DNA from: Bacteroidota bacterium
GTDB taxonomy: Bacteria > Bacteroidota > Bacteroidia > Bacteroidales > JACABE01
Direction of reading: 5' to 3'
Assembly (NCBI GenBank): GCA_013377005.1
Contig: JACABE010000004.1
Span: 1 to 64,000, forward strand
Length of the DNA: 64,000 nt
Shown here: positions 1-64,000 of the stretch, piece by piece
Layout: every line of letters starts with the position of its first letter
How positions within the stretch are numbered: the stretch's first letter is position 1
The notes under the pieces: model-generated
What the model was told of the DNA's origin: nothing
The model's input: only the letters and a program-made list of their open reading frames with translations
Databases searched by the model: none
Program-made: the position numbers and the translations under genes

Positions 1-54
1 AAAAATACTCAATTGAAGCCTTTTGATGCAAACTATTTATAGAGGAAATATATA

Positions 55-91
55 AAAAATAGGGTTGTCAAGTAATGACAACCCTATTTTT
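55..91. terminator. Perfect 16-bp hairpin terminator
   Basis: A perfect inverted repeat has arms at 55-70 and 76-91 (core AGGGTTGTCA / TGACAACCCT) and a 5-nt loop. It is flanked by A-runs and T-runs, so it could stop transcription from either side. It lies 17 bp beyond the stop codon of the minus-strand T9SS gene that follows, and is probably that gene's terminator. Confidence 0.85.
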
Positions 92-108
92 ATTTCTCCT
101 AAATTATT

Positions 109-3100
109 TTATTGAATAACGGTAACAGTACCTATTTTTTCAAAAGGATCTTCGTAACCATTATCAATTTTGAGATAATAAATATATGCACCTGGTTGAA
201 CATAATCTCCATTAAAACGACCATCCCATCCTTGATTAAAATCTGTAGTTTCAAATACCATTTGCCCCCATCTGTTATAAATTGCAAATAAATATGATTT
301 TGTATACTCAAGCAGGCCAATAGGTTTAAATATATAATTTAATTCTGTACCTGGAGTAAATGCATTTGGAACATACATGAAATTGCAATTTTTTACATTT
401 TGCTGAATAGAAATATCTTTTGAGCAAACAATATTGTTTATAGTATTACTTATAGTGACATTATAAATATATGTATATAAAGGCCTTACATAAATTGATG
501 GTGTAATTTCGCCTGTATTCCAATGATATGAAGTACCTCCATCAGCTGTAATTGTGGTGTATGAACCTTTACAAATAGTATCTGTTGTAAGTGAAATGCT
601 TGGAATAGGAAATTCTAAAGTTCTAACATCAACTGAAGCTGAATCAACACAATTATAAAGACTAGTAACATGAACAGAATAAGTCGTAAGTGGATCTGTT
701 GGACTTACAACAATAGAGGAAGTAGTTTCATTTGTTGGATTCCATAAATAATAATTACCACCAGATGCTGTAAGTGTAGCCTGAGTACCCATACATATTG
801 TTGTATTGGGAGTTAATTGAATTACAGGCAAAGGATAAATAATAGCATTGGCTGTTGTTGAATCAACACAATGATTAACATCTGTACCTATTACTTTATA
901 AGTAGTTGTATTTGCAGGGCTAATTTTAATTGAATCCCCAGACATTCCATTACTCCACATATAACTTAAAGCTCCGTTAGCTTTTAATATTGCCGTATCT
1001 TTGATGCAAACAGAATCACTAATAGCAATAATTATAGGTAATGGATTTACAATAACTTTAAAAGTATCTGTTGCTCCTACACAATTATTTAGTGTTGGTG
1101 TTATTAAATAATTTACTGTTCCAGCTGTTGTTGTAGTTATGATTTGGGATGGAATGTCTCCTGTTCCTGTTGCAGTATTGCCATTAATACCTGCTGTTGG
1201 CAAAGATGTCCATGCAAAACTAGCACCGGTTGGTATTGAAACAAGTATCACAGCATTGGTTGATACACCGGAACAAATTGTCTGTAATGGTACTGCTGTT
1301 ATTTTTGGTAATGGATTTACTATTACTGATGTACTATCAGAAATAGAACACCCTCCTGCAAAAGTTACCGTTACCTTGTAGGTTCCACTTGCCAATGGAG
1401 AAGCAGAAGAAATTGTTGGATTTTGAACATTACTTGTAAAACCTGGACCAGTCCAACTATAAACTGTTCCACCAGAGGAAGCTGTTAAGTTCAATGCTGT
1501 ATTAGCACAAATTGGACTATTGCTTGACGAAGTAACGAGAGCTCCTACAACTACCTGCGTTGATGCCGTTGCTGTATGACCGCCATAATGGGTATTTACT
1601 ACAGTAACTGTATAAGTGCCGGAATTTGCAGATGTGACATTTGGAATGGATGGGTTTCTGAGATTACTTGTAAAACCTGCAGGACCCGTCCAACTATATG
1701 AAGTTGCATCTGTAGGTGTACAATTTAGATTTAATGTTTGTCCTGCACAAATTGGACTATTACTACTTGCTATTGGTACAAAAGGTGGTATTACTCTAAC
1801 AGTATCGTATAAAGTATAATAACAAGTATCATTTGCCTGAGTTGAAACTTGGCAAGAATAAATTGTAGTGACGGGTGGACTTACTGTAATTGTTGGAGTA
1901 GTAGCACCACCTGGTGACCACAAATAAGTGGATGATCCGGCAGGACCAGTAAGAACTGTTGAAGCTCCCTGGTAAATAGTATCATTACCTGCTGCTATTT
2001 CATAAGGTTGATTACAAGAACAATCAATATAAACATAACCAAAATGAGCTCCTAATGAACAATCGGAAGCAGTATAACGCATTGTGACATTTTGTCCAAC
2101 ATAACTTGATAAATTTAGTGTAATTGAGGTCCATGGTCTGTAATATACAGTAGAAGAAAGCGTGGATTGAATAAATTGAGGATTTGGTAATGCAACCCCG
2201 TATTTTACACAAGCCACAGAATCACCATTTTGATTATATAAATTAATATAAAAGAAAGGTTGTTGATTAGTTGGGTGACCACCTGTCTCTAATACAACTG
2301 CAAAACTATAAGTAAAATTAGTATTCGCATCTACATGAAAAGTTTGTTCTATTGAAGCTGCATTATAGGTTTGATAAGTTTCTACATTACCCAATCTAAG
2401 AGATTTAGAGCCCTCATGAACTTTTGAAAATCCGCCATAAGGATCAGTACCACCCGTCATTATTGCAAAATTTGCATCTGATGTTGTACCAAAAAGAGCC
2501 GGTACATATGTAGGTGTCGTGGCACCAGTTGGTCCTGTAATAGAGTTCCCTGCAGTACCAAACCATCCTGTAAAATCATTTTCAAAACCCAGATTAGTAC
2601 ATGGTGGTTGAACTTGTGCTATAGGTTCGTAAACACATAAGCCAAAAGTGCCAACAGTTCCACCATTTTTATTCCAAAAACGAATATAAATGGTGTTTCC
2701 GGGTGTTAATCCAGTTCGGGAAATCATTGGCATATTTCCAGCCCCATCATTATCATCACATTCAATAAGTGTTAATAAACTGCAGTCACCAGAATAAATT
2801 GCCATTCCACCATCAGTTACATCACCTGCTTGCGTATCAAAGACAAGCTTTCCACTGTTAGGAACATCAACAGAAAACCAAACATCGGCTCCAAGAACAG
2901 TACCACAACCCGGCGCAGGCACACCTGTGCTTAAAGTAGCATCCAATGTAGTATAGGTTTGGTATGAACATGAAGTGGCCGGCGGAATATATATCGCATT
3001 AGCACATTCATCATTGCTTGGCGGTGGTGGTGGTGGTGAAGAGGGAAATAAATGTAAGTTCCCAAACCCCAAAATAGGGGTTATTATACTTATTAAAAAA

Positions 3101-3144
3101 AACAGAAAAAAAACTTTTTTTTGTTGAACGTTTAAAACTTTCAT
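109..3144 (-). CDS. Large secreted T9SS type B (CHU_C) protein with Ig-like repeats
   Basis: This is a 1011-residue exported surface or secreted protein. A hydrophobic segment at residues 10-28 looks like a signal peptide. A run of six prolines (37-42) follows, then a PPC-like beta domain (about 45-175, starting NDECANAI), a lectin/adhesin-like beta region (about 185-375), and a series of Ig/PKD-type repeats (about 385-920) with recurring SSNSPICA and SWTGPGF motifs. The last 80 or so residues (from VPNAFTPG, with YNRWGQMVFETT and GWDGRF) match the gliding-motility C-terminal domain that acts as a type B T9SS sorting signal. No catalytic motif is visible, so an adhesin or matrix role is inferred. 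The gene appears monocistronic, with a promoter candidate at 3200-3228 and a terminator at 55-91. Confidence 0.9.
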   Translation of the reverse strand: MKVLNVQQKKVFFLFFLISIITPILGFGNLHLFPSSPPPPPPSNDECANAIYIPPATSCSYQTYTTLDATLSTGVPAPGCGTVLGADVWFSVDVPNSGKLVFDTQAGDVTDGGMAIYSGDCSLLTLIECDDNDGAGNMPMISRTGLTPGNTIYIRFWNKNGGTVGTFGLCVYEPIAQVQPPCTNLGFENDFTGWFGTAGNSITGPTGATTPTYVPALFGTTSDANFAIMTGGTDPYGGFSKVHEGSKSLRLGNVETYQTYNAASIEQTFHVDANTNFTYSFAVVLETGGHPTNQQPFFYINLYNQNGDSVACVKYGVALPNPQFIQSTLSSTVYYRPWTSITLNLSSYVGQNVTMRYTASDCSLGAHFGYVYIDCSCNQPYEIAAGNDTIYQGASTVLTGPAGSSTYLWSPGGATTPTITVSPPVTTIYSCQVSTQANDTCYYTLYDTVRVIPPFVPIASSNSPICAGQTLNLNCTPTDATSYSWTGPAGFTSNLRNPSIPNVTSANSGTYTVTVVNTHYGGHTATASTQVVVGALVTSSSNSPICANTALNLTASSGGTVYSWTGPGFTSNVQNPTISSASPLASGTYKVTVTFAGGCSISDSTSVIVNPLPKITAVPLQTICSGVSTNAVILVSIPTGASFAWTSLPTAGINGNTATGTGDIPSQIITTTTAGTVNYLITPTLNNCVGATDTFKVIVNPLPIIIAISDSVCIKDTAILKANGALSYMWSNGMSGDSIKISPANTTTYKVIGTDVNHCVDSTTANAIIYPLPVIQLTPNTTICMGTQATLTASGGNYYLWNPTNETTSSIVVSPTDPLTTYSVHVTSLYNCVDSASVDVRTLEFPIPSISLTTDTICKGSYTTITADGGTSYHWNTGEITPSIYVRPLYTYIYNVTISNTINNIVCSKDISIQQNVKNCNFMYVPNAFTPGTELNYIFKPIGLLEYTKSYLFAIYNRWGQMVFETTDFNQGWDGRFNGDYVQPGAYIYYLKIDNGYEDPFEKIGTVTVIQ

Positions 3145-3561
3145 AACCTAATAATTAATTATTCAGAGGATTCAAATTACAATTTAAATTTTTGATTTAC
3201 AAAAATAGGTAAATATTATCAAAAGCAACTTTTAAAACTCATAATTCAATCAAAAGCAAAACTATTAGCCTCATGAATTAATCGATATAATTAATATTTT
3301 TCTATTTTATCTTATGACAACATTCAAAGGTAAAAGGTTGCCTAGAGAGTTATTTTTGACAGTTATAATCTTTAAGAACTTAGTTGAAAAGCAATTTAAA
3401 AAGCCAATTAGCTATATCACAGTGCATTTTATCTTTCTATTTGCATTTGCAAACACAAGCATCTCTTTTCAAAAATATCTCATATAAATATTAATATTGT
3501 TCTAATGCTTTTTTACTCCAAAATTAAGTAATTTTGCATACTTACGAATAATCCATTTTCA
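3145..3561. other. Divergent intergenic region
   Basis: This AT-rich gap of about 417 bp separates divergent genes. It holds the minus-strand promoter candidate at 3200-3228 and, for the plus-strand lipoprotein, a TAATTTTG (-7 type) element at 3529-3536. I see no ORF or RNA gene in the middle. Confidence 0.6.
3200..3228 (-). promoter_or_regulatory. Bacteroidota-type promoter candidate
   Basis: Read on the minus strand, TTG (3226-3228) is followed after 18 bp by TATTTTTG (3200-3207), matching the TTG/TAnnTTTG pattern of the Bacteroidota housekeeping sigma factor. It lies 56 bp upstream of the T9SS gene start at 3144. Confidence 0.5.
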
Positions 3562-3975
3562 ATGAAAAAATTATCTTTTTTTTTATTCTTATTTTTTTCA
3601 TTTTTTTCATGTAGCAAAGATGAAAATGAAACCATTCCTTATGTTTATGTAAACTTTTCTATTCAACCAAACTCAACATTGTATCAAAAATTAAATACAG
3701 TAGGTGGTTGGGAATATCTTACTGGCGGATACAATGGAATTGTCGTTTACAGACAAAGTCAGGATGAATTTGTAGCTTTTGATAGAGCTTGTCCTTATGA
3801 TTACAAAAATAGTTGCAGAATAGTTGTAGAATCTTCATTTACCACAACTATTGACTCCTGTTGCGGATCCAGATTTCTACTGAATGATGGATCTCCTTTT
3901 AAAGGCCCAGCTTCGGTTTCATTAAAAAAATATAAAACATACTATGATGGTAGCAGTTTACATATAAGTAATTAG
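3562..3975 (+). CDS. Rieske-like lipoprotein lacking most cluster ligands
   Basis: This is a 137-residue lipoprotein with a signal peptide ending in the lipobox SFFSC (Cys17). The rest resembles a Rieske [2Fe-2S] fold: FVAFDRACPYD aligns with the usual CPH box, and DSCCGSRF followed by GSPFKGPA aligns with the usual CPCHGS box and the GPA turn. The ligands are mostly gone: Cys77 remains, but the first His is Tyr79, the second Cys is Asp98, and the second His is Cys101. A normal Rieske cluster therefore looks unlikely. It may be a structural relic, or Cys100/Cys101 (with Cys77 or Cys85) may do something else. It is a single gene, convergent with ahcY, and the shared terminator is at 4073-4102. 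Confidence 0.7.
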   Translation: MKKLSFFLFLFFSFFSCSKDENETIPYVYVNFSIQPNSTLYQKLNTVGGWEYLTGGYNGIVVYRQSQDEFVAFDRACPYDYKNSCRIVVESSFTTTIDSCCGSRFLLNDGSPFKGPASVSLKKYKTYYDGSSLHISN

Positions 3976-4072
3976 AAAAATAATTCGTAAAGTTTAAATA
4001 ATTTATAAAAAAACAAAAAGTTTTACTAGTCATTTATAATAAACCAATTATAGAATGTAATTATAAGCCATA

Positions 4073-4102
4073 AAAAAAGTCAGTAATACTACTGACTTTT
4101 TT
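4073..4102. terminator. Bidirectional terminator between convergent genes
   Basis: Arms at 4073-4085 and 4090-4102 (AGTCAGTA / TACTGACT core plus A/T tracts) form a hairpin with a 4-nt loop. It sits between the convergent stops at 3975 (+) and 4122 (-), so it can serve both genes. Confidence 0.85.
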
Positions 4103-4121
4103 ATTTTATAAACTTTTATTT

Positions 4122-5531
4122 CTAATAGCGATAATGTTCTGCTTTATAAGGACCATCAGCCGAAATACCTAAATATTCAGCTTGTTCTTTTGACAAACGA
4201 GTAAGTTTAACACCTATTTGTTCGAGATGCAAACGAGCTACTTCTTCGTCTAACTTTTTAGATAAACGATAGACACCTATATCATATTTATTGTTCCATA
4301 AATCCATTTGAGCTAAAGTTTGGTTGGTGAATGAGTTACTCATAACAAAAGAAGGATGTCCGGTTGCACAACCTAGATTTACCAATCTGCCTTCAGCTAA
4401 CATAAATATAGCATGACCATCAGGATATACATATTTATCAACTTGTGGTTTAATATTAATTTTTTGAATACCAGCCCATTTTTCTAATTTATCAACTTGA
4501 ATTTCATTATCAAAATGCCCAATATTACACACAATTGCCTGATCTTTCATTTTTGCCATGTGTTCAGCAGTTACGACATCTTTATTTCCTGTTGTTGTAA
4601 CAAAAATATTTCCTTCTGTAACAGCATCGTCCATAGTATTTACTTCAAAACCTTCCATTGCAGCTTGTAATGCACATATTGGATCAATTTCAGTAACAAT
4701 AACTCTGGCACCATAACTTCTCATTGAATGAGCACAGCCTTTGCCAACATCACCATATCCAAGAACTACTACTACTTTTCCTGCAATCATCACATCAGTA
4801 GCACGCTTAATTCCATCAGCCAATGATTCACGACAGCCATAAAGATTATCAAATTTAGATTTTGTAACAGAATCGTTTACGTTGATAGCAGGTATCAATA
4901 ATTCTCCTTTTTCCAACATTTGATATAAACGATGAACACCTGTCGTAGTTTCTTCTGAAACACCTTTTAAATCAGCTACTACACGATGCCATTTGGTTGC
5001 ATCTTCTTTAAGCAAGGTTTTAATAGTGTCTAAAACAATTGCTTCTTCTTTATTAGAAGGAATATAGTCAATAGTCTTAACATCATTTTCGGCAGCAAAT
5101 CCTTTGTGAATTAACAAAGTAGCATCACCACCATCATCTACAATTAAGTTAGGTCCTTTGCCCTCAGGAAAAGAAAGAGCTTGATTTGTGCACCACCAAT
5201 AGTCTTCTAATGTTTCACCTTTCCATGCAAACACAGGAATACCAGCAGCAGCAATACCAGCAGCAGCATGATCTTGAGTGGAGAAAATATTACAACTTGC
5301 CCAACGAACATCTGCACCTAATTCTACCAAAGTTTCAATTAAAACTGCAGTTTGAATGGTCATGTGCAATGAGCCTGTAATTCTAGCTCCTTTTAATGGC
5401 TTTTCTGCACCATATTTCGCACGAAGCGACATTAATCCAGGCATTTCTTTTTCGGCGATTTCAATTTCTTTACGCCCCCAATCAGCAAGGTTAATATCTG
5501 CAACCTTGTATTTTAAGTTATAATCAGTCAT
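4122..5531 (-). CDS. ahcY: Adenosylhomocysteinase (S-adenosylhomocysteine hydrolase)
   Basis: This cytosolic enzyme reversibly splits S-adenosylhomocysteine into adenosine and homocysteine, closing the activated-methyl cycle and relieving methyltransferase inhibition. Family motifs include the [11 protein letters not shown] start, STQDHAAA, the NAD-binding loop [13 protein letters not shown], and the C-terminal [29 protein letters not shown] block, ending YKAEHYRY. The start MTDYNLKY gives 469 residues, normal for the family. A longer in-frame reading begins with TTG at 5582, but the promoter at 5553-5584 would place transcription start downstream of it, so the ATG at 5531 is preferred. Confidence 0.97.
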
Positions 5532-5552
5532 TTTTAATTTTTTAAATTTTTG

Positions 5553-5584
5553 CAAAATTAATGAATAATTAGCGAACTGCAAAA
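5553..5584 (-). promoter_or_regulatory. Strong Bacteroidota-type promoter for ahcY
   Basis: On the minus strand, TTTTG (5580-5584) is followed after 19 bp by TAATTTTG (5553-5560). Spacing and both boxes fit the consensus closely. It leaves a short leader before the ATG at 5531. Confidence 0.7.
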
Positions 5585-5691
5585 GTTAATTTTGACTTTA
5601 AAATCTACTTAACTAACCACGACCTTCTGTGAAATTATTAAAATGTCGCATATACCTTATTATTCAGGAATAATAATTAAATAGAATCTTC

Positions 5692-6693
5692 TTATTTACT
5701 TGCATTAAAAGGGTAAGTGGCAACTTTATCAAAAATATAGGGCCAGTCTGGTCCCATAGTCCATTGACCTGAGGCATTGTATCCCCTATCCCAGCTGGTC
5801 ATAAAGGTTTGATGAAGTGTAGCATCGGAAGTAATATATGAAACACCTGGCACACCCACTGCCATACAAGTATTTCCTGTAGTAGCACCTGTAAAATACT
5901 GTCCTGCTGCATTCCATGTAAATGCTACATCACAACCATCTTTAAGGGTAAGATTAGCTGCTGTTAACGCATTAAACACTGTGGTATTATTATATCCGTG
6001 CAAGTAATTGGCAGGGCTTGGAATAGCATATACCTCATCGTATATATCACCATTGGATGCCATCATTACTTTATAAATGCGTTGACGATAAGGTGCATTG
6101 GTATCGCTTGCATACGCTTGTTCTACATATAACCAATAAATGTTTTCGCCCACATTGCGATTGCTCCATATTTGAGCCATTTTTAATCGTACATCAACAA
6201 TATATTGATTAACGGTAGTGTCGGCATGATTTTTACTGCTAAAACTTCCACACATCCACGAAAGCATTTGATTGAACAATTCTTTTTTTGTAGGCGCTGC
6301 ATTATACGATACTTGTTGCCCGTAAGCGGTTCCTATACTATTGCTGGCATAGGCTCTTATATTATAAACATTGTTAATAGCTAAGCCCGAAATTTTACTT
6401 GTAAAACTACCCGTTCCCGAACCGTCGTTGGTTTTGTTGTTAGCAATGGTAGGTTGTTGCGATGTACTCCAGCATACACCTCTTGCTGTTACTGCGGCAC
6501 CTCCATCGGAAGTAATGTTGCCTCCGCATACGATAGAATCATCTGTAATTTTTGTAATACTTGAAGTAGTTAATACGGCAACGGTAGTAACTGCGGTATC
6601 GTCGTCTTTTTTGCAACTTGATAATGATAGTAGTAAAATACCTATCATTGTAAATAAGAAAAGAGAAATTTTGTTATTCATCTGTTTATTCAT
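5692..6693 (-). CDS. Lipoprotein with FN3-like and CpeT/CpcT-like domains
   Basis: This 333-residue lipoprotein has lipobox LSSC (Cys27) followed by KKDDD. Residues about 35-135 form the FN3-like module common in Bacteroidota lipoproteins (SDGGAAVTARGVCWS ... IRAYASNSIGTAYG). Residues about 137-333 resemble the CpcT/CpeT family: LSWMCGSF, WLYVEQAY, PYRQRIYK, LKDGCDVAF, GNTCMAVG, SWDRGY and MGPDWPYIFDK occur in family order. In cyanobacteria this family attaches bilins to phycobiliproteins, but non-phototrophs also carry members of unknown role. Here the predicted site is membrane-anchored, outside the cytoplasm. A terminator (6723-6751) separates it from the upstream T9SS gene, so co-transcription is doubtful. 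ATGs occur at codons 1 and 5. Confidence 0.8.
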   Translation of the reverse strand: MNKQMNNKISLFLFTMIGILLLSLSSCKKDDDTAVTTVAVLTTSSITKITDDSIVCGGNITSDGGAAVTARGVCWSTSQQPTIANNKTNDGSGTGSFTSKISGLAINNVYNIRAYASNSIGTAYGQQVSYNAAPTKKELFNQMLSWMCGSFSSKNHADTTVNQYIVDVRLKMAQIWSNRNVGENIYWLYVEQAYASDTNAPYRQRIYKVMMASNGDIYDEVYAIPSPANYLHGYNNTTVFNALTAANLTLKDGCDVAFTWNAAGQYFTGATTGNTCMAVGVPGVSYITSDATLHQTFMTSWDRGYNASGQWTMGPDWPYIFDKVATYPFNASK

Positions 6694-6722
6694 TTTTTAA
6701 AAATATTTGATAATAAGTAAAA

Positions 6723-6751
6723 AAAAGCTCCACCTAAAGAGTAGAGCTTTT
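6723..6751 (-). terminator. Hairpin terminator
   Basis: Arms AAAAGCTC (6723-6730) and GAGCTTTT (6744-6751) enclose a 13-nt loop. It lies 26 bp beyond the stop of the minus-strand T9SS gene at 6777. Confidence 0.65.
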
Positions 6752-6776
6752 GCGCTTGGGTATAAAACATCATAAA

Positions 6777-9700
6777 TTACTTAATGATGAGCTTCTTAAC
6801 GGTATCGGTATTTTTATTAGAAATTTTAACTAAATAAATGCCTTTTTCAACATCAGATAAATTTACATAGTTAATTTGTCTGTTAGTAGTAGCAAGGTAT
6901 ATCTCTTGTCCTAACAAATTATGAATCGTTATAACATTGGTTTCGTTATTATTATTATTTAATTTAATTACAACCTCGCCATTTGAAGGGTTAGGATATA
7001 TTTTAAAGACTTGTTCACTGCTTTCATCAATTCCAGTTGAAATATCAATTTTAACATCATCCACAAAAGTTATCCATTGAGTAACATCACTGTACGAATA
7101 AAATCCAAAAGTATAGTTACCAGTAGTAGGAGGCGTTATTTTTTTAGTATATTGAACATAAGCAGGAATGCGCAAAAATTCATTTTTAAATATAGTTCCC
7201 GAAGTCATCGCAGCCGAATCGGCAGCAGTTCCCCAATACACAGCTAATTTCTCTGAAGTAGTGTCACCATTTTCAACATAAATAGGAGCCTTATACCAGA
7301 AACTGAAATCATAAGCAGTTCCACCCGTTAAATGTACCGGAGGAGTAAACAACCAATCATTGTTTGAACCTAACATACTAAACATAATGTTCATAGCTTT
7401 TTGACCTGTATGAGCATTGTCAGGATAAGTAGCATTATTGGTAATTATATCCCAATAAGAAGATTGCATTCCACCGTTTTCGATACTCCATCCCAAAGGA
7501 AAATCAGCATTATTTGAAGTTGGTGTAACACTTTCAAAACCTTCAGTCCATGGCAATGATGTAATCGTAGGATCGGCCATAGTTGTAAAACTCCAAACAG
7601 AACAACTTACTGCATCACCCGTAGCATTGTAAGGCGTAACTTTCCAATAATAAGTGGTATTATACGCAAGAGCAGTTGTGATAGTATAAGAAGTTTGATT
7701 TCCTAAATCCACATTATTGATAATATTTGTAGGAGGATTATTGCTACCAACGCTCAAACGATATCCTGTTGGATTACCACTTGTTGGAGTCCATTTTAAA
7801 ATAGGTTTTGCAACTGCATTGATACTACTATTTAAGGGAGCAATCACAGCAGCAGGGCTTGGCACTGTAGCAACACTTCCTTGCCACGAAACATCATCTA
7901 ACCATATACTTTTGCTTGAGCTATTTTGTCCATGTTTGAATGCAATATATGGTTTGGTATTACTTGTATTAAAAGCCATTGTATACTGTACCATCGTATC
8001 GGCAAGTATAAAAGTTTGAACCGGCACAAACGAAGCTCCATCGTAAGGATTATCCATTAAGCCAACAATTAATTGTACGGTATTCGTGGTTCCTATTGTT
8101 TTCGATGCCCAAAACTTTAAAGAATCATTGGCAAAATTAGTAAGACCAGGAGTAATTAACATTAAAGGAGAAATAGTATCGGTATTGTTATAAAACTTAA
8201 CAACATTTGGAACAGAATGAGCATCATACGTAGAATTCATTACCTTAATATCATTTACTGTTTGATATGGATCTTTGCTTTTTAATTTATTCCAATGTGC
8301 CGGAATTGAGTTAACTGGAGTACTTTCAAATGTTTCAAAAAGATTTGGCAATAAAGCTAAAACATTTCCTGATAAAGCAATTGTATTATTACCTGTACCA
8401 TTGCTGTTAATAGTTAAATTTTCATTATAGGTACCCACAGTAGTAGCTGTAAAAACAACAGTAGTAGTATCTGAAGCACCGGGTAATATAGTTCCTGTGT
8501 AAGCACAACTAAATGGAGCAGCCACAGTAACACCTGATACTACTAAGTTAGAAGTTCCGATATTACCAATTGCTATTCTCATTTTCGTAGTTCCATTCAC
8601 ATATAATTCATTGAAGTTAAGAGCGGTTACATTCAAAGTCATAGATGCACCTGTTGGAATTGCTTCCACTTTAATATCATCTAAATAGCATTCTTTTAAA
8701 CTACTTGTAGCACCTCTTTTATAACGCCATTGGAATTTTACATTATTGCCTGCATAGCCAGTAAGATTTTGGAAACGTTGAACATAAGCCGGCATAGCAG
8801 AAGTTGGTGATAAAACATCCAATACAGTCCAACTAGTACCGCCGTTGGTTGATACTTCAAAGAAAGTAGTATCTGTACCTGAAACGGCTGTACATTTCCA
8901 CCAATAAGAAATACGATAATTTGCAGGAAGATTAAATCTTGGTGTAGTTATTGCTGATATAGTAGTAATGGTAGTAGGACTTGCAAAAGCAGCATTAGCT
9001 CCTGAATTAGTAGTAGTTGTTGTATGCCAAATTGCATTAGCTCCTGTTGTAGGATATGCCCAATCGGTAAATGAACCATACCAACCAGGATAAAATACTG
9101 TAGAGTCTTCAAACCCTTGATTGTATGGAAAAGAAGCGATTATTAATTCTGTTGTAAATTTCCATAAAGGAGAATTTTCGGTTTGAGCACCGTTTTTAGC
9201 AACAACTCTCCAAAAGTATTTTGTTTTAGAAGTTAATAAATTAGGAAGTGGATAATTATAAGTTCCAGCAGCAGCAACTGTCGCATTGCTTACAACTTTT
9301 ACAGCAGCATTTAAGTTTAAAACATTTAAAGAATCGGTTCCAAAATACAAATCATAGGTTGTAGTATTAGCACCTAAATTGAATGATAATGCATTGCTTG
9401 CTGAAGCCTTATCTTGATTATCAGAAGGTATTGGAGTGTTAGGCGTAACTGGTCCTGTACTGGCATAGTAAAAACGAATATTTGGCAAAGCACTTGGATA
9501 AGGATTTAAGTATCCTGTACTTGTTGGAAATGAAACATCGCTACCACTTGCTTTATTATTGCCGATAATTGATGTGGTTGCAGCAAAATTACCATAAGGA
9601 GCTGTACCATATCTATTTTCGTAATGAACAATTAAATTATCTGTTCCATTGTAAGCGAAAGGAGTTGATAAAACTATTTCACTCCAACCATTTGTAAAAG

Positions 9701-10058
9701 TTATTGGACCATCATAAACTAAAGTATATCCGGTTGAAGTAGGATTTTCATAACTTGCATCAGCAAAAACAGACAAAGTTGTGTGTTTTAAATAAATCTT
9801 TTGACTGGTAAATGTTTTTGGAGATGCATCAGTATAATTAAATGCAATTTTAGTAATACTTTTTGCAGCACCAATGGTTGCTTGAGTATGCAACATGCTA
9901 CACCATGCATATTTCCAGCCCCCGTAAGGTGGATATTGCGATGATACAGTCCCCGTTCCGATTTCCACATAACTCTGAGCATTAACGCCCGTAATCATGC
10001 AACAGAGTAAAAATGCTAACGCAATACTTTTGCGTAATAATTTAAATTTTGAAAACAT
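6777..10058 (-). CDS. Secreted T9SS type A protein with adhesin-like domains
   Basis: This is a 1093-residue exported protein. The signal peptide (about 1-27) ends in GVNA-QSY. The body consists of beta-rich modules: two cleaved-adhesin/choice-of-anchor-J-type regions (PYNQGFEDSTVFYPGW near 310 and LPWTEGFESVTP near 840, each ending in a DDIKV or DDVKI strand), FN3-like fibre segments (KTKYFWRVVAKNG, NTTYYWKVTPYN), and an abnormal-spindle-like beta domain (about 475-565). The last 85 residues (IYPNPSNGEVVIKL ... IHNLLGQEIY ... GIYLVKI ... KKLIIK) are a standard type A sorting tail, removed during export. No protease or glycosidase active site was recognised. Adhesion or matrix binding is inferred from architecture only. 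Confidence 0.9.
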   Translation of the reverse strand: MFSKFKLLRKSIALAFLLCCMITGVNAQSYVEIGTGTVSSQYPPYGGWKYAWCSMLHTQATIGAAKSITKIAFNYTDASPKTFTSQKIYLKHTTLSVFADASYENPTSTGYTLVYDGPITFTNGWSEIVLSTPFAYNGTDNLIVHYENRYGTAPYGNFAATTSIIGNNKASGSDVSFPTSTGYLNPYPSALPNIRFYYASTGPVTPNTPIPSDNQDKASASNALSFNLGANTTTYDLYFGTDSLNVLNLNAAVKVVSNATVAAAGTYNYPLPNLLTSKTKYFWRVVAKNGAQTENSPLWKFTTELIIASFPYNQGFEDSTVFYPGWYGSFTDWAYPTTGANAIWHTTTTTNSGANAAFASPTTITTISAITTPRFNLPANYRISYWWKCTAVSGTDTTFFEVSTNGGTSWTVLDVLSPTSAMPAYVQRFQNLTGYAGNNVKFQWRYKRGATSSLKECYLDDIKVEAIPTGASMTLNVTALNFNELYVNGTTKMRIAIGNIGTSNLVVSGVTVAAPFSCAYTGTILPGASDTTTVVFTATTVGTYNENLTINSNGTGNNTIALSGNVLALLPNLFETFESTPVNSIPAHWNKLKSKDPYQTVNDIKVMNSTYDAHSVPNVVKFYNNTDTISPLMLITPGLTNFANDSLKFWASKTIGTTNTVQLIVGLMDNPYDGASFVPVQTFILADTMVQYTMAFNTSNTKPYIAFKHGQNSSSKSIWLDDVSWQGSVATVPSPAAVIAPLNSSINAVAKPILKWTPTSGNPTGYRLSVGSNNPPTNIINNVDLGNQTSYTITTALAYNTTYYWKVTPYNATGDAVSCSVWSFTTMADPTITSLPWTEGFESVTPTSNNADFPLGWSIENGGMQSSYWDIITNNATYPDNAHTGQKAMNIMFSMLGSNNDWLFTPPVHLTGGTAYDFSFWYKAPIYVENGDTTSEKLAVYWGTAADSAAMTSGTIFKNEFLRIPAYVQYTKKITPPTTGNYTFGFYSYSDVTQWITFVDDVKIDISTGIDESSEQVFKIYPNPSNGEVVIKLNNNNNETNVITIHNLLGQEIYLATTNRQINYVNLSDVEKGIYLVKISNKNTDTVKKLIIK

Positions 10059-10390
10059 AGATTAATTATTTTTGATTGTTTATTATTTTATTAATAAGCT
10101 GCAATAAATACACTTATTCTTTCATGATTAATATGCAAAATTGCTACAATAAGAGATTAAGAACAACTTATAGGCGTTCGAATACGTGAATTCAAACAGA
10201 TTAGTTCAAAAAAAATAGAAAATTTTGATCATATTCGTTTTAATCATAGCACTTTCAATTAAATATAGTCACATATCATTCATTTGTAAAAAATACATCC
10301 GTTAACTTTTTATTATTTATAGCAATTTCATTTTTACCTACATTCATAATAAAAATACTTATAATTTTGAAAACCCAAAGAGAAATATAA
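10059..10390. other. Divergent intergenic region
   Basis: This gap of about 332 bp holds TAATTTTG (10362-10369), a -7 type element for the plus-strand EamA gene. It also holds an imperfect dyad at 10176-10197 that could be an operator or chance. No clear promoter was found for the minus-strand T9SS gene, and no ORF. Confidence 0.45.
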
Positions 10391-11284
10391 ATGCCCATGC
10401 AGAAAAAAGCTTACTTATTTGCTATCCTTGCAGTTATTTGCTGGTCGACAGTGGCTACTGCTTTTAAAATTGCATTGAAAAACTGTGACTTTCTGCAATT
10501 GTTGTTTTTTTCGTCATTGGTTTCAAGCATTGTTTTATTTCTGATACTGGTTTTTCAAAAAAAAATATTCTTAGTTCGTAATATAAGCCGTTCTTCTTTT
10601 ATCCATTCGGTATTGCTGGGTTTTTTGAATCCGTTTTTGTATTATACAATATTATTTAAAGCCTATTCCGTTCTTCCAGCACAGGAAGCGATGACTCTTA
10701 ATTATACATGGCCTGTAATGCTTGTACTCTTAGCAATTCCATTACTAAAACAATCGTTAACATTAAAAAGCATGTTGGCTGTTTTAATCAGCTTTTTAGG
10801 GATTTTTATTATCTCTACCAAAGGGAATCCTTTAGGATTTAATTTCAGCAATGCATTGGGTGATGGATTGGCTATAGGAAGTTCAGTAATTTGGGCGTTG
10901 TTTTGGATTTATAATGTGAAAGATAAAAAAGATGATGTTGTTAAATTATTTTTGAACTTTTTATCAGGTAGCCTATTTTCAGGGATATTGATGCTGTTGT
11001 TTTCCGACTTTTCTAAATTCAGTGTCACAGGTTTACCAGCAATTGTTTACATTGGAATTTTTGAAATGAGTGTTACATTTGTTTTTTGGTTGTCGGCATT
11101 AAAATATTCATCAAGTGCGGATAAAGTAAGTCAGTTAATTTTTTTATCCCCATTTTTATCACTGTTATTTATACATTTTATTATAGGAGAAAATATTGCA
11201 GTTTCAACACTTATAGGCTTGTTTTTTATTACGTTAGGAATTATTATTCAGCAAACTTCGCTAATATTCTTTAAAAGAAAATAA
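10391..11284 (+). CDS. EamA/DMT-family membrane transporter
   Basis: This 297-residue inner-membrane protein has about ten hydrophobic helices arranged as two EamA repeats (about 8-140 and 155-290). Typical features are the first-helix motif AVICWSTVATAFKIAL, the QEAMTLNYTWPVMLVLLA stretch at the end of repeat 1, and a matching pattern in repeat 2 (SVIWALFWIYN). The family exports amino acids, metabolites or drugs, and the substrate cannot be read from sequence. A -7 type element TAATTTTG lies at 10362-10369. A second in-frame ATG is at codon 3. The downstream GGGP synthase is 32 bp away and may be co-transcribed, although it has its own -7 type element. Confidence 0.88.
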   Translation: MPMQKKAYLFAILAVICWSTVATAFKIALKNCDFLQLLFFSSLVSSIVLFLILVFQKKIFLVRNISRSSFIHSVLLGFLNPFLYYTILFKAYSVLPAQEAMTLNYTWPVMLVLLAIPLLKQSLTLKSMLAVLISFLGIFIISTKGNPLGFNFSNALGDGLAIGSSVIWALFWIYNVKDKKDDVVKLFLNFLSGSLFSGILMLLFSDFSKFSVTGLPAIVYIGIFEMSVTFVFWLSALKYSSSADKVSQLIFLSPFLSLLFIHFIIGENIAVSTLIGLFFITLGIIIQQTSLIFFKRK

Positions 11285-11316
11285 AAATATTTATCTTTGT
11301 AAATATTTACAGAAAC

Positions 11317-12060
11317 ATGAACATCTACCAATCTATCATTGAAAAGAAAAACAAAGGACAAAAGCAATTTGCTGTTTTAATTGATCCTGACAAACCATCA
11401 GATATTGAATTGCTCCAAATTGCAAAATTATCTAGTGCTTCTAATGTTGATTACTTTTTTGTTGGCGGAAGTTTACTTACGAATGACCATTTAGAAAAAT
11501 GCATACTAACCTTAAAAGAACATTCAGATATTCCTGTAGTTCTTTTTCCAGGTAATAATTTGCAAATCAATAAAAATGCAGATGCAATACTTTTACTTTC
11601 ATTGATTTCGGGAAGAAATGCAGAAATGTTGATTGGGAAGCATGTAATTGCAGCGCCTTATTTGAAAGAAAGCGGATTGGAGATTATTCCAACCGGCTAT
11701 ATGTTGATTGACAGCGGTAAACCTACAACCGTTACTTATATGAGCAATACTTTTCCAATTCCAGCTGATAAAGATGATATTGCTGCTTGCACTGCTATGG
11801 CAGGCGAAATGTTAGGTTTACAGTTAATTTATATGGATGCCGGCAGTGGTGCATTAAATCCAATTTCTACAGCAATGATAAGCAATGTTAGAAAACACAC
11901 AACTTCACCTATTGTGACCGGCGGAGGGATTAAATCACCAGAAAAAGCTATTGAGAATTGCAAAGCAGGAGTTGATATTATTGTTGTGGGCAATGCCATT
12001 GAAAAAACAGCCGATTTGATCAAGGAAATTGGAATAGCAGTTAGAAGCTTTTCTTGTTAA
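11317..12060 (+). CDS. Geranylgeranylglyceryl phosphate synthase-family protein (PcrB-like)
   Basis: This 247-residue TIM-barrel prenyltransferase joins a polyprenyl diphosphate to sn-glycerol-1-phosphate through an ether bond. Family signatures run in order: LIDPDKPS (Asp23, Asp25) for metal/substrate, FVGGSLL, VVLFPGNN, PTGYMLIDSGKPTTVTYMS, YMDAGSGA, and the phosphate-binding loops TGGGIKSPEKA and VVGNAIE. The family comprises archaeal GGGPS, Firmicutes PcrB (heptaprenyl) and a group II form in many Bacteroidota. Length and motifs fit group II, so an archaeal-like ether lipid precursor may be made here. Chain length cannot be predicted reliably. TATCTTTG at 11292-11299 may be its -7 box. 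Confidence 0.9.
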   Translation: MNIYQSIIEKKNKGQKQFAVLIDPDKPSDIELLQIAKLSSASNVDYFFVGGSLLTNDHLEKCILTLKEHSDIPVVLFPGNNLQINKNADAILLLSLISGRNAEMLIGKHVIAAPYLKESGLEIIPTGYMLIDSGKPTTVTYMSNTFPIPADKDDIAACTAMAGEMLGLQLIYMDAGSGALNPISTAMISNVRKHTTSPIVTGGGIKSPEKAIENCKAGVDIIVVGNAIEKTADLIKEIGIAVRSFSC

Positions 12061-12085
12061 ATTAATTATGAATTGAATATTTTTG
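12054..12085 (+). promoter_or_regulatory. Promoter candidate overlapping the annotated AraC start
   Basis: TTG (12054-12056) is followed after 21 bp by TATTTTTG (12078-12085). The most upstream possible start codon of the AraC gene, TTG at 12083, lies inside the -7 box. If this promoter is real, that start cannot be used. Confidence 0.4.
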
Positions 12086-13354
12086 CTTAAAATCAAAGTG
12101 GAATTTATTGATAAAATATTAAGCATCCTCGTTGTGTATCAATCACTGATATTCACAATTTTATTTGGCTTTTTTTATTTAAAAACAATAAACAAGCCTT
12201 TTAAAATACTAGGTATTTTTATGTTTTTTTCAACCCTATACTTCGGGTTTAGCTTATCTTACTACTATGCTAATTATAATCTGCTTATTTATACTTATTA
12301 TTTAAGTTTACCTGTAGCACTTTTGTTTTTCCCAATTTTTTATCTTTATATCCAATCATTAACGCAAAGAAATTTTAATTTTTCAAGAAAAGATTGGGTG
12401 CATTTTATTCCTGCAATTATTATTTTAGGCTTAAACCTACCCTATTTATTTCTATCTTTTGAAGAAAAACATTGGTTTGTATCAGGTGGTTATGGACAAA
12501 TTACCGATAATTCATTGATTATTTATTTAAGGAGCATTAATAGATTAGGTGTTTTTGGCATTATAAATCTTCAATTATTAATTTACATCATTTTATCTAT
12601 TTATTTTTATAAAAATTATAAACATGAGATTGAAAATATTTTTTCTTACAAAGAAAACGTAGATTTAAAATGGATAAAAGTATTGATTATCTTTTTCCTT
12701 ACGCTATTTATTATGATAGATACAGTGCATTTCTTTAGTATTAAAACCAATGTTCCACATCGTATCTTATTTAATGCTTCAATGTTGATATTCAATATAA
12801 TTATTTTTGCTTATGGTATCTTTCAGAAAAATATTTTTGCAAAACCTAATCTACAAGAAATCAAAACACTTGCTTTCTTATCAGACATCAAAAAAGAAAG
12901 TGTTGTAAATGAAATATTCACAGAACAAGAAGATTTAACTGTTGTAGCAATTGATGAAGATGAAAAAATTGCATCCAAATATCAAAAGTCGTCATTAACA
13001 GATATTCAAAAAAATCAAATTATAGAAACGCTGGAAAAATACATGAAAGGAAAACCATACTATTACAGCAATTTGACAATTGACGAGGTGGCAGATGCTT
13101 TACAAACCAATTCAAAATACCTTTCGCAAGTAATTAATGAGACACATCAGAAAAATTTTTATACCTATATCAATATATTTCGTATCAATGATTCAATGGA
13201 AATGCTATTATCAAACCAATTTGAAAATTATTCGATGGAGGGAATAGCAAAAACTGTTGGATTTAACTCAAAATCTTCTTTTTATTCAGCATTCAAGAAA
13301 TATACTGGATATACTCCAACTGAATTTAAAAAGAGAGAAAGCACTAAAAATTAA
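12083..13354 (+). CDS. Membrane-anchored AraC-family transcriptional regulator
   Basis: The N-terminal half (residues about 10-250) has roughly seven hydrophobic helices. The C-terminal part (about 315-420) is an AraC-type double helix-turn-helix: LTIDEVADALQTNSKYLSQVIN (first HTH) and SMEGIAKTVGFNSKSSFYSAFKKYTGYTPTEFK (second HTH and signature). Such fusions in Bacteroidota are thought to sense a membrane or external signal while bound to DNA. No ATG is available near the 5' end. The candidates are TTG at 12083 (inside a likely -7 box) and GTG at 12098, and GTG is the more plausible. Its last 11 bp overlap the end of the convergent trmN6 gene. Confidence 0.85.
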   Translation: MLKIKVEFIDKILSILVVYQSLIFTILFGFFYLKTINKPFKILGIFMFFSTLYFGFSLSYYYANYNLLIYTYYLSLPVALLFFPIFYLYIQSLTQRNFNFSRKDWVHFIPAIIILGLNLPYLFLSFEEKHWFVSGGYGQITDNSLIIYLRSINRLGVFGIINLQLLIYIILSIYFYKNYKHEIENIFSYKENVDLKWIKVLIIFFLTLFIMIDTVHFFSIKTNVPHRILFNASMLIFNIIIFAYGIFQKNIFAKPNLQEIKTLAFLSDIKKESVVNEIFTEQEDLTVVAIDEDEKIASKYQKSSLTDIQKNQIIETLEKYMKGKPYYYSNLTIDEVADALQTNSKYLSQVINETHQKNFYTYINIFRINDSMEMLLSNQFENYSMEGIAKTVGFNSKSSFYSAFKKYTGYTPTEFKKRESTKN

Positions 13355-14051
13355 GATAAAAATCTTTTGTTAAATCCTTAAATTCATCTGTGTAAGATGA
13401 ATCTTCATTAAGAATACAAAGGGAAGTCATTTTAAAATTTGTTTTCGACTTGCTAAATTCCATTAGCATACGATTTGGTGCTAATCCTTTTCTGGAAACT
13501 ACTTCGGTTTGATGATTGCAAAAAAGCCCGTTTAATTCGGCAATACGTTTCAATGAAATGCTTTCAGTAATAGGCAATATGATACAACTTTTACCTTGTG
13601 GTGATAAAAGTTTTGCAATTCCTTTTATAAGGTCGTCAAACGAAAGTGTATCCGTATGCCGAGCTAAATTACGGTGAAACTGATTACTTTTCAGCGCATT
13701 TACAAAAAAAGGCGGATTGCTGACTATTAAATCATACGTAATTGCAGATGCAGCTGAAAAATCCTGAAAAGAAGTATTGTATAGCTTCATTTTGTTCTTC
13801 CATGGAGATTGATTGAAATTAGCTTCAGCTTGTTCAGCTGAACTTTTATCAATTTCAACAGCATCCACTGAAGCATCAGAACGTTGTGCCAACATCAAGG
13901 CGATAATACCAGCACCTGTTCCAATATCCAACATCCGCAGTGTATTTTCAACATTGCTCCAGGCGCCTAACAATACTGCATCCGTTCCTATTTTCATTGT
14001 TGAGCGATCATCAGAAAGCTCAAATTGTTTGAAACGAAAAGTTTTTTTCAT
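13344..14051 (-). CDS. trmN6: tRNA1(Val) (adenine37-N6)-methyltransferase-type protein
   Basis: This 235-residue SAM-dependent Rossmann methyltransferase belongs to the YfiC/TrmN6 family, which methylates A37 of tRNA-Val. It opens with FRFKQFELSDDRSTMKIGTDAVLLGAW, typical of the family, followed by SAM motif I LDIGTGAGIIALMLAQR (41-57), acidic motif VEID (65-68), and the amino-methyltransferase signature NPPFF at 112-116. Its ATG overlaps the rimM stop by 1 bp (TAATG), suggesting translational coupling in a rimM-trmN6 operon. Its 3' end overlaps the convergent AraC gene by 11 bp. Confidence 0.88.
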   Translation of the reverse strand: MKKTFRFKQFELSDDRSTMKIGTDAVLLGAWSNVENTLRMLDIGTGAGIIALMLAQRSDASVDAVEIDKSSAEQAEANFNQSPWKNKMKLYNTSFQDFSAASAITYDLIVSNPPFFVNALKSNQFHRNLARHTDTLSFDDLIKGIAKLLSPQGKSCIILPITESISLKRIAELNGLFCNHQTEVVSRKGLAPNRMLMEFSKSKTNFKMTSLCILNEDSSYTDEFKDLTKDFYLNF

Positions 14052-14575
14052 TATTCCAAGTACAAATCTATCAGGCCTTCGGGGGCTTGAATGGTAATTT
14101 GTTTGTTTTTACGGCCAACACTTAACACAATATCGTCGATAACAGGAATCAGAATCTCTTTGCCATTGCTATGTATTAACTGCATAATAGGCTGAGCAGG
14201 ATGATCCATTATTTTATCGATTTTACCTATATTCCCTTTACTTTTATCAATTACCTCAAAACCTATTACCTCGTGAAAATAAAATTTATTGCCAGTAAGC
14301 TTAGGAAGTCGTTGCAATGGCAAGAACAATTCTTTTTTAATCAGCAATAACGAATCTTCAGGTTTTACATCCTGTAGTTTAATATAGGCATTATGGTTGT
14401 TCAAACGCAACGATTCTATTAAGAATGGCACCAAACCCGTTTGTAATTCTATCAGAACTGAATCCAGGTTTTCATAATACGTTGGGTCATCCACATCAAA
14501 ATAGCATACCAATTCTCCTTTATAACCAAATGGTTTGGTAATAATTCCTAAATAAAAACAATCTTCCTTTTTCAT
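14051..14575 (-). CDS. rimM: 16S rRNA maturation factor RimM
   Basis: This 174-residue two-domain protein helps mature the 30S head and binds ribosomal protein S19. The N-terminal RimM barrel starts with the recognisable FYLGIITKPFGYKGELVCYFD. The C-terminal PRC-barrel-like half contains FYFHEVIGFEVIDKSKGNIGKI and ends with the usual ILIPVIDDIVLSVGRKNKQI pattern. It precedes trmN6, with a 1-bp stop/start overlap. No trmD or rpsP lies next to it here, unlike the common order in other phyla. Confidence 0.93.
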   Translation of the reverse strand: MKKEDCFYLGIITKPFGYKGELVCYFDVDDPTYYENLDSVLIELQTGLVPFLIESLRLNNHNAYIKLQDVKPEDSLLLIKKELFLPLQRLPKLTGNKFYFHEVIGFEVIDKSKGNIGKIDKIMDHPAQPIMQLIHSNGKEILIPVIDDIVLSVGRKNKQITIQAPEGLIDLYLE

Positions 14576-14916
14576 AAAAAGAATTTATATTACTAATTTT
14601 AAAACTAAGTAGTAAACAGTATAAACACCTTATTTTTAGTTTCAGTAATTTATGTATAAAAAAATAGAACGCTGATTAAACGAATACGTTCCGTAAACAC
14701 AGATATTCGCGAATTATTCAGAATGTTTTGATTTTAATATATATGAATAATCCGTTTTATCAGCGTTTCCCTAAGGGATCTGCGTCATCCGCGTTCATGA
14801 AAAATACATTAGAAAAATTAATGCTATATTTTAAATATGACAATAAATGATTCTTAGTACTTATTAAAATGCGTTGACTTTTATAAAGCTTAGGTACTTA
14901 AATTTCTTCACTTATT
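14576..14916. repeat. Intergenic inverted-repeat element (possible dispersed repeat)
   Basis: This 341-bp gap without an ORF contains arms at 14668-14685 (AACGCTGATTAAACGAAT) and 14750-14767 that are reverse complements at 16 of 18 positions. The outermost GAACGC (14667-14672) pairs with GCGTTC (14791-14796), and a small palindrome ATTCGCGAAT sits inside (14705-14714). The right side carries a GGATCTGCGTCATCCGCGTT segment, which resembles repeated intergenic elements I recall from other Bacteroidota genomes. The remainder is plain AT-rich DNA. Confidence 0.6.
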
Positions 14917-15525
14917 TTATTTCCTCTGCTCCATATATAAATCGAGCAAACGAGCTACATATTTACCAAATACGTCAAATTCAACATTAATAACGGTACC
15001 TTCTTTAAAATTATGAAAATTGGTAACCTGATGTGTAAACGGGATAATAGCTACTGAAAACTCACCTGGTTTTGAATCAACTACTGTTAAACTAACTCCG
15101 TTAACCGAAATAGAACCTTTTTCAACTGTAATATTGCTTTTAGATGCATCGTATTTAAAAGTATATTTCCAACTTCCATCCGTTTCTTCTACTTTAATAC
15201 ATGTGGCTGTCTGGTCAACATGTCCTTGTACAATATGCCCATCGAACCTTCCATCCATACGCATCGAACGTTCTAAATTTACTTCATATCCTGAATGCCA
15301 GGTTCCCAAATTGGTTTTATCCAAGGTTTCCTGTATAGCAGTTACCACATATTGTTTTTTAGCGTGATCCACTTTTACAATGGTTAAACAAACGCCATCA
15401 TGACTCATGCTTTGGTCAATTTTTAACTCATCGGCAATTTCTGTTTCAATTGTAATATTGAAATTACTTTTATCTTTTTCAATACTTACAACTTTTCCTG
15501 TTTTTTCTACAATTCCTGTAAACAT
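14917..15525 (-). CDS. ribE: Riboflavin synthase alpha subunit
   Basis: This 202-residue enzyme converts two 6,7-dimethyl-8-ribityllumazine molecules to riboflavin. It consists of two homologous lumazine-binding barrels: residues 1-97 starting MFTGIVEKTGKV with MSHDGVCLTIV, and 98-195 starting MDGRFDGHIVQGHVDQTA with SISVNGVSLTVV. The length and the MFTGIVE start are canonical. It lies 20 bp downstream of a large T9SS gene on the same strand and may be transcribed with it, although functional linkage is not obvious. No FMN riboswitch was recognised. Confidence 0.96.
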   Translation of the reverse strand: MFTGIVEKTGKVVSIEKDKSNFNITIETEIADELKIDQSMSHDGVCLTIVKVDHAKKQYVVTAIQETLDKTNLGTWHSGYEVNLERSMRMDGRFDGHIVQGHVDQTATCIKVEETDGSWKYTFKYDASKSNITVEKGSISVNGVSLTVVDSKPGEFSVAIIPFTHQVTNFHNFKEGTVINVEFDVFGKYVARLLDLYMEQRK

Positions 15526-15545
15526 ATTCTATTAATTTTAATTGA

Positions 15546-18134
15546 TTATCGTAATAAAGTAACACTTCCATGCAGTTGTCGAATATTTTCGCCTTTAAGG
15601 CGAAGCTCATAAACATCGCATACATAATAATAAACACCTTCGCTGCAATCGTTTTGCGAATTTTGTTCTTTTCCGTTCCAATTGATATCGGGATTGGAAG
15701 TTTCAAACACTTTCCGTCCCCAGCGATTAAAAATTTTAATATCTATTTTTTCAACACCCTGATAAGGCAAATAAGGTTTAAACAAATCATTAACACCATC
15801 GCCATTGGGTGTAAATACATTGGGTAAATGATACAAAGAACAGGTATCAATATCAATGCAAACCAAATTGCTCAGGATTCCAATATTATTGTTTGAATCA
15901 ATAGCATTGATAGCATAACATCCTGCAATAGAAGCAATATTTGCGTGCACATAACTCTTGATTGCAGGATTATTTATGGTTTGAAGTACAGATAAACTCC
16001 CATTAAGTGTAGGAGAATACCAAATATTATACTTTACTATATCGTAATCGCATGAATCAGTGGTAAGCCAATCCAAGGTATTGGCAGGAATACGGCAATC
16101 GGACGAAACCCATAATTGTGGCGGGCAAGGTGGTTCCAAGTCAATAGGAATACCACAAACCTGCTGCGAAAGATTGATGATGGGGTTAATTATATTGCTA
16201 ATGCTATAATTGCCGATAGATTTTATATAGTAACAATATTCTATTCCATTGACAAGGTTTTTGTCGATATAATTTGTTGTTGTGGAAATTCCAATTGAAT
16301 CGAATACTGAAGTGACAGCATTCTTTTTGTAGATAACATAGTAATTATTTATCCAGGGAACATTAAAGTTCCAGCTTAATTTCATTTTACGATCAGCAGG
16401 TGTAAGCGTAAGAAATACCGAAGAAGCCACATGGGTAGAACCTACTTTAAAACGATTTCCAACTTGATCATTATAAAAATCAATACGGTAACTATATGGA
16501 AATCCAGTAGTATTTATTCCATTATCTGCATAAATGGTATCATTAATACTAGCTAATGAATCTATCAATGTAAAATTATTCCCGTTGAAATCAGCAGAAC
16601 GATAAATCAAATATTTATAGGGTCCCGGCACCTGAACAGTGTCCAATTCTTTGGGACTGGACCAGGCAACAGTATCCGCACCATTGATCGTATGGGTATG
16701 CGTAATGGTAATATTTGTAATGATAGGAACATCACGTTTGAGTGCGGCACAAGCATTTATTGACGCATAACTTTCGGCACCATCGGGGTAATAAGCTATT
16801 ACAATATAACTGTAATCAATGCCATGCAGCAAACCACTCCCATTGTTGTTATCCAGATATGTGGTATCATTGATATTCGTTATTACTGCAATTTGTGTAT
16901 AGCCCGTATAAGCAGGAACGCCTGTTTCGCAATTGCCATGAATGAATGTAAAGCATTCATTTTTACGATATATCTTATAACCAACAGCATTGGTACAATA
17001 TGTTTTATTCCATAAAAGCTTAATGGCATTTCCTAAAGTAGTAGCCGTAAGATTTTGGGGTGCAGGACCTACTACTTTCAAAAACCGATTCCGATAGGCA
17101 GTAAGCATAATAGGAGCTCCATTGTCCAGCGCCTTAAAGGTTACCTGATACGGTTGTTTGCGAACATGTTCACATTGGGTTTCCCAGTAAAATAGGTTAT
17201 TAACTTGCGACGAAGCCGAAGTTGTATTAAAAATAGCAGGACTATTGCTCAAAATCAAAGGAACGCCTGTGGCTGATAAAGTTATTACATTTCCGTCAAT
17301 ATCCGAAGCATGAACATTAAAAGCCAGGGTATCTCCGGCCTGTACACATGTATCTGGCATAGGGTCAATAACGGGTGGATGATTGTTGCATGATGCAATA
17401 ATAATCTGCATATCACGGGTAATATATCCTATTCTAACCCCATTGCGCCATTCTTCAATTAAAATAGCAACATTGTATTCGCCTTGCATGCTAGGACTAT
17501 CCCAAATCAAATCGCCTGTTACCGGATTTATTGTGAAAGATGTGCTTGCTTGCGGAAAGGTGAAACCGGGTATATCGAGCCCTTGTGCACCTCTGCATTT
17601 TACCAATTTATAAGACAAACTATCGCCATCCGGATCATAAGCCCCAGGATTGTGAACAAAAAGAGAACCTACACAACCCATATCCAACGGTGGATTGAGC
17701 AATTGCGGCGAGTTGTTTTTAGGATTAATAAACGGACTGATCACCAACATGGTTTCCACAAAAATAGGTACGTTTACCGAATTAGGAATATTGATAACTC
17801 CATTGTTTCGGTTTGGATCTTCCATGCTTATCTTGTAAGTGCCGGAGCCGGGGTAGGTATGGGTTGTAACATATTCATTTCGGGTTATATCGCCGGCCAA
17901 ATAAACTTTCAATGTTCGTGCTACCTGATCGGAAGTACCATCACCCCATTTAATTTCCAACTGAGGCCTATCGGCAGGACTGGGCGTAAAGGTATAAGTA
18001 ACTAATTTAATTTCGTATTGAAAAGAAGTGTTTGAAATACGACGATAGGTAATTTCTGCAGCCCTCTCGTGCGTGGCAAAAGCCTGCACTAGGAAGGAAA
18101 ATAAAAAGGCAAAAATTAAAAATGTTTTTTTCAC
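15546..18134 (-). CDS. Secreted T9SS type B (CHU_C) protein
   Basis: This is an 862-residue exported protein with a GTG start (18132-18134) and a clear signal peptide (MKKTFLIFAFLFSFLVQAFA-THERAAE). The THERAAEITYRRI opening is common among large Bacteroidota surface proteins. Beta modules follow: a PKD/cadherin-like region with DPDGDSLSYKLV (about 165-180) and several FN3-like modules (about 355-720). The last 90 or so residues (LPNVFTPNGDGVNDLFKPY, IFNRWGRKVFETS, DCSEGVYYYVCDVYE) form the CHU_C sorting domain for type B T9SS export. No enzymatic motif is visible. A -7 type element TAATTTTG (minus strand) lies at 18171-18178. ribE follows 20 bp downstream. Confidence 0.9.
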   Translation of the reverse strand: MKKTFLIFAFLFSFLVQAFATHERAAEITYRRISNTSFQYEIKLVTYTFTPSPADRPQLEIKWGDGTSDQVARTLKVYLAGDITRNEYVTTHTYPGSGTYKISMEDPNRNNGVINIPNSVNVPIFVETMLVISPFINPKNNSPQLLNPPLDMGCVGSLFVHNPGAYDPDGDSLSYKLVKCRGAQGLDIPGFTFPQASTSFTINPVTGDLIWDSPSMQGEYNVAILIEEWRNGVRIGYITRDMQIIIASCNNHPPVIDPMPDTCVQAGDTLAFNVHASDIDGNVITLSATGVPLILSNSPAIFNTTSASSQVNNLFYWETQCEHVRKQPYQVTFKALDNGAPIMLTAYRNRFLKVVGPAPQNLTATTLGNAIKLLWNKTYCTNAVGYKIYRKNECFTFIHGNCETGVPAYTGYTQIAVITNINDTTYLDNNNGSGLLHGIDYSYIVIAYYPDGAESYASINACAALKRDVPIITNITITHTHTINGADTVAWSSPKELDTVQVPGPYKYLIYRSADFNGNNFTLIDSLASINDTIYADNGINTTGFPYSYRIDFYNDQVGNRFKVGSTHVASSVFLTLTPADRKMKLSWNFNVPWINNYYVIYKKNAVTSVFDSIGISTTTNYIDKNLVNGIEYCYYIKSIGNYSISNIINPIINLSQQVCGIPIDLEPPCPPQLWVSSDCRIPANTLDWLTTDSCDYDIVKYNIWYSPTLNGSLSVLQTINNPAIKSYVHANIASIAGCYAINAIDSNNNIGILSNLVCIDIDTCSLYHLPNVFTPNGDGVNDLFKPYLPYQGVEKIDIKIFNRWGRKVFETSNPDINWNGKEQNSQNDCSEGVYYYVCDVYELRLKGENIRQLHGSVTLLR

Positions 18135-18527
18135 TATTCCGAAATTACTATGTATATAACAATGAGTTCACAAAATTATTATTAATTGCTCAAAGTTTGC
18201 TCTTTTTATTTAATAATTTCAGATTTATTTTTTGCGTAAGAATTCTTGATAGCTTATGGTTAATTGAGCCAAGGGGGACTAAGTATTCGTCGGGTTTTAA
18301 AGACAGCTGATAAAGTATATAAAGTTAAAAAAGTGGTTTCGCATTGTGGGAGCCACTTTTTTTGATGGGATAAATTTAATTGTAATTGATTAATTAACTG
18401 TTGCGACTTTTTGCAGTAGTGGACTAAATTCAAATTCACTTTCATCGCACACAAAAGTTATATAATTTTAGTGAACTTTCTAAATTCATCACATCGCTAT
18501 AATGCCAAACCATTGTATCAAAATGGG
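18135..18527. other. Intergenic region downstream of rloB
   Basis: This 393-bp gap holds a -7 type element for the T9SS gene (18171-18178) and a hairpin terminator (18327-18362). A 64-codon minus-strand reading frame (18260-18454) crosses the hairpin, has no recognisable domain, and is treated as non-coding. Confidence 0.5.
18327..18362 (-). terminator. Hairpin terminator downstream of rloAB
   Basis: Arms AAAAAAGTGG (18327-18336) and CCACTTTTTT (18353-18362) enclose a 16-nt loop, with T/A tracts outside. It lies about 165 bp beyond the rloB stop and could end the rloAB transcript. Confidence 0.6.
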
Positions 18528-19238
18528 CTATTCTGGTGTAAATGAATAATATATAATTAATTCACGAAGTCTCTTAATAAGAATATGAACTGTAGTGCTA
18601 GGATTTGCATCAATAGGAGGTGTTTCATTATGGCTTTTTAATAAATCTTGGGCTCGTTGTATCGCTTTTTCTTCATTTCCAATTTCAGCAATAATATCAA
18701 CAACATTAGTATTACCATGTTCATATTCAAAATCTTTATATTTTACACTTTCTTTTATTGTGTTATTGATATTGTTGTAAATTTCTATTCTTGGAATAGG
18801 TCTTTCAACAGGTACGTTTGTTAAATGAAGTAATAGCCATAATTCAAAAACCTCATTACTATATGCAACTTTATGTTTGAGCTCTTGAGCTTTTTTAAAT
18901 GCATTCTTAAATCTTTCAGTATTTCCAAAGCTTTTTTCGGCATCATCTTTGTCAAATACAGTCCACACTTCATCGACAGATTTATTTGATTCTTCAGCTA
19001 ATTTATTTTTTTCAATTAAAGATTGCTCAACAACCCCCAATGAACTCATTCCAGTGCCTACAGCTCTTAGAAATACTGTTTCTTCAGGAAATTTATTAAT
19101 AAATCTTTCAAAGTAATATGGTTCAGTTTTTTTATCCTCACACACAATTAGGAATAGATGTGGATATTTTCTCCATCTAACAGGTCTGGTATCTTTGTCT
19201 TTTAAAGACTTTTTACTAACTACTCCTCTTTTTGCCAT
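18528..19238 (-). CDS. rloB: RloB-family (AbiLii-like) Toprim-type defence protein
   Basis: This 236-residue protein matches the RloB family. LIVCEDKKTEPYYFERF (Glu34) corresponds to the usual IVCEG-TE-YF motif, VWTVFDKDD (Asp96, Asp98, Asp99) to the acidic metal-binding strand, and SNEVFELWLLLHL (Glu132, His138) to the C-terminal signature. Together these suggest a Toprim-like metal-dependent nuclease fold. The family is the effector partner of an AAA ATPase in AbiL/RloAB abortive-infection systems. The start overlaps the end of the ATPase gene by 19 bp, so the pair is translated from one mRNA. All key acidic residues are intact. The nuclease target is unknown. Confidence 0.88.
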   Translation of the reverse strand: MAKRGVVSKKSLKDKDTRPVRWRKYPHLFLIVCEDKKTEPYYFERFINKFPEETVFLRAVGTGMSSLGVVEQSLIEKNKLAEESNKSVDEVWTVFDKDDAEKSFGNTERFKNAFKKAQELKHKVAYSNEVFELWLLLHLTNVPVERPIPRIEIYNNINNTIKESVKYKDFEYEHGNTNVVDIIAEIGNEEKAIQRAQDLLKSHNETPPIDANPSTTVHILIKRLRELIIYYSFTPE

Positions 19239-20560
19239 TGTGTATTTCTTAAAAATGTTTGAAATCCACCCAAAGCCGGAATTGCACCATATCTACCTTC
19301 AAAATATCTTTTTTCTTTATCTGAGTCAGGTCGTTCCTTTTCAGGCTTTAATTCGCCATTCTTTTCTTCGAAATAAATGAAATCAGATAAAGAATAAATT
19401 TCAGTACTTTCACATTTATTCTTTTCCGCAAAACATATTTGGTCTCTCCTTAATTTTGAATAACTTAGAAGATTTGTGTCATGTGTTGCAAAAATTAGTT
19501 GCGCATTATTCGGATTACTATCTTTATTTAGAAATGCTTCAATAGTATTCAATGTCATTATTGGATGTAATTTTGCTTCAATTTCATCAATTATCAATAC
19601 TCCTCCGTTAGCAAGTGCCCATAATATAGGTCCGCTTAATTGTAATGCTTTTTTTGCTCCAGAAGATTCTCTATCTTCCCACTTCCATGTTTGAGTCCGA
19701 TTTGTTGGTAAATTATTATTATCATACATAATATGTTCTGCAAAAACAGTATATGTTTGTTTTCCATCCAATGATTTTGCTAATTTTTCTTTCATACTCA
19801 TTGGCATGTCAGATGGCAATTCTGAAATCTCAAAATTTTTGGTTGTAATATCCATATTTGAAATACCTAGATTAAGAGATTTTAGATACTCACGTATTTT
19901 TTCTTTGTAGTCTTCTTTTTCCCAAAGCTCAACAGTTTGTATCTCCTCCATATCAGTATTTAATCCATCAATCATACTGAAGCGACTAAACCAATTAATA
20001 ATATCTTTAGCCTCTTCAATATTTAGCATATCGCAAGTTGAAAGAAATAGAGCATTATCCCTCGTTGCTTCAATAGCAGCATCAATTATTTTTTTTGTTC
20101 CGTTAAATCCAGAACTAACTTCAATAGTATCTTTTTCTCGTTCAAACAACACCACTTCCCTTCCAATGTTTTTTCTAAACAACCATTCTTTTTCTATTAG
20201 AGATTCATTAAACTCAAATCCGTATCTATAACGGTACTCTCCTATAATGAAAGAGATTTCAAAAGTTGTTGGCCTTTCACAAAATTCATCTCGAAGTAAA
20301 AATGGGTCATATGGTAATTTTGTTGTAGAGGAGGCTCGTGCTGACATATGAACCATCTTATCTAACAGACTCATAGATTTAAGTATGTTGGACTTTCCAC
20401 CACTATTTGAACCATATAATGATAAAGCATTTAAAGCACGGTATTTGCCTTTCTCAATAATATTCTCCATATAGTCTTTTTGCTTTGATGCAGGAATTAA
20501 ACTTATTATTTGTTCCTCAGCAATAGACCTATAATTTGACACTTTAAATTCTATCAACAT
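19220..20560 (-). CDS. rloA: RloA-family (AbiLi-like) AAA/ABC-type ATPase
   Basis: This 446-residue SMC/ABC-like ATPase of the AAA_15 type opens with MLIEFKVSNYRSI, typical of this class. Walker A is GSNSGGKS (50-57). The signature-like segment is SSGAKKALQLSGPILWAL, Walker B is VLIIDEIEAKLHP, and the switch histidine is in LIFATHDTNLLSYSKL. A variable middle region (about 150-300) probably senses the invader or holds the partner. In characterised RloAB/AbiL and PARIS-like systems such ATPases hold a Toprim nuclease until phage triggers release; applying that here is inference. A promoter candidate lies at 20583-20615. The gene follows a minisatellite region. Confidence 0.88.
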   Translation of the reverse strand: MLIEFKVSNYRSIAEEQIISLIPASKQKDYMENIIEKGKYRALNALSLYGSNSGGKSNILKSMSLLDKMVHMSARASSTTKLPYDPFLLRDEFCERPTTFEISFIIGEYRYRYGFEFNESLIEKEWLFRKNIGREVVLFEREKDTIEVSSGFNGTKKIIDAAIEATRDNALFLSTCDMLNIEEAKDIINWFSRFSMIDGLNTDMEEIQTVELWEKEDYKEKIREYLKSLNLGISNMDITTKNFEISELPSDMPMSMKEKLAKSLDGKQTYTVFAEHIMYDNNNLPTNRTQTWKWEDRESSGAKKALQLSGPILWALANGGVLIIDEIEAKLHPIMTLNTIEAFLNKDSNPNNAQLIFATHDTNLLSYSKLRRDQICFAEKNKCESTEIYSLSDFIYFEEKNGELKPEKERPDSDKEKRYFEGRYGAIPALGGFQTFLRNTQWQKEE

Positions 20561-20582
20561 GATCTTTTTTGTTTATTTTCTG

Positions 20583-20615
20583 CAAATATAATATAGTTCA
20601 ATGGATTATTTGCAA
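20583..20615 (-). promoter_or_regulatory. Promoter candidate for rloAB
   Basis: On the minus strand, TTG (20613-20615) is followed after 22 bp by TATATTTG (20583-20590). The spacing is at the long end for the Bacteroidota consensus. It is 22 bp upstream of the rloA start. Confidence 0.45.
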
Positions 20616-20888
20616 TGAAAAATAACTTTTTTACTTGTTTTTGCTAATAATTAACATAGTTGGCTCTTTCTATACCCTTGTTGCCAATTTGTATATACAT
20701 CTTACAAAATCAACCTTTATCTTCTTCATGTTGTGTGATGACAAATGCCATACTTTTCCACCCCGACAAATATACAATAATTTAATTCACTTCAATATTT
20801 TTTAACAAAAAACCCAGAGTAAAAATAGCCTTTGCTAAGGCTGGCAGCGTTTATGTGCTGTTGGGTACATTTCTTTACAAATCAACTA

Positions 20889-21119
20889 CCTTAAGCTTCC
20901 AAAAACCTTCCTTAAGCTCCCAAAAGTTATCCGTAACCTTCCAAAAGTCTTCCCTAAGCTTCCAAAAACCTTGGTCTTTCATCCAAAAGTTATGGTCTAC
21001 CTTCCAAAAGTTATGGTCTTTCTTCCAAAAGTCATGAACTACCTTCCAAAAGATTTGGTCTACCCTCTAAAAGTCATGGTCTTTCTTCCAAAAGTCTTAG
21101 TCTATCCTCCAGAAGTATT
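20889..21119. repeat. 21-bp minisatellite, 11 units
   Basis: Eleven consecutive units of exactly 21 bp (231 bp in all) share the core TCCAAAAG followed by a variable 3-5 nt. Units 1-4 start CC(T/G/C)TAA and units 5-11 mostly start GGTCT, so there are two sub-families. Units 5-8 alternate CTTTC and CTACC, hinting at 42-bp duplications. The last unit (21099-21119) is the most diverged. The period is a multiple of three, which keeps frames open by chance. In the minus-strand transcript the array would lie in the mqnC 3' region. Confidence 0.92.
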
Positions 21120-21173
21120 CAAGACGCTCTCATCGGTCTTCATAATTAACCATTAACCATTAATAATTAATAA

Positions 21174-22262
21174 TTATCCCACAAACTCAAAGCGTTGATT
21201 TCGTCTTTGAGGTTCAAAACCAGCTTCAGTAATGGCTCTTTGTATGCCAACGGCATCAAACTGATGGTCGGCACCAGCCACAGAAACCACATTTTCCTCA
21301 ATCATAATCGAACCAAAATCATTGGCACCACCATGCAAACAAATCTGGGCGGTTTGTTTCCCTACGGTCAACCAGGATGCCTGAATATTTGGAATATTCG
21401 GCAACATTATACGACTAATGGCAATCATGCGAATGTATTCATCAGCAGTTACCTTGTTCCGAATGCCATGTTGTTTCAGCAGTACCGTATCTTTATCCTG
21501 AAAAGGCCAGGGTATAAAGGAAAGAAATCCGGGTGCATCGCTTGGCTTTTCATGCTGCACATCCCTGATAAAAATTAAATGTTGCAGCCGTTCTTCAAGC
21601 GTTTCGATATGCCCCAACATCATAGTGGCAGAAGTTACGAGTTTCATTTTATGGGCTACACGCATTACATCCAACCATTCTGCGACGTTGCATTTGTTTT
21701 TAGAAATAATGGAACGTACTCTATCGGAAAGAATTTCGGCTCCGGCTCCCGGCAAACTGTCTAATCCGGCTTCAATCAATGCTTGCAATGTGGCTTCATA
21801 AGTAATATTTTCCATCTTCGAAATATGCACAATTTCGGGTGGTCCTAAGGCATGAAGTTTTAAATTTGGATAATGATTTTTTAGTGTTTTAAATAAATCA
21901 GTATAAAATTGCAAGCCCAATTTCGGGTGCATGCCACCTTGCAGCAACAATTGATCACCACCCAGTTGCAACATTTCTTCAATCTTGCATTTATATTCAT
22001 CAATAGCTGTAATATACGCTTCTTTCGAGTTGACCGAACGATAAAAATTACAAAACTGACAACCCGAATTGCACACATTGGTATAGTTTACATTGCGGTC
22101 GATAATCCAACTCACGTTGGGATGCGGATGCAATTGAAATCGGATATTATTTGCAATTGCCATCAGTTCGGGCAAGGATAATTCATAGTACAAATGCAGC
22201 CCTTCTTCCAATGTAAGGAATTTCAGATCGAAAGCTTTATCGATAACTTGCTTGGTATTCAT
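21174..22262 (-). CDS. mqnC: Cyclic dehypoxanthinyl futalosine synthase (radical SAM)
   Basis: This radical SAM enzyme of the futalosine menaquinone pathway cyclises dehypoxanthine futalosine. The cluster motif is CNSGCQFC (Cys64, Cys68, Cys71 counted from MNTKQV), preceded by WIIDRNVNYTNVC, which is MqnC-like rather than MqnE-like. Further signatures are GGDQLLLQGG, GPPEIVHI, SLPGAGAEILSDRVR, FLSFIPWPFQ, SWLTVGKQTAQICLHGGANDFGS and MIEENVVSVAG. The start at 22262 gives 362 residues, the usual size. An upstream in-frame ATG (22343) would add 27 lysine-rich residues not typical of the family. It is divergent from pepA. Other mqn genes are not in this window. Confidence 0.92.
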   Translation of the reverse strand: MNTKQVIDKAFDLKFLTLEEGLHLYYELSLPELMAIANNIRFQLHPHPNVSWIIDRNVNYTNVCNSGCQFCNFYRSVNSKEAYITAIDEYKCKIEEMLQLGGDQLLLQGGMHPKLGLQFYTDLFKTLKNHYPNLKLHALGPPEIVHISKMENITYEATLQALIEAGLDSLPGAGAEILSDRVRSIISKNKCNVAEWLDVMRVAHKMKLVTSATMMLGHIETLEERLQHLIFIRDVQHEKPSDAPGFLSFIPWPFQDKDTVLLKQHGIRNKVTADEYIRMIAISRIMLPNIPNIQASWLTVGKQTAQICLHGGANDFGSIMIEENVVSVAGADHQFDAVGIQRAITEAGFEPQRRNQRFEFVG

Positions 22263-22360
22263 TGATATATTGAGGAATTTAAAGATGTTAAAGTTTAAAA
22301 GTCTTAGATTGATTTTTTTCTTAAATTTGTCAATCTTTTTCATCCAAAAATAATAATAAA

Positions 22361-23791
22361 ATGCAAACCATCGTTAAAAAATTAAATAAAGAAAAGAATT
22401 ATAAAGCATCTGTTTATCTCATAAATGATTGCAAACAACTTCCGCTATCTCAATTTTCGGAAGAAGAGCTGCATTTTATCAGCTATCAGCACGATGAATT
22501 AGAAAAGGAAATGATTCTTTTGCCTAAAATTGAACGTATAATAATGATTCAATTTTTCAAAAACGAAGGTGAATCATATAAAATTAACGAAAAATGCCGC
22601 AAATCCGGAGATAAAATCGCTTCTTTTTTGAATGAAAATAAGATTGCTTCTGTATTGATAACAGATTGTTGCGAAAATCAATTTGCTGCTTATTGTCTGG
22701 CTGAAGGAATGGCATTGGGAAATTATCAGTTTATCAAATATAAAACCGAACAAAAGAGCAATTCCTTACAGGAAATATACATTGATTCTACTCAAATTAA
22801 TAAGTTACAATACGAGCATTTGAATATACTTACCGATGCCGTTTATAAATGTCGTAATTTAGTAAACGAGCCACTGACCTTTCTGGATGCTGTCAGTTTT
22901 TCGGAAATTATTACACAAATGGCAAAAGATGCCAATGTTAAAGTGGATGTTTTTAACAAAACCAAAATAGAATCCTTAAAAATGGGCGGTTTGATTGCTG
23001 TAAACCGTGGAAGTATCGACCCGCCAACTTTTTCTGTATTAGAATGGAAACCCAAAGAACATAAAAATACCAAACCCTTCGTTTTTGTCGGGAAAGGCGT
23101 TGTTTATGATACCGGAGGTGTAAATATAAAACCCGGCGATTCTATGCTTGATATGAAGTGCGATATGGGGGGTGCTGCCGCTGTGGTTTGTGCTATTTAT
23201 GCCATTGCCAAAGCAAAATTGCCTATTCATGTTGTAGGATTAATACCTTCTACCGATAATCGTCCAGATGGGAATGCGTATGTGCCGGGTGATGTAATTA
23301 CTATGTTTACAGGAAAAACTGTGGAAATAATGAATACCGATGCCGAAGGCAGATTAATTTTAGCAGACGCATTAGGTTATGCTTCAAAATACCAACCCGA
23401 ATTGGTAATAGATTTAGCTACTTTAACCGGTGCTGCAAGTAGGGCAATAGGACCTTATGGAATAGTTGCTATGCATGCCAATGCCGAAACAGAATTTGAT
23501 AATTTAAAAAACAGCGGACAAAATGTATATGAACGTTTGGCTGAATTTCCTTTTTGGGAAGAATATGGCGAATTAATCAAATCAGATGTTGCCGACATTA
23601 AAAATCTGGGTGGATCGGAAGCAGGAATGATTACAGCAGGGAAGTTTTTACAAGAATTTACCGACTATCCTTTTATTCATTTAGACATTGCAGGACCTGT
23701 TTTTTTAAGTAAAAAAGATAGCTATAGAGGAAAAGCCGCTACTGGTGTAGGCGTGCGATTATTATTCGACTTTATTTTAAGCAAAATTTGA
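22361..23791 (+). CDS. pepA: Leucyl aminopeptidase, M17 family
   Basis: This 476-residue cytosolic di-metal aminopeptidase removes N-terminal residues from peptides. The C-terminal catalytic domain (about 170-476) holds FVGKGVVYDTGGVNIKPGDSMLDMKCDMGGAA, the M17 signature NTDAEGRLILADAL, and the closing HLDIAGPVF ... GATGVGVRLL-type block. The N-terminal domain (1-160) is poorly conserved, as is usual in this family. A TAAATTTG (-7 type) element lies at 22322-22329. A probable terminator hairpin follows at 23798-23827. It is divergent from mqnC, with 98 bp between the preferred starts. Confidence 0.95.
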   Translation: MQTIVKKLNKEKNYKASVYLINDCKQLPLSQFSEEELHFISYQHDELEKEMILLPKIERIIMIQFFKNEGESYKINEKCRKSGDKIASFLNENKIASVLITDCCENQFAAYCLAEGMALGNYQFIKYKTEQKSNSLQEIYIDSTQINKLQYEHLNILTDAVYKCRNLVNEPLTFLDAVSFSEIITQMAKDANVKVDVFNKTKIESLKMGGLIAVNRGSIDPPTFSVLEWKPKEHKNTKPFVFVGKGVVYDTGGVNIKPGDSMLDMKCDMGGAAAVVCAIYAIAKAKLPIHVVGLIPSTDNRPDGNAYVPGDVITMFTGKTVEIMNTDAEGRLILADALGYASKYQPELVIDLATLTGAASRAIGPYGIVAMHANAETEFDNLKNSGQNVYERLAEFPFWEEYGELIKSDVADIKNLGGSEAGMITAGKFLQEFTDYPFIHLDIAGPVFLSKKDSYRGKAATGVGVRLLFDFILSKI

Positions 23792-23797
23792 TAAAAT

Positions 23798-23827
23798 AAA
23801 ACCAAGAAAATAATTAATTTTGGTTTT
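23798..23827 (+). terminator. Hairpin terminator after pepA
   Basis: AAAACCAA (23798-23805) pairs with TTGGTTTT (23820-23827) across a 14-nt loop, just after the pepA stop. Confidence 0.55.
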
Positions 23828-23874
23828 AATTTCAATGCTATAATGGCATTTGTAACTTTTTAATATTATGTATT

Positions 23875-24948
23875 ATGACAAGAAATTTCGATAAAGACTA
23901 TAAAATTAAATTAGGAATTACGCAGGGTGATGTGAATGGTATCGGCTATGAAATTATTATTAAAGCATTGGCTGATCAACGACTGTTAGAACTATGCACA
24001 CCCATTATTTACGGCTCTTCTAAAGTCGCATCTTTCTACAAAAAAATGCTGAACTATAATGACTTCAATTTGAATCTAGTAAAAAATGCTGAAACAGCTG
24101 TTAATAAACGTGCCAATATTGTTAATGTTAATAACGACGAAATCAAAATTGAGTTGGGACAATCAACAGAATTAGCAGGAGTTTTGGCTGCACAAGCATT
24201 AGATATGGCAGTTGAAGACCTTAAAAAAGAACATATTGATGTGTTGGTTACAGCACCCATCAATAAAAGCAACATTCAATCCAGAACCTTTAATTTTCCC
24301 GGACATACTGAATACTTGGCAAATAAATTTAATGTTGCCAATGATTTAATGATTATGGTGAGCAATAATATACGCATTGGTGTGGTAACAGGGCATATTC
24401 CTCTAAAAGATGTTGCAAGCAAACTAAGTATCGATTTGATTATGAGCAAAATTAGAATTATGAATCAATCATTAATCCAAGATTTTGCCATTACGAAACC
24501 CAGAATTGCAGTTCTTGCATTAAATCCTCATGCTAGCGATAATGGTTTATTAGGAAAAGAAGAGCACGATATCATTATTCCAGCCGTTAAAAAAGCCATG
24601 GATGAAAGGATATTAGCATTTGGACCTTATCCCGCTGATGGTTTTTTTGGTTCCGAAAACCTTAACAACTTTGATGGTATTATTGCCATGTATCACGATC
24701 AGGGTTTGATTCCATTTAAACTAATGTCGTTTAAAGAAGGTGTTAATTTTACAGCCGGATTGCCAATAGTCAGAACTTCTCCGGCTCATGGTACTGCATA
24801 CGAAATAGCTGGTAAAAATGAAGCTTCTCCCGAATCTTTACGTCAGGCAATCTATTTAGCTTGTGATATTTTTAAAAATCGATTGATGCATCAGGAACTT
24901 ATTAAAAATCCATTAAAAATAAGTAATAATACCGGAAGGGAAAATTAA
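23875..24948 (+). CDS. pdxA: 4-hydroxythreonine-4-phosphate dehydrogenase
   Basis: This 357-residue NAD-dependent enzyme of the DXP-dependent pyridoxal phosphate pathway oxidises 4-phosphohydroxy-L-threonine. Family motifs: IKLGITQGDVNGIGYEII at the N-terminus, TAPINKSNIQ, the metal-site histidine in FPGHTEYLA, ALNPHASDNGLLGKEE, and MYHDQGLIPFKLMSF with the third metal ligand. The C-terminal RTSPAHGTAYEIAGKNEASPESLRQAI is canonical. PLP made by this pathway is the cofactor of the alanine racemase encoded 90 bp downstream and of the class IV aminotransferase at 38 kb, though a shared operon is not established. Confidence 0.96.
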   Translation: MTRNFDKDYKIKLGITQGDVNGIGYEIIIKALADQRLLELCTPIIYGSSKVASFYKKMLNYNDFNLNLVKNAETAVNKRANIVNVNNDEIKIELGQSTELAGVLAAQALDMAVEDLKKEHIDVLVTAPINKSNIQSRTFNFPGHTEYLANKFNVANDLMIMVSNNIRIGVVTGHIPLKDVASKLSIDLIMSKIRIMNQSLIQDFAITKPRIAVLALNPHASDNGLLGKEEHDIIIPAVKKAMDERILAFGPYPADGFFGSENLNNFDGIIAMYHDQGLIPFKLMSFKEGVNFTAGLPIVRTSPAHGTAYEIAGKNEASPESLRQAIYLACDIFKNRLMHQELIKNPLKISNNTGREN

Positions 24949-25037
24949 AAGTATACAAGCATTAAAGTTATAAAACACTAATAATCTATGTTTAATAAAC
25001 TTTACTTGGATTATTTTTTTCTAATTTAAAATTAAAT

Positions 25038-27536
25038 ATGTCAATTAATAAAGAAGGATTTCTTCTTACAGAAATTGCAAAAATATGCAAAGGTGAACTT
25101 ATTGGAAACCTTAATAATGATTCTATAATCAATGATTTATTAACCGATAGCAGAAAAATTACATCTTTAGATAATTGCTTGTTTTTTGCATTAATCAGCA
25201 AACGAAATGATGGACATAAATATATCTCTGATCTTTATCAAAAAGGAATACGAAATTTTGTAATTTCAATTTTACCCGACGACATATCTTTATATGCCAA
25301 TGCAAGTTTTATTTTAGTTAAAAACACACTTAAAGCATTACAAATATTAGCTGCATATCGTCGTAAAACAATTGATATCCCTGTAATAGGAATAACAGGA
25401 AGTAATGGAAAAACGATTGTAAAAGAATGGCTTTATCAATTATTATGTGATGATACAAAAATCGTAAAAAATCCAAAAAGCTATAATTCACAAATTGGTG
25501 TGCCACTAAGCGTTTGGCAAATGAAACCTGAACATGAATTAGCAATTTTTGAAGCAGGTATTTCCGAACCCGATGAAATGGACAAATTACAAACTATTAT
25601 TCAGCCAACAATCGGAATTTTCACCAACATTGGTCATGCTCATGATGAAAATTTTATTCACAGTGCACAAAAAATTGCAGAAAAACTAAAATTATTCACC
25701 AAAGTTAAAATGTTGATTTACTGCGTTGATTATTTGGAAATCAAAGAGCTTATATTAAAGTCGGAAATGTTGAGAAATATTCCTTCTTTTTCATGGAGTA
25801 GAAAAGCTACCGCTAATTTAAGTATTCAGCATGTCGAAAAAAACAGTAAAAAAAGTACAATTACGGCTATATATCAGGAAAAACTTATTGCCATTGATAT
25901 TCCTTTTATGGATGAAGCTTCTATAGAAAATGCCATTCACTGTTGGGCTGTTTTGTTATATTTGAACTATTCAAATGATATTATATCACAACGGATGAAA
26001 CTGTTACATCCAATTGCCATGCGATTGGAATTAAAAGAAGGGATTAATAACTGCTCTATTATCAACGACAGCTATAGTTCTGATATCAATTCTTTGAGCA
26101 TAGCTATAGATTTTTTAAACCAACAACAACAACACAAGAAAAAAACAATTATTTTATCGGATATTCTTCAGAGTGGTCGCGAAGACAAGGATTTATATAG
26201 CGAAATTGCTGATTTGCTTCAAAAGAAAGATGTTTCTCGGTTAATTGGAATAGGGAATGCTATTAGCAAACAAGCCGATAAATTTAAAATAGAAAAAGTA
26301 TTTTACACTTCCACCGATGAGTTTCTAAGAGACTTTTTATTCTCTAACTTTAACAATGAAACAATCCTTTTAAAAGGAGCAAGAATATTTGAATTTGAGA
26401 AAATTAGTCAGGTACTGCAACAGAAAGCACATGAAACAGTATTGGAAATTAATTTGAATGCCATTGTTCATAATTTGAATTATTACCGTTCTAAAATAAA
26501 GCCAGAAACCAAATTAATGGCAATGGTTAAAGCATTTTCTTATGGAAGTGGTAGTTTTGAAATTGCCAATACATTACAGTTTCATCATGTTGATTATTTA
26601 GCAGTTGCTTATGCTGACGAAGGTGTTGAATTGCGAAAAGCCGGCATAACTTTGCCAATAATGGTAATGAATCCCGATGAACAAAGTTTTGACACTATTT
26701 TAAAATATAATTTAGAACCGGAAATTTATAGTCTAAGAGTCTATTCTCTTTTAGAAGATATTATAGAGCAACATATCTCTAACAAGCAACAAATTGTAAA
26801 TATCCATATCAAATTAGACACAGGGATGCATCGTTTGGGTTTTGAAAAAAATGATTTATCAGAATTAATAAATAGAATTAACAAAAATCCACAAATTTAT
26901 GTTCAGTCAACTTTCTCACACTTAGCTACTGCCGAAAACAATATTTTTGATGATTTTACAAATCTGCAAATCAGTATGTTTACTGAAATGAGTAAAACAA
27001 TAATTGATGGAATTGGATATCCTGTTATACGCCATATTTTAAACTCTGCAGGAATTGTTCGTTTCACAAATGCTCAATTTGAAATGGCACGTTTAGGTAT
27101 TGGTTTATATGGAATTGCATCTGTAGGTTTTGAACAAAAAGAATTGCAAAACGTAGGTACTCTCAAAACAATTATCTCTCAAATAAAAACAATACAAAAA
27201 AATGATTCAATAGGTTATGGACGAGGATGGATAGCTCATCAGGAAATGAGTATTGCTATTATCCCTATTGGTTATGCAGATGGGTTGAACAGAAAATTGG
27301 GCAACGGAAAAGGAAAAGTGTTGATTAATAATAAATTTGCTCCGATTATTGGTAATATTTGTATGGATATGTGTATGCTTGATATTACAAATATAGCAGC
27401 CAAAGAAAATGATGAAGTAATTATATTTGGAGAACAATACGCAATTACCAATCTTGCAGAAACCATAGAAACTATACCTTACGAAATATTGACCAGTATT
27501 TCGAGAAGAGTAAAAAGAGTTTATTTTCAAGAATAG
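25038..27536 (+). CDS. MurF-alanine racemase fusion
   Basis: This 832-residue bifunctional cytosolic enzyme serves peptidoglycan synthesis. Residues 1 to about 450 form a Mur ligase of MurF type (adds D-Ala-D-Ala to the UDP-MurNAc tripeptide), with ATP loop [41 protein letters not shown] and the C-terminal-domain motif [11 protein letters not shown]. Residues about 455-832 form a PLP-dependent alanine racemase, with [13 protein letters not shown], catalytic Lys498 in [25 protein letters not shown], and the [15 protein letters not shown] / [13 protein letters not shown] blocks. The fusion couples D-Ala supply to its use and is known in Bacteroidota. A GT2 gene follows after 23 bp and begins a compact gene run. 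Confidence 0.95.
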
Positions 27537-27559
27537 TAATAACTAATAAATTTACAGCA

Positions 27560-28285
27560 ATGAAACTTAGCATTTTAATTCCTGCCTATAATGAAGCTAA
27601 AACTATTCATTTAATTCTGGATAAAGTTATTAATACAGAATTGATTAGCAACACTCAGAAAGAAGTTATTATTGTTAACGATTGCTCAAAAGACAACACT
27701 CAGGAGGTAATTGAAAATTATATTGATACACATAATGACATTGATATTAAGTTATATAATCAAGATGTAAACAAAGGGAAGGGTGCTGCAATTCATAAAG
27801 GAATTGAAATATCAACAGGAAATTTTATAATCATACAAGATGCGGATTTAGAATATGACCCAGCTGAATATAATTTATTACTAAAACCAATAATTGACGG
27901 TTTTGCTGATGTTGTTTATGGATCTCGTTTTATGGGAGGAAATCCACATAGAATTCTGTTTTTTTGGCATACTATTGGAAATAAATTTCTTACAATGCTT
28001 TCAAATATGTTCACCAACCTGAATCTAACTGATATGGAAACTTGTTATAAACTCTTTCGTTCTGATATTATCAAACAAATTCATTTTAAAGAAAACCGTT
28101 TTGGATTTGAACCAGAAGTAACCACAAAAATATCAAGGTTTCCGAAGATAAGAATTTATGAAGTTGGTATTTCTTACTATGGAAGAACTTACGAAGAAGG
28201 TAAAAAAATCAATGCAAAAGACGGATTCAGAGCTATCTGGTGTATATTAAAGTATAATGTTTGGGATAGGAAATTTTTAAAATAA
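27560..28285 (+). CDS. Family 2 glycosyltransferase, polyprenyl-phosphate sugar synthase-like
   Basis: This 241-residue GT-A fold enzyme has the start [14 protein letters not shown], nucleotide site VNDCSKDN, and metal motif [10 protein letters not shown] (DAD). The acceptor region VYGSRFMGG is followed by the DPM1-type signature [14 protein letters not shown] and [11 protein letters not shown]. This set is typical of dolichol/undecaprenyl-phosphate mannose or glucose synthases. No C-terminal membrane helices are present, so it is probably peripheral. It lies 23 bp after murF-alr and 13 bp before the GH-like lipoprotein, suggesting one operon. A second, more diverged homologue is at 31385. 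Confidence 0.88.
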
Positions 28286-28298
28286 AACTACAAAACTA

Positions 28299-29933
28299 AT
28301 GGTTATTCAATTTTTTAATAGCTTAAAATCTATTAATTGGAATTTATTATTGTTACCAATTATTTTTCTTATTTCTTGTAATTCAGACATATACAAAAAG
28401 AAGGATTTATCAAAAACTGATTTTGTATATTTGGAAGGAAAACATTTTAAAATTAAAGATAAAACTTTTTTCCCTATCATGCTAAACTACGTAGTATGCT
28501 TTAGAAATATTGAAAATGAATACTTATTATCACCAATAAAGGAATATGAAAATCCTGAAATATTTGAAACTAATACTAAAGATAGTTTGGAAACACAAAT
28601 CAGGGGGCATTTACAATTAATTAAAGAGATGGGATTTAACTCAATACGACTTGTTTTTGACCGTGTAAGTTGTGATAATTTAAAATATTATTATAGTGCT
28701 GATAATCAAGATTTATACCTAAAAAAAGATTTTGAAAGTATTTTTTCAGGATTAGAAAAATTTTTAAAGATTGTTGCTGAGTATGATATTAAAGTTATGT
28801 TACTCATAAAAGCACCTATAGAAAATATTGATTTAGAAAAATTTACGGAACGATTATTACATAAATTCCAAAACAATGCTTGTATTTTTGCTTATGATTT
28901 TTTTAATGAACCTTTATATTTCGATAATGCCGACAAAATCCCCGATAAAATGTTTCGAGAGAAAAATGATGCTTTCAAAATTGTAAAAAAATGGAAAAAA
29001 ATGATGACTGAGTATGCACCTAATCAATTATTCACCATTGGTTTTTCGGAACCAATAGAGGTTTTTGAATGGGATCCGTCGATTTTACCAGTAGATTTTA
29101 TTGCTTTTCATACTTATCATCCCTTACGTGTTCCTAACGAAATTTATTGGTACAGCAAATATACAAACAAGCCTTGGATGATAGGCGAAACTGCATTACC
29201 TGCTGATGGAGATTCTATTTCCTATGACGAGCAAAGACAATTTATGAAAGAAGTTTATAAAAGAGTTATTGATTGTGGAGGAAGCGGATTGGCTTGGTGG
29301 CAATTTCAGGATATGATTGCTGGCAATATGGAAGCAAAATATACTGGAATTATTGATCATAAAGGTTCTACAAAAACAAAGGACGGCAAATATACCATAT
29401 TGGGTTCAATTAAGCCAGCTGCAAAAGAAATAGCCGGCTTTAAGAAATATAAAGCTAAGCCGGCAACTCGTATGGCTAATTATTATAATATGTTAGGATA
29501 TAATAATTTTGTACTTTGTGGTAAAATTATAAATAGTTTAAATGACAAACCTATAGAAGGAGCTGTAATCAGAGGATGGAATGAAAATTGGTCAGTTGGG
29601 ATGAATACTTTTACTAATGAAAAAGGGCAATTTACATTATATAGCAATGATATTTGCGTGCATTTCGAAATTTCTGCTCCTGGCATGTCGAGAAAGACAT
29701 TAAATTTAACAGTAGATTATTACCCTACTTATAATCATAATATTAAACTTAAAGATATTCCAAATAAAGAGTTAGAATATCATCAGATTTCATATAAATC
29801 TTTTTTAAAAGTTCATAATTTTTCAGTTGATACAAATAATAATGATTCATTTATTTTTAAGTTTGATTCAACTTTATTCAATAAATCATATTTTCAGGGT
29901 AGATTGGGAATAATAAGACTGGAAAAACTTTAA
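28299..29933 (+). CDS. Glycoside hydrolase-like (GH5-type) lipoprotein
   Basis: This 544-residue lipoprotein has a hydrophobic signal ending in the lipobox FLISC followed by NSD. Residues about 45-370 look like a cellulase-type TIM barrel: MGFNSIRLVFDR on an early strand, a probable acid/base Glu204 in FFNEPLYF, IAFHTYHPL, a probable nucleophile Glu297 in MIGETALP, and SGLAWWQFQDM. Residues about 405-475 resemble a carboxypeptidase-regulatory/CarboxypepD_reg beta domain (CGKIINSLNDKPIEGAVIRGW ... NEKGQFTLYS). Substrate is unknown; mannan- or glucan-like beta-linkages are typical of clan A. Flanking GT2 and GT-C-like genes suggest trimming of a self-made surface glycan rather than foraging. 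It starts 13 bp after the GT2 stop. Confidence 0.78.
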   Translation: MVIQFFNSLKSINWNLLLLPIIFLISCNSDIYKKKDLSKTDFVYLEGKHFKIKDKTFFPIMLNYVVCFRNIENEYLLSPIKEYENPEIFETNTKDSLETQIRGHLQLIKEMGFNSIRLVFDRVSCDNLKYYYSADNQDLYLKKDFESIFSGLEKFLKIVAEYDIKVMLLIKAPIENIDLEKFTERLLHKFQNNACIFAYDFFNEPLYFDNADKIPDKMFREKNDAFKIVKKWKKMMTEYAPNQLFTIGFSEPIEVFEWDPSILPVDFIAFHTYHPLRVPNEIYWYSKYTNKPWMIGETALPADGDSISYDEQRQFMKEVYKRVIDCGGSGLAWWQFQDMIAGNMEAKYTGIIDHKGSTKTKDGKYTILGSIKPAAKEIAGFKKYKAKPATRMANYYNMLGYNNFVLCGKIINSLNDKPIEGAVIRGWNENWSVGMNTFTNEKGQFTLYSNDICVHFEISAPGMSRKTLNLTVDYYPTYNHNIKLKDIPNKELEYHQISYKSFLKVHNFSVDTNNNDSFIFKFDSTLFNKSYFQGRLGIIRLEKL

Positions 29934-29960
29934 TTATTACGATTAAAAAGCAACAAAAAA

Positions 29961-31337
29961 ATGAATTTTTATCAAGACATATTAAATAAGCTCAAATCTC
30001 ATGTATTTTATATATTAATTACTATTTATCTCATTCAAACCATAGTTTTTACTTATGAAAGAATGCTCAATACGGATTGCTCCTTGCAATTATTTAATAT
30101 TGTTAATTCAAAGAATTTCTTCTTTCAGGAAAACAGATTTGGAGTTTGGTTGTCACAAATCCCATTGTTAACGGCTGTTTATTTTAAAATTCCACTCAAG
30201 TTTTTAATATATATTTATTCTGTGAGCTTTCCGCTATTTTATTTATTAACTATTTGGATTAATGATAGAATTTTTAAAAGCAAAGAAGCTGCTTTAGCAA
30301 CAATATTATCATTGATTTTGGGTGTTGCTTTTACTTTTTTTCATTCAATTACTGAAACACATCAATTACTGGCTGTTAGCTGTTTGTTATTTGGTTTACT
30401 TCAAGCCAAAGAAAAACTTTCAAGTTATTGGTTTCATATAATGTTTTATTTACTTGTAGTTTGGTGTATGTTTATCCACCCTAACGCTATTTTTACAGTA
30501 TTTTTTGTAGTTGGGATAAGTTTTTTGCAAAGAAAAATCAACAATTTCGAAACAATTTTAGCTTTATTTATTAGCTTTCTTTTTATTATCATTAAACTTT
30601 ATCTGACCAGTAAAAACAGTTATGATGCCCGACAGTATGATGCTTTATTAAATTTTAAACAAAACCTTCCTCATTTCTTTTCCCTTTATGCATTCCGTTA
30701 TTTGATAACAAAATATACTTCAACATATCTTGCAGGGTTTTTGATAATTTTAATAGTTTGGTTAAGATATAAAGGTTTAAAGGAATTATTATTTACTTCA
30801 TTTTGCTTTGTGGGATTTACCTTGCTAACAATATTAACTTTCGCTGCTGGCGATTGTGATGCTATTATGGAAAAATCATATATGCCTGGTTTTTTTATGT
30901 TCATAATTTTGTTTAGTCAGTTATATTATCAAAAAAAATCTAACTATTTCTTAATAACATTGATATTAGCTTTCTTTTCATTTTACCAAATATCACAGGC
31001 AAGTAAGCCTTATACTAAAAGATTGAATTTGCTTATAAAAATTGTAAAAGAAAATCCTGATAAACCCAAGTTGATAGCCAGTTTTTCTGATTTTGATGAA
31101 AATGTAAGCCGATTTAACAATTGGGCTACAAGCATGGATGTTTTAATTTTAACTACTTGTAAAAACAGCAGTTCAAAAACGATTTTGATGGTGGATTATA
31201 AACAGAATTATGCCAAAGATACAACAAATTCTAAAGTCTTTTTATACTTACCATGGAATCCATATGAAATTGACAAACTCAATAAGAATTATTTTAAATT
31301 ACCTGAAGTTCATTATAAATTATATCAAGAAGAATAA
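29961..31337 (+). CDS. Polytopic membrane protein, possible GT-C-type
   Basis: This 458-residue inner-membrane protein of unknown function has about 9-10 hydrophobic helices (roughly 12-365) and a soluble, presumably periplasmic, tail (about 365-458). The first loop carries MLNTDCSLQLFNIVNS, an acidic residue soon after helix 1 as in many GT-C glycosyltransferases, but no family signature is decisive. It sits between two GT2 genes and after a GH-like lipoprotein in a same-strand run with short gaps (27 and 47 bp). The suggested role is transfer or modification of a lipid-linked sugar; this is inference. Confidence 0.6.
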   Translation: MNFYQDILNKLKSHVFYILITIYLIQTIVFTYERMLNTDCSLQLFNIVNSKNFFFQENRFGVWLSQIPLLTAVYFKIPLKFLIYIYSVSFPLFYLLTIWINDRIFKSKEAALATILSLILGVAFTFFHSITETHQLLAVSCLLFGLLQAKEKLSSYWFHIMFYLLVVWCMFIHPNAIFTVFFVVGISFLQRKINNFETILALFISFLFIIIKLYLTSKNSYDARQYDALLNFKQNLPHFFSLYAFRYLITKYTSTYLAGFLIILIVWLRYKGLKELLFTSFCFVGFTLLTILTFAAGDCDAIMEKSYMPGFFMFIILFSQLYYQKKSNYFLITLILAFFSFYQISQASKPYTKRLNLLIKIVKENPDKPKLIASFSDFDENVSRFNNWATSMDVLILTTCKNSSSKTILMVDYKQNYAKDTTNSKVFLYLPWNPYEIDKLNKNYFKLPEVHYKLYQEE

Positions 31338-31384
31338 AAATGAAATATTTTAAATGTTAATTTTACTGTCAAAAAATAAATTAT

Positions 31385-32125
31385 ATGTTTAATCAGAAAA
31401 AGATAGTGGTAGTTTTACCAGCTTACAATGCAGCTAAAACACTCGAAATTACTTATAATGAGATACCTATGGATATTGTGGATGAAGTTATTCTGGTGGA
31501 TGATTTCAGTAAGGACAATACAGTAGAAGTGGCAAAAAGAATAGGAATCAAACACATTATTTTACATGATGAAAACAAGGGCTATGGTAGTAACCAAAAG
31601 TCCTGTTATAATAAGGCTTTGGAAATAGGTGCAGACGTAGTAATTATGTTGCACCCTGATTACCAATATACGCCAAAACATATTCCTGTAATGTCACATA
31701 TCATAACTTGTGGATTATATCCTGTGGTTTTAGGTTCTCGCATTTTAGGCAATGGTGCTTTAAAAGGAGGAATGCCTGTATATAAATATTTTGCAAACAG
31801 GTTATTAACGCTTTTTCAGAATTTATGTAGTGGTCAGAAATTATCAGAATATCATACTGGTTATAGGGCTTTTTCGCGTGAAGTACTTGAATCTATCAAT
31901 TATAATAATAATTCTGATGATTTTGTTTTTGATAACCAAATGCTTTCGCAAATAATAATGGCAAATTTTGAAATAGCCGAAGTAACTACACCTACCAAAT
32001 ATTTTAAAGAAGCTTCAAGTATTAATTTTAAAAGAAGTGTTAAATATGGGTTTGGAGTTACTTCAACAAGTTTGATTCATTTATTTCATAGAATAGGATT
32101 AATAAAATCAAATTTATATAAATAA
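31385..32125 (+). CDS. Family 2 glycosyltransferase (DPM1-like)
   Basis: This 246-residue cytosolic GT-A protein shows KIVVVLPAYNAAKTLE, VDDFSKDNT, NKGYGSNQKSCYNKAL, and HPDYQYTPKHI, where the usual DAD/DADLQ motif is altered to HPD. VLGSRILGNGALKGG and YHTGYRAFSREVL match a subfamily of polyprenyl-phosphate glycosyltransferases common in surface polysaccharide clusters. It ends the plus-strand gene run that starts at murF-alr. The HPDYQY variation is normal for that subfamily as I recall it, so activity is not excluded. Confidence 0.85.
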   Translation: MFNQKKIVVVLPAYNAAKTLEITYNEIPMDIVDEVILVDDFSKDNTVEVAKRIGIKHIILHDENKGYGSNQKSCYNKALEIGADVVIMLHPDYQYTPKHIPVMSHIITCGLYPVVLGSRILGNGALKGGMPVYKYFANRLLTLFQNLCSGQKLSEYHTGYRAFSREVLESINYNNNSDDFVFDNQMLSQIIMANFEIAEVTTPTKYFKEASSINFKRSVKYGFGVTSTSLIHLFHRIGLIKSNLYK

Positions 32126-32544
32126 TCGCAAATATTTATAAGTTTGATTCATTCTCATTTATAATTTAAAGATAATAGATAAAATTAATTATGATATTTT
32201 TAAACAAAATTCGTATTCATCTTGTCAAATTTGTATAAAGATTTATACTTATTCGTATTAGCCAGTTTTATTTCATTCCTGAAAACATTATAATAATAAT
32301 TAGTAGAGATTCATTTTCTACAGGCATGTATAAGTCAGTCAAAATTTATAATTCTCTGTAATATTTAATTGGTTCAAAAATTTACTTTATTCCCATTATT
32401 TCCCTTGTTGAATCAGTTGTCCTGTTTAAACTAAAAAAAAGCCAAAACAATACTATTGCTTTTTGAAAAAATAATTCATAACTAATTGTTTGTAGAAATT
32501 AATTGAATAAAAATATCTATATTCTATTATTTTATTTGTATTTG
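32126..32544. other. Intergenic region between convergent genes
   Basis: This 419-bp AT-rich gap lies between convergent genes. It contains a weak hairpin (AAAAAGC 32436-32442 with GCTTTTT 32458-32464) that could terminate either side. I see no ORF, RNA gene or repeat. Confidence 0.5.
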
Positions 32545-34863
32545 CTATTTTAAAAAAATTTCATGATTATTGTAGAATAGTATGTTTTTTTGTTTGTTTA
32601 AACTATAAACATCTACACCTTCTTCTACAATTAAGAGATCATCTGCAAATAAAGCTTTTTTAGAACTATCTTTCCCTTTAGTTACAATAGAAATCTTATT
32701 TTTTGACTTTTCAACTGCAAATACAGTTTCAACAAGAGACCAATTGCCATAGATTACTTCGCTTTGGATTGGGAAACAGGTAGTTGATTTCCACGTATTT
32801 CTTTCTTCATCATACTCTTCGATTATAAATTTTAAATAATCATTTAATGCATCTTGAAAACCATTAAACATCCACATACTAATATGATATTTTTTCCCTT
32901 CCTTAAATGTATATGGTGGAAATTCTGCAAAAGTGTTTTTCCCTTTTTTTATTGATTGAAAACCGCCTTTCCCTCGAAATGGCTTATCAGATTTTAAATT
33001 TTCAAATCCATTATAATAAAAGAATGAAGAATCGCTGGATAGATAAAATTGGTTTTTCTTAAATAAAGTTGACTGTATCTGTTTATATTTTTCATAAATA
33101 TTGAAAGCATTATTTTTAAATAAATCTTCTTTAGCAAGAATATACAATGATATCTCATCACTTTGATAAATTGGTTTACATTTAAAAAAAATATCTTTTT
33201 CATAATTTGAAATTTCATCTTTAGTTCGAATTACTAAAAATGGTTTGTTACTTGGTAAATCTTTTAAGATTTCTTTTTTATAAAAATTGGGCGAAACAAT
33301 TTGTATAATATTTTTACTTTCTTGAATAGATATTCTTGTTAAGTTTGCGCATACAATCGGGATTCCTGTATGGTATGATATATAAATTGATGCACGTGCT
33401 GTTTCTTCATTTATGTGTCGTGAAAAGTTTTCAGAACCTTGATAATAAAAAGGCAAACTTATTATTGCTTGATATTCTTTTAAATTCACACTATTTATTG
33501 CAGCTTTATACGAATCAGACAAAAATTCTTTTTTAAATAAATTTTTTGATATAACAATATTGCTTGAAACATCCATATGATAAGGTATTCCTTCAACAAT
33601 ATTCGATAAACCAACCGTAATACAAAGTAATAATATAAATATTTTCTTTCGCTTAGTATTTGATTTTAAATAGATTTCTTGCATAACATTGGCTGCAAAT
33701 ACAATGGCTACGAAATAAAAAGGCCATGTAAACCTTCCTGTTGCCCTAAATTGCTTAATAATAGGAATAAAATCAACCAAGCTTGGAATTTGCTTAAAAG
33801 GAATAGCCATTGCAAATAATAAAACAATAAATCCAGAGATTAATGATACGTTTAATAATTCCGAATTAAAAAAAGTACTTAGAACCTTTACTTTATTTCG
33901 TTTAAATAGCTTAATAATCGACAAAATAAGGATAACAGCAAAAATTATAGTAGTTGAAAAACCCACATAACCCCATGCTTCCCATTGAGTTTTTATATTT
34001 TTATCTAAAAATTCATTCATAGCAAAACTTAATGATGGGTAATGTGGTAAAAAAACATCATCAAGTTCAGCATTAAAAAGGAAAAAACCTGTTGGATTAG
34101 TGGTTCTGCCAGTATGAGTATCTGTTAAAATGGCAAACAGATAGAAAATAATTACAGGAATAAAAATAGCAAAAGCAATTCGCAGATATTGAGCAATTTC
34201 TTTTCGTTTATCTTTATCCAATTGGTATTTTACAACAATAATTGAACCTAAAAAAAACAGTATAATAATACCCAAATAAGCATGAATAAATAGCCAAAAA
34301 AGGTTGTTAAAAAACAAAATAACAGAATAAATAAACTTTCCCTTATTTTTAAAACATTTAATTATCAATAACCACGATAATGGAATTGCAATACTATATG
34401 AAAGAGCAAGATGTCCACCTAATCTGAATAATTGAGGCGCTAACAGCGTTATTCCAATACAGTACAATAAACTAAACCATCTATTTATGTTGAATTCTCT
34501 TAAAAGAAAATAGCACACAAAAAATGTTAGAAAAATAGAAAGAATCATTAAAAAATTAAGGATACCAATACTGTGGCTACTAAAAAAATCAAATTGCGAT
34601 GATAAAAACTTAAAACAAACAACTAATATCGGATGACAATCAGTATAAAGGAAGTGCTCTCCATAAGGATAATTCATACCTCCAAAATTTATATATGAAA
34701 TATCATGTTTTATGTGATAATAATAAGTAAAATAATTTTTCAGTCCATCACCACTCCCGTTAAATAAATAATTATCAGGATGAAGAATTACATTGCCATA
34801 AAAATAAAAGATAAATATTGTGCTGAATAATATTAGAAGTATAAAAGGAAAATTTTTTTTCAT
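32545..34863 (-). CDS. Large membrane protein with GT-C-like topology and periplasmic tail
   Basis: This 772-residue protein is of unrecognised function. Residues 1 to about 430 hold about 11-12 hydrophobic helices; the first periplasmic loop carries LFNGSGDGLKNYFTYYYH (Asp39), positioned as in GT-C or YfhO-like glycosyltransferases. The remaining 340 or so residues are soluble. The last part (about 620-772, with FEEGKKYHISMWM-like strands) looks like a carbohydrate-binding-type beta sandwich. It lies 42 bp downstream of another large membrane protein on the same strand. It is convergent with the GT2 operon, so both transcripts may supply one glycan pathway. Enzymatic activity is not shown by any diagnostic motif. 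Confidence 0.6.
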   Translation of the reverse strand: MKKNFPFILLILFSTIFIFYFYGNVILHPDNYLFNGSGDGLKNYFTYYYHIKHDISYINFGGMNYPYGEHFLYTDCHPILVVCFKFLSSQFDFFSSHSIGILNFLMILSIFLTFFVCYFLLREFNINRWFSLLYCIGITLLAPQLFRLGGHLALSYSIAIPLSWLLIIKCFKNKGKFIYSVILFFNNLFWLFIHAYLGIIILFFLGSIIVVKYQLDKDKRKEIAQYLRIAFAIFIPVIIFYLFAILTDTHTGRTTNPTGFFLFNAELDDVFLPHYPSLSFAMNEFLDKNIKTQWEAWGYVGFSTTIIFAVILILSIIKLFKRNKVKVLSTFFNSELLNVSLISGFIVLLFAMAIPFKQIPSLVDFIPIIKQFRATGRFTWPFYFVAIVFAANVMQEIYLKSNTKRKKIFILLLCITVGLSNIVEGIPYHMDVSSNIVISKNLFKKEFLSDSYKAAINSVNLKEYQAIISLPFYYQGSENFSRHINEETARASIYISYHTGIPIVCANLTRISIQESKNIIQIVSPNFYKKEILKDLPSNKPFLVIRTKDEISNYEKDIFFKCKPIYQSDEISLYILAKEDLFKNNAFNIYEKYKQIQSTLFKKNQFYLSSDSSFFYYNGFENLKSDKPFRGKGGFQSIKKGKNTFAEFPPYTFKEGKKYHISMWMFNGFQDALNDYLKFIIEEYDEERNTWKSTTCFPIQSEVIYGNWSLVETVFAVEKSKNKISIVTKGKDSSKKALFADDLLIVEEGVDVYSLNKQKNILFYNNHEIFLK

Positions 34864-34905
34864 TTAATTTATTATTTTATATTTTAGCTAAATAAGCACT
34901 ACTAT

Positions 34906-36729
34906 TTAATCCATAAATCCAATATTAACCGATTGAATATCTATATTTTTATTTATTATTCTATGTTGCCATATTTTTTTATTAAAGTTCCCTTTTTTAA
35001 TTTTATAAGTATTATAATTGTTTCTATTTGAAGAGTCTGTTAATACGGTATTGGTATTATAAGTTATAATTCCAAAATTGTTGTTAGAATAAATAAAAAC
35101 ATCTACAGTATCTGAAATAAAAATATCATTCTTACATTGCAACTTATTTATTTTAGATGATATAAGAATAAAATCATTTGTTTGATAAGCTTGTTTTAGA
35201 ATAAATGAATAAAATATTTCGTCTTTAGTTGTTTTACAATCATCTATTAATTCATCTTTATCTCTTATAATATCTCTATCTTTATTGTAAATTAATTTGC
35301 TATAAGATCTCCAATTAAAACCTTGTTCTGTAAGCCTCTTTGCTTCATGCAAATAAGAATGACTCTGCCACAATGATGGTGCATAAATAGCAGTTTGATT
35401 TCCAATATTTTCGTAATAATCAGTTTTCATAAATTCATCCATAAATGTTATTCTAACTTGAGATTGCTTTAAATCATTTGCATACATTTTATTTGCATAA
35501 TCGTGAGCTATAGAAGTATATAATAAAAAAATTAATATGAGACATCTGCTTAGTATTTTCATCCAATAAATCATCATCATTTTTTTATCAATCCACAAAA
35601 AGATACTCATAAAAAACAATGAAGTGCCAAAAAATTGGAAAACAGTAATCGTATAATGCTCCATCTGAAAAGTTGTGTATTTATTACTCAACGATAAAAG
35701 TAAAGCAGGCAAGATGAGTAATAAAATACCCATAAGCATTCCCCAATAGAGTCTTGAAAATGGTATTTTTTTTGAAATCTTAATGAATGGAATATAGAGA
35801 ATACCTATTAAAAAGAGTTTTAAATAATTTGCAATAGATAGCGTTTCAGAAAAAATAAAAGCAAAAGGATTGAACCCTTCAACATCCGGCGATCTATCAA
35901 TAAAGAACTTAAAACTGCCAAAAAAATTATTTAAAGGCAAAGCACCATTTATAAATTTTAAAACCGTGTTATAGTAATTTGTTAAAGAGAAATTATTAGC
36001 AAATTGATTCCCTTCATAATTAGATGGATGGAAAAAAGACCAAGATAACATTAATATTATGTAAACCAATATAATTATTAAATATCCTTTAAATGAATAG
36101 AGTGCTTTTTTAAAACGAGTAAATAGTGTGTATTTTTCATTAATTACATTTGTGAAAGCTAAAGAAAAGTAAAAGAAACTATAAACAATATGAATTTCAT
36201 AAAACAATAATCCAAAAGCAAAAAGGAAATATGATATGTAAAGATTTTTTTTATTTTTGGTTTCAAAGTATAATTGATAATAGCTAAAACCCCATACTAA
36301 ACTTGCAAAAGCAGTTGTGAAATAACAATGATATGAAATAAATATATTATAATCAGCTGTTAATTGAAAGAAAATAAAAAAAATTAAAAGAAATAATAAG
36401 CCTGCTTTTCTTTTATTAAAATACCATGAAATTACTTTATTAAAGCCATGAAAAATAAAAAAAATTGGCAGAAATTGCATTATTTTTGTCCATAAAATTG
36501 GATCAAAAAAATATGGAATATAGGAAAAAAAACTAGTCAATAAAAAGAAGATACGACCTTGATGCACTGCAAAAGAATATGCATTTTCCCAATAACCACA
36601 TTTGCACATTTGTAAAGTACACAAATCATCAGCAGTTACAAACCCAATTATTACAAGTGGAGCAAAGGTAATGAGAGCAATAATAAGAATACCAATTAGT
36701 ATAGCTTTATTTTTAAATAATTTTGACAT
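34906..36729 (-). CDS. Polytopic membrane protein, possible glycosyltransferase
   Basis: This 607-residue protein has roughly 11 hydrophobic helices over residues 10-420 and a soluble tail. After helix 1 comes VTADDLCTLQMCKCG, with paired acidic residues Asp34/Asp35 in the position used by GT-C enzymes for metal or donor binding, then GRIFFLLTSF. It resembles uncharacterised membrane proteins in Bacteroidota surface-glycan loci. A minus-strand -7 type element TACCTTTG lies at 36768-36775. The downstream 772-residue protein is 42 bp away and probably in the same operon. Function is inferred from topology and neighbours only. Confidence 0.58.
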   Translation of the reverse strand: MSKLFKNKAILIGILIIALITFAPLVIIGFVTADDLCTLQMCKCGYWENAYSFAVHQGRIFFLLTSFFSYIPYFFDPILWTKIMQFLPIFFIFHGFNKVISWYFNKRKAGLLFLLIFFIFFQLTADYNIFISYHCYFTTAFASLVWGFSYYQLYFETKNKKNLYISYFLFAFGLLFYEIHIVYSFFYFSLAFTNVINEKYTLFTRFKKALYSFKGYLIIILVYIILMLSWSFFHPSNYEGNQFANNFSLTNYYNTVLKFINGALPLNNFFGSFKFFIDRSPDVEGFNPFAFIFSETLSIANYLKLFLIGILYIPFIKISKKIPFSRLYWGMLMGILLLILPALLLSLSNKYTTFQMEHYTITVFQFFGTSLFFMSIFLWIDKKMMMIYWMKILSRCLILIFLLYTSIAHDYANKMYANDLKQSQVRITFMDEFMKTDYYENIGNQTAIYAPSLWQSHSYLHEAKRLTEQGFNWRSYSKLIYNKDRDIIRDKDELIDDCKTTKDEIFYSFILKQAYQTNDFILISSKINKLQCKNDIFISDTVDVFIYSNNNFGIITYNTNTVLTDSSNRNNYNTYKIKKGNFNKKIWQHRIINKNIDIQSVNIGFMD

Positions 36730-36843
36730 TTTAAAAAATTAGTGATTTAATTGGTAAAACTAATTTACAAAGGTAAATAAAAATATACATTAATAATTTT
36801 ACAAAAAACACTACTTTTGTTGAAAATTTAAACCTATAAAAAC

Positions 36844-37533
36844 ATGAAATTTGGTGTAGTTATTTTTCCTGGTTCTAATTGCGACCACGATATGATATAT
36901 GTTTTGAAAAAAATAATGAATCAGGAAGTAGTTGAGCTTTGGCATAAAAATACTGACCTTCAGGGTTGCAATTTTATTGTACTTCCAGGTGGCTTTTCTT
37001 ATGGTGATTATTTAAGAAGTGGTGCCATTGCACGTTTTTCTCCAATTATGGAAAAAGTAATAGAATTTGCCAACAATGGTGGCTATGTGATGGGGATTTG
37101 TAACGGATTTCAGATACTTGTTGAAGCAAAATTATTGCCTGGTACACTTACAGCCAATAAAAATCATCAGTTTATATGTAAAAACACATATATTATTCCT
37201 CACGAAAGCAAATCTGCCATTACAAGAAATCTTAACAAAAACGAAGCCCTCAAAATACCTATCGCACATGGTGAAGGACGATATTATGCAGACCACGAAA
37301 CCATAAAACAATTACAAGCCAATAACCAGATATTATTTAGTTATTGCGACATGGAAGGGAAAATTACACCCGAAGCTAATCCAAATGGATCCACGTCAAA
37401 TATTGCAGGGATTTGTAATGAAGGTCGTAATGTATTTGGAATGATGCCACATCCAGAAAGAGCCGCAGATCCTACACTAGGTAATATTGATGGAAAATTG
37501 ATTTTCAACTCTATTATCAAAACTCTTGAGTAA
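36844..37533 (+). CDS. purQ: Phosphoribosylformylglycinamidine synthase, glutaminase subunit PurQ
   Basis: This 229-residue class I glutamine amidotransferase feeds ammonia to PurL in step 4 of purine synthesis. The nucleophile is Cys86 in GICNGFQ, and the catalytic His203/Glu205 lie in MMPHPERA. The N-terminal FPGSNCDHD and LPGGFSYGDYLRSGAIA are canonical. A stand-alone PurQ implies a PurS/PurQ/PurL complex rather than the fused large PurL; purS and purL are not in this window. A -7 type element TACTTTTG lies at 36812-36819. rnhB follows after 5 bp, so the two are co-transcribed. Confidence 0.94.
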   Translation: MKFGVVIFPGSNCDHDMIYVLKKIMNQEVVELWHKNTDLQGCNFIVLPGGFSYGDYLRSGAIARFSPIMEKVIEFANNGGYVMGICNGFQILVEAKLLPGTLTANKNHQFICKNTYIIPHESKSAITRNLNKNEALKIPIAHGEGRYYADHETIKQLQANNQILFSYCDMEGKITPEANPNGSTSNIAGICNEGRNVFGMMPHPERAADPTLGNIDGKLIFNSIIKTLE

Positions 37534-37538
37534 ATAAT

Positions 37539-38129
37539 ATGTTGCAGCCCTATTACACCCTTGATTTAGTAGAAGCTGGTTGTGATGAAGCAGGAAGAGG
37601 TTGTTTAGCTGGACCTGTATTTGCGGCAGCAGTTATTTTACCTAAAAATTTTCACAACGAAACGCTGAACGACTCAAAGAAACTGAGTTTGAAACAGCGA
37701 AAGATGTTAAGACCTATCATTGAAAGCGAAGCATTGGCTTATGCAGTAGCCAAAATTGACAATCAGGAAATTGATCAGATAAATATTTTAAATGCTTCTT
37801 TTAAAGCAATGCAATTAGCAGTTGTTCAACTTTCAATTAAACCAGAATTACTTTTAATTGATGGAAATCGTTTTAAAAATACTTTGAATATACCACATAA
37901 ATGCTTTATTGAAGGTGATGGTATTTATATGTCAATTGCAGCTGCTTCAGTGCTTGCAAAGACCTATCGAGATGATTTTATGGAAGAAATAGATAAAGAA
38001 AATCCTGTTTACGGCTGGAAAAACAACAAAGGTTATCCCACCAAATTACACAAAACAGCTATTATACTTCATGGATGTACACAATATCATCGTATGACTT
38101 ACACCCCTTGTATGCCAAAGCTTTTTTAA
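37539..38129 (+). CDS. rnhB: Ribonuclease HII
   Basis: This 196-residue enzyme cuts the RNA strand of RNA-DNA hybrids and starts removal of misincorporated ribonucleotides. The acidic active site is visible: Asp16/Glu17 in AGCDEAGRG, Asp108 in LLIDGNRF, and Asp127 in EGDGIYMSIAAASVLAKTYRD. GPVFAAAVILP and NDSKKLS are family motifs. Length is normal. It begins 5 bp after purQ and is convergent with the aminotransferase gene, with only 9 bp between stops and no clear terminator. Confidence 0.95.
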   Translation: MLQPYYTLDLVEAGCDEAGRGCLAGPVFAAAVILPKNFHNETLNDSKKLSLKQRKMLRPIIESEALAYAVAKIDNQEIDQINILNASFKAMQLAVVQLSIKPELLLIDGNRFKNTLNIPHKCFIEGDGIYMSIAAASVLAKTYRDDFMEEIDKENPVYGWKNNKGYPTKLHKTAIILHGCTQYHRMTYTPCMPKLF

Positions 38130-38138
38130 TTTTTAGCT

Positions 38139-38966
38139 CTAAGAGAAATCGTAAATATAGTTTTCAACTTCTTCTTCATAACTATTCATTAATTTACGAA
38201 TAATAGAATTATTTACATCAAATCTAATATTATTAATAGAAGAAATCGGTAAAATTTGGGGCGAAGTTCCTGAAATAAAGGCTGCATTATATTGCCCAAT
38301 GTTTTTTTTATTTACACAATCCTCAGAAATTTCTAGCCCAGATAAACGAGCTGCTTTTATAACAAATTTGCGAGTAATACCAGGTAAAACCATTCTTATT
38401 GGAGCTGTTATCAATAAGTTATCTTTTATAAAAAAAACATTTGATTTACTACCTTCTGTAATCCATCCATTTTTATTTACTAAAAGTAATTCATAAACTT
38501 TTTCTTTAATGATAATATCATCTAAAGTTTCACGAAAGTCATCATTAGCAATCTTGGCATTCGGGTTATCACGTTCAGCAGAATATAATAGTACTTCTAC
38601 TCCGTTTTTATACTGCAAAACACTAGGATAATTATGTTTTGTAAAATAACATATAAAAGAGACTTTTTGATTTTTTTTATAATGAAATAAAACCTTAATA
38701 TTACCATTAAGACATTGATTTTCTGTAGATAATTGCCTAATAGAATTACTAATCTCTGAATCACTAATTCCAATACTAAACCCTGCAATATTAGCTGAGT
38801 AATATAAGCGCATCACATGATCTTCCAAAAACAAAGGAATACCATTTATCACCCTAATTATTTCATATACAACAGTTCCATCATTAAAATTGTCAAAATT
38901 TATATCACTCTTTTCAATTAACTGACTATTGTATATTACAATATTATGACATATTCCAGTTTCCAT
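38139..38966 (-). CDS. Class IV PLP aminotransferase / aminodeoxychorismate lyase-like
   Basis: This 275-residue fold-type IV PLP enzyme belongs to the family covering branched-chain aminotransferase, D-amino acid transaminase and 4-amino-4-deoxychorismate lyase. The PLP lysine is probably Lys138 in NPNAKIAN. EGSKSNVFFIKDN and LPGITRKFVIKAARLSG are cofactor-site motifs, and GTSPQILPISSI is near the C-terminus. Small size and the DGTVVYEIIRVINGIPLFLEDHVMRL start favour a PabC-like or unassigned class over IlvE. Substrate cannot be fixed. An MFS gene lies 10 bp upstream on the same strand, suggesting co-transcription. Confidence 0.82.
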   Translation of the reverse strand: METGICHNIVIYNSQLIEKSDINFDNFNDGTVVYEIIRVINGIPLFLEDHVMRLYYSANIAGFSIGISDSEISNSIRQLSTENQCLNGNIKVLFHYKKNQKVSFICYFTKHNYPSVLQYKNGVEVLLYSAERDNPNAKIANDDFRETLDDIIIKEKVYELLLVNKNGWITEGSKSNVFFIKDNLLITAPIRMVLPGITRKFVIKAARLSGLEISEDCVNKKNIGQYNAAFISGTSPQILPISSINNIRFDVNNSIIRKLMNSYEEEVENYIYDFS

Positions 38967-38976
38967 TCTTTATATT

Positions 38977-40275
38977 TTAATTTGCATACTTAACTACTTT
39001 ATCCCTACGATATGACCACAACATTAGGCTTATTGCAATTAATAATGCTCCAACTGCTAACATAAACGTAGTAAAAAACCCAAATAATTCGTATATTATT
39101 ACCCCTGAAGTAGGTGCAAAAACTGCTCGTAAACCTGTAAGCGAAAGATGAACAGATTGATAATCTCCTGCTTCACTGCTTCGGCAAAAATATGCAGAAC
39201 CTATACTCCACAACAATGACATAGTAGCTGCAAAGATACTCTGAAAAATTAAATAAGGTATCATTGTGTAGTATAATTTTATACCAAATATTTCTACGTT
39301 TTGAGGAAAAAAGTCCGTAAGTGCTAATGATAGTATGAATAACATGATGGATGAAAACGTAATAATAGCAAATTTCCTGGGGTCTATTTTATCAATTAAT
39401 TTACTAAAAAAAGGCAGTAATGCAATGGCAATAATATTATATATATTCTTATAAAAAGCTACACTCGAATAGTTCAAATGTAGTGCTTTATCAAAATAAA
39501 TGGTAATTACAGTTACTGAAATCATAAATGCAAATCCATAAATCATAAAACCAGCTTCAAAATGCAGGTAAGGTTTGTTGTTTTTTAAAATATTTAGCAT
39601 ATTTAACAAAGACTTCTTTAGGGATTTGGAAAAATCTTCTTTAGTAGATGTAAGTATTTCTTCCTTAAAATCAATCATTGAAAGTAAATATACCGAAAGA
39701 ACCCCCATTAATGCAACAATTGGAAATACATAAGTAAAAGCAAAATTGTCTATATCGAGAAGAATTCCGTATAATAATGTAACAATTAGCATTACAACTT
39801 TATTCAGAGCAGTTGCGTAACCGTATAAGCGGCCAAAATGTTCGTTTCGATATGCGTTTTTTAAAAAGTAATTAATATTAGGGTAAATAATTGGCATACC
39901 CGCATAATACACAAAAAAGATTGCTAAAAATAAAATATGAAAAAAAGGCTCGGCAGCAATACCCTGACTACTTCGTGGGAAAAACAGCAAAAGCATCAAT
40001 GGTAGGCGAGTAAATAAAGCAGTGTAACGCAATAATTTCTTTTTATCTTTGATTCTTTTCAGGATTTCATTTAAAAAAATCAAGAAAACATATAATATCA
40101 AGCTGAATTGGAACAATAATCCCAATTGATAATTATTCCCTTTTAAACTTTTGATAAAAACAAATTCATTTAAAGCTAAAATTCCAACAATAAAACCTTC
40201 GATTAAAGAATACCACACATGCAATCGAAGTGTTTTTTCCTCTAACTCATTCAATTTGAGTTTTAAAAAATTCAT
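38977..40275 (-). CDS. MFS-type membrane transporter
   Basis: This 432-residue inner-membrane protein has about 12 hydrophobic helices. The halves are joined by a basic loop (DFKEEILTSTKEDFSKSLKKSLLNMLN). There is a short SKLIDKIDPRKFAI loop between helices 8 and 9, typical of MFS carriers. Substrate is unknown. The start at ATG 40275 is preferred to an in-frame TTG at 40329 because the promoter (40299-40330) overlaps the longer version. The class IV aminotransferase follows 10 bp downstream. It is divergent from the CvfB-like gene. Confidence 0.82.
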   Translation of the reverse strand: MNFLKLKLNELEEKTLRLHVWYSLIEGFIVGILALNEFVFIKSLKGNNYQLGLLFQFSLILYVFLIFLNEILKRIKDKKKLLRYTALFTRLPLMLLLFFPRSSQGIAAEPFFHILFLAIFFVYYAGMPIIYPNINYFLKNAYRNEHFGRLYGYATALNKVVMLIVTLLYGILLDIDNFAFTYVFPIVALMGVLSVYLLSMIDFKEEILTSTKEDFSKSLKKSLLNMLNILKNNKPYLHFEAGFMIYGFAFMISVTVITIYFDKALHLNYSSVAFYKNIYNIIAIALLPFFSKLIDKIDPRKFAIITFSSIMLFILSLALTDFFPQNVEIFGIKLYYTMIPYLIFQSIFAATMSLLWSIGSAYFCRSSEAGDYQSVHLSLTGLRAVFAPTSGVIIYELFGFFTTFMLAVGALLIAISLMLWSYRRDKVVKYAN

Positions 40276-40298
40276 TAAAATATAATTATATAAGTTTA

Positions 40299-40330
40299 CA
40301 AAGTTAAGAAAAGGATTAAGACTTAACAAA
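40299..40330 (-). promoter_or_regulatory. Strong Bacteroidota-type promoter for the MFS gene
   Basis: On the minus strand, TTTG (40327-40330) is followed after 20 bp by TAACTTTG (40299-40306), a near-consensus match with a 23-bp gap to the ATG at 40275. Confidence 0.7.
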
Positions 40331-40336
40331 TCTTAG

Positions 40337-40364
40337 TTTGTAATATAGAATTATGCTAACTTTG
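40337..40364 (+). promoter_or_regulatory. Divergent promoter candidate for the CvfB-like gene
   Basis: TTTG (40337-40340) is followed after 16 bp by TAACTTTG (40357-40364), the same -7 box as the opposing promoter. The spacing is short for the consensus. It ends 16 bp before the ATG at 40381, giving a very short leader. Confidence 0.5.
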
Positions 40365-40380
40365 CAAAAAATAAATACTT

Positions 40381-41214
40381 ATGGTAGAAATTGGAAAATA
40401 TACAGAACTTGAAATAGAAAAAATCATCCAACAAGGAGCTTACCTTTTGACTGGTGATGAAACAGCAAGTATTTTATTACCAACAAAATATATTCCTGAA
40501 GGTTTAGATGTAGGCGATAAAGTTAAAGTATTTATTTACCGTGATTCTGAAGACAAAATTATTGCAACTACAGAAATACCTTATGCAATAGTGGGCGAAT
40601 GTGCCTATTTAAAAGTAAAATCTCAAACAAATTTTGGTGCTTTTCTCGATTGGGGTTTAATGAAAGATTTATTAGTTCCTTTTCGTGAACAAAAAGAAGA
40701 AATGAGAACAGGAGAATCTTACCTTGTAAGACTATATCTTGATGAAAGTAGTGACCGAATAGTTGCAACCCAACATATAAATAAATTTTTACGTGACAAC
40801 GAAATTACTATTCAGCCAAATGATGAGGTAGATATATTAGTGTGCGAGCCTGTTTTACTTGGTGTTAAGGTAATCGTAAATCAAAAATATTGGGGTATGT
40901 TATTTAAAAACCAACTTTTTTGCGAAGTTGAACATGGTCAAAAAATGAAAGCTTGGGTAAAACAAATCAGAGAAGATGGAAAAATTGATGTAAGTCTTCA
41001 ACAACCGGGATTTAAAGAAGTATTATCAGCAGAAGAAAAAATTGTAAATTTGTTGCAGCAAAACGAAGGCTATTGCGAATTAAACGATAACAGTAGTCCT
41101 GATGAAATATATATAGAATTACAAATTAGCAAAAAAGTATTTAAAAAAGCAATCGGCAAGCTTTTCCGTGAAAAGCGAATTATGATTGAAGAAAAGGGAA
41201 TACGATTAATGTAA
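40381..41214 (+). CDS. CvfB/YitL-like S1 RNA-binding protein
   Basis: This 277-residue cytosolic protein is related to CvfB. It has an S1-like domain at about 1-65, a true S1 domain at about 70-135 (LKVKSQTNFGAFLDWGLMKDLLVPFREQ), a third OB-like segment (about 145-210 with VKVIVNQKYWGMLF), and a C-terminal winged-helix (about 225-277, ending KLFREKRIMIEEKGIRL). CvfB in Firmicutes binds RNA and influences virulence gene expression; the role in Bacteroidota is not established. It is transcribed divergently from the MFS gene from a compact promoter region. Confidence 0.87.
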   Translation: MVEIGKYTELEIEKIIQQGAYLLTGDETASILLPTKYIPEGLDVGDKVKVFIYRDSEDKIIATTEIPYAIVGECAYLKVKSQTNFGAFLDWGLMKDLLVPFREQKEEMRTGESYLVRLYLDESSDRIVATQHINKFLRDNEITIQPNDEVDILVCEPVLLGVKVIVNQKYWGMLFKNQLFCEVEHGQKMKAWVKQIREDGKIDVSLQQPGFKEVLSAEEKIVNLLQQNEGYCELNDNSSPDEIYIELQISKKVFKKAIGKLFREKRIMIEEKGIRLM

Positions 41215-41280
41215 CTTAAAATTTTATCAAGATATCTATTGTCAATAAGTAAAGTAAAGTAATTTAAAATATACAATACA

Positions 41281-43071
41281 ATGAAAAATAAACGTTTTCT
41301 GCTAATATTAAGTCATTTATTTTTATATTTTGCACTATTTGCACAACAATATAATGCAGAAATAACAACCAATGAGCTCAAATCAACAATTGGTTATCTG
41401 GCTTCAGATTCTTTAAAAGGAAGAAAGCCGGGAACTAAAGAAATTACAATTGCAGCCAATTATATCCAATCTCAATTTAAGCAAGCTGGATTGAAATTTA
41501 ATAAAAATAATGGTTTACAAAACTTTGATATTGTTACAGGTGTTTCATTAGGTAAAGAGAACAAATATTTTTTTAATGGACAATATGGTATTGTTGGTAA
41601 AGATTTTACTCCTCTTGCTTTTTCAAAAAACGCATTTCTGTTTACAAAAGTAGTTTTTGTAGGTTATGGAATATCAGTAAACAAAGACAGTTTGAAATGG
41701 GACGATTATAAAGGCATGGATGTTAGCGGAAAATGGGTTATGATTTTACGTGGACATCCTGAATTAAGCAATGCTGATAGTCGTTTCAATGAATTTGTCG
41801 ACCAAAGAGATAAAGCACTCTTAGCTTCAGACAAAGGTGCTGCCGGTGTTATCTTTGTTACGCCTGTTGAAATAAATAAGACAGATGAAATAGTTTCATT
41901 AAATTATGATAAAAGTCCATCTGTAGCTAATTTGCCTGTTATTAATATTACCCGAAAAATGGCAAATCAAATTCTATCGAATGATTCAAGCCATACAATA
42001 GAAAAACTGGAAATAACTATCAATAAAACTAAAAGACCTAACAGCTTTCAGATACCGGAAAAACTATTGGTAAAAACAGATATAAAAATTGACAAGCAAC
42101 AAACACAAAATGTATATGGAACTATTGAAGGTAGTGATCCTATCCTGAAAAATGAATATATAGTGATAGGTGCACATTATGATCATTTAGGATTTGGTGG
42201 CGCTGGTTCTGGGTCAAGAATGCCAGATACTGTTGCTGTTCATAATGGGGCTGATGACAATGCATCTGGTGTAGCAGGTATAATTGAAATGGCACAGAAA
42301 TTAAGTGCAGAAAAAACCAATCTTAAACGTTCGATTATCTTTGTAGCCTTTAGTGCCGAAGAAATGGGATTATTGGGCTCTAAATATTTTGTGAAGAATT
42401 TACCAATTAAATCCAATCAGGTAAAGGCAATGGTAAATCTAGATATGATAGGTCGTTTAAGGCAGGATGACCCTTACATTCTTATTAGCGGAACAGGAAC
42501 TGCTACCGAAAGCGAAAGCTTATTAAACGGATTAAAGAAAAACACACAAATCCCTTTAAAATATTCGCCCGAAGGCTATGGTGCTTCTGACCATTCTTCC
42601 TTTTATGGAGAAAATATCCCAGTTTTCTTTTTAACCACCGGAGCACACGAAGATTATCATACACCCTTTGATGATGCAGATCGAATCAATTATGAAGGAG
42701 AGAAACAAGTATTGGATTTTACTTATTTATTACTTTCCGATTTAATCAATCGTAGCAAATCTCTAACATTTAAAGAATCTGGTCCTAAATCCACAGACGG
42801 TTACCGTGGAGATTTAAAAGTTACCCTGGGTATTATGCCCGATTTTGCAACTCAGGACGAAAAAGGTTTACGCGCTGATATGGTAAGAAAAGATGGTCCG
42901 GCTTCTAAAGCAGGTATGCTGAAAGGTGATGTGATTGTTGCTATAGATGGCAAATCTGTTAAAAACGTTTACGAATACATGGCTCGCTTGAAACAACTAC
43001 AAAAAGGGCAATTGGTAAGTGTAGATGTAATACGCAACGGACAAAAAATAGTATTGCTGGTGCAGTTGTAG
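41281..43071 (+). CDS. Secreted M28-family aminopeptidase with PA and PDZ domains
   Basis: This 596-residue exported metallopeptidase has a signal peptide (about 1-22, cleavage near FAQQ). A protease-associated (PA) insert covers about 110-225 (YKGMDVSGKWVMILRG, DKGAAGVIFV). The di-zinc M28 core (about 270-490) shows GAHYDHLGFG (His299, Asp301), HNGADDNASGVAG, FVAFSAEEMGLLGS, VNLDMIGRL, and GYGASDHSSF with a late His in GAHEDYHTPFDD. A C-terminal PDZ-like domain (about 505-596) has GPASKAGMLKGDVIVAIDGK. It probably trims peptides in the periplasm or outside. No sorting tail is present. Confidence 0.93.
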   Translation: MKNKRFLLILSHLFLYFALFAQQYNAEITTNELKSTIGYLASDSLKGRKPGTKEITIAANYIQSQFKQAGLKFNKNNGLQNFDIVTGVSLGKENKYFFNGQYGIVGKDFTPLAFSKNAFLFTKVVFVGYGISVNKDSLKWDDYKGMDVSGKWVMILRGHPELSNADSRFNEFVDQRDKALLASDKGAAGVIFVTPVEINKTDEIVSLNYDKSPSVANLPVINITRKMANQILSNDSSHTIEKLEITINKTKRPNSFQIPEKLLVKTDIKIDKQQTQNVYGTIEGSDPILKNEYIVIGAHYDHLGFGGAGSGSRMPDTVAVHNGADDNASGVAGIIEMAQKLSAEKTNLKRSIIFVAFSAEEMGLLGSKYFVKNLPIKSNQVKAMVNLDMIGRLRQDDPYILISGTGTATESESLLNGLKKNTQIPLKYSPEGYGASDHSSFYGENIPVFFLTTGAHEDYHTPFDDADRINYEGEKQVLDFTYLLLSDLINRSKSLTFKESGPKSTDGYRGDLKVTLGIMPDFATQDEKGLRADMVRKDGPASKAGMLKGDVIVAIDGKSVKNVYEYMARLKQLQKGQLVSVDVIRNGQKIVLLVQL

Positions 43072-43201
43072 CTGAAATTTGCATTCATTTACTATTTTTT
43101 AGTGATGATTTTTAATGTATTCAAGTTGAAAAGAAGAACGATATTCAATAAATAATAATAATTCCTTCCTATCTTTGCATAAATATTTTGCAACTTAATA
43201 A

Positions 43202-44272
43202 ATGAACATAGCAGCATTGGTTTCGGGTGGTGTGGATAGCTCGGTAACTGTTTATCAAATGAAAGAACAAGGTTACGATCCTACCATATTCTACATTAAA
43301 ATAGGCATGGAAGACGAACATGGTTATATTGATTGTCCTTCGGAAGAAGATATTCAGATTACTACCTATATTGCCCGTAAATATGGCTGTAAATTCGAAA
43401 TTGTATCTTTACAACAGGATTACTGGGAAAAAGTAGTGGATTATACCATACAATCTGTTAAGCGTGGGTTAACACCCAATCCTGATATGATGTGCAACAA
43501 ACTCATTAAATTCGGAACGTTTGAAGAAAGATACGGTAAGGATTTCGATAAAATTGCAACAGGGCATTATGCTACTACTACCGAAAAGAATGGTATTGTT
43601 TACCTTTCTACTGCCAAAGATAAAGTTAAAGATCAAACCTATTTTTTGGGACAAATTAATTACTTACAGGTATCAAAACTGATGTTTCCGATAGGTGATT
43701 TGCTCAAAAGCGAAGTGAGAAGTATTGCGAAAGCAGAGAGATTACCAAGTGCTGATCGCAAAGATAGCCAGGGAATATGTTTCTTGGGAAAAATAAATTA
43801 TAACGATTTTATCCGACGTTATTTAGGCGAAAAGGAAGGCAAGATAATAGAATTAGAAACCGGGAAAATTGTTGGAAAGCACAAAGGCTATTGGTTTCAT
43901 ACCATCGGGCAGCGTAAAGGATTAGGATTGAGTGGTGGACCATGGTTTGTAATACAAAAAGATGTGGAGCAAAACATCATATATGTTTCTAATGGCTATG
44001 ATCCGGAAAAACAATACGGGAAAACAATAAACTTAGGAGCTTTCGATTTTATTTCAGAAAACCCATGGGGCGATTTCAAAGGTATAATTGATGTGAACTT
44101 TAAAATACGCCATACTCCTGAATTTACAAAAGGTAGTTTGGAGAAAATCGGGGATATTTACCGTATTCGCTCACAGGAAAAAATACAAGGTATAGCAGCA
44201 GGACAATTTGGAGTAATCTACGATGAAAAAGAAGAAATCTGTATCGGCAGTGGCGTAATCATTGGTTCTTAA
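43202..44272 (+). CDS. mnmA: tRNA-specific 2-thiouridylase MnmA
   Basis: This 356-residue enzyme adds the 2-thio group to U34 of tRNA-Lys, -Glu and -Gln, using ATP and a relayed persulfide. The PP-loop SGGVDSSV is at residues 8-15. The two catalytic cysteines lie in [13 protein letters not shown] and [24 protein letters not shown] and [15 protein letters not shown] are canonical. A TATCTTTG (-7 type) box is at 43170-43177. Convergent with a small membrane protein gene, stop to stop 2 bp. Confidence 0.96.
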
Positions 44273-44274
44273 AA

Positions 44275-44508
44275 TTAATCTAGCTTTTCATTATCTGTAT
44301 TTTCTATTATCTTCTTCAGGCTTTTAATTTCTTTGTGTAATCTTATACTTTCAATGGCACTCAGAAAAATATATAAAGCTACTCCTGAGTGAAAATATAT
44401 AATAGCATCTGTATAATGAAGAATTCTACAAGCTGCACTTATTACCATTATTAGAGCAGAAATACCCATGAGAATACTCAAAATGGTATCAATTGTTTTT
44501 TTATGCAT
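44275..44508 (-). CDS. Small two-helix membrane protein, unknown function
   Basis: This 77-residue protein has two hydrophobic helices (about 7-28 and 37-54) and a charged C-terminal tail that could form a short coiled coil (IRLHKEIKSLKKIIENTDNEK). It has no recognised domain. A minus-strand -7 type element TAATTTTG lies at 44536-44543. It is convergent with mnmA. Conserved topology and a plausible promoter support it as a real gene, but the function is unknown. Confidence 0.6.
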   Translation of the reverse strand: MHKKTIDTILSILMGISALIMVISAACRILHYTDAIIYFHSGVALYIFLSAIESIRLHKEIKSLKKIIENTDNEKLD

Positions 44509-44778
44509 AGTATATTATTTTTTATTTAAATTTTACAAAATTATTTAAAATAATCTTATCGTTATTATTTTTATCATTCAATTTGATTTTTATAACAAGT
44601 CTCCTTATTAACATCACTTTGTTACTTTCTTATTTTGCAATTATCCTTTAACGGCATAACATTTTCATACTTTTGTAAAAAGGATTCTGGTATTGGCTAT
44701 AAAAAATCAAATATTTATTATTAAGATTGTTTACTATTTCTATTTAGCATTAAAAGTTAGTCATTTACCTCTACTATA

Positions 44779-45960
44779 ATGAACAAACAAAAAATAATTA
44801 CCCGAACCATTTTACTGGTTTCATTTGTGAGTTTTTTCAACGACATCGCCAGCGAAATGCTTTACCCTATTATGCCTGTATATTTGGGTTCAATTGGGTT
44901 TTCGGTATTGTTGATAGGCATACTCGAAGGCTTAGCCGAAGCTACTGCAGGATTAAGTAAGGGTTATTTCGGCAATTTGTCCGACAAAACAGGAAGGCGT
45001 TTGCCTTTTGTGCAATTTGGCTATATGCTCAGTGCAATTTCGAAACCCATGATGGTTATATTTACTTTTCCATTGTGGATATTTGCCGCCCGTTCAACCG
45101 ATAAGCTCGGAAAAGGAATTCGCACCAGTGCCAGAGATGCCATGCTTAGCGATGAAACCACAGCAGAACACAAAGGTAAAGTTTTCGGGTTTCATCGTGC
45201 ATTCGATACCTTAGGTGCTTCTATAGGCCATTTTTTAGCGTTAATCTTTCTTTACTTTTATCCTCAACATTATAAATTCTTATTCCTGATTGCCTTTGCA
45301 CCAGGATTATGTTCTATTGCCCTTACTTTTTTTATTAAAGAGAAGAAAAAAGTAAAACTGATGCCTGATAATAAAGTAAAAGTAGGTTTCTTCGATTATT
45401 TAAGCTACTGGAAAAAATCGATCAAAACATATAAATATTTAGTAATAGGTTTACTGGCTTTTACTTTTTTCAACAGTTCTGATGCCTTTTTATTACTGGC
45501 ACTCAAAGCCAATAGCATGAGCGATACGCAAATGATAGGAGTTTATATCTTTTACAATCTTATATACGCCTTAGCTTCATTACCATTAGGCATTTTAGCT
45601 GATAAAATTGGTTTACGCAAAACCATGATTATCGGATTTACACTATTTGCCATAGTTTATCTTAGCATGGGATTTGCAACTGCATGGTGGCAATATGCTG
45701 TAATCTTTTTCCTATACGGACTGTACGCAGCCTCTACCGAAGGTGTTTCCAAAGCATTGATAAGCAATATTTCTATAAAAGAAGAAACAGCAACCGCCAT
45801 TGGCTTTTATACAAGTTTGGCAAGTATATTTGCTTTGCTTGCAAGCAGTATCGGTGGATTATTGTTTTTTTACAATCCAGCACTCATGTTTGTATTTTCA
45901 GGCACGGGAGTTGTATTGGTAGTAATGTATTTTATTTTACTAAAGCTAAACAGAAATTAA
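44779..45960 (+). CDS. MFS transporter (drug/metabolite exporter-like)
   Basis: This 393-residue inner-membrane carrier has about 12 helices. VSFFNDIASEMLYPIMPVYL is the start typical of a widespread MFS subgroup. It has the loop 2-3 motif GNLSDKTGRRLPFVQFGY, then AARSTDKLGKGIRTSARDAMLSD, and a matching loop 8-9 GILADKIGLRKTMIIG. Substrate is unknown. It is 24 bp upstream of the M23 peptidase gene on the same strand. Confidence 0.88.
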   Translation: MNKQKIITRTILLVSFVSFFNDIASEMLYPIMPVYLGSIGFSVLLIGILEGLAEATAGLSKGYFGNLSDKTGRRLPFVQFGYMLSAISKPMMVIFTFPLWIFAARSTDKLGKGIRTSARDAMLSDETTAEHKGKVFGFHRAFDTLGASIGHFLALIFLYFYPQHYKFLFLIAFAPGLCSIALTFFIKEKKKVKLMPDNKVKVGFFDYLSYWKKSIKTYKYLVIGLLAFTFFNSSDAFLLLALKANSMSDTQMIGVYIFYNLIYALASLPLGILADKIGLRKTMIIGFTLFAIVYLSMGFATAWWQYAVIFFLYGLYAASTEGVSKALISNISIKEETATAIGFYTSLASIFALLASSIGGLLFFYNPALMFVFSGTGVVLVVMYFILLKLNRN

Positions 45961-45984
45961 CTTACCTATTATATATAATGTAGA

Positions 45985-47709
45985 ATGGTTAAAAAAATAT
46001 TTTATAATTCTCTATTCTTAACACTTTTGAGCCTAACAAGTATTGTAATGGCTCAAAAGCAATACCCCATTAACTATTTTAGTTCACCGCTTCATATACC
46101 ACTTTATCTTTCGGGTACTTTCGGCGAATTACGAAACAATCATTTACATTCGGGTGTTGATATCCGTACTCAGGAAAAAGAAGGATTTATTGTATATGCA
46201 CCTGCCAATGGTTACGTTTCGCGTATAAAAGTATCGGCTTGGGGCTTTGGCAATGCGTTGTACATTACCCATCCCAATGGTTATGTTACAGTTTACGGAC
46301 ACCTTAAAGCATTCAACCCAGCTATAATAGCTTATCTAAGAAAGATACAATACGAAAAAGAAAGTTTTGAACAAGATTTAGCAATTCCTAAATATAAAAT
46401 CAGAATCAAAAAAGGCGATACCATTGCCGTAACCGGAAACACAGGTGGCTCCGAAGGCCCACATTTACATTACGAAATCAGAGATGAGAAAACTGAAAAA
46501 CCCATCAATCCCTTACTTTTCGGACTAAAAGTTGAAGACACTTTACTTCCAATTATTCAATCCATTAAAATATATACTGAAGATGTCTTGCACGACAAAG
46601 TATTGGAGGTAAAGAAAAAAGATCATTTGTTTTCATTAAAATCAATCGATACATTACTCGTCCCTGCAAAATTTTCATTAGGAATTGCCACTTATGATGT
46701 AATAAGCAATACCACTTCAAAGAAAGGAATTTATCAGTTAGAATTATATGTTGATACACTTCTTTACTATCAACATACACTCGAAACATTTTCGTTCACC
46801 GAAAGTCGTTATATCAATTGCTTAATCAATTATCCGGATTTTATTAAAACTGGCGTAAAATACCAACAAACAAAAATTTTGCCCGGAAACAAATTAAGTC
46901 TTTACAATAAACATATCAATAATGGTTGGATAGAACTAAAAGATAACCTCGTCCATAAACTCAGATATAATGTACTGGATGTAAATGGCAATTGTAGTGA
47001 ATTGGTTTTTTATGTAAAAAAAGACAGTTCAATGCAAAAAATACCTCTTTCTCCTTTGCCAATCATTGACAGCAATTTATTGATTTCCTATAATAAAATA
47101 GATACTTTCTGTACCGAAGAAGTAAAAGTTAAATTTCCTGCTGAAGCATTGTATGAAGATATTTTGATGAAATACGCCTCCTACCCTGCCCCATCCAAAT
47201 ATTATTCAAAATTTCACGAGATACATAATATTTATACACCTCTTCACAAAAATATTTCACTATCTATTAAAACCGATACTGTGGCTGATAGCTTACAAAG
47301 CAAACTTCTGATTGTTCGCATAAAAGACGACAATAGCATAATCGCAGAAGGAGGGAAATACGAAAATGGATTTATTAAAACAAATATCAATAATTTTGGT
47401 AAATTTGCCGTGCTAATTGACACTATTGCACCAACTATAAAACCTCTGAATTTCAAAGATAAAACAAATATCAGCAAACTAAAAACATTAGAAATTAAGA
47501 TTACTGATAATCTATCGGGAATTACAAAATACAAAGCAACGCTTAACGATAAATGGATTTTGATGGAATTTGATGGGAAAAACAATTTACTAACTTATAC
47601 TATTGATAATAAAATTTTGGAAGGAAGTAATCTATTAAAAGTTGTAGTGGAAGATAGCAGACAAAATGTAAGTGAGTTAAGTTTTGAGTTAATAAAAAAA
47701 GTGCCTTGA
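45985..47709 (+). CDS. Exported M23 (LytM-type) peptidase
   Basis: This 574-residue periplasmic protein has a signal peptide (about 1-23, ending VMAQK). The M23 zinc site is near the N-terminus: His55 and Asp59 in HLHSGVDIRT and the HxH His160/His162 in GPHLHYEIRD, with VTVYGHL between. All ligands are intact, so it is probably an active peptidoglycan endopeptidase. The long C-terminal part (about 190-574) consists of beta domains including one Ig-like element near 475-570 (DTIAPTIKPL ... NLSGITKYKATLND). It lies 24 bp after the MFS gene. Confidence 0.9.
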   Translation: MVKKIFYNSLFLTLLSLTSIVMAQKQYPINYFSSPLHIPLYLSGTFGELRNNHLHSGVDIRTQEKEGFIVYAPANGYVSRIKVSAWGFGNALYITHPNGYVTVYGHLKAFNPAIIAYLRKIQYEKESFEQDLAIPKYKIRIKKGDTIAVTGNTGGSEGPHLHYEIRDEKTEKPINPLLFGLKVEDTLLPIIQSIKIYTEDVLHDKVLEVKKKDHLFSLKSIDTLLVPAKFSLGIATYDVISNTTSKKGIYQLELYVDTLLYYQHTLETFSFTESRYINCLINYPDFIKTGVKYQQTKILPGNKLSLYNKHINNGWIELKDNLVHKLRYNVLDVNGNCSELVFYVKKDSSMQKIPLSPLPIIDSNLLISYNKIDTFCTEEVKVKFPAEALYEDILMKYASYPAPSKYYSKFHEIHNIYTPLHKNISLSIKTDTVADSLQSKLLIVRIKDDNSIIAEGGKYENGFIKTNINNFGKFAVLIDTIAPTIKPLNFKDKTNISKLKTLEIKITDNLSGITKYKATLNDKWILMEFDGKNNLLTYTIDNKILEGSNLLKVVVEDSRQNVSELSFELIKKVP

Positions 47710-47771
47710 GTACTTAGAGAATATAAACTTTAATTCTAATACAAATTAAACAATAGCAAAATAAAAACCCC

Positions 47772-49301
47772 ATGCACCAAACTATTCTTATACTTGATTT
47801 CGGTTCACAATATACACAGTTGATTGCCCGTAGGGTAAGGGAATTAAATGTGTATTGCGAAATTCACCCTTTTAATAATATTCCTGAAATCACAGCTGAT
47901 GTCAAAGGCGTAATTTTATCAGGAAGTCCGTTTTCGGTTCGCGATAAAAACGCTCCTTTTCCTAATTTATCTGCAATAAAAGGTAAATTACCATTATTGG
48001 CTGTGTGTTATGGAGCTCAATTTCTGTCGCATGCCAATGGTGGAGAGGTATCACCTTCCACTATCCGCGAATACGGCAGAGCAAATCTATCTTTTATCAA
48101 ACACGAAGATGAATTAATGAAAGGCATGAGCGATGGCTCCCAGGTATGGATGTCGCATGGCGATACTATTTTGAGCATTCCCCAAAATTTTGAAATCATT
48201 GCTAGCACTTCCAATGTTAAATATGGAGGATTCAAAATTCAAAATGAAGTTACTTACGGCATACAGTTTCATCCCGAAGTATATCATTCAACAGAAGGTA
48301 TGACCTTATTAAAGAATTTCGTAGTTGATATTTGTAAATGTCAGCAATCATGGACTCCTGATTCCTTTGTTGAATCTACTATCAACGATTTAAGGAATAA
48401 ATTAGGCAATGATAAAGTAGTGCTTGGATTATCGGGAGGAGTTGATTCATCAGTTGCAGCTATTTTACTTCACAAGGCAATTGGCAAAAATTTGCATTGT
48501 ATTTTTGTTGATAATGGTTTACTTCGCAAAAATGAATTTGAAACTGTAATCAACTCATATAAGAACATGGGCTTAAACGTTAAAGGTGTAGATGCAAAAC
48601 AATTATTCTATAATGCTTTAAAAGGTCTGAGCGAACCGGAAGCCAAACGCAAAGCAATAGGTAAAACTTTTATTGAAGTTTTTGATGCAGAAGCCCATAA
48701 AATTGAAGATGTAAAATGGTTAGCACAAGGTACCATTTACCCAGATGTTATAGAATCAGTTTCGGTAAATGGACCCTCTGCTACCATCAAATCGCATCAT
48801 AATGTGGGTGGTTTACCCGATTATATGAAGCTAAAAATTGTAGAACCTTTGAATACATTGTTTAAAGATGAAGTGAGAAGAGTTGGACATTCTTTAGGAT
48901 TAAAAGATGAGCTGTTAAACCGCCATCCATTTCCGGGTCCTGGTTTGGGTATCAGAATTTTGAGTGAAATTACACCTGAAAAAGTAAGAATATTACAGGA
49001 AGTTGATTATATTTTCATCGAAGAATTAAAAACCCATGATTTATATACCAAAGTATGGCAAGCAGGTGCAATGCTTTTACCTGTTCAATCGGTTGGTGTA
49101 ATGGGTGACGAAAGAACTTACGAAAACGTAGTAGCTCTGCGTGCAGTAAGTTCTACCGACGGAATGACAGCCGATTGGTCTCATTTGCCTTATGAGTTTT
49201 TAGCAAAAGTGTCAAATGAAATCATTAATAGAGTTAAAGGTGTCAATAGAGTAGTTTACGATATAAGTTCTAAACCACCGGCAACCATTGAATGGGAATA
49301 A
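47772..49301 (+). CDS. guaA: GMP synthase (glutamine-hydrolysing)
   Basis: This 509-residue enzyme aminates XMP to GMP. The N-terminal class I amidotransferase (about 5-190) has Cys79 in [10 protein letters not shown] and the catalytic His/Glu in [10 protein letters not shown]. The ATP pyrophosphatase domain has the P-loop [13 protein letters not shown] (about 220-232). The C-terminal dimerisation block ends with the canonical KPPATIEWE. Length and order are standard. Together with purQ, it serves purine supply, but the two are 10 kb apart. Confidence 0.97.
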
Positions 49302-49357
49302 AATGGAGTGACTAAAGTACTTTGAGTTAAAAAAATAGTTATAATTTACTTTGTGTC

Positions 49358-49377
49358 CCTGCCTTCCAGCTGGCAGG
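49358..49377. repeat. Short GC-rich hairpin in the LysM gene leader
   Basis: CCTGCC (49358-49363) pairs with GGCAGG (49372-49377) across an 8-nt loop, with an alternative palindrome CCAGCTGG (49366-49373). It is conspicuously GC-rich for this AT-rich DNA. It lies 22 bp upstream of the ATG at 49400 and could affect translation or be a relic of a short repeat. Confidence 0.5.
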
Positions 49378-49399
49378 TTAACAGTAAAAACCTACAATT

Positions 49400-51115
49400 A
49401 TGAAAAAGCAATTTTTAAGTTTATTAGTTTTACTTTTTTTCGTGGGAATGGCTTATGCTCAGGAAGAAAAAACTATTGTTAAATCAGATAAAATTGAAAT
49501 AATAAATGGTAAAAAATTCTACCTTCACACTATAGAAAAAGGACATACGCTTTATTCAATTGCTAAAGTTTACCAAATTGATATTAAGGTATTAGAAGCC
49601 GATACTAACAATTTGCATTTAAAACTCGGGCAAATTATCCAAATCCCTTGCAAAATCGATTTGAAAGAAGATTTACCAAAAAATGATTCACTGTTTAAAA
49701 CACATACTGTATTAAGCAAAGAAACATTGTATGGAATTTCTCACAAATATAATGTGGATGAAGAAGATATTTTGCAAGCCAATCCTGAATTAAAAGATGG
49801 ATTAAAGGTAGATCAAGTTATTAAAATTCCTCTAAAAAAGAAAGTTGAAGTGAAACAGGAAGAGCCTAAACTAAAACCAAAAAAGGAAACAAAGCTTGTT
49901 GAAAAAACAATTAAAGCAGAAAGTAAAGTTGAGGAAGTAAAATCAGTTGAAAAAGTTATCGAAGACAAACCAAAATCTGAAGAGCCAAAACAAATTAAAC
50001 AAAACAAGAAAAAAACATATAATGTAGCATTGCTTATCCCTTTGTATTTGAAAAACATGGAAGATATTATTCCTGAAAACGTACAAATAAATAATCAAAC
50101 TGCTGCTGATTTTAAATCATTTACTTTTATTCAGTTTTATGAAGGTTTTATGCAAGTAGCTGATACTTTAGCTCAGCAAGGGTTGAATCTAAAAATATAT
50201 ACTTACGATATCCCTGATGACACACTATTGGCTGCAAATTTTCTAAAAAAGAACGATTTATCGAAAATGGATATTATTATTGGACCCTTTTTCTTCAAAA
50301 CATATAAAGTAATTGCCGATTATGCAAAAACAAAGAAAATACCTATTATCAATCCATTTTCAGAAAGAAGGAATATTTTAGATGGTAATCCTTATGCATT
50401 CAAATTGATACCAGCTTATCCAAATCAGGTTGAAAATGTAGCAAATTATTTGGTTGACAGCTTTCCTAATGCCAATATTTTATTGGTACATAATAATAAA
50501 GATATAGAAAAGAAACATGCCGAAATTTTTAAAACCGAAATCAACGAAGCTTTTAAAGAAAAGCATACCAGCGAAGGCTCTGTAAAAGAAATAATTTACA
50601 GTCAAGTTGGATTTGCCGGATTACAAAGCAAACTTTCACTTAACAGAGATAATATTTTGATTACTTTAATTGAGAGTGAACTATTTCTTACAAGCTACAT
50701 CAGTAAATTAAATAGTATTAAGGATCAAAAAATTACACTCATTGCACCTTTGCAATGGAAAAATTTTGATAAAATTGAAACTGAATATTTCTTAAAGCTC
50801 AACACCCATTTTTTCGAGCCTAATTTTGTTGATTACCAAGAAGCCGATACCAAAGCATTTATTCTTCGTTTCCGCGAAAAATACAAAACAGAACCCAACG
50901 AAATGGCTTTTACAGGACACGATGCAGCTCTTTATTTCCTTACGGCTCTAATGAATTATGGTGAAGATTTTCCTGACCAACTCTCCAAGGTAAATGTTCA
51001 CACCCTTCAAACGCGCTATGTTTTTAAACGTGCCGGTGAAAACAATGGATATGAAAACACTTTTGTAAACATTTACAAAATGGAAGATTATGAGTTTTTG
51101 GATAAGAATAAGTAA
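49400..51115 (+). CDS. LysM-domain protein fused to a periplasmic binding-protein fold
   Basis: This 571-residue exported protein has a signal peptide (about 1-21, ending AYAQEE). Two LysM domains follow: about 40-84 (HTIEKGHTLYSIAKVYQIDI ... GQIIQIP) and about 97-145 (THTVLSKETLYGISHKYNV ... VIKIP). A lysine/glutamate-rich linker covers about 148-208. The rest (about 210-565) is a type I periplasmic-binding fold (NVALLIPLYL, IIGPFFFKTYKVIADYAKTKKIPIINPFSERRN, MAFTGHDAALYFL). The fusion is common in Bacteroidota. It probably binds peptidoglycan and a small ligand. No ABC permease is adjacent, so a sensor or scaffold role is inferred. Confidence 0.88.
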   Translation: MKKQFLSLLVLLFFVGMAYAQEEKTIVKSDKIEIINGKKFYLHTIEKGHTLYSIAKVYQIDIKVLEADTNNLHLKLGQIIQIPCKIDLKEDLPKNDSLFKTHTVLSKETLYGISHKYNVDEEDILQANPELKDGLKVDQVIKIPLKKKVEVKQEEPKLKPKKETKLVEKTIKAESKVEEVKSVEKVIEDKPKSEEPKQIKQNKKKTYNVALLIPLYLKNMEDIIPENVQINNQTAADFKSFTFIQFYEGFMQVADTLAQQGLNLKIYTYDIPDDTLLAANFLKKNDLSKMDIIIGPFFFKTYKVIADYAKTKKIPIINPFSERRNILDGNPYAFKLIPAYPNQVENVANYLVDSFPNANILLVHNNKDIEKKHAEIFKTEINEAFKEKHTSEGSVKEIIYSQVGFAGLQSKLSLNRDNILITLIESELFLTSYISKLNSIKDQKITLIAPLQWKNFDKIETEYFLKLNTHFFEPNFVDYQEADTKAFILRFREKYKTEPNEMAFTGHDAALYFLTALMNYGEDFPDQLSKVNVHTLQTRYVFKRAGENNGYENTFVNIYKMEDYEFLDKNK

Positions 51116-51130
51116 AAGCATGAATGCATA

Positions 51131-51613
51131 TTAAGAAAATTCATCACACTTTTTTATGATTTCTTTTAATTTTCCAATTTGTATATTCCTTTCAAGTCGA
51201 TAAATAAGTCTAATTGCTATTATAAGTGGTGAAACAAAAACAAGAGCGGCAATAATTCTTTTCCAAAGAAAAGTCCATGAATTATCTTGTTGTAAAATTA
51301 TTCCAGTTATAGCACCATAAACCAAAAATCCAAGAATAATAATGGAGATGCATCTACCTATTATATTCATTTTTGTTTTTAAAATCACTTTTTGTTTGCT
51401 ATTTTGAAAAGTTACTTTTCCATGAATTACTGCATAAAAAACTCTTCCCCAAAAATGACAATAATTCCATATTTTAAATTCATTTTCTTTGATTTCTCCG
51501 CTATATCCTTCATTAAAAAACAAAACACACTTTAAATGATTCATAAATGTATCAGACCTATTATATAGAATCTGTTGCCTTATTGTCTTTATTATTTGTT
51601 CTGCGGAATACAT
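51131..51613 (-). CDS. Membrane protein, unknown function
   Basis: This 160-residue protein has a soluble N-terminal part (1-82) with NEFKIWNYCHFWGRVFYAVIHGKV, then two hydrophobic helices (about 84-105 and 117-137), and a short charged tail (RLERNIQIGKLKEIIKKCDE). The N-terminal segment may be a small beta domain. No family was recognised. It is convergent with the LysM-PBP gene and 86 bp downstream of lolA. Confidence 0.6.
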   Translation of the reverse strand: MYSAEQIIKTIRQQILYNRSDTFMNHLKCVLFFNEGYSGEIKENEFKIWNYCHFWGRVFYAVIHGKVTFQNSKQKVILKTKMNIIGRCISIIILGFLVYGAITGIILQQDNSWTFLWKRIIAALVFVSPLIIAIRLIYRLERNIQIGKLKEIIKKCDEFS

Positions 51614-51699
51614 TTTATAGTTAATTTTAAAACGTCAGCCTTCCTCAAAAAGGATTCAAGCTTCACATTAGATTAAAGATAGAATAAACGAAGAAAACC

Positions 51700-52350
51700 C
51701 TACCGCATATCATTAATTTCTACACCTGGAAAATCGGATGCTTTAAAGCTAAATTCGGTATCCAATACTTTTGAATTAGGGGTAAATTTGCTTACTTTGT
51801 AGGCATAAGTACTGCCGTTTTTATTGTAAATTTCGGTGCTTAGTACCTGTAACTTCGTTTTGTCAATCATAAGTCGTACTTTAAAAAATGCTTTGCCTTT
51901 AATAGGTACTAAATCAACAATCTGTGTCATCACACCACCTTGATTTACTTCTTTAACAAGTTTTGCACGATAATTTTTACTGTATGTAGCTAATAATTTT
52001 GCAGGATTTAGAGCTTCGTCATCTTTTGTATTTACATTGTTAACCTGCACTTCATTGGCATCAGGAATATAAGTCCAAACAGTTTTACCATCTGAAATAA
52101 TTCTTTGTTTTTGTATCACTAACGAATATTTATCACCTTTTATAGTAACCACACCTGTTTTGCTTTGATGTATTTTTTCTGCTTTATTATCAATGGTATA
52201 GGTAAACTCAATTTTCATAGAGGTATATGATTTCATTTTAACTGAAACCTTATCCAATATTGAATTTGCTTTTTCATCCACTACTTGCGACATAGATTGG
52301 TTCATAAATAAAACCAAAATGAACAAGCTCACAAAACTAAATTTCTTCAT
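51700..52350 (-). CDS. lolA: Outer-membrane lipoprotein carrier LolA-like
   Basis: This 216-residue periplasmic chaperone shuttles lipoproteins between membranes. The signal peptide covers about 1-21 (LFMNQSMSQ). The LolA fold is recognisable from ANSILDKVSVKMKSYTSMKIEFTYTI, GVVTIKGDKYSLVIQKQRIISDGKTVWTYIPDANEVQVN, and the closing strand segment PNSKVLDTEFSFKASDFPGVEI. It follows ftsK on the same strand with a 63-bp gap, an order I recall in several Bacteroidota genomes. The many lipoproteins in this window make a LolA necessary. Confidence 0.9.
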   Translation of the reverse strand: MKKFSFVSLFILVLFMNQSMSQVVDEKANSILDKVSVKMKSYTSMKIEFTYTIDNKAEKIHQSKTGVVTIKGDKYSLVIQKQRIISDGKTVWTYIPDANEVQVNNVNTKDDEALNPAKLLATYSKNYRAKLVKEVNQGGVMTQIVDLVPIKGKAFFKVRLMIDKTKLQVLSTEIYNKNGSTYAYKVSKFTPNSKVLDTEFSFKASDFPGVEINDMR

Positions 52351-52413
52351 GTATTAATATATTATTTTTTACTTTAAATACTCCAAATATTCAAGACACC
52401 CTAAGTACTTTTT

Positions 52414-54861
52414 TTATCTATTATCTCTCAAATATTGTTCCAAAGCTATTTCATCTTTATATTTTACTTCACGGGCTTTACTTCCCTCAAAAGGGCCTAC
52501 AATTCCTGCTGCTTCTAATTGGTCAATAATACGACCAGCACGATTGTAACCTAATTTCAGTTTACGTTGCAACAAAGAGGTGGAACCGTGCTGATGTGCC
52601 ACTATAATTCGAGCAGCATCCTCAAACATTTCATCCTTCTGGGAAGGATCAAAATCTTTATTAGGTTCGCTGTTTTCATCAAGATACTCAGGTAAGTTGA
52701 AAGGAGTAGTATAACCACGTTGAGAGCCAATAAAATCGACTATACTTTCTATTTCAGGAGTATCAATAAAAGCACATTGCAAACGAATCAATTCATTACC
52801 AGTAGAAAGCAACATATCACCACGCCCTACCAATTGATCAGCTCCACCTGTATCAAGAATGGTACGAGAGTCTATTTTGGAAATAACCCTAAATGCCACA
52901 CGAGCCGGGAAATTGGCTTTAATGGTTCCTGTGATAATATTTACTGAAGGACGTTGAGTAGCAATAATAAGATGAATTCCGATAGCTCTCGCTAATTGAG
53001 CCAAACGAGCAATAGGAGTTTCCACTTCCTTCCCTGCTGTCATAATTAAATCGGCAAACTCATCCACAACAAGAATAATATAAGGCAGAAAACGATGTCC
53101 ATCATTAGGATTCAATTTGCGTGCAATAAATTTTGTATTATATTCTTTAATGTTCTTCACCTGTGCTTCTTTCAGTAAATCATACCGCTGATCCATTTCA
53201 ATAGTCAGAGAATTCAGCGTACGAACAACTTTACGAGTATCAGTAATAATAGCTTCTTCTGAATCAGGTAGTTTTGCCAGAAAATGTCTTTCTATTTTAT
53301 TAAATAAAGACAATTCTACTTTCTTGGGATCAACCATTACAAATTTAATTTCAGCCGGATGTTTTTTGTACAACAACGAAGCTATAATTGCATTCAAACC
53401 CACTGACTTCCCTTGTCCTGTTGCTCCAGCCATCAGTAAATGAGGCATCTTAGCTAAATCAGCAATAAAAGGTTCATTAGCAATTGTTTTACCTATTGCA
53501 ATGGGCAATTCCATTTTGGAATTCTGAAACTTTTCGCTACTCAGCATAGTTTTCATTGAAACAATCTGAGGATTTTTGTTGGGAACTTCAATACCAATGG
53601 TTCCTTTTCCCGGAATCGGGGCAATAATACGAATTCCCAAGGCTGATAAACTTAATGCAATATCATCTTCAAGATTTTTAATTTTAGAAATTCGAACACC
53701 TGGGGCTGGAACTATTTCATAAAGAGTAACAGTAGGTCCAATGGTTGCTTTTATTTGAACTATTTCAATTGCATAATTTCGTAAAGTTTCAATAATTTTA
53801 TTTTTATTCGAAATCAGTTCATCATTTTGTACTGTTGATGGATTTTCATTATAATCAGCCATTAAATCCAACGTTGGAAATTGATAATCACTTAAATCTA
53901 AGCGAGGATCATATTCACTATCAATGGTTTTGTGCTCCATTACTAATTCATTATCATCATCTTCTTCACTCTCTTCTTCAATAGTTGTTTCAACAGATGT
54001 TTCAACCGTAAATAATACATCATCTTCAGTATCAATAACAGTTTTGGGTTTAGAGGAATTAAAAGGTTTTCTAATCACTTCAAAATCCAAATTTTCAGAT
54101 TTGCTGTAATTATCTTCCTCTTCTTTAGCTTTTTCTTCATCATTTTCAACTTTCTTAAAAGCATTTCCAGAAGTTTTAATACCATTTTCCTCTTCTACTT
54201 CCTTTTCGCTTTTTCTAAGATTTGGCAAACGAAAAGAAGTATTAAAAACAATAATAATAAATGAAATTGCAGCAAAAAGAATTAATATGCCAGTTCCTAT
54301 TTTTCCCAACAAACCTTCAAGCCATAGGCTTGATTCATAACCAAATACACCTCCAAGGATTGCAAAACTATCATTTTTAAAGAAAAATCCAAATCCTACT
54401 GAAGAAAAAACAAGTAGAAAAAACGAATATTTAAATACTGTAGATAGTTTTATTAAATTGATTTTAAGCAGTTTTAATCCTGTTAGAAAAAATAAAAATA
54501 TAAAAATAAAGGATGAAACACCAAACCATTTTTTAATAAATATATGAGATAAGGCCGCACCCAGCCGTCCTGACATATTGCTCGTTTCTATTGTATTATC
54601 AAACAAAATATCTTTTAACGAAGTATTGGAAACTTTATCAAAATCCATCCACCACGTAAAAAAAAATGAGATAAAAGAAAAGGTAAGAAAAAGAGAAAAC
54701 AGCACTAAAAAAACGCCTATTACTTTATGCATCTTTTCATTAGAAAATATATTACTCCATCCTTCAAAAGTTCTTTGTGATTTCTTTTTTGTTTTTTGGG
54801 GTTCTACTTCTAACTTGTTCTTAAAAACATTCTTTTTACTGATATTATTGGTATTTGACAT
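52414..54861 (-). CDS. ftsK: FtsK/SpoIIIE-family DNA translocase
   Basis: This septal DNA pump (815 residues from the ATG at 54861) clears and resolves chromosomes at division. Four membrane helices cover about 45-205, followed by a Glu-rich linker (about 210-340). The motor has Walker A AGATGQGKSVGLN and Walker B VVDEFADLI. The preceding alpha domain shows EIVPAPGVRISKIKNLEDDIALSL. The C-terminal gamma winged helix has STSLLQRKLKLGYNRAGRIIDQLEAAGIVGP for KOPS recognition. An in-frame TTG at 54882 is a less likely start. A -7 type box (TAATTTTG, minus strand) lies at 54890-54897. Confidence 0.96.
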   Translation of the reverse strand: MSNTNNISKKNVFKNKLEVEPQKTKKKSQRTFEGWSNIFSNEKMHKVIGVFLVLFSLFLTFSFISFFFTWWMDFDKVSNTSLKDILFDNTIETSNMSGRLGAALSHIFIKKWFGVSSFIFIFLFFLTGLKLLKINLIKLSTVFKYSFFLLVFSSVGFGFFFKNDSFAILGGVFGYESSLWLEGLLGKIGTGILILFAAISFIIIVFNTSFRLPNLRKSEKEVEEENGIKTSGNAFKKVENDEEKAKEEEDNYSKSENLDFEVIRKPFNSSKPKTVIDTEDDVLFTVETSVETTIEEESEEDDDNELVMEHKTIDSEYDPRLDLSDYQFPTLDLMADYNENPSTVQNDELISNKNKIIETLRNYAIEIVQIKATIGPTVTLYEIVPAPGVRISKIKNLEDDIALSLSALGIRIIAPIPGKGTIGIEVPNKNPQIVSMKTMLSSEKFQNSKMELPIAIGKTIANEPFIADLAKMPHLLMAGATGQGKSVGLNAIIASLLYKKHPAEIKFVMVDPKKVELSLFNKIERHFLAKLPDSEEAIITDTRKVVRTLNSLTIEMDQRYDLLKEAQVKNIKEYNTKFIARKLNPNDGHRFLPYIILVVDEFADLIMTAGKEVETPIARLAQLARAIGIHLIIATQRPSVNIITGTIKANFPARVAFRVISKIDSRTILDTGGADQLVGRGDMLLSTGNELIRLQCAFIDTPEIESIVDFIGSQRGYTTPFNLPEYLDENSEPNKDFDPSQKDEMFEDAARIIVAHQHGSTSLLQRKLKLGYNRAGRIIDQLEAAGIVGPFEGSKAREVKYKDEIALEQYLRDNR

Positions 54862-55040
54862 GTATTGGCGACTATTTTGCAATAAGATACAAAATTAAAT
54901 AAAAAAAGTGAAAATAAGCTACGTAATAAAAAATATCATAAAAAAGCTTTTTTATCGGTTAATAAAAAAGCTTAAAATTTATTTCAGAAAATAATACTTA
55001 TATAAAGTATTGTTTATTAGAAACTTTAACTGTGTAATCT

Positions 55041-56444
55041 TTAATTAAATTTTATTTTTCTTAATGCAAAAAAACTCATTTTTATAAGCAATAGCCCATG
55101 TTTAAAACGACTAATCTGAGTTGAACCATATTCCCGATCTCGATATCTAATAATAATTTCAGTAATTTTTAAGTTTTGCTTAGCAGCTCCAAATAGCAAA
55201 TCAAAATCACCAAATGGGTCAAAATCACCAAAATAATGCCGATTTGCTTTAATGGTTTCATAATCACACTTAAATAACACCTTGGTGCCACATAACGTAT
55301 CTTTAAGTCGTTGCCCAAGTATGTATGTAAAAAACATGCCAAAAAACTTATTTGCAATTAGATTTAGAAATCGCATTGCATTTTTATTCATTGGATATAC
55401 TAACCGACAACCATTGATAAATTCACCTTTATTATATCGAAGAGCATCATAAAATTTTGGTAATTCTTCAGGAGGCATGGTTAAATCAGCATCTAAAATC
55501 ATCAATATATCACCCGACGCAACATCAAAAGCTTCGCGAACTGCATTACCCTTTCCTTTTGCTGTTTGTTTAAGAGCTTTAATATCGTTATTTGGATAAG
55601 CTTGTTGTATTCTAAGTATCTCTTCATACGTATTATCAACAGAATTTCCCTCAATAAAAATAAATTCTTGATGAGTTCCAAAATTTGGGGTACGCAAAAT
55701 TGCATTTTCAATATTTCCGTGTTCGTTACGTGCAGGAACGATAATACTAACACTATACTGAGTATCATCAACCAGTAGTGGGCGAGCTATTTGAATATTA
55801 ATTAAATCTAATTGATTAAGAAGTGGTAGATTTGCAAATATAGTATTGAAAAGCCAACTTAACAATGGAATATTCTTTGGAAGTAGAATTTTCTTTTCTA
55901 TTTTAATTGTCTGAAAACCTTCTAAATTTAGAATATTTTCTACGTCTTTTACTGAAAACCAATTCTGAGAAGGTTGTTTTTGTTTTAATCCCAAAAATTC
56001 AACAAATTTCATAATAGGCTCCCAAATAAAATTATGCTGCGAAATAACAATACGAGTTTGAGAATGGCAAAGTTTTCTAATGTTTTGAAAAGCTTTCTGA
56101 GCATCCCATAAGCAACAAAGCAAATCACTGATTATAATATAATCAAATTTCTCTGAGAGCTGCATCTCTTCAATATCATCCACATAAAAACGAATATTTG
56201 GATATTTAAGTTTCGCTATTTCTATTGTATTTGGAGCAAAATCAATTCCTACTTTTTCTGTAGCTTTTATTGAATTAAGTAAATCACCTGTACTACAACC
56301 TATTTCTAATATTTTTTTATTATCAGGAATAATAAAAGATATGTATTTTTCTATTGAACGATGATAAAATCTATTTCTTTGATTCCATTTTTGACGTTTG
56401 TTTGCAGTATTATTAAAAAAAAGATGTATATCGCTCTTTTTCAT
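55041..56444 (-). CDS. Methyltransferase-glycosyltransferase (GT2) fusion
   Basis: This 467-residue protein is a fusion. Residues 1 to about 215 are a class I SAM methyltransferase (KKILEIGCSTGDLLNSI at 43-59, then FDYIIISDLLCCLWD). Residues about 228-467 are a GT2 glycosyltransferase (SVSIIVPARNEHGNI, EFIFIEGNSVDNTYEE, LMILDADLTMPPEELP, FINGCRLVYPM, KDTLCGTKVLFK, FGDFDLLFGAAK). The GT2 half resembles polyprenyl-phosphate sugar synthases. The two halves may modify one lipid-linked sugar, or the methyltransferase may cap a surface glycan. It is 62 bp from the GT-C-type gene upstream on the same strand. Confidence 0.87.
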   Translation of the reverse strand: MKKSDIHLFFNNTANKRQKWNQRNRFYHRSIEKYISFIIPDNKKILEIGCSTGDLLNSIKATEKVGIDFAPNTIEIAKLKYPNIRFYVDDIEEMQLSEKFDYIIISDLLCCLWDAQKAFQNIRKLCHSQTRIVISQHNFIWEPIMKFVEFLGLKQKQPSQNWFSVKDVENILNLEGFQTIKIEKKILLPKNIPLLSWLFNTIFANLPLLNQLDLINIQIARPLLVDDTQYSVSIIVPARNEHGNIENAILRTPNFGTHQEFIFIEGNSVDNTYEEILRIQQAYPNNDIKALKQTAKGKGNAVREAFDVASGDILMILDADLTMPPEELPKFYDALRYNKGEFINGCRLVYPMNKNAMRFLNLIANKFFGMFFTYILGQRLKDTLCGTKVLFKCDYETIKANRHYFGDFDPFGDFDLLFGAAKQNLKITEIIIRYRDREYGSTQISRFKHGLLLIKMSFFALRKIKFN

Positions 56445-56506
56445 TTATTTGTATTATTTCATTTTCTTTATCAACACTCAGTATTCAAGAATAAAACACT
56501 ATTGTT

Positions 56507-58507
56507 TTACTTTTTTAAGTTATATTTGCTCCAATCAATTTTATAAATTGTAGCAGGTTCATTTTCAATTTGCCCTGTTTGATTTACCAATCCAAAAATA
56601 TCAGGATATTTATCATTAATATAACCCATATAACGTTCAATTGTACTTATTGTATTGCCATCTTTCACATTGGGATTCACCCGAATATTTGCTGATAAAA
56701 CGTATGTAATATTGGCCTTTTTCCATAAATCAAGTAATGAATCTGCAATGTATAAAGTAGGAGGAGCCTTAGTTTCTTCAGCAATTTTTTTTAACTCATT
56801 TGGAGATGTTATTACTTTGATATCGTATTTACTCAATTCTTGGTAAAAAGCTTGCTTTTCTTGTTGAGGAACATTGGTAATAAAATAAAATTCATTATTT
56901 ATTGCTGCCCTTGCAACGTAATTACACCTAAATGATGCAACAAAATCCTGAGAAAGAGATACTCCTGAAAGTTTTGCTAAGGGAAAAGCCTCATAAGTTT
57001 TATTCTGTTTTTCCCATTTATCAATAAAAAAGTTAAAATCAGAAGTAGGAACACTAGTCACAGTCCAAAAAGGTTTACCTTTTGCGAAAATAGAGGACAT
57101 TGAACCTTTTCGACATGCTACAATCGCATCTTTAGGTAAATTACTCCCTGCCCATCGACTAGCTTGTAAATAATTTACCCAATCAGGCGTTAATCCACTA
57201 AATTCATTCTTTAACTTACTTGTTCTCGCTATTTGTAATTGAGTTTCTTTTAGCATACCCAATAGAGAAACAATAAGCAATAAAGGTAGTAGAAATAGAA
57301 AAAATCTTAAATTTTTAATTTTCCCAACATAATAAATTGAAGAAAAAATAATTAACCAAAGCATGGATACAAAAGGGATAATGAGCCTACCTTGATTCCA
57401 GAACACCTGTATTATTGTAAAGGTTGTCATTAAAGAAACACCTGCAATTAAAGCAATGAAAAAGATCAATCTATTCTTCCGAAAAGTGAAGAAAAGCCCC
57501 AAAATAGTTAACCCATATACAAGAATTGCCAAAAAAGAACTAGGTTCTGTCGGTGGCTCTGATTTGAAAAATCCGGAAATTGTATAAAAATGACTTGAAA
57601 GATACATTTTTGAATTTCCTAGAAATCTTATAAAAAGCCCAAAAATATCTTCTTTCCCATTCTGTGGATTATAAAAATCTTTATTAAGCAACCCAGAACT
57701 TTGACCAGCAAATTGAAGACTCCCGTCGCCCCATACTATGATTTTAAATAACTGAAAACATAAAATAAAACAACTAAAAAAAACAAAAGATAATAATAGA
57801 TTTTTCCATTGTTTACAAAACAAAAAATATCCACAAACTGCAATAATAGCAGAAAATCCAATACTACGAGTGAGAGACAATAATAATAAAGTAACTGCAA
57901 GCAATGCATGTCTTTTCAAGTCTTTCTTTAATTCAACTTTAGTTATGTTTTCTTTATCGAAAAAGTTTTTGGCAAAAACAAAAACCAACAATGAAAGCAT
58001 TAACATATAAAAAGCTTCGCTATATGTCTGACTCGCATAGTATAAAATATGTGAATTAACAGAAATCAAAAGCAAAACAATAAATGTGAGTGTAGCTGGT
58101 ATTCGTTTTCGTAATGAAAGAAAAGTAATTGTAAAAAAGCCCATTATACTTATCAAAGATAAAAGCTTCAATGGAAATAATGCAATTCCAAAAAAACGGA
58201 CTACTAAGCTTAACACAATGGGATAAAATGCACCCTGATAACTTGGATAATCAAAATGAGTTATAAAATTATAAGCACCCATTATATAAGTTGAATCATC
58301 ACCCGATAAACTAATACGGGGATCATATAGCTGAGAGCTTACAAATAATGTTATTGCAAAAAGTATTCCAAAAATTATTGTAAGTTTTGACTCAAAGAAA
58401 CTATCAATTTCCTCAATAAGTGAAACTGAAGTTTTGGGAGTGTGCTGTTTTTTTATCGATTTAACTGCCAAATTGGATTGTGAAGAGTTCTGCTTTTTAA
58501 CCATCAT
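56507..58507 (-). CDS. GT-C-type membrane glycosyltransferase-like protein
   Basis: This 666-residue inner-membrane protein has a basic N-terminal cytosolic segment (1-40), about 11-12 helices (about 42-430), and a periplasmic tail of about 230 residues. The first loop carries ISLSGDDSTYIMGAYN (Asp70/Asp71) followed by the SYQGAFYPIVLSLVVRFFG pattern, matching GT39/ArnT-like enzymes that use polyprenyl-phosphate sugars. Acceptor is unknown. It lies upstream of the methyltransferase-GT2 fusion, which could make its donor. Confidence 0.8.
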   Translation of the reverse strand: MMVKKQNSSQSNLAVKSIKKQHTPKTSVSLIEEIDSFFESKLTIIFGILFAITLFVSSQLYDPRISLSGDDSTYIMGAYNFITHFDYPSYQGAFYPIVLSLVVRFFGIALFPLKLLSLISIMGFFTITFLSLRKRIPATLTFIVLLLISVNSHILYYASQTYSEAFYMLMLSLLVFVFAKNFFDKENITKVELKKDLKRHALLAVTLLLLSLTRSIGFSAIIAVCGYFLFCKQWKNLLLSFVFFSCFILCFQLFKIIVWGDGSLQFAGQSSGLLNKDFYNPQNGKEDIFGLFIRFLGNSKMYLSSHFYTISGFFKSEPPTEPSSFLAILVYGLTILGLFFTFRKNRLIFFIALIAGVSLMTTFTIIQVFWNQGRLIIPFVSMLWLIIFSSIYYVGKIKNLRFFLFLLPLLLIVSLLGMLKETQLQIARTSKLKNEFSGLTPDWVNYLQASRWAGSNLPKDAIVACRKGSMSSIFAKGKPFWTVTSVPTSDFNFFIDKWEKQNKTYEAFPLAKLSGVSLSQDFVASFRCNYVARAAINNEFYFITNVPQQEKQAFYQELSKYDIKVITSPNELKKIAEETKAPPTLYIADSLLDLWKKANITYVLSANIRVNPNVKDGNTISTIERYMGYINDKYPDIFGLVNQTGQIENEPATIYKIDWSKYNLKK

Positions 58508-58628
58508 TATTAAAATAAATTTCTATTTATGAGCTTTATTTAAGCTAATTCCATTGATTATATAACAGGTAATTATTAAAATATAATATTCTTAAAACAG
58601 CCCTTTATATAACCTTAAGCAAAAGAAA

Positions 58629-59339
58629 TTATTCTTCACCACCACCACCTTGTAAAGCTTTCACCTCTTCTTGAAAAGCTTCCATAGTAGTTTCTACATA
58701 GTCAGAAGGAATTAAAAAATCTATTTCTTTAACTTTCCCTTTTTCTACCGTTTTTGCAAGACCTTTGATTGTAATTTTTGGTGTTACTACCTCATATTCA
58801 AGAGCAACTCCATTTAATCCATGAAACATTTCATTTCCAAAATTAACTAAATCAGATCCTAATTCGTCAGTGTAATAAACTGTAATTTTTGCAGAACTTG
58901 CTTCTTCTTCATCTTCTTTAGGAGCTGATGTAATTTCTGCTTTTTTAGCTTTATATCCTAAAATATCTTTAGTTTCATCAAGGTATTTTATAACAGTACC
59001 TTTGTTATCTTTTTCAATTTCTTCTTGTTTTTTAACTATTAAATATTTTTTCAATCCATAAGCAGACAAATTCATCAAAACAGAAACTTTTTTAAGATCT
59101 CCATTGGTAATAACTGTTGCAGGACCTTGTTCTGTTAAAGTTAGATTTTCATATATTTTAATAGTGCTTTCTTTGGGCATTTGAGCAATTTGAGCAGGTT
59201 CCAGTCCGTCACCACTATATTTCATTTCGTAAGTAATGGTTCCTTTAAACGTTTTTGCTTTTTTTTGTGCAAAACTTGAAGAAGTAATTGCTACAAAAAT
59301 AGCCATCAAAACTAAACCGATTTTTAATGTGTTTTTCAT
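58629..59339 (-). CDS. Exported protein of unknown function
   Basis: This 236-residue protein has a signal peptide (1 to about 24, SSSFAQ-KKA). The mature part is beta-rich (KTFKGTITYEMKYSGDG, LDETKDILGYKAKKAEIT, KITVYYTDELGS) and ends in ALQGGGGEE. The repeated strand pattern and the TKDILGYKAKKA segment recall DUF4412-like proteins, but I cannot confirm this. It probably resides in the periplasm. A near-consensus promoter lies at 59388-59417, so it seems independently expressed. Confidence 0.72.
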   Translation of the reverse strand: MKNTLKIGLVLMAIFVAITSSSFAQKKAKTFKGTITYEMKYSGDGLEPAQIAQMPKESTIKIYENLTLTEQGPATVITNGDLKKVSVLMNLSAYGLKKYLIVKKQEEIEKDNKGTVIKYLDETKDILGYKAKKAEITSAPKEDEEEASSAKITVYYTDELGSDLVNFGNEMFHGLNGVALEYEVVTPKITIKGLAKTVEKGKVKEIDFLIPSDYVETTMEAFQEEVKALQGGGGEE

Positions 59340-59387
59340 AATATTTCTATAGTATTAATAAATAATTCATTTTCTTTTAACCGAATG

Positions 59388-59417
59388 CAAAAATATATAT
59401 TTTTTTGATAGTTACAA
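59388..59417 (-). promoter_or_regulatory. Strong Bacteroidota-type promoter
   Basis: On the minus strand, TTG (59415-59417) is followed after 19 bp by TATTTTTG (59388-59395), an optimal spacing. It is 48 bp upstream of the exported-protein gene start at 59339. Confidence 0.68.
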
Positions 59418-59548
59418 TAAATTTTAAATTTTGTTTCTTTTATACAAAGATTGTGCCGAAAAATCTAATTTGCTTAAAATCTTCTATGAGAGCAAAGATT
59501 GATAGAAAAGAATAATAAAGCCTAAATTGAGAACGTAATAATTAGAAA

Positions 59549-60868
59549 TTAATATTTCAGCCATTTCCACAACTCTCTGTAACTTGCTTTTTTTCCGTAC
59601 ATTAATATACCTGTTCGGTAAATTTTCCCAGCAAACCATGTAGTTGCGATAAAACCTAATATTAATAATCCCATTGATAAATAAACTTGCTCAACAGGAA
59701 CACCAAACGGTATTCGCACCATCATTATAATGGGAGAGGTTAAAGGAATGATTGATAACCAAAATGCTACCGGTCCATCTGGGTTGTTAATTACAAAATT
59801 AGACATTATTATTGCAAAAAGCAAAGGTATTGTAATTGGCAGCATAAATTGTTGTGTATCAGCCTCACTATCAACAGCTGCTCCAATGGAAGCAAATAAA
59901 CTAGCATATAGCAAATAACCAGCTAAAAAGTAAAAAAGAAACTGTATAATCATCAAACCATAATTTATATCGAATAATCCAGCAATTAATTCCTTAAATT
60001 CTTGATTTTGTAACTTTTGCAATTGAAATTGATCAGCTGAAGGTATTTTTTGTCCTGCATCAAAAGCTTGTTCTGTTTTTGGAGTTTTAAAAACATCGGG
60101 TTTAGCTATTTGTAATGAAGTAATTATAAAAAATGTAAGTAGAATCCACAATAAAAATTGGGTTAAACCCACTAATGCTATTCCAACAATTTTTCCCATC
60201 ATCAATTGAAATGGTTTTACTGATGAAACAATAACTTCTACAATTCGGCTTGTTTTTTCTTCAATTACACCACGCATTACTTGAGCCCCATACATAAAAA
60301 TAAAAAAGTAAATCAAAATACCAGAGAATATTCCCAAGGCTGTTTTTATTTCAGTATAACTCTTTTTCCCTGTCCTAATATCTTCTGTATTAAGTTTAAT
60401 ATTAGTACGATTAATCAAATCATAATCTTCTTTTGAAATATTGTGAGCACTAATTAAAAGATTATTTTTAAGTATTGTTTGCATAGCATTGGAAATATAA
60501 CTTTGGGTAACAATACCTGGAGATTTATCAGAATAATACATAACTGCATGATCAGGTATAGAATTGGAAGGCTTATAAACGTACAAAACGGCAGAGTATT
60601 TTTCTTTTGGAAGATCTTCTTTTGCCTTTTCCAAATCAGCTTCATATACAAAAAAAACTTTGTCAGTGGATTCAAATTTATCAACAAAAATGCCAGTTTC
60701 GTCAACCACAGAAACTACTTTTTTTTCATCACTCATGGTTGCTAAGAAAAACGGTACTATCCATATAGAAGCCATTAACACTGGGCCTAAAATGGTCATG
60801 ATGATAAAAGATTTCTTTTTAACCCTGCTTAAATACTCACGTTGGATAATGAGTCGTATTTTTTTCAT
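59549..60868 (-). CDS. ABC-2-type transporter permease (NatB-like)
   Basis: This 439-residue membrane permease has helix 1 at about 20-45 (SFIIMTILGPVLMASIWIVPFF), a large extracytoplasmic domain (about 48-175), then five or so helices (about 180-425). Family features include the IIQREYLSRVKKKSF start, the RGVIEEKTSRIVEVIVSSVKPFQLMMGKIVGI segment, and LTSPIIMMVRIPFG. Such exporters move ions, drugs or lipopeptides; the substrate is unknown. It is 19 bp from the ATPase gene and clearly its partner. Confidence 0.9.
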   Translation of the reverse strand: MKKIRLIIQREYLSRVKKKSFIIMTILGPVLMASIWIVPFFLATMSDEKKVVSVVDETGIFVDKFESTDKVFFVYEADLEKAKEDLPKEKYSAVLYVYKPSNSIPDHAVMYYSDKSPGIVTQSYISNAMQTILKNNLLISAHNISKEDYDLINRTNIKLNTEDIRTGKKSYTEIKTALGIFSGILIYFFIFMYGAQVMRGVIEEKTSRIVEVIVSSVKPFQLMMGKIVGIALVGLTQFLLWILLTFFIITSLQIAKPDVFKTPKTEQAFDAGQKIPSADQFQLQKLQNQEFKELIAGLFDINYGLMIIQFLFYFLAGYLLYASLFASIGAAVDSEADTQQFMLPITIPLLFAIIMSNFVINNPDGPVAFWLSIIPLTSPIIMMVRIPFGVPVEQVYLSMGLLILGFIATTWFAGKIYRTGILMYGKKASYRELWKWLKY

Positions 60869-60887
60869 TTTGTAGAATTTTAGAGGA

Positions 60888-61808
60888 TTATATCTTTTGT
60901 TCGTTTACTTTTTGAATAAAAATATCATTCATCGTTGGCAGAATTTCATTAAAAGAAACTATTTTTAAATGAGGTATAATACTTTGTATTAAATCGTTGG
61001 GAGTAGCAGAAGTTGGTATCTTAATCTGAGCTTTCGACACATCATTTTGTGACACATTACCCAATATTTCGAAAGCTTGTGGCAAAAAGTTATTAAAATC
61101 CGCCGAATATCCGTGGTATCCTATTTCAAAAATATTAGCTTTGTAAGTATTTTTGATTTCGTGAACCTTACCATCTAAAATCTTTTCGGATTTATTGATA
61201 AGAGCAATATTATCACATAATTCTTCAACTGATGACATATTGTGTGTAGAAAAAATGAAAGTTGCACCATTGTTTTTTAAATTAAGAATCTCTTCTTTCA
61301 GCAAATTCACATTAATAGGGTCAAAACCACTAAAAGGCTCATCAAAAATAAGTAATTTGGGGTCATGTAGAATTGTTACAATAAATTGAATTTTTTGCTG
61401 CATTCCTTTTGAAAGCTCTTCTACTTTTTTGTTCCACCAATCAAGTATATCAAACTTTTCGAACCAATATTTTAATTTTTTTAAAGCTTCTGGTTTTGAA
61501 ACACCTTTTAATTGAGCAAGATACAAAGCCTGTTCGCCAACTTTCATCTTTTTATATAAACCACGTTCTTCCGGTAAATATCCAATGAGTGAAATATGTT
61601 TTGGGCAAAGTTTTTGTCCGGCAAAAAACAACTCTCCTTCATCTGGTGCAGTTATTTGATTGATAATCCGAATCAATGAAGTTTTTCCTGCACCATTTGG
61701 ACCTAAAAGGCCAAAGATACTTTGTTCGGGAACATCAATACTTACATTTTTCAATGCAGTATGCGCTGCATAGTTTTTAGTAATATTATGAGCTGAAAAT
61801 AAATACAT
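60888..61808 (-). CDS. ABC transporter ATP-binding protein (NatA-like)
   Basis: This 306-residue cytosolic ATPase has Walker A GPNGAGKT (36-43), a Q-loop region (IGYLPEERGLYKKMKVGEQ), signature LSKGMQQKIQ, Walker B LLIFDEPFSGFDP, and H-loop FSTHNMSSVE. The C-terminal 80 or so residues form the DUF4162-like accessory domain of this subfamily. It pairs with the permease 19 bp downstream. It sits 69 bp after dnaJ on the same strand; the gap lacks an evident promoter, so heat-shock co-expression is possible. Confidence 0.94.
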   Translation of the reverse strand: MYLFSAHNITKNYAAHTALKNVSIDVPEQSIFGLLGPNGAGKTSLIRIINQITAPDEGELFFAGQKLCPKHISLIGYLPEERGLYKKMKVGEQALYLAQLKGVSKPEALKKLKYWFEKFDILDWWNKKVEELSKGMQQKIQFIVTILHDPKLLIFDEPFSGFDPINVNLLKEEILNLKNNGATFIFSTHNMSSVEELCDNIALINKSEKILDGKVHEIKNTYKANIFEIGYHGYSADFNNFLPQAFEILGNVSQNDVSKAQIKIPTSATPNDLIQSIIPHLKIVSFNEILPTMNDIFIQKVNEQKI

Positions 61809-61877
61809 AAAACCAGTTTGTAAAGTTCATAAAATAAACCTATTAAAATTTTTCAGTAAAAATCAGCGAAAAAAATA

Positions 61878-63029
61878 TTATTGAAAATACTCCCTCATCC
61901 TTTCAAAGAATCCTTTGTCTTTGATGTCCGGATCAGGTTTAAAATTAGGTGACGAAGCTAATTTTTCCATTATTACTTTTTCTTCTTTGCTTAAATGTCT
62001 TGGAGTCCATACATTTACATTGATAAGTAAATCGCCTCTTCCATAAGCATTAATATCAGGCAATCCTTTTCCTTTCAAACGCAATACTTTACCAGCTTGT
62101 GTCCCTGCATCAATTTTTATTTTAACCTTACCTTCAATGGTAGGAATTTCAACACTTGTGCCTAATGCTACTTCAGGAATACTCATATAATGATCATATA
62201 AGAGATTATTCCCATCTCTTTTAAGCAGAGAATGTTCAATTTCTTCAACTAAAACGATTAAATCTCCATTAACACCTCCACGTGCTGCTGCATTTCCTCT
62301 TCCGCCTACTGATAATTGCATACCATCCTGTACTCCAGCAGGAATATTTAATGTTATCACTTCTTCGCCCTGAGTAATACCATTTCCGGCACATTCAGGA
62401 CATTTATGATTGATTATCTGGCCTTCACCACCACAGGCAGGGCATGCAGAAGAAGTTTGCATCTGTCCCAAAATTGTATTGGTAATACGCGTAACCTGAC
62501 CACTTCCATGGCAAGTTGAACAGGTTGAATAACCTGAACCATCTTTTGCGCCTGTACCTTTACATGGCTTACAATCAATATATTTATTTACTTTTATCTT
62601 CTTTTCAACACCTTTGGCAATTTCTTCTAAAGTAAGTTTTACTTTCACCCTTAGGTTTGAACCTCTGTTAACTCTGCGTCCACGTGAACGACCACCACCA
62701 AAGCCACCAAAACCACCGCCAAAAGCACCTTCAAAGATATCTCCAAAATGACTGAATATATCATCCATATTCATTCCACCACCTCCACCAAAGCCAGCAT
62801 TGTTTCCTAATCCTGCATGGCCATATTGGTCGTAACGAGCACGTTTTTCTTTATGACTAAGCACTTCATAAGCTTCGGCAGCTTCTTTAAAATTTTCTTC
62901 GGATTTTTTATCTCCCGGATTTTTATCAGGATGAAATTGTATTGCTTTTTGGCGATATGCTTTTTTTAATTCTGCTTCAGTAGCGTTTTTTGAAACGCCC
63001 AATATTTCATAGTAATCTCTTTTCGTCAT
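61878..63029 (-). CDS. dnaJ: Chaperone protein DnaJ
   Basis: This 383-residue Hsp40 stimulates DnaK ATPase and delivers unfolded clients. The J domain has HPD at 33-35, followed by a Gly/Phe-rich stretch (about 75-118). The zinc region has all four CxxCxGxG motifs: [24 protein letters not shown] and CPECAGNG. The C-terminal client-binding domain covers about 215-365. It lies 24 bp after grpE on the same strand. Confidence 0.97.
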
Positions 63030-63053
63030 TTTAAATATTCGTTTACTTTCTTA

Positions 63054-63659
63054 TTAATTTGCAACTACAACTTTAGCATGGCGAATTACTTTATCATGTA
63101 AATAATAGCCTTTTACAACCTCATCAAATACTTTTCCTTTATCTTCTTCTTTGGATGCAGGCATTTGAGCAATTGCATCATGTAATTCAGGATCAAAGAT
63201 ACTTCCAATACTTTCCATCGCTTTTAATCCCTTTTGGGTTAAAACATTTTGCAGTTTGTTATAAATCAACTCTACGCCTTCGCGTAATACATTCGTATTT
63301 TCATTCGGTTCAATTGCTTTTAAAGCTCTCTCAAAATCGTCAAGTACAGGTAATAAACTTACAATCATTTCCTCAGAAGCAGTTTTGCTTAACTCAACAC
63401 GTTCTTTTGATGTACGTTTGCGATAATTATCAAATTCAGAATATAATCGAAGATATTTGTCGTTGGTTTCAACCAATTTAGTGCCTAAATCATTGATAGT
63501 GTCTTCAAGTTTTTCCTTCTCTGTTTTCTTGCTTTCATTTTTAATTTTATCTTTTTTCTTATCTTTTTCATTCACAGAATCCTGCAAGTTTTCTTCCGAA
63601 AATTCTTTTTCCTTTTGTTTCTTTTCTTTGTCGGACATATCTTTAAATATTTTAAACAT
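63054..63659 (-). CDS. grpE: Nucleotide exchange factor GrpE
   Basis: This 201-residue DnaK exchange factor has a highly charged, lysine/glutamate-rich N-terminus (1-55) and a long coiled coil (about 50-110, LVETNDKYLRLYSEFDNYRKRTSKE). The beta domain contains GLKAMESIGSIFDPELHDAIAQMP and ends GYYLHDKVIRHAKVVV. A second ATG (63638, MSDKEKK) would give 194 residues, and the choice is unclear. A minus-strand -7 type box (TACTTTTG) lies at 63762-63769. No CIRCE element was found upstream. dnaK is not in the window. Confidence 0.95.
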   Translation of the reverse strand: MFKIFKDMSDKEKKQKEKEFSEENLQDSVNEKDKKKDKIKNESKKTEKEKLEDTINDLGTKLVETNDKYLRLYSEFDNYRKRTSKERVELSKTASEEMIVSLLPVLDDFERALKAIEPNENTNVLREGVELIYNKLQNVLTQKGLKAMESIGSIFDPELHDAIAQMPASKEEDKGKVFDEVVKGYYLHDKVIRHAKVVVAN

Positions 63660-63849
63660 TAAATTTCATGGTTATTGATACTCTGCCCTATCAAAAACAC
63701 TGCCATATTTGAAAAATCTGACAAATTGACAGTCATTAAGTTGTTTTTAATAATTAGCTGACAAAAGTAGTATTTTTTATTGATTGATAGTATTTTGATG
63801 TTTGTATATTTTTATAAAATTGTTTAAAAACATATCATTATATAAAAGA

Positions 63850-63887
63850 AAAAACGTTCAATCTGTGACATTTGACTGAACGTTTTT
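63850..63887. terminator. Hairpin terminator
   Basis: AAAAACGTTCA (63850-63860) pairs perfectly with TGAACGTTTTT (63877-63887) across a 16-nt loop. It lies 29 bp beyond the stop of the minus-strand gene cut by the window end, and is flanked by A and T runs. Confidence 0.75.
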
Positions 63888-63915
63888 GTTTTATAACCAA
63901 AGTATTTTAAAAAGC

Positions 63916-64000
63916 TTACCTTCTTATAATAGTTTTTCTATAAATATTATTGTTTGATTTGATGACTACAACATAACTACCTGATGCAAAGTTTTTCATA
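63916..64000 (-). CDS. C-terminus of a T9SS type A sorting-domain protein (partial)
   Basis: Reading the minus strand from the window edge to the TAA at 63916-63918 gives 27 residues: KNFASGSYVVVI, then KSNNNIYRKTIIRR and stop. The SGSYVVVI strand and the basic KTIIRR ending are the hallmark of a type A T9SS sorting tail, which is the same pattern seen in the 1093-residue protein at 6777. The rest of the gene lies beyond 64000, so its function is unknown. A terminator follows at 63850-63887. Confidence 0.8.
   Translation of the reverse strand, partial: MKNFASGSYVVVIKSNNNIYRKTIIRR

Follow-up and report, generated by a model that had tools for sequence, protein, structure and literature searches.

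A 21-bp tandem array as a possible helically phased flank of an acquired defence cassette in a Bacteroidota genome

The window, a stretch of 64,000 nucleotides from a Bacteroidota genome, carries an array of eleven 21-bp units between mqnC and a gene pair resembling rloAB. A placing in Bacteroidota is also suggested by a type IX sorting domain and by the type of promoter. Our best explanation, to which we give a probability of about 0.45, is that the array is non-coding DNA, that each of its units spans a fixed two turns of the helix, and that the array borders an acquired cassette on the outer side. If unrelated arrays have the length of the unit in common and not its sequence, the minisatellites of this lineage are not just slippage debris, and something measures two turns of DNA. 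The finding of one framework around three gene pairs also shows a way in which small defence operons may pass from one site to another.

Structure of the array

The features of the region are as follows.

15546-18134, minus strand: gene for a CHU_C-domain (type IX sorting) protein, adjoining mqnC in the related genomes G001 to G003
18304-18402, no strand assigned: far end of the cassette, with TATAAAGT repeats and a terminator-like hairpin; 86% identical to locus C20 over about 100 bp, with a shorter match to locus C8
18528-19238, minus strand: rloB-like gene (PF13707, RloB, 3e-36; PADLOC AbiLii, 9.9e-25)
19220-20560, minus strand: gene for an rloA-like AAA ATPase (AAA_21, 4.3e-25; PADLOC AbiLi, 2.4e-83)
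20686-20894, minus strand: leader, 80% to C20 and partly shared with C8
20767-20795, minus strand: Bacteroidota-type promoter-like sequence TTG-N18-TATATTTG, facing rloA and away from the array; activity predicted
20826-20843, no strand assigned: small inverted repeat AGCCTTTGCTAAGGCT in the leader, read off the sequence
20889-21119, no strand assigned: 11-unit 21-bp array; inner units 1-4 of CCTTAA type, outer units 5-11 of GGTCT type
21120-21173, no strand assigned: outer tail, CAAGACGCTC and then AT-rich DNA, reaching the mqnC stop codon
21174-22343, minus strand: mqnC, the outer neighbour

The array occupies 231 bp, corresponding to eleven units of 21 bp with zero gaps as counted in the 92-contig draft assembly, and a core of CCAAAAG or CCAAAA type occurs in eleven copies, one every 21 bp. 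The identity at a lag of 21 was 0.73; in 2000 mononucleotide shuffles, no lag between 5 and 47 exceeded 0.44. TRF reported two parts, one of 4.0 copies (20889-20972) and one of 6.9 copies (20972-21116), which meet where the sub-family changes. The gap-free series of eleven units and the switch after unit 4, both described in an earlier sequence-only reading of this DNA, are thus confirmed. The alternation of CTTTC and CTACC noted there was found in units 5 to 8, but the GGTCT starts do not extend to unit 8 (GAACT) or unit 11 (AGTCT). The array was rightly placed between the mqnC stop codon and the rloA promoter, lying 55 bp past the former and 329 bp from the rloA start.

Serial mini-hairpins in minus-strand RNA had also been proposed, based on a small dyad in each unit. 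The dyad is present as letters (CTT..AAG), but the folding of the minus-strand RNA of the whole array was not markedly better than that of shuffles (z -1.05). Nothing special was observed for the plus-strand RNA (z -0.17) or for the plus-strand single-stranded DNA (z -1.45) of the whole array. The dyad symmetry of the units was not above shuffles in most arrays, and no Rfam match was detected in the window at gathering scores.

The unit family in the same genome and in its relatives

A search for further arrays with the same core, recommended by the sequence-only reading, was performed on the whole genome (G000; 3.69 Mb, 92 contigs), and the unit family was detected at three loci, C34 (the locus of the window), C20 and C8 (E up to 0.001; 7 matches in three places, backed by a pattern search). 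At all three loci, CCTTAA-type units are located at the leader side and GGTCT-type units beyond. Units with CAAGACGC form the outer end of the array in C34 and C20, the variant in the C34 outer tail being also the one that terminates the C20 array, and are located in the inner part in C8, where the array includes a run of N. Relatives were compared as one genome per species. In G003, the same unit family is present at two loci, one between the genes for a sorting-domain protein and a protein with a sub-threshold thioredoxin match, the other between a 247-aa gene and an amidohydrolase gene.

Altogether 73 units were collected from six array segments (C34, C20, two of C8 and two of G003). Among these, CCAAAA (positions 1-6), T at position 11 and C at position 19 are nearly fixed while positions 12-18 vary. 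Against the consensus of their own array, 299 of the 1533 positions differ (about 20% divergence). The 21-bp register is unbroken within every segment, with 0 indels in the 73 units.

It is highly improbable, and largely refuted, that the array codes for a protein of heptapeptide repeats in an LPKVMVY-like frame on the plus strand. This frame is free of stops in the array of the window and in the two arrays of G003, but is interrupted by 3 stops in C20 and by 6 in the C8 segments taken together, and none of the reading frames stays open throughout the family. Codons can account neither for the stops nor for the periods of 41 and 43 bp in other arrays, which are not multiples of 3.

Arrays that have the CCAAAA core but differ in the rest of the unit are located in G004 and G014 near ordinary genes, those for pseudouridine synthase, a TPR protein, amine oxidase, SecA, an acetokinase-family protein and an FtsW/RodA-type protein. 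The orientation of the arrays relative to the neighbouring genes varies between genomes, which argues against an RNA element. The G004:C256 array contains a single 20-bp unit. On G014:C219 (L063:1100-1540), about 20 units hold the 21-bp register though the unit sequence shifts several times. An origin of the array or leader from phages, plasmids or viral contigs was also considered and dropped, because the phage and plasmid sets gave zero matches for the leader plus array and the viral contigs zero matches for a unit pattern and a leader pattern.

A shared framework around three gene pairs

At the three loci of G000, the array lies outside the shared leader, and the promoter-like sequence, which resembles the Bacteroidota promoter consensus, points to a different gene pair at each. 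The cargo at C34 is the gene for the rloA-like AAA ATPase followed by the RloB gene, in the arrangement of RloAB/AbiL, and protection against phages is predicted. That at C20 is PD-T4-2 A and B, adjacent on L055 (PADLOC 9.5e-162 and 1.2e-55) in the arrangement of that system. The cargo at C8 codes for proteins of 281 aa and 285 aa without assigned family, the second with a sub-cut-off Pfam match only; this pair is a candidate undescribed defence or accessory pair. The C8 genes (L056:8560-9405 and 9435-10292) gave no PADLOC match; the 281-aa protein has a signal-peptide-like start, and a RhuM-like gene (PADLOC PDC-S05) follows the pair.

The 25 bp of the leader at the array side (20870-20894) are identical at C34, C20 and C8, carry two mismatches in G003:C625, and are absent, at up to 3 mismatches, from G001, G002, G004 and G014. 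The leader was also searched for over 393 genomes, 2 candidates per genome being scored. At the opposite side, an end with TATAAAGT repeats, common to the three loci, stands behind the second cargo gene, and at C34 and C20 a terminator-like hairpin comes next. The end motif, at up to 3 mismatches, had no matches in G001 to G004, and C20 and C8 were its only sites within G000; the C34 copy, with a 2-nt difference in length, was recovered by BLAST. The link of the array to the defence pair, on which the sequence-only reading had remarked, is thus structural in G000, as array, leader and far end are shared by three loci. No integrase or transposase was found among the cassette genes, and no recombinase or array-binding protein was identified.

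The location of the array upstream of the promoter-like sequence at C34, C20 and C8 is what would be seen if the units were binding sites controlling the promoter of the defence genes, the unit number tuning expression. This regulatory role is quite unlikely, because the arrays of G003, G004 and G014 do not precede a leader of the C34 type, and because the 7 other matches of the leader promoter in G000 are all without the C34 array family. The leader promoter itself was rejected as a 'defence promoter', since only 2 of these 7 matches precede PADLOC genes (Septu ptuAB and PDC-S18). Several accessory-gene loci of this genus resemble one another in the promoter region and in a portion of the 5' UTR around GGTAAAGGGTGATTTTGTCAG, namely the C34 and C20 leaders, L213:3579-3701, L219:143-268 and L221:4933-5023.

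The site behind mqnC in related genomes

In three genomes of the same genus, G001, G002 and G003, the gene next after mqnC is that for the CHU_C protein (79, 74 and 73% identical, respectively), and both rloAB and the C34 array are missing. The gap between the two genes measures about 0.4 kb in G001, where it contains no separate ORF of 60 aa, and about 70 bp in G003; the G002 gap contains an ORF of 183 aa on the opposite strand (L239:2696-3247). In G004, the contig ends 0.8 kb past mqnC, with a 41-bp array in between (L240:2742-2975). The counterpart of the G002 and G004 gaps in the window is 18134-21174. The difference in content between the G002 ORF, the G004 array and the rloAB cassette indicates a recurrent insertion site that accepts different inserts. 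From the absence of the cassette in three congeners, it follows that array, leader, genes and end were gained here, or lost several times. Taken together with the framework shared by three loci, the empty site suggests that the array flanks, on the outer side, a cassette that was acquired and that swaps its cargo. The empty sites of the congeners have diverged too far to place the borders to the base, and a target duplication was not identified. The two neighbour genes of C20 are not found together in the relatives, so that the empty site behind mqnC is the only one shown.

Unit lengths of non-coding minisatellites

Tandem repeats were surveyed by TRF with a minimum score of 60, a minimum of 2.5 copies and periods from 10 to 100, using our own ORF rules for gene calls and setting apart the arrays within longer ORFs. 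The G000 sample, 800 kb in 40 coordinate-chosen stretches outside the three known arrays (about a quarter of the genome), contained 13 non-coding arrays with periods of 14, 18, 21 (three arrays), 22, 41, 42 (five arrays) and 87, while the coding arrays in the same sample had periods of 12, 15, 21, 24 (two arrays), 27 and 39. Non-coding periods were 16, 21 (three), 41 (three), 42 (four), 63 and 84 in G004 (111 kb), and 19, 21 (three) and 42 in G003 (122 kb). Contigs that had been chosen for their arrays (C186, C256 and C28 of G004; C94 and C625 of G003) were dropped before counting; the remaining contigs of these two genomes, picked by number or for promoter or protein matches, are small samples. 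The period was within 1 bp of 21, 42 or 84 in 19 of the 24 arrays counted (10/13 in G000, 2/3 in G003 and 7/8 in G004), and in 17 of 22 when C211 and C518 of G004, with an array known before sampling, were also left out.

In contrast, only 4 of 17 arrays in the comparison samples fell in these classes (Fisher p 0.001 against 19/24): 0/7 in G002 (same genus, 400 kb), 3/3 in G168 (all of 22 bp), 1/2 in G294 (83 bp), 0/4 at PD-T4-2 loci and 0/1 in G001. The binomial value against a flat spread of periods, 4e-13, is too strong, as short periods are the more frequent ones in any case. The 0/7 in G002 indicates that the 21/42 class is not genus-wide. At the loci of a contig scan, which had themselves been chosen for 21-bp CCAAAA arrays, the other non-coding repeats among the matches listed (at least 80) were of 21 bp in 6 of 11 cases, plus two of 42, at the 32 loci with Bacteroidota titles, and in 8 of 20 cases at the 48 other loci.

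The 33 lineage arrays with 21/42/84-type periods, counted together with those on the contigs chosen for arrays, were grouped by BLAST (1e-4) into 28 sequence families, suggesting that the length of the unit and not its sequence is common to the non-coding arrays of the lineage. Lag profiles of 31 arrays showed peaks at 21, 41-43 or multiples, and a 21-bp echo of 0.50-0.62 is kept in three 42-bp arrays (L363, L392 and L404). As to position, the neighbours of the 32 arrays are tandem genes in 18 cases, convergent genes in 8 and divergent genes in 4; the other 2 arrays lie at contig edges. Among the tandem cases, 14 of 18 are nearer to the 3' end of the upstream gene than to the next start, two of them by less than 10 bp. 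The proposal of an mRNA-end element survives only as this positional tendency; the RNA folding and the varying orientation speak against it.

It is rather doubtful that the array is a neutral minisatellite, formed in intergenic DNA that tolerates it, by replication slippage or unequal recombination, and carried along with a spreading cassette, the 21 bp being without function. The sharp sub-family switch and the shared unit variants do resemble local amplification, and the arrays of other genomes adjoin unrelated ordinary genes and tend to avoid divergent intergenic regions. Free slippage, however, gives no cause for lengths of 21 and 41-43 bp in unrelated sequences and leaves unexplained that no indel occurs in 73 units at the divergence given above. 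A broader set of periods is in fact observed in G002.

Proposed helical phasing of the units

The DNA helix has 10.5 bp per turn, so that 21 bp equal two turns and 42 bp four. As coding and RNA structure are not indicated, and as free slippage should lead to widely spread periods like those of G002, the simplest reading left is helical phasing. A role at the level of DNA, in protein binding or phasing, is favoured by the 21- and 42-bp periods. The units may be kept in register because the array works as double-stranded DNA with all cores on one face of the helix. The array would then be a platform for a DNA-binding or architectural protein, a protein reading one helix face being the likeliest agent. 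Shared arrays of 0.2-0.6 kb would supply homology, which could help cassettes to move or to swap cargo. Going further, it is possible though doubtful that a length-measuring agent, either a protein polymerising along one helix face or an enzyme copying in 21-bp steps, makes or keeps the arrays, and that the arrays dock exchangeable defence cassettes.

The lock is not exact, since several arrays are of 41 or 43 bp rather than 42, those of G168 are of 22 bp, and G004:C256 includes its one 20-bp unit. The variable position of the arrays, between tandem, convergent and divergent pairs, also counts against helical phasing as the best explanation. The role in cassettes is not general because arrays occur near other genes without a C34-type leader.

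Comparison with known systems

The nearest described elements found are two of Porphyromonas gingivalis, BrickBuilt and PgRS/MITE464, which show two similar length classes. According to the available part of the source, BrickBuilt is a MITE with a 23-nt minisatellite, a leader and a tail, inverted-repeat ends, reported promoter activity and known empty sites, and PgRS/MITE464 has 41-nt tandem repeats and inverted-repeat ends (PMC4596501). BrickBuilt, as far as this part describes it, resembles the array in its tandem units, which lack spacers and combine a conserved portion with a variable one, the leader alongside, and its intergenic location in several copies per genome, the copies in G000 being at three intergenic loci. 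Here the leader is present at the three loci and in a short form in G003:C625, while the tail is shared only as the CAAGACGC unit of C34 and C20. The unit is 21 bp here in contrast to 23 nt, many unrelated families of the same length are found instead of one unit family, and no exchangeable defence gene pair is described in that part of the source. The 41-nt unit given there for PgRS falls in the 41-43 bp class, the likeness being by length only.

These likenesses raise an alternative, in which the array would be the repeats of a non-autonomous MITE of the BrickBuilt kind with acquired cargo, on the ends of which a transposase acts. In agreement with this are the combination of leader, array and intergenic position in several copies, the empty site in congeners, the G003:C625 copy with a short leader lacking the cargo promoter, and the existence of 23-nt and 41-nt elements of such kind in P. 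gingivalis, as given in the same part of that source (PMC4596501). When the three elements were compared by BLAST with their own reverse complements, however, the matches were of 12-17 bp only and none convincingly paired the ends. With neither a target duplication nor a cassette transposase detected, we regard the MITE as unlikely. Hairpins with arms resembling AGCCTTTGCA and TGCAAAGGCT, at L216:6280-6330 (G000:C5) and L387:2112-2150 (G003:C94), recall the inverted ends of BrickBuilt and are probably terminators.

The cargo genes match the RloAB/AbiL and PD-T4-2 models (PADLOC labels; available part of PMC9519451). What differs here is that both pairs lie within one non-coding framework that includes a minisatellite, in cassettes in which no integrase was detected. 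As in CRISPR, tandem repeats have a leader on one side, but the units are contiguous without unique spacers, their 7-bp variable part is drawn from a small set, and no cas genes are among the cassette genes. In type III toxin-antitoxin systems (ToxIN-like), repeats are transcribed from an upstream promoter with the toxin gene behind. The arrangement here appears different, since the putative promoter separates the array from the genes and is directed at the latter. In the literature searched, no report of 21-bp quantised arrays or of minisatellite-flanked defence cassettes was found.

Association with defence genes elsewhere

Matches to PD-T4-2_A were obtained in 15 of 393 genomes of the order, at 18 loci. 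A general link between the C34-type array and PD-T4-2 was rejected because the array is present at only 1 of these 18 loci, the one in G000. At the PD-T4-2 locus L283 (G081), an unrelated AT-rich 21-bp repeat of 3.5 copies was detected at a lower score cut only and was lost at the stricter cut. A general link between arrays and defence neighbours was likewise rejected, as 1 of 10 genes near the G003, G004 and G014 arrays gave PADLOC matches, weak ones on the SecA C-terminus. With arrays elsewhere located beside ordinary genes, the link to defence belongs to the G000 cassette family, in which the C8 pair is only a candidate for defence.

Near the leader-promoter matches, 21/42-bp arrays were present in 4 of 6 stretches (8-12 kb), compared with 8 of 40 background stretches (20 kb), one of the 8 by a coding array, a weak difference (p 0.03). 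Arrays of 41-43 bp are located on both sides of the PDC-S18 defence-candidate pair (L213:1463-1795 and L213:3798-3925) and 0.24 kb behind Septu ptuAB (L214:8635-8897), all in G000.
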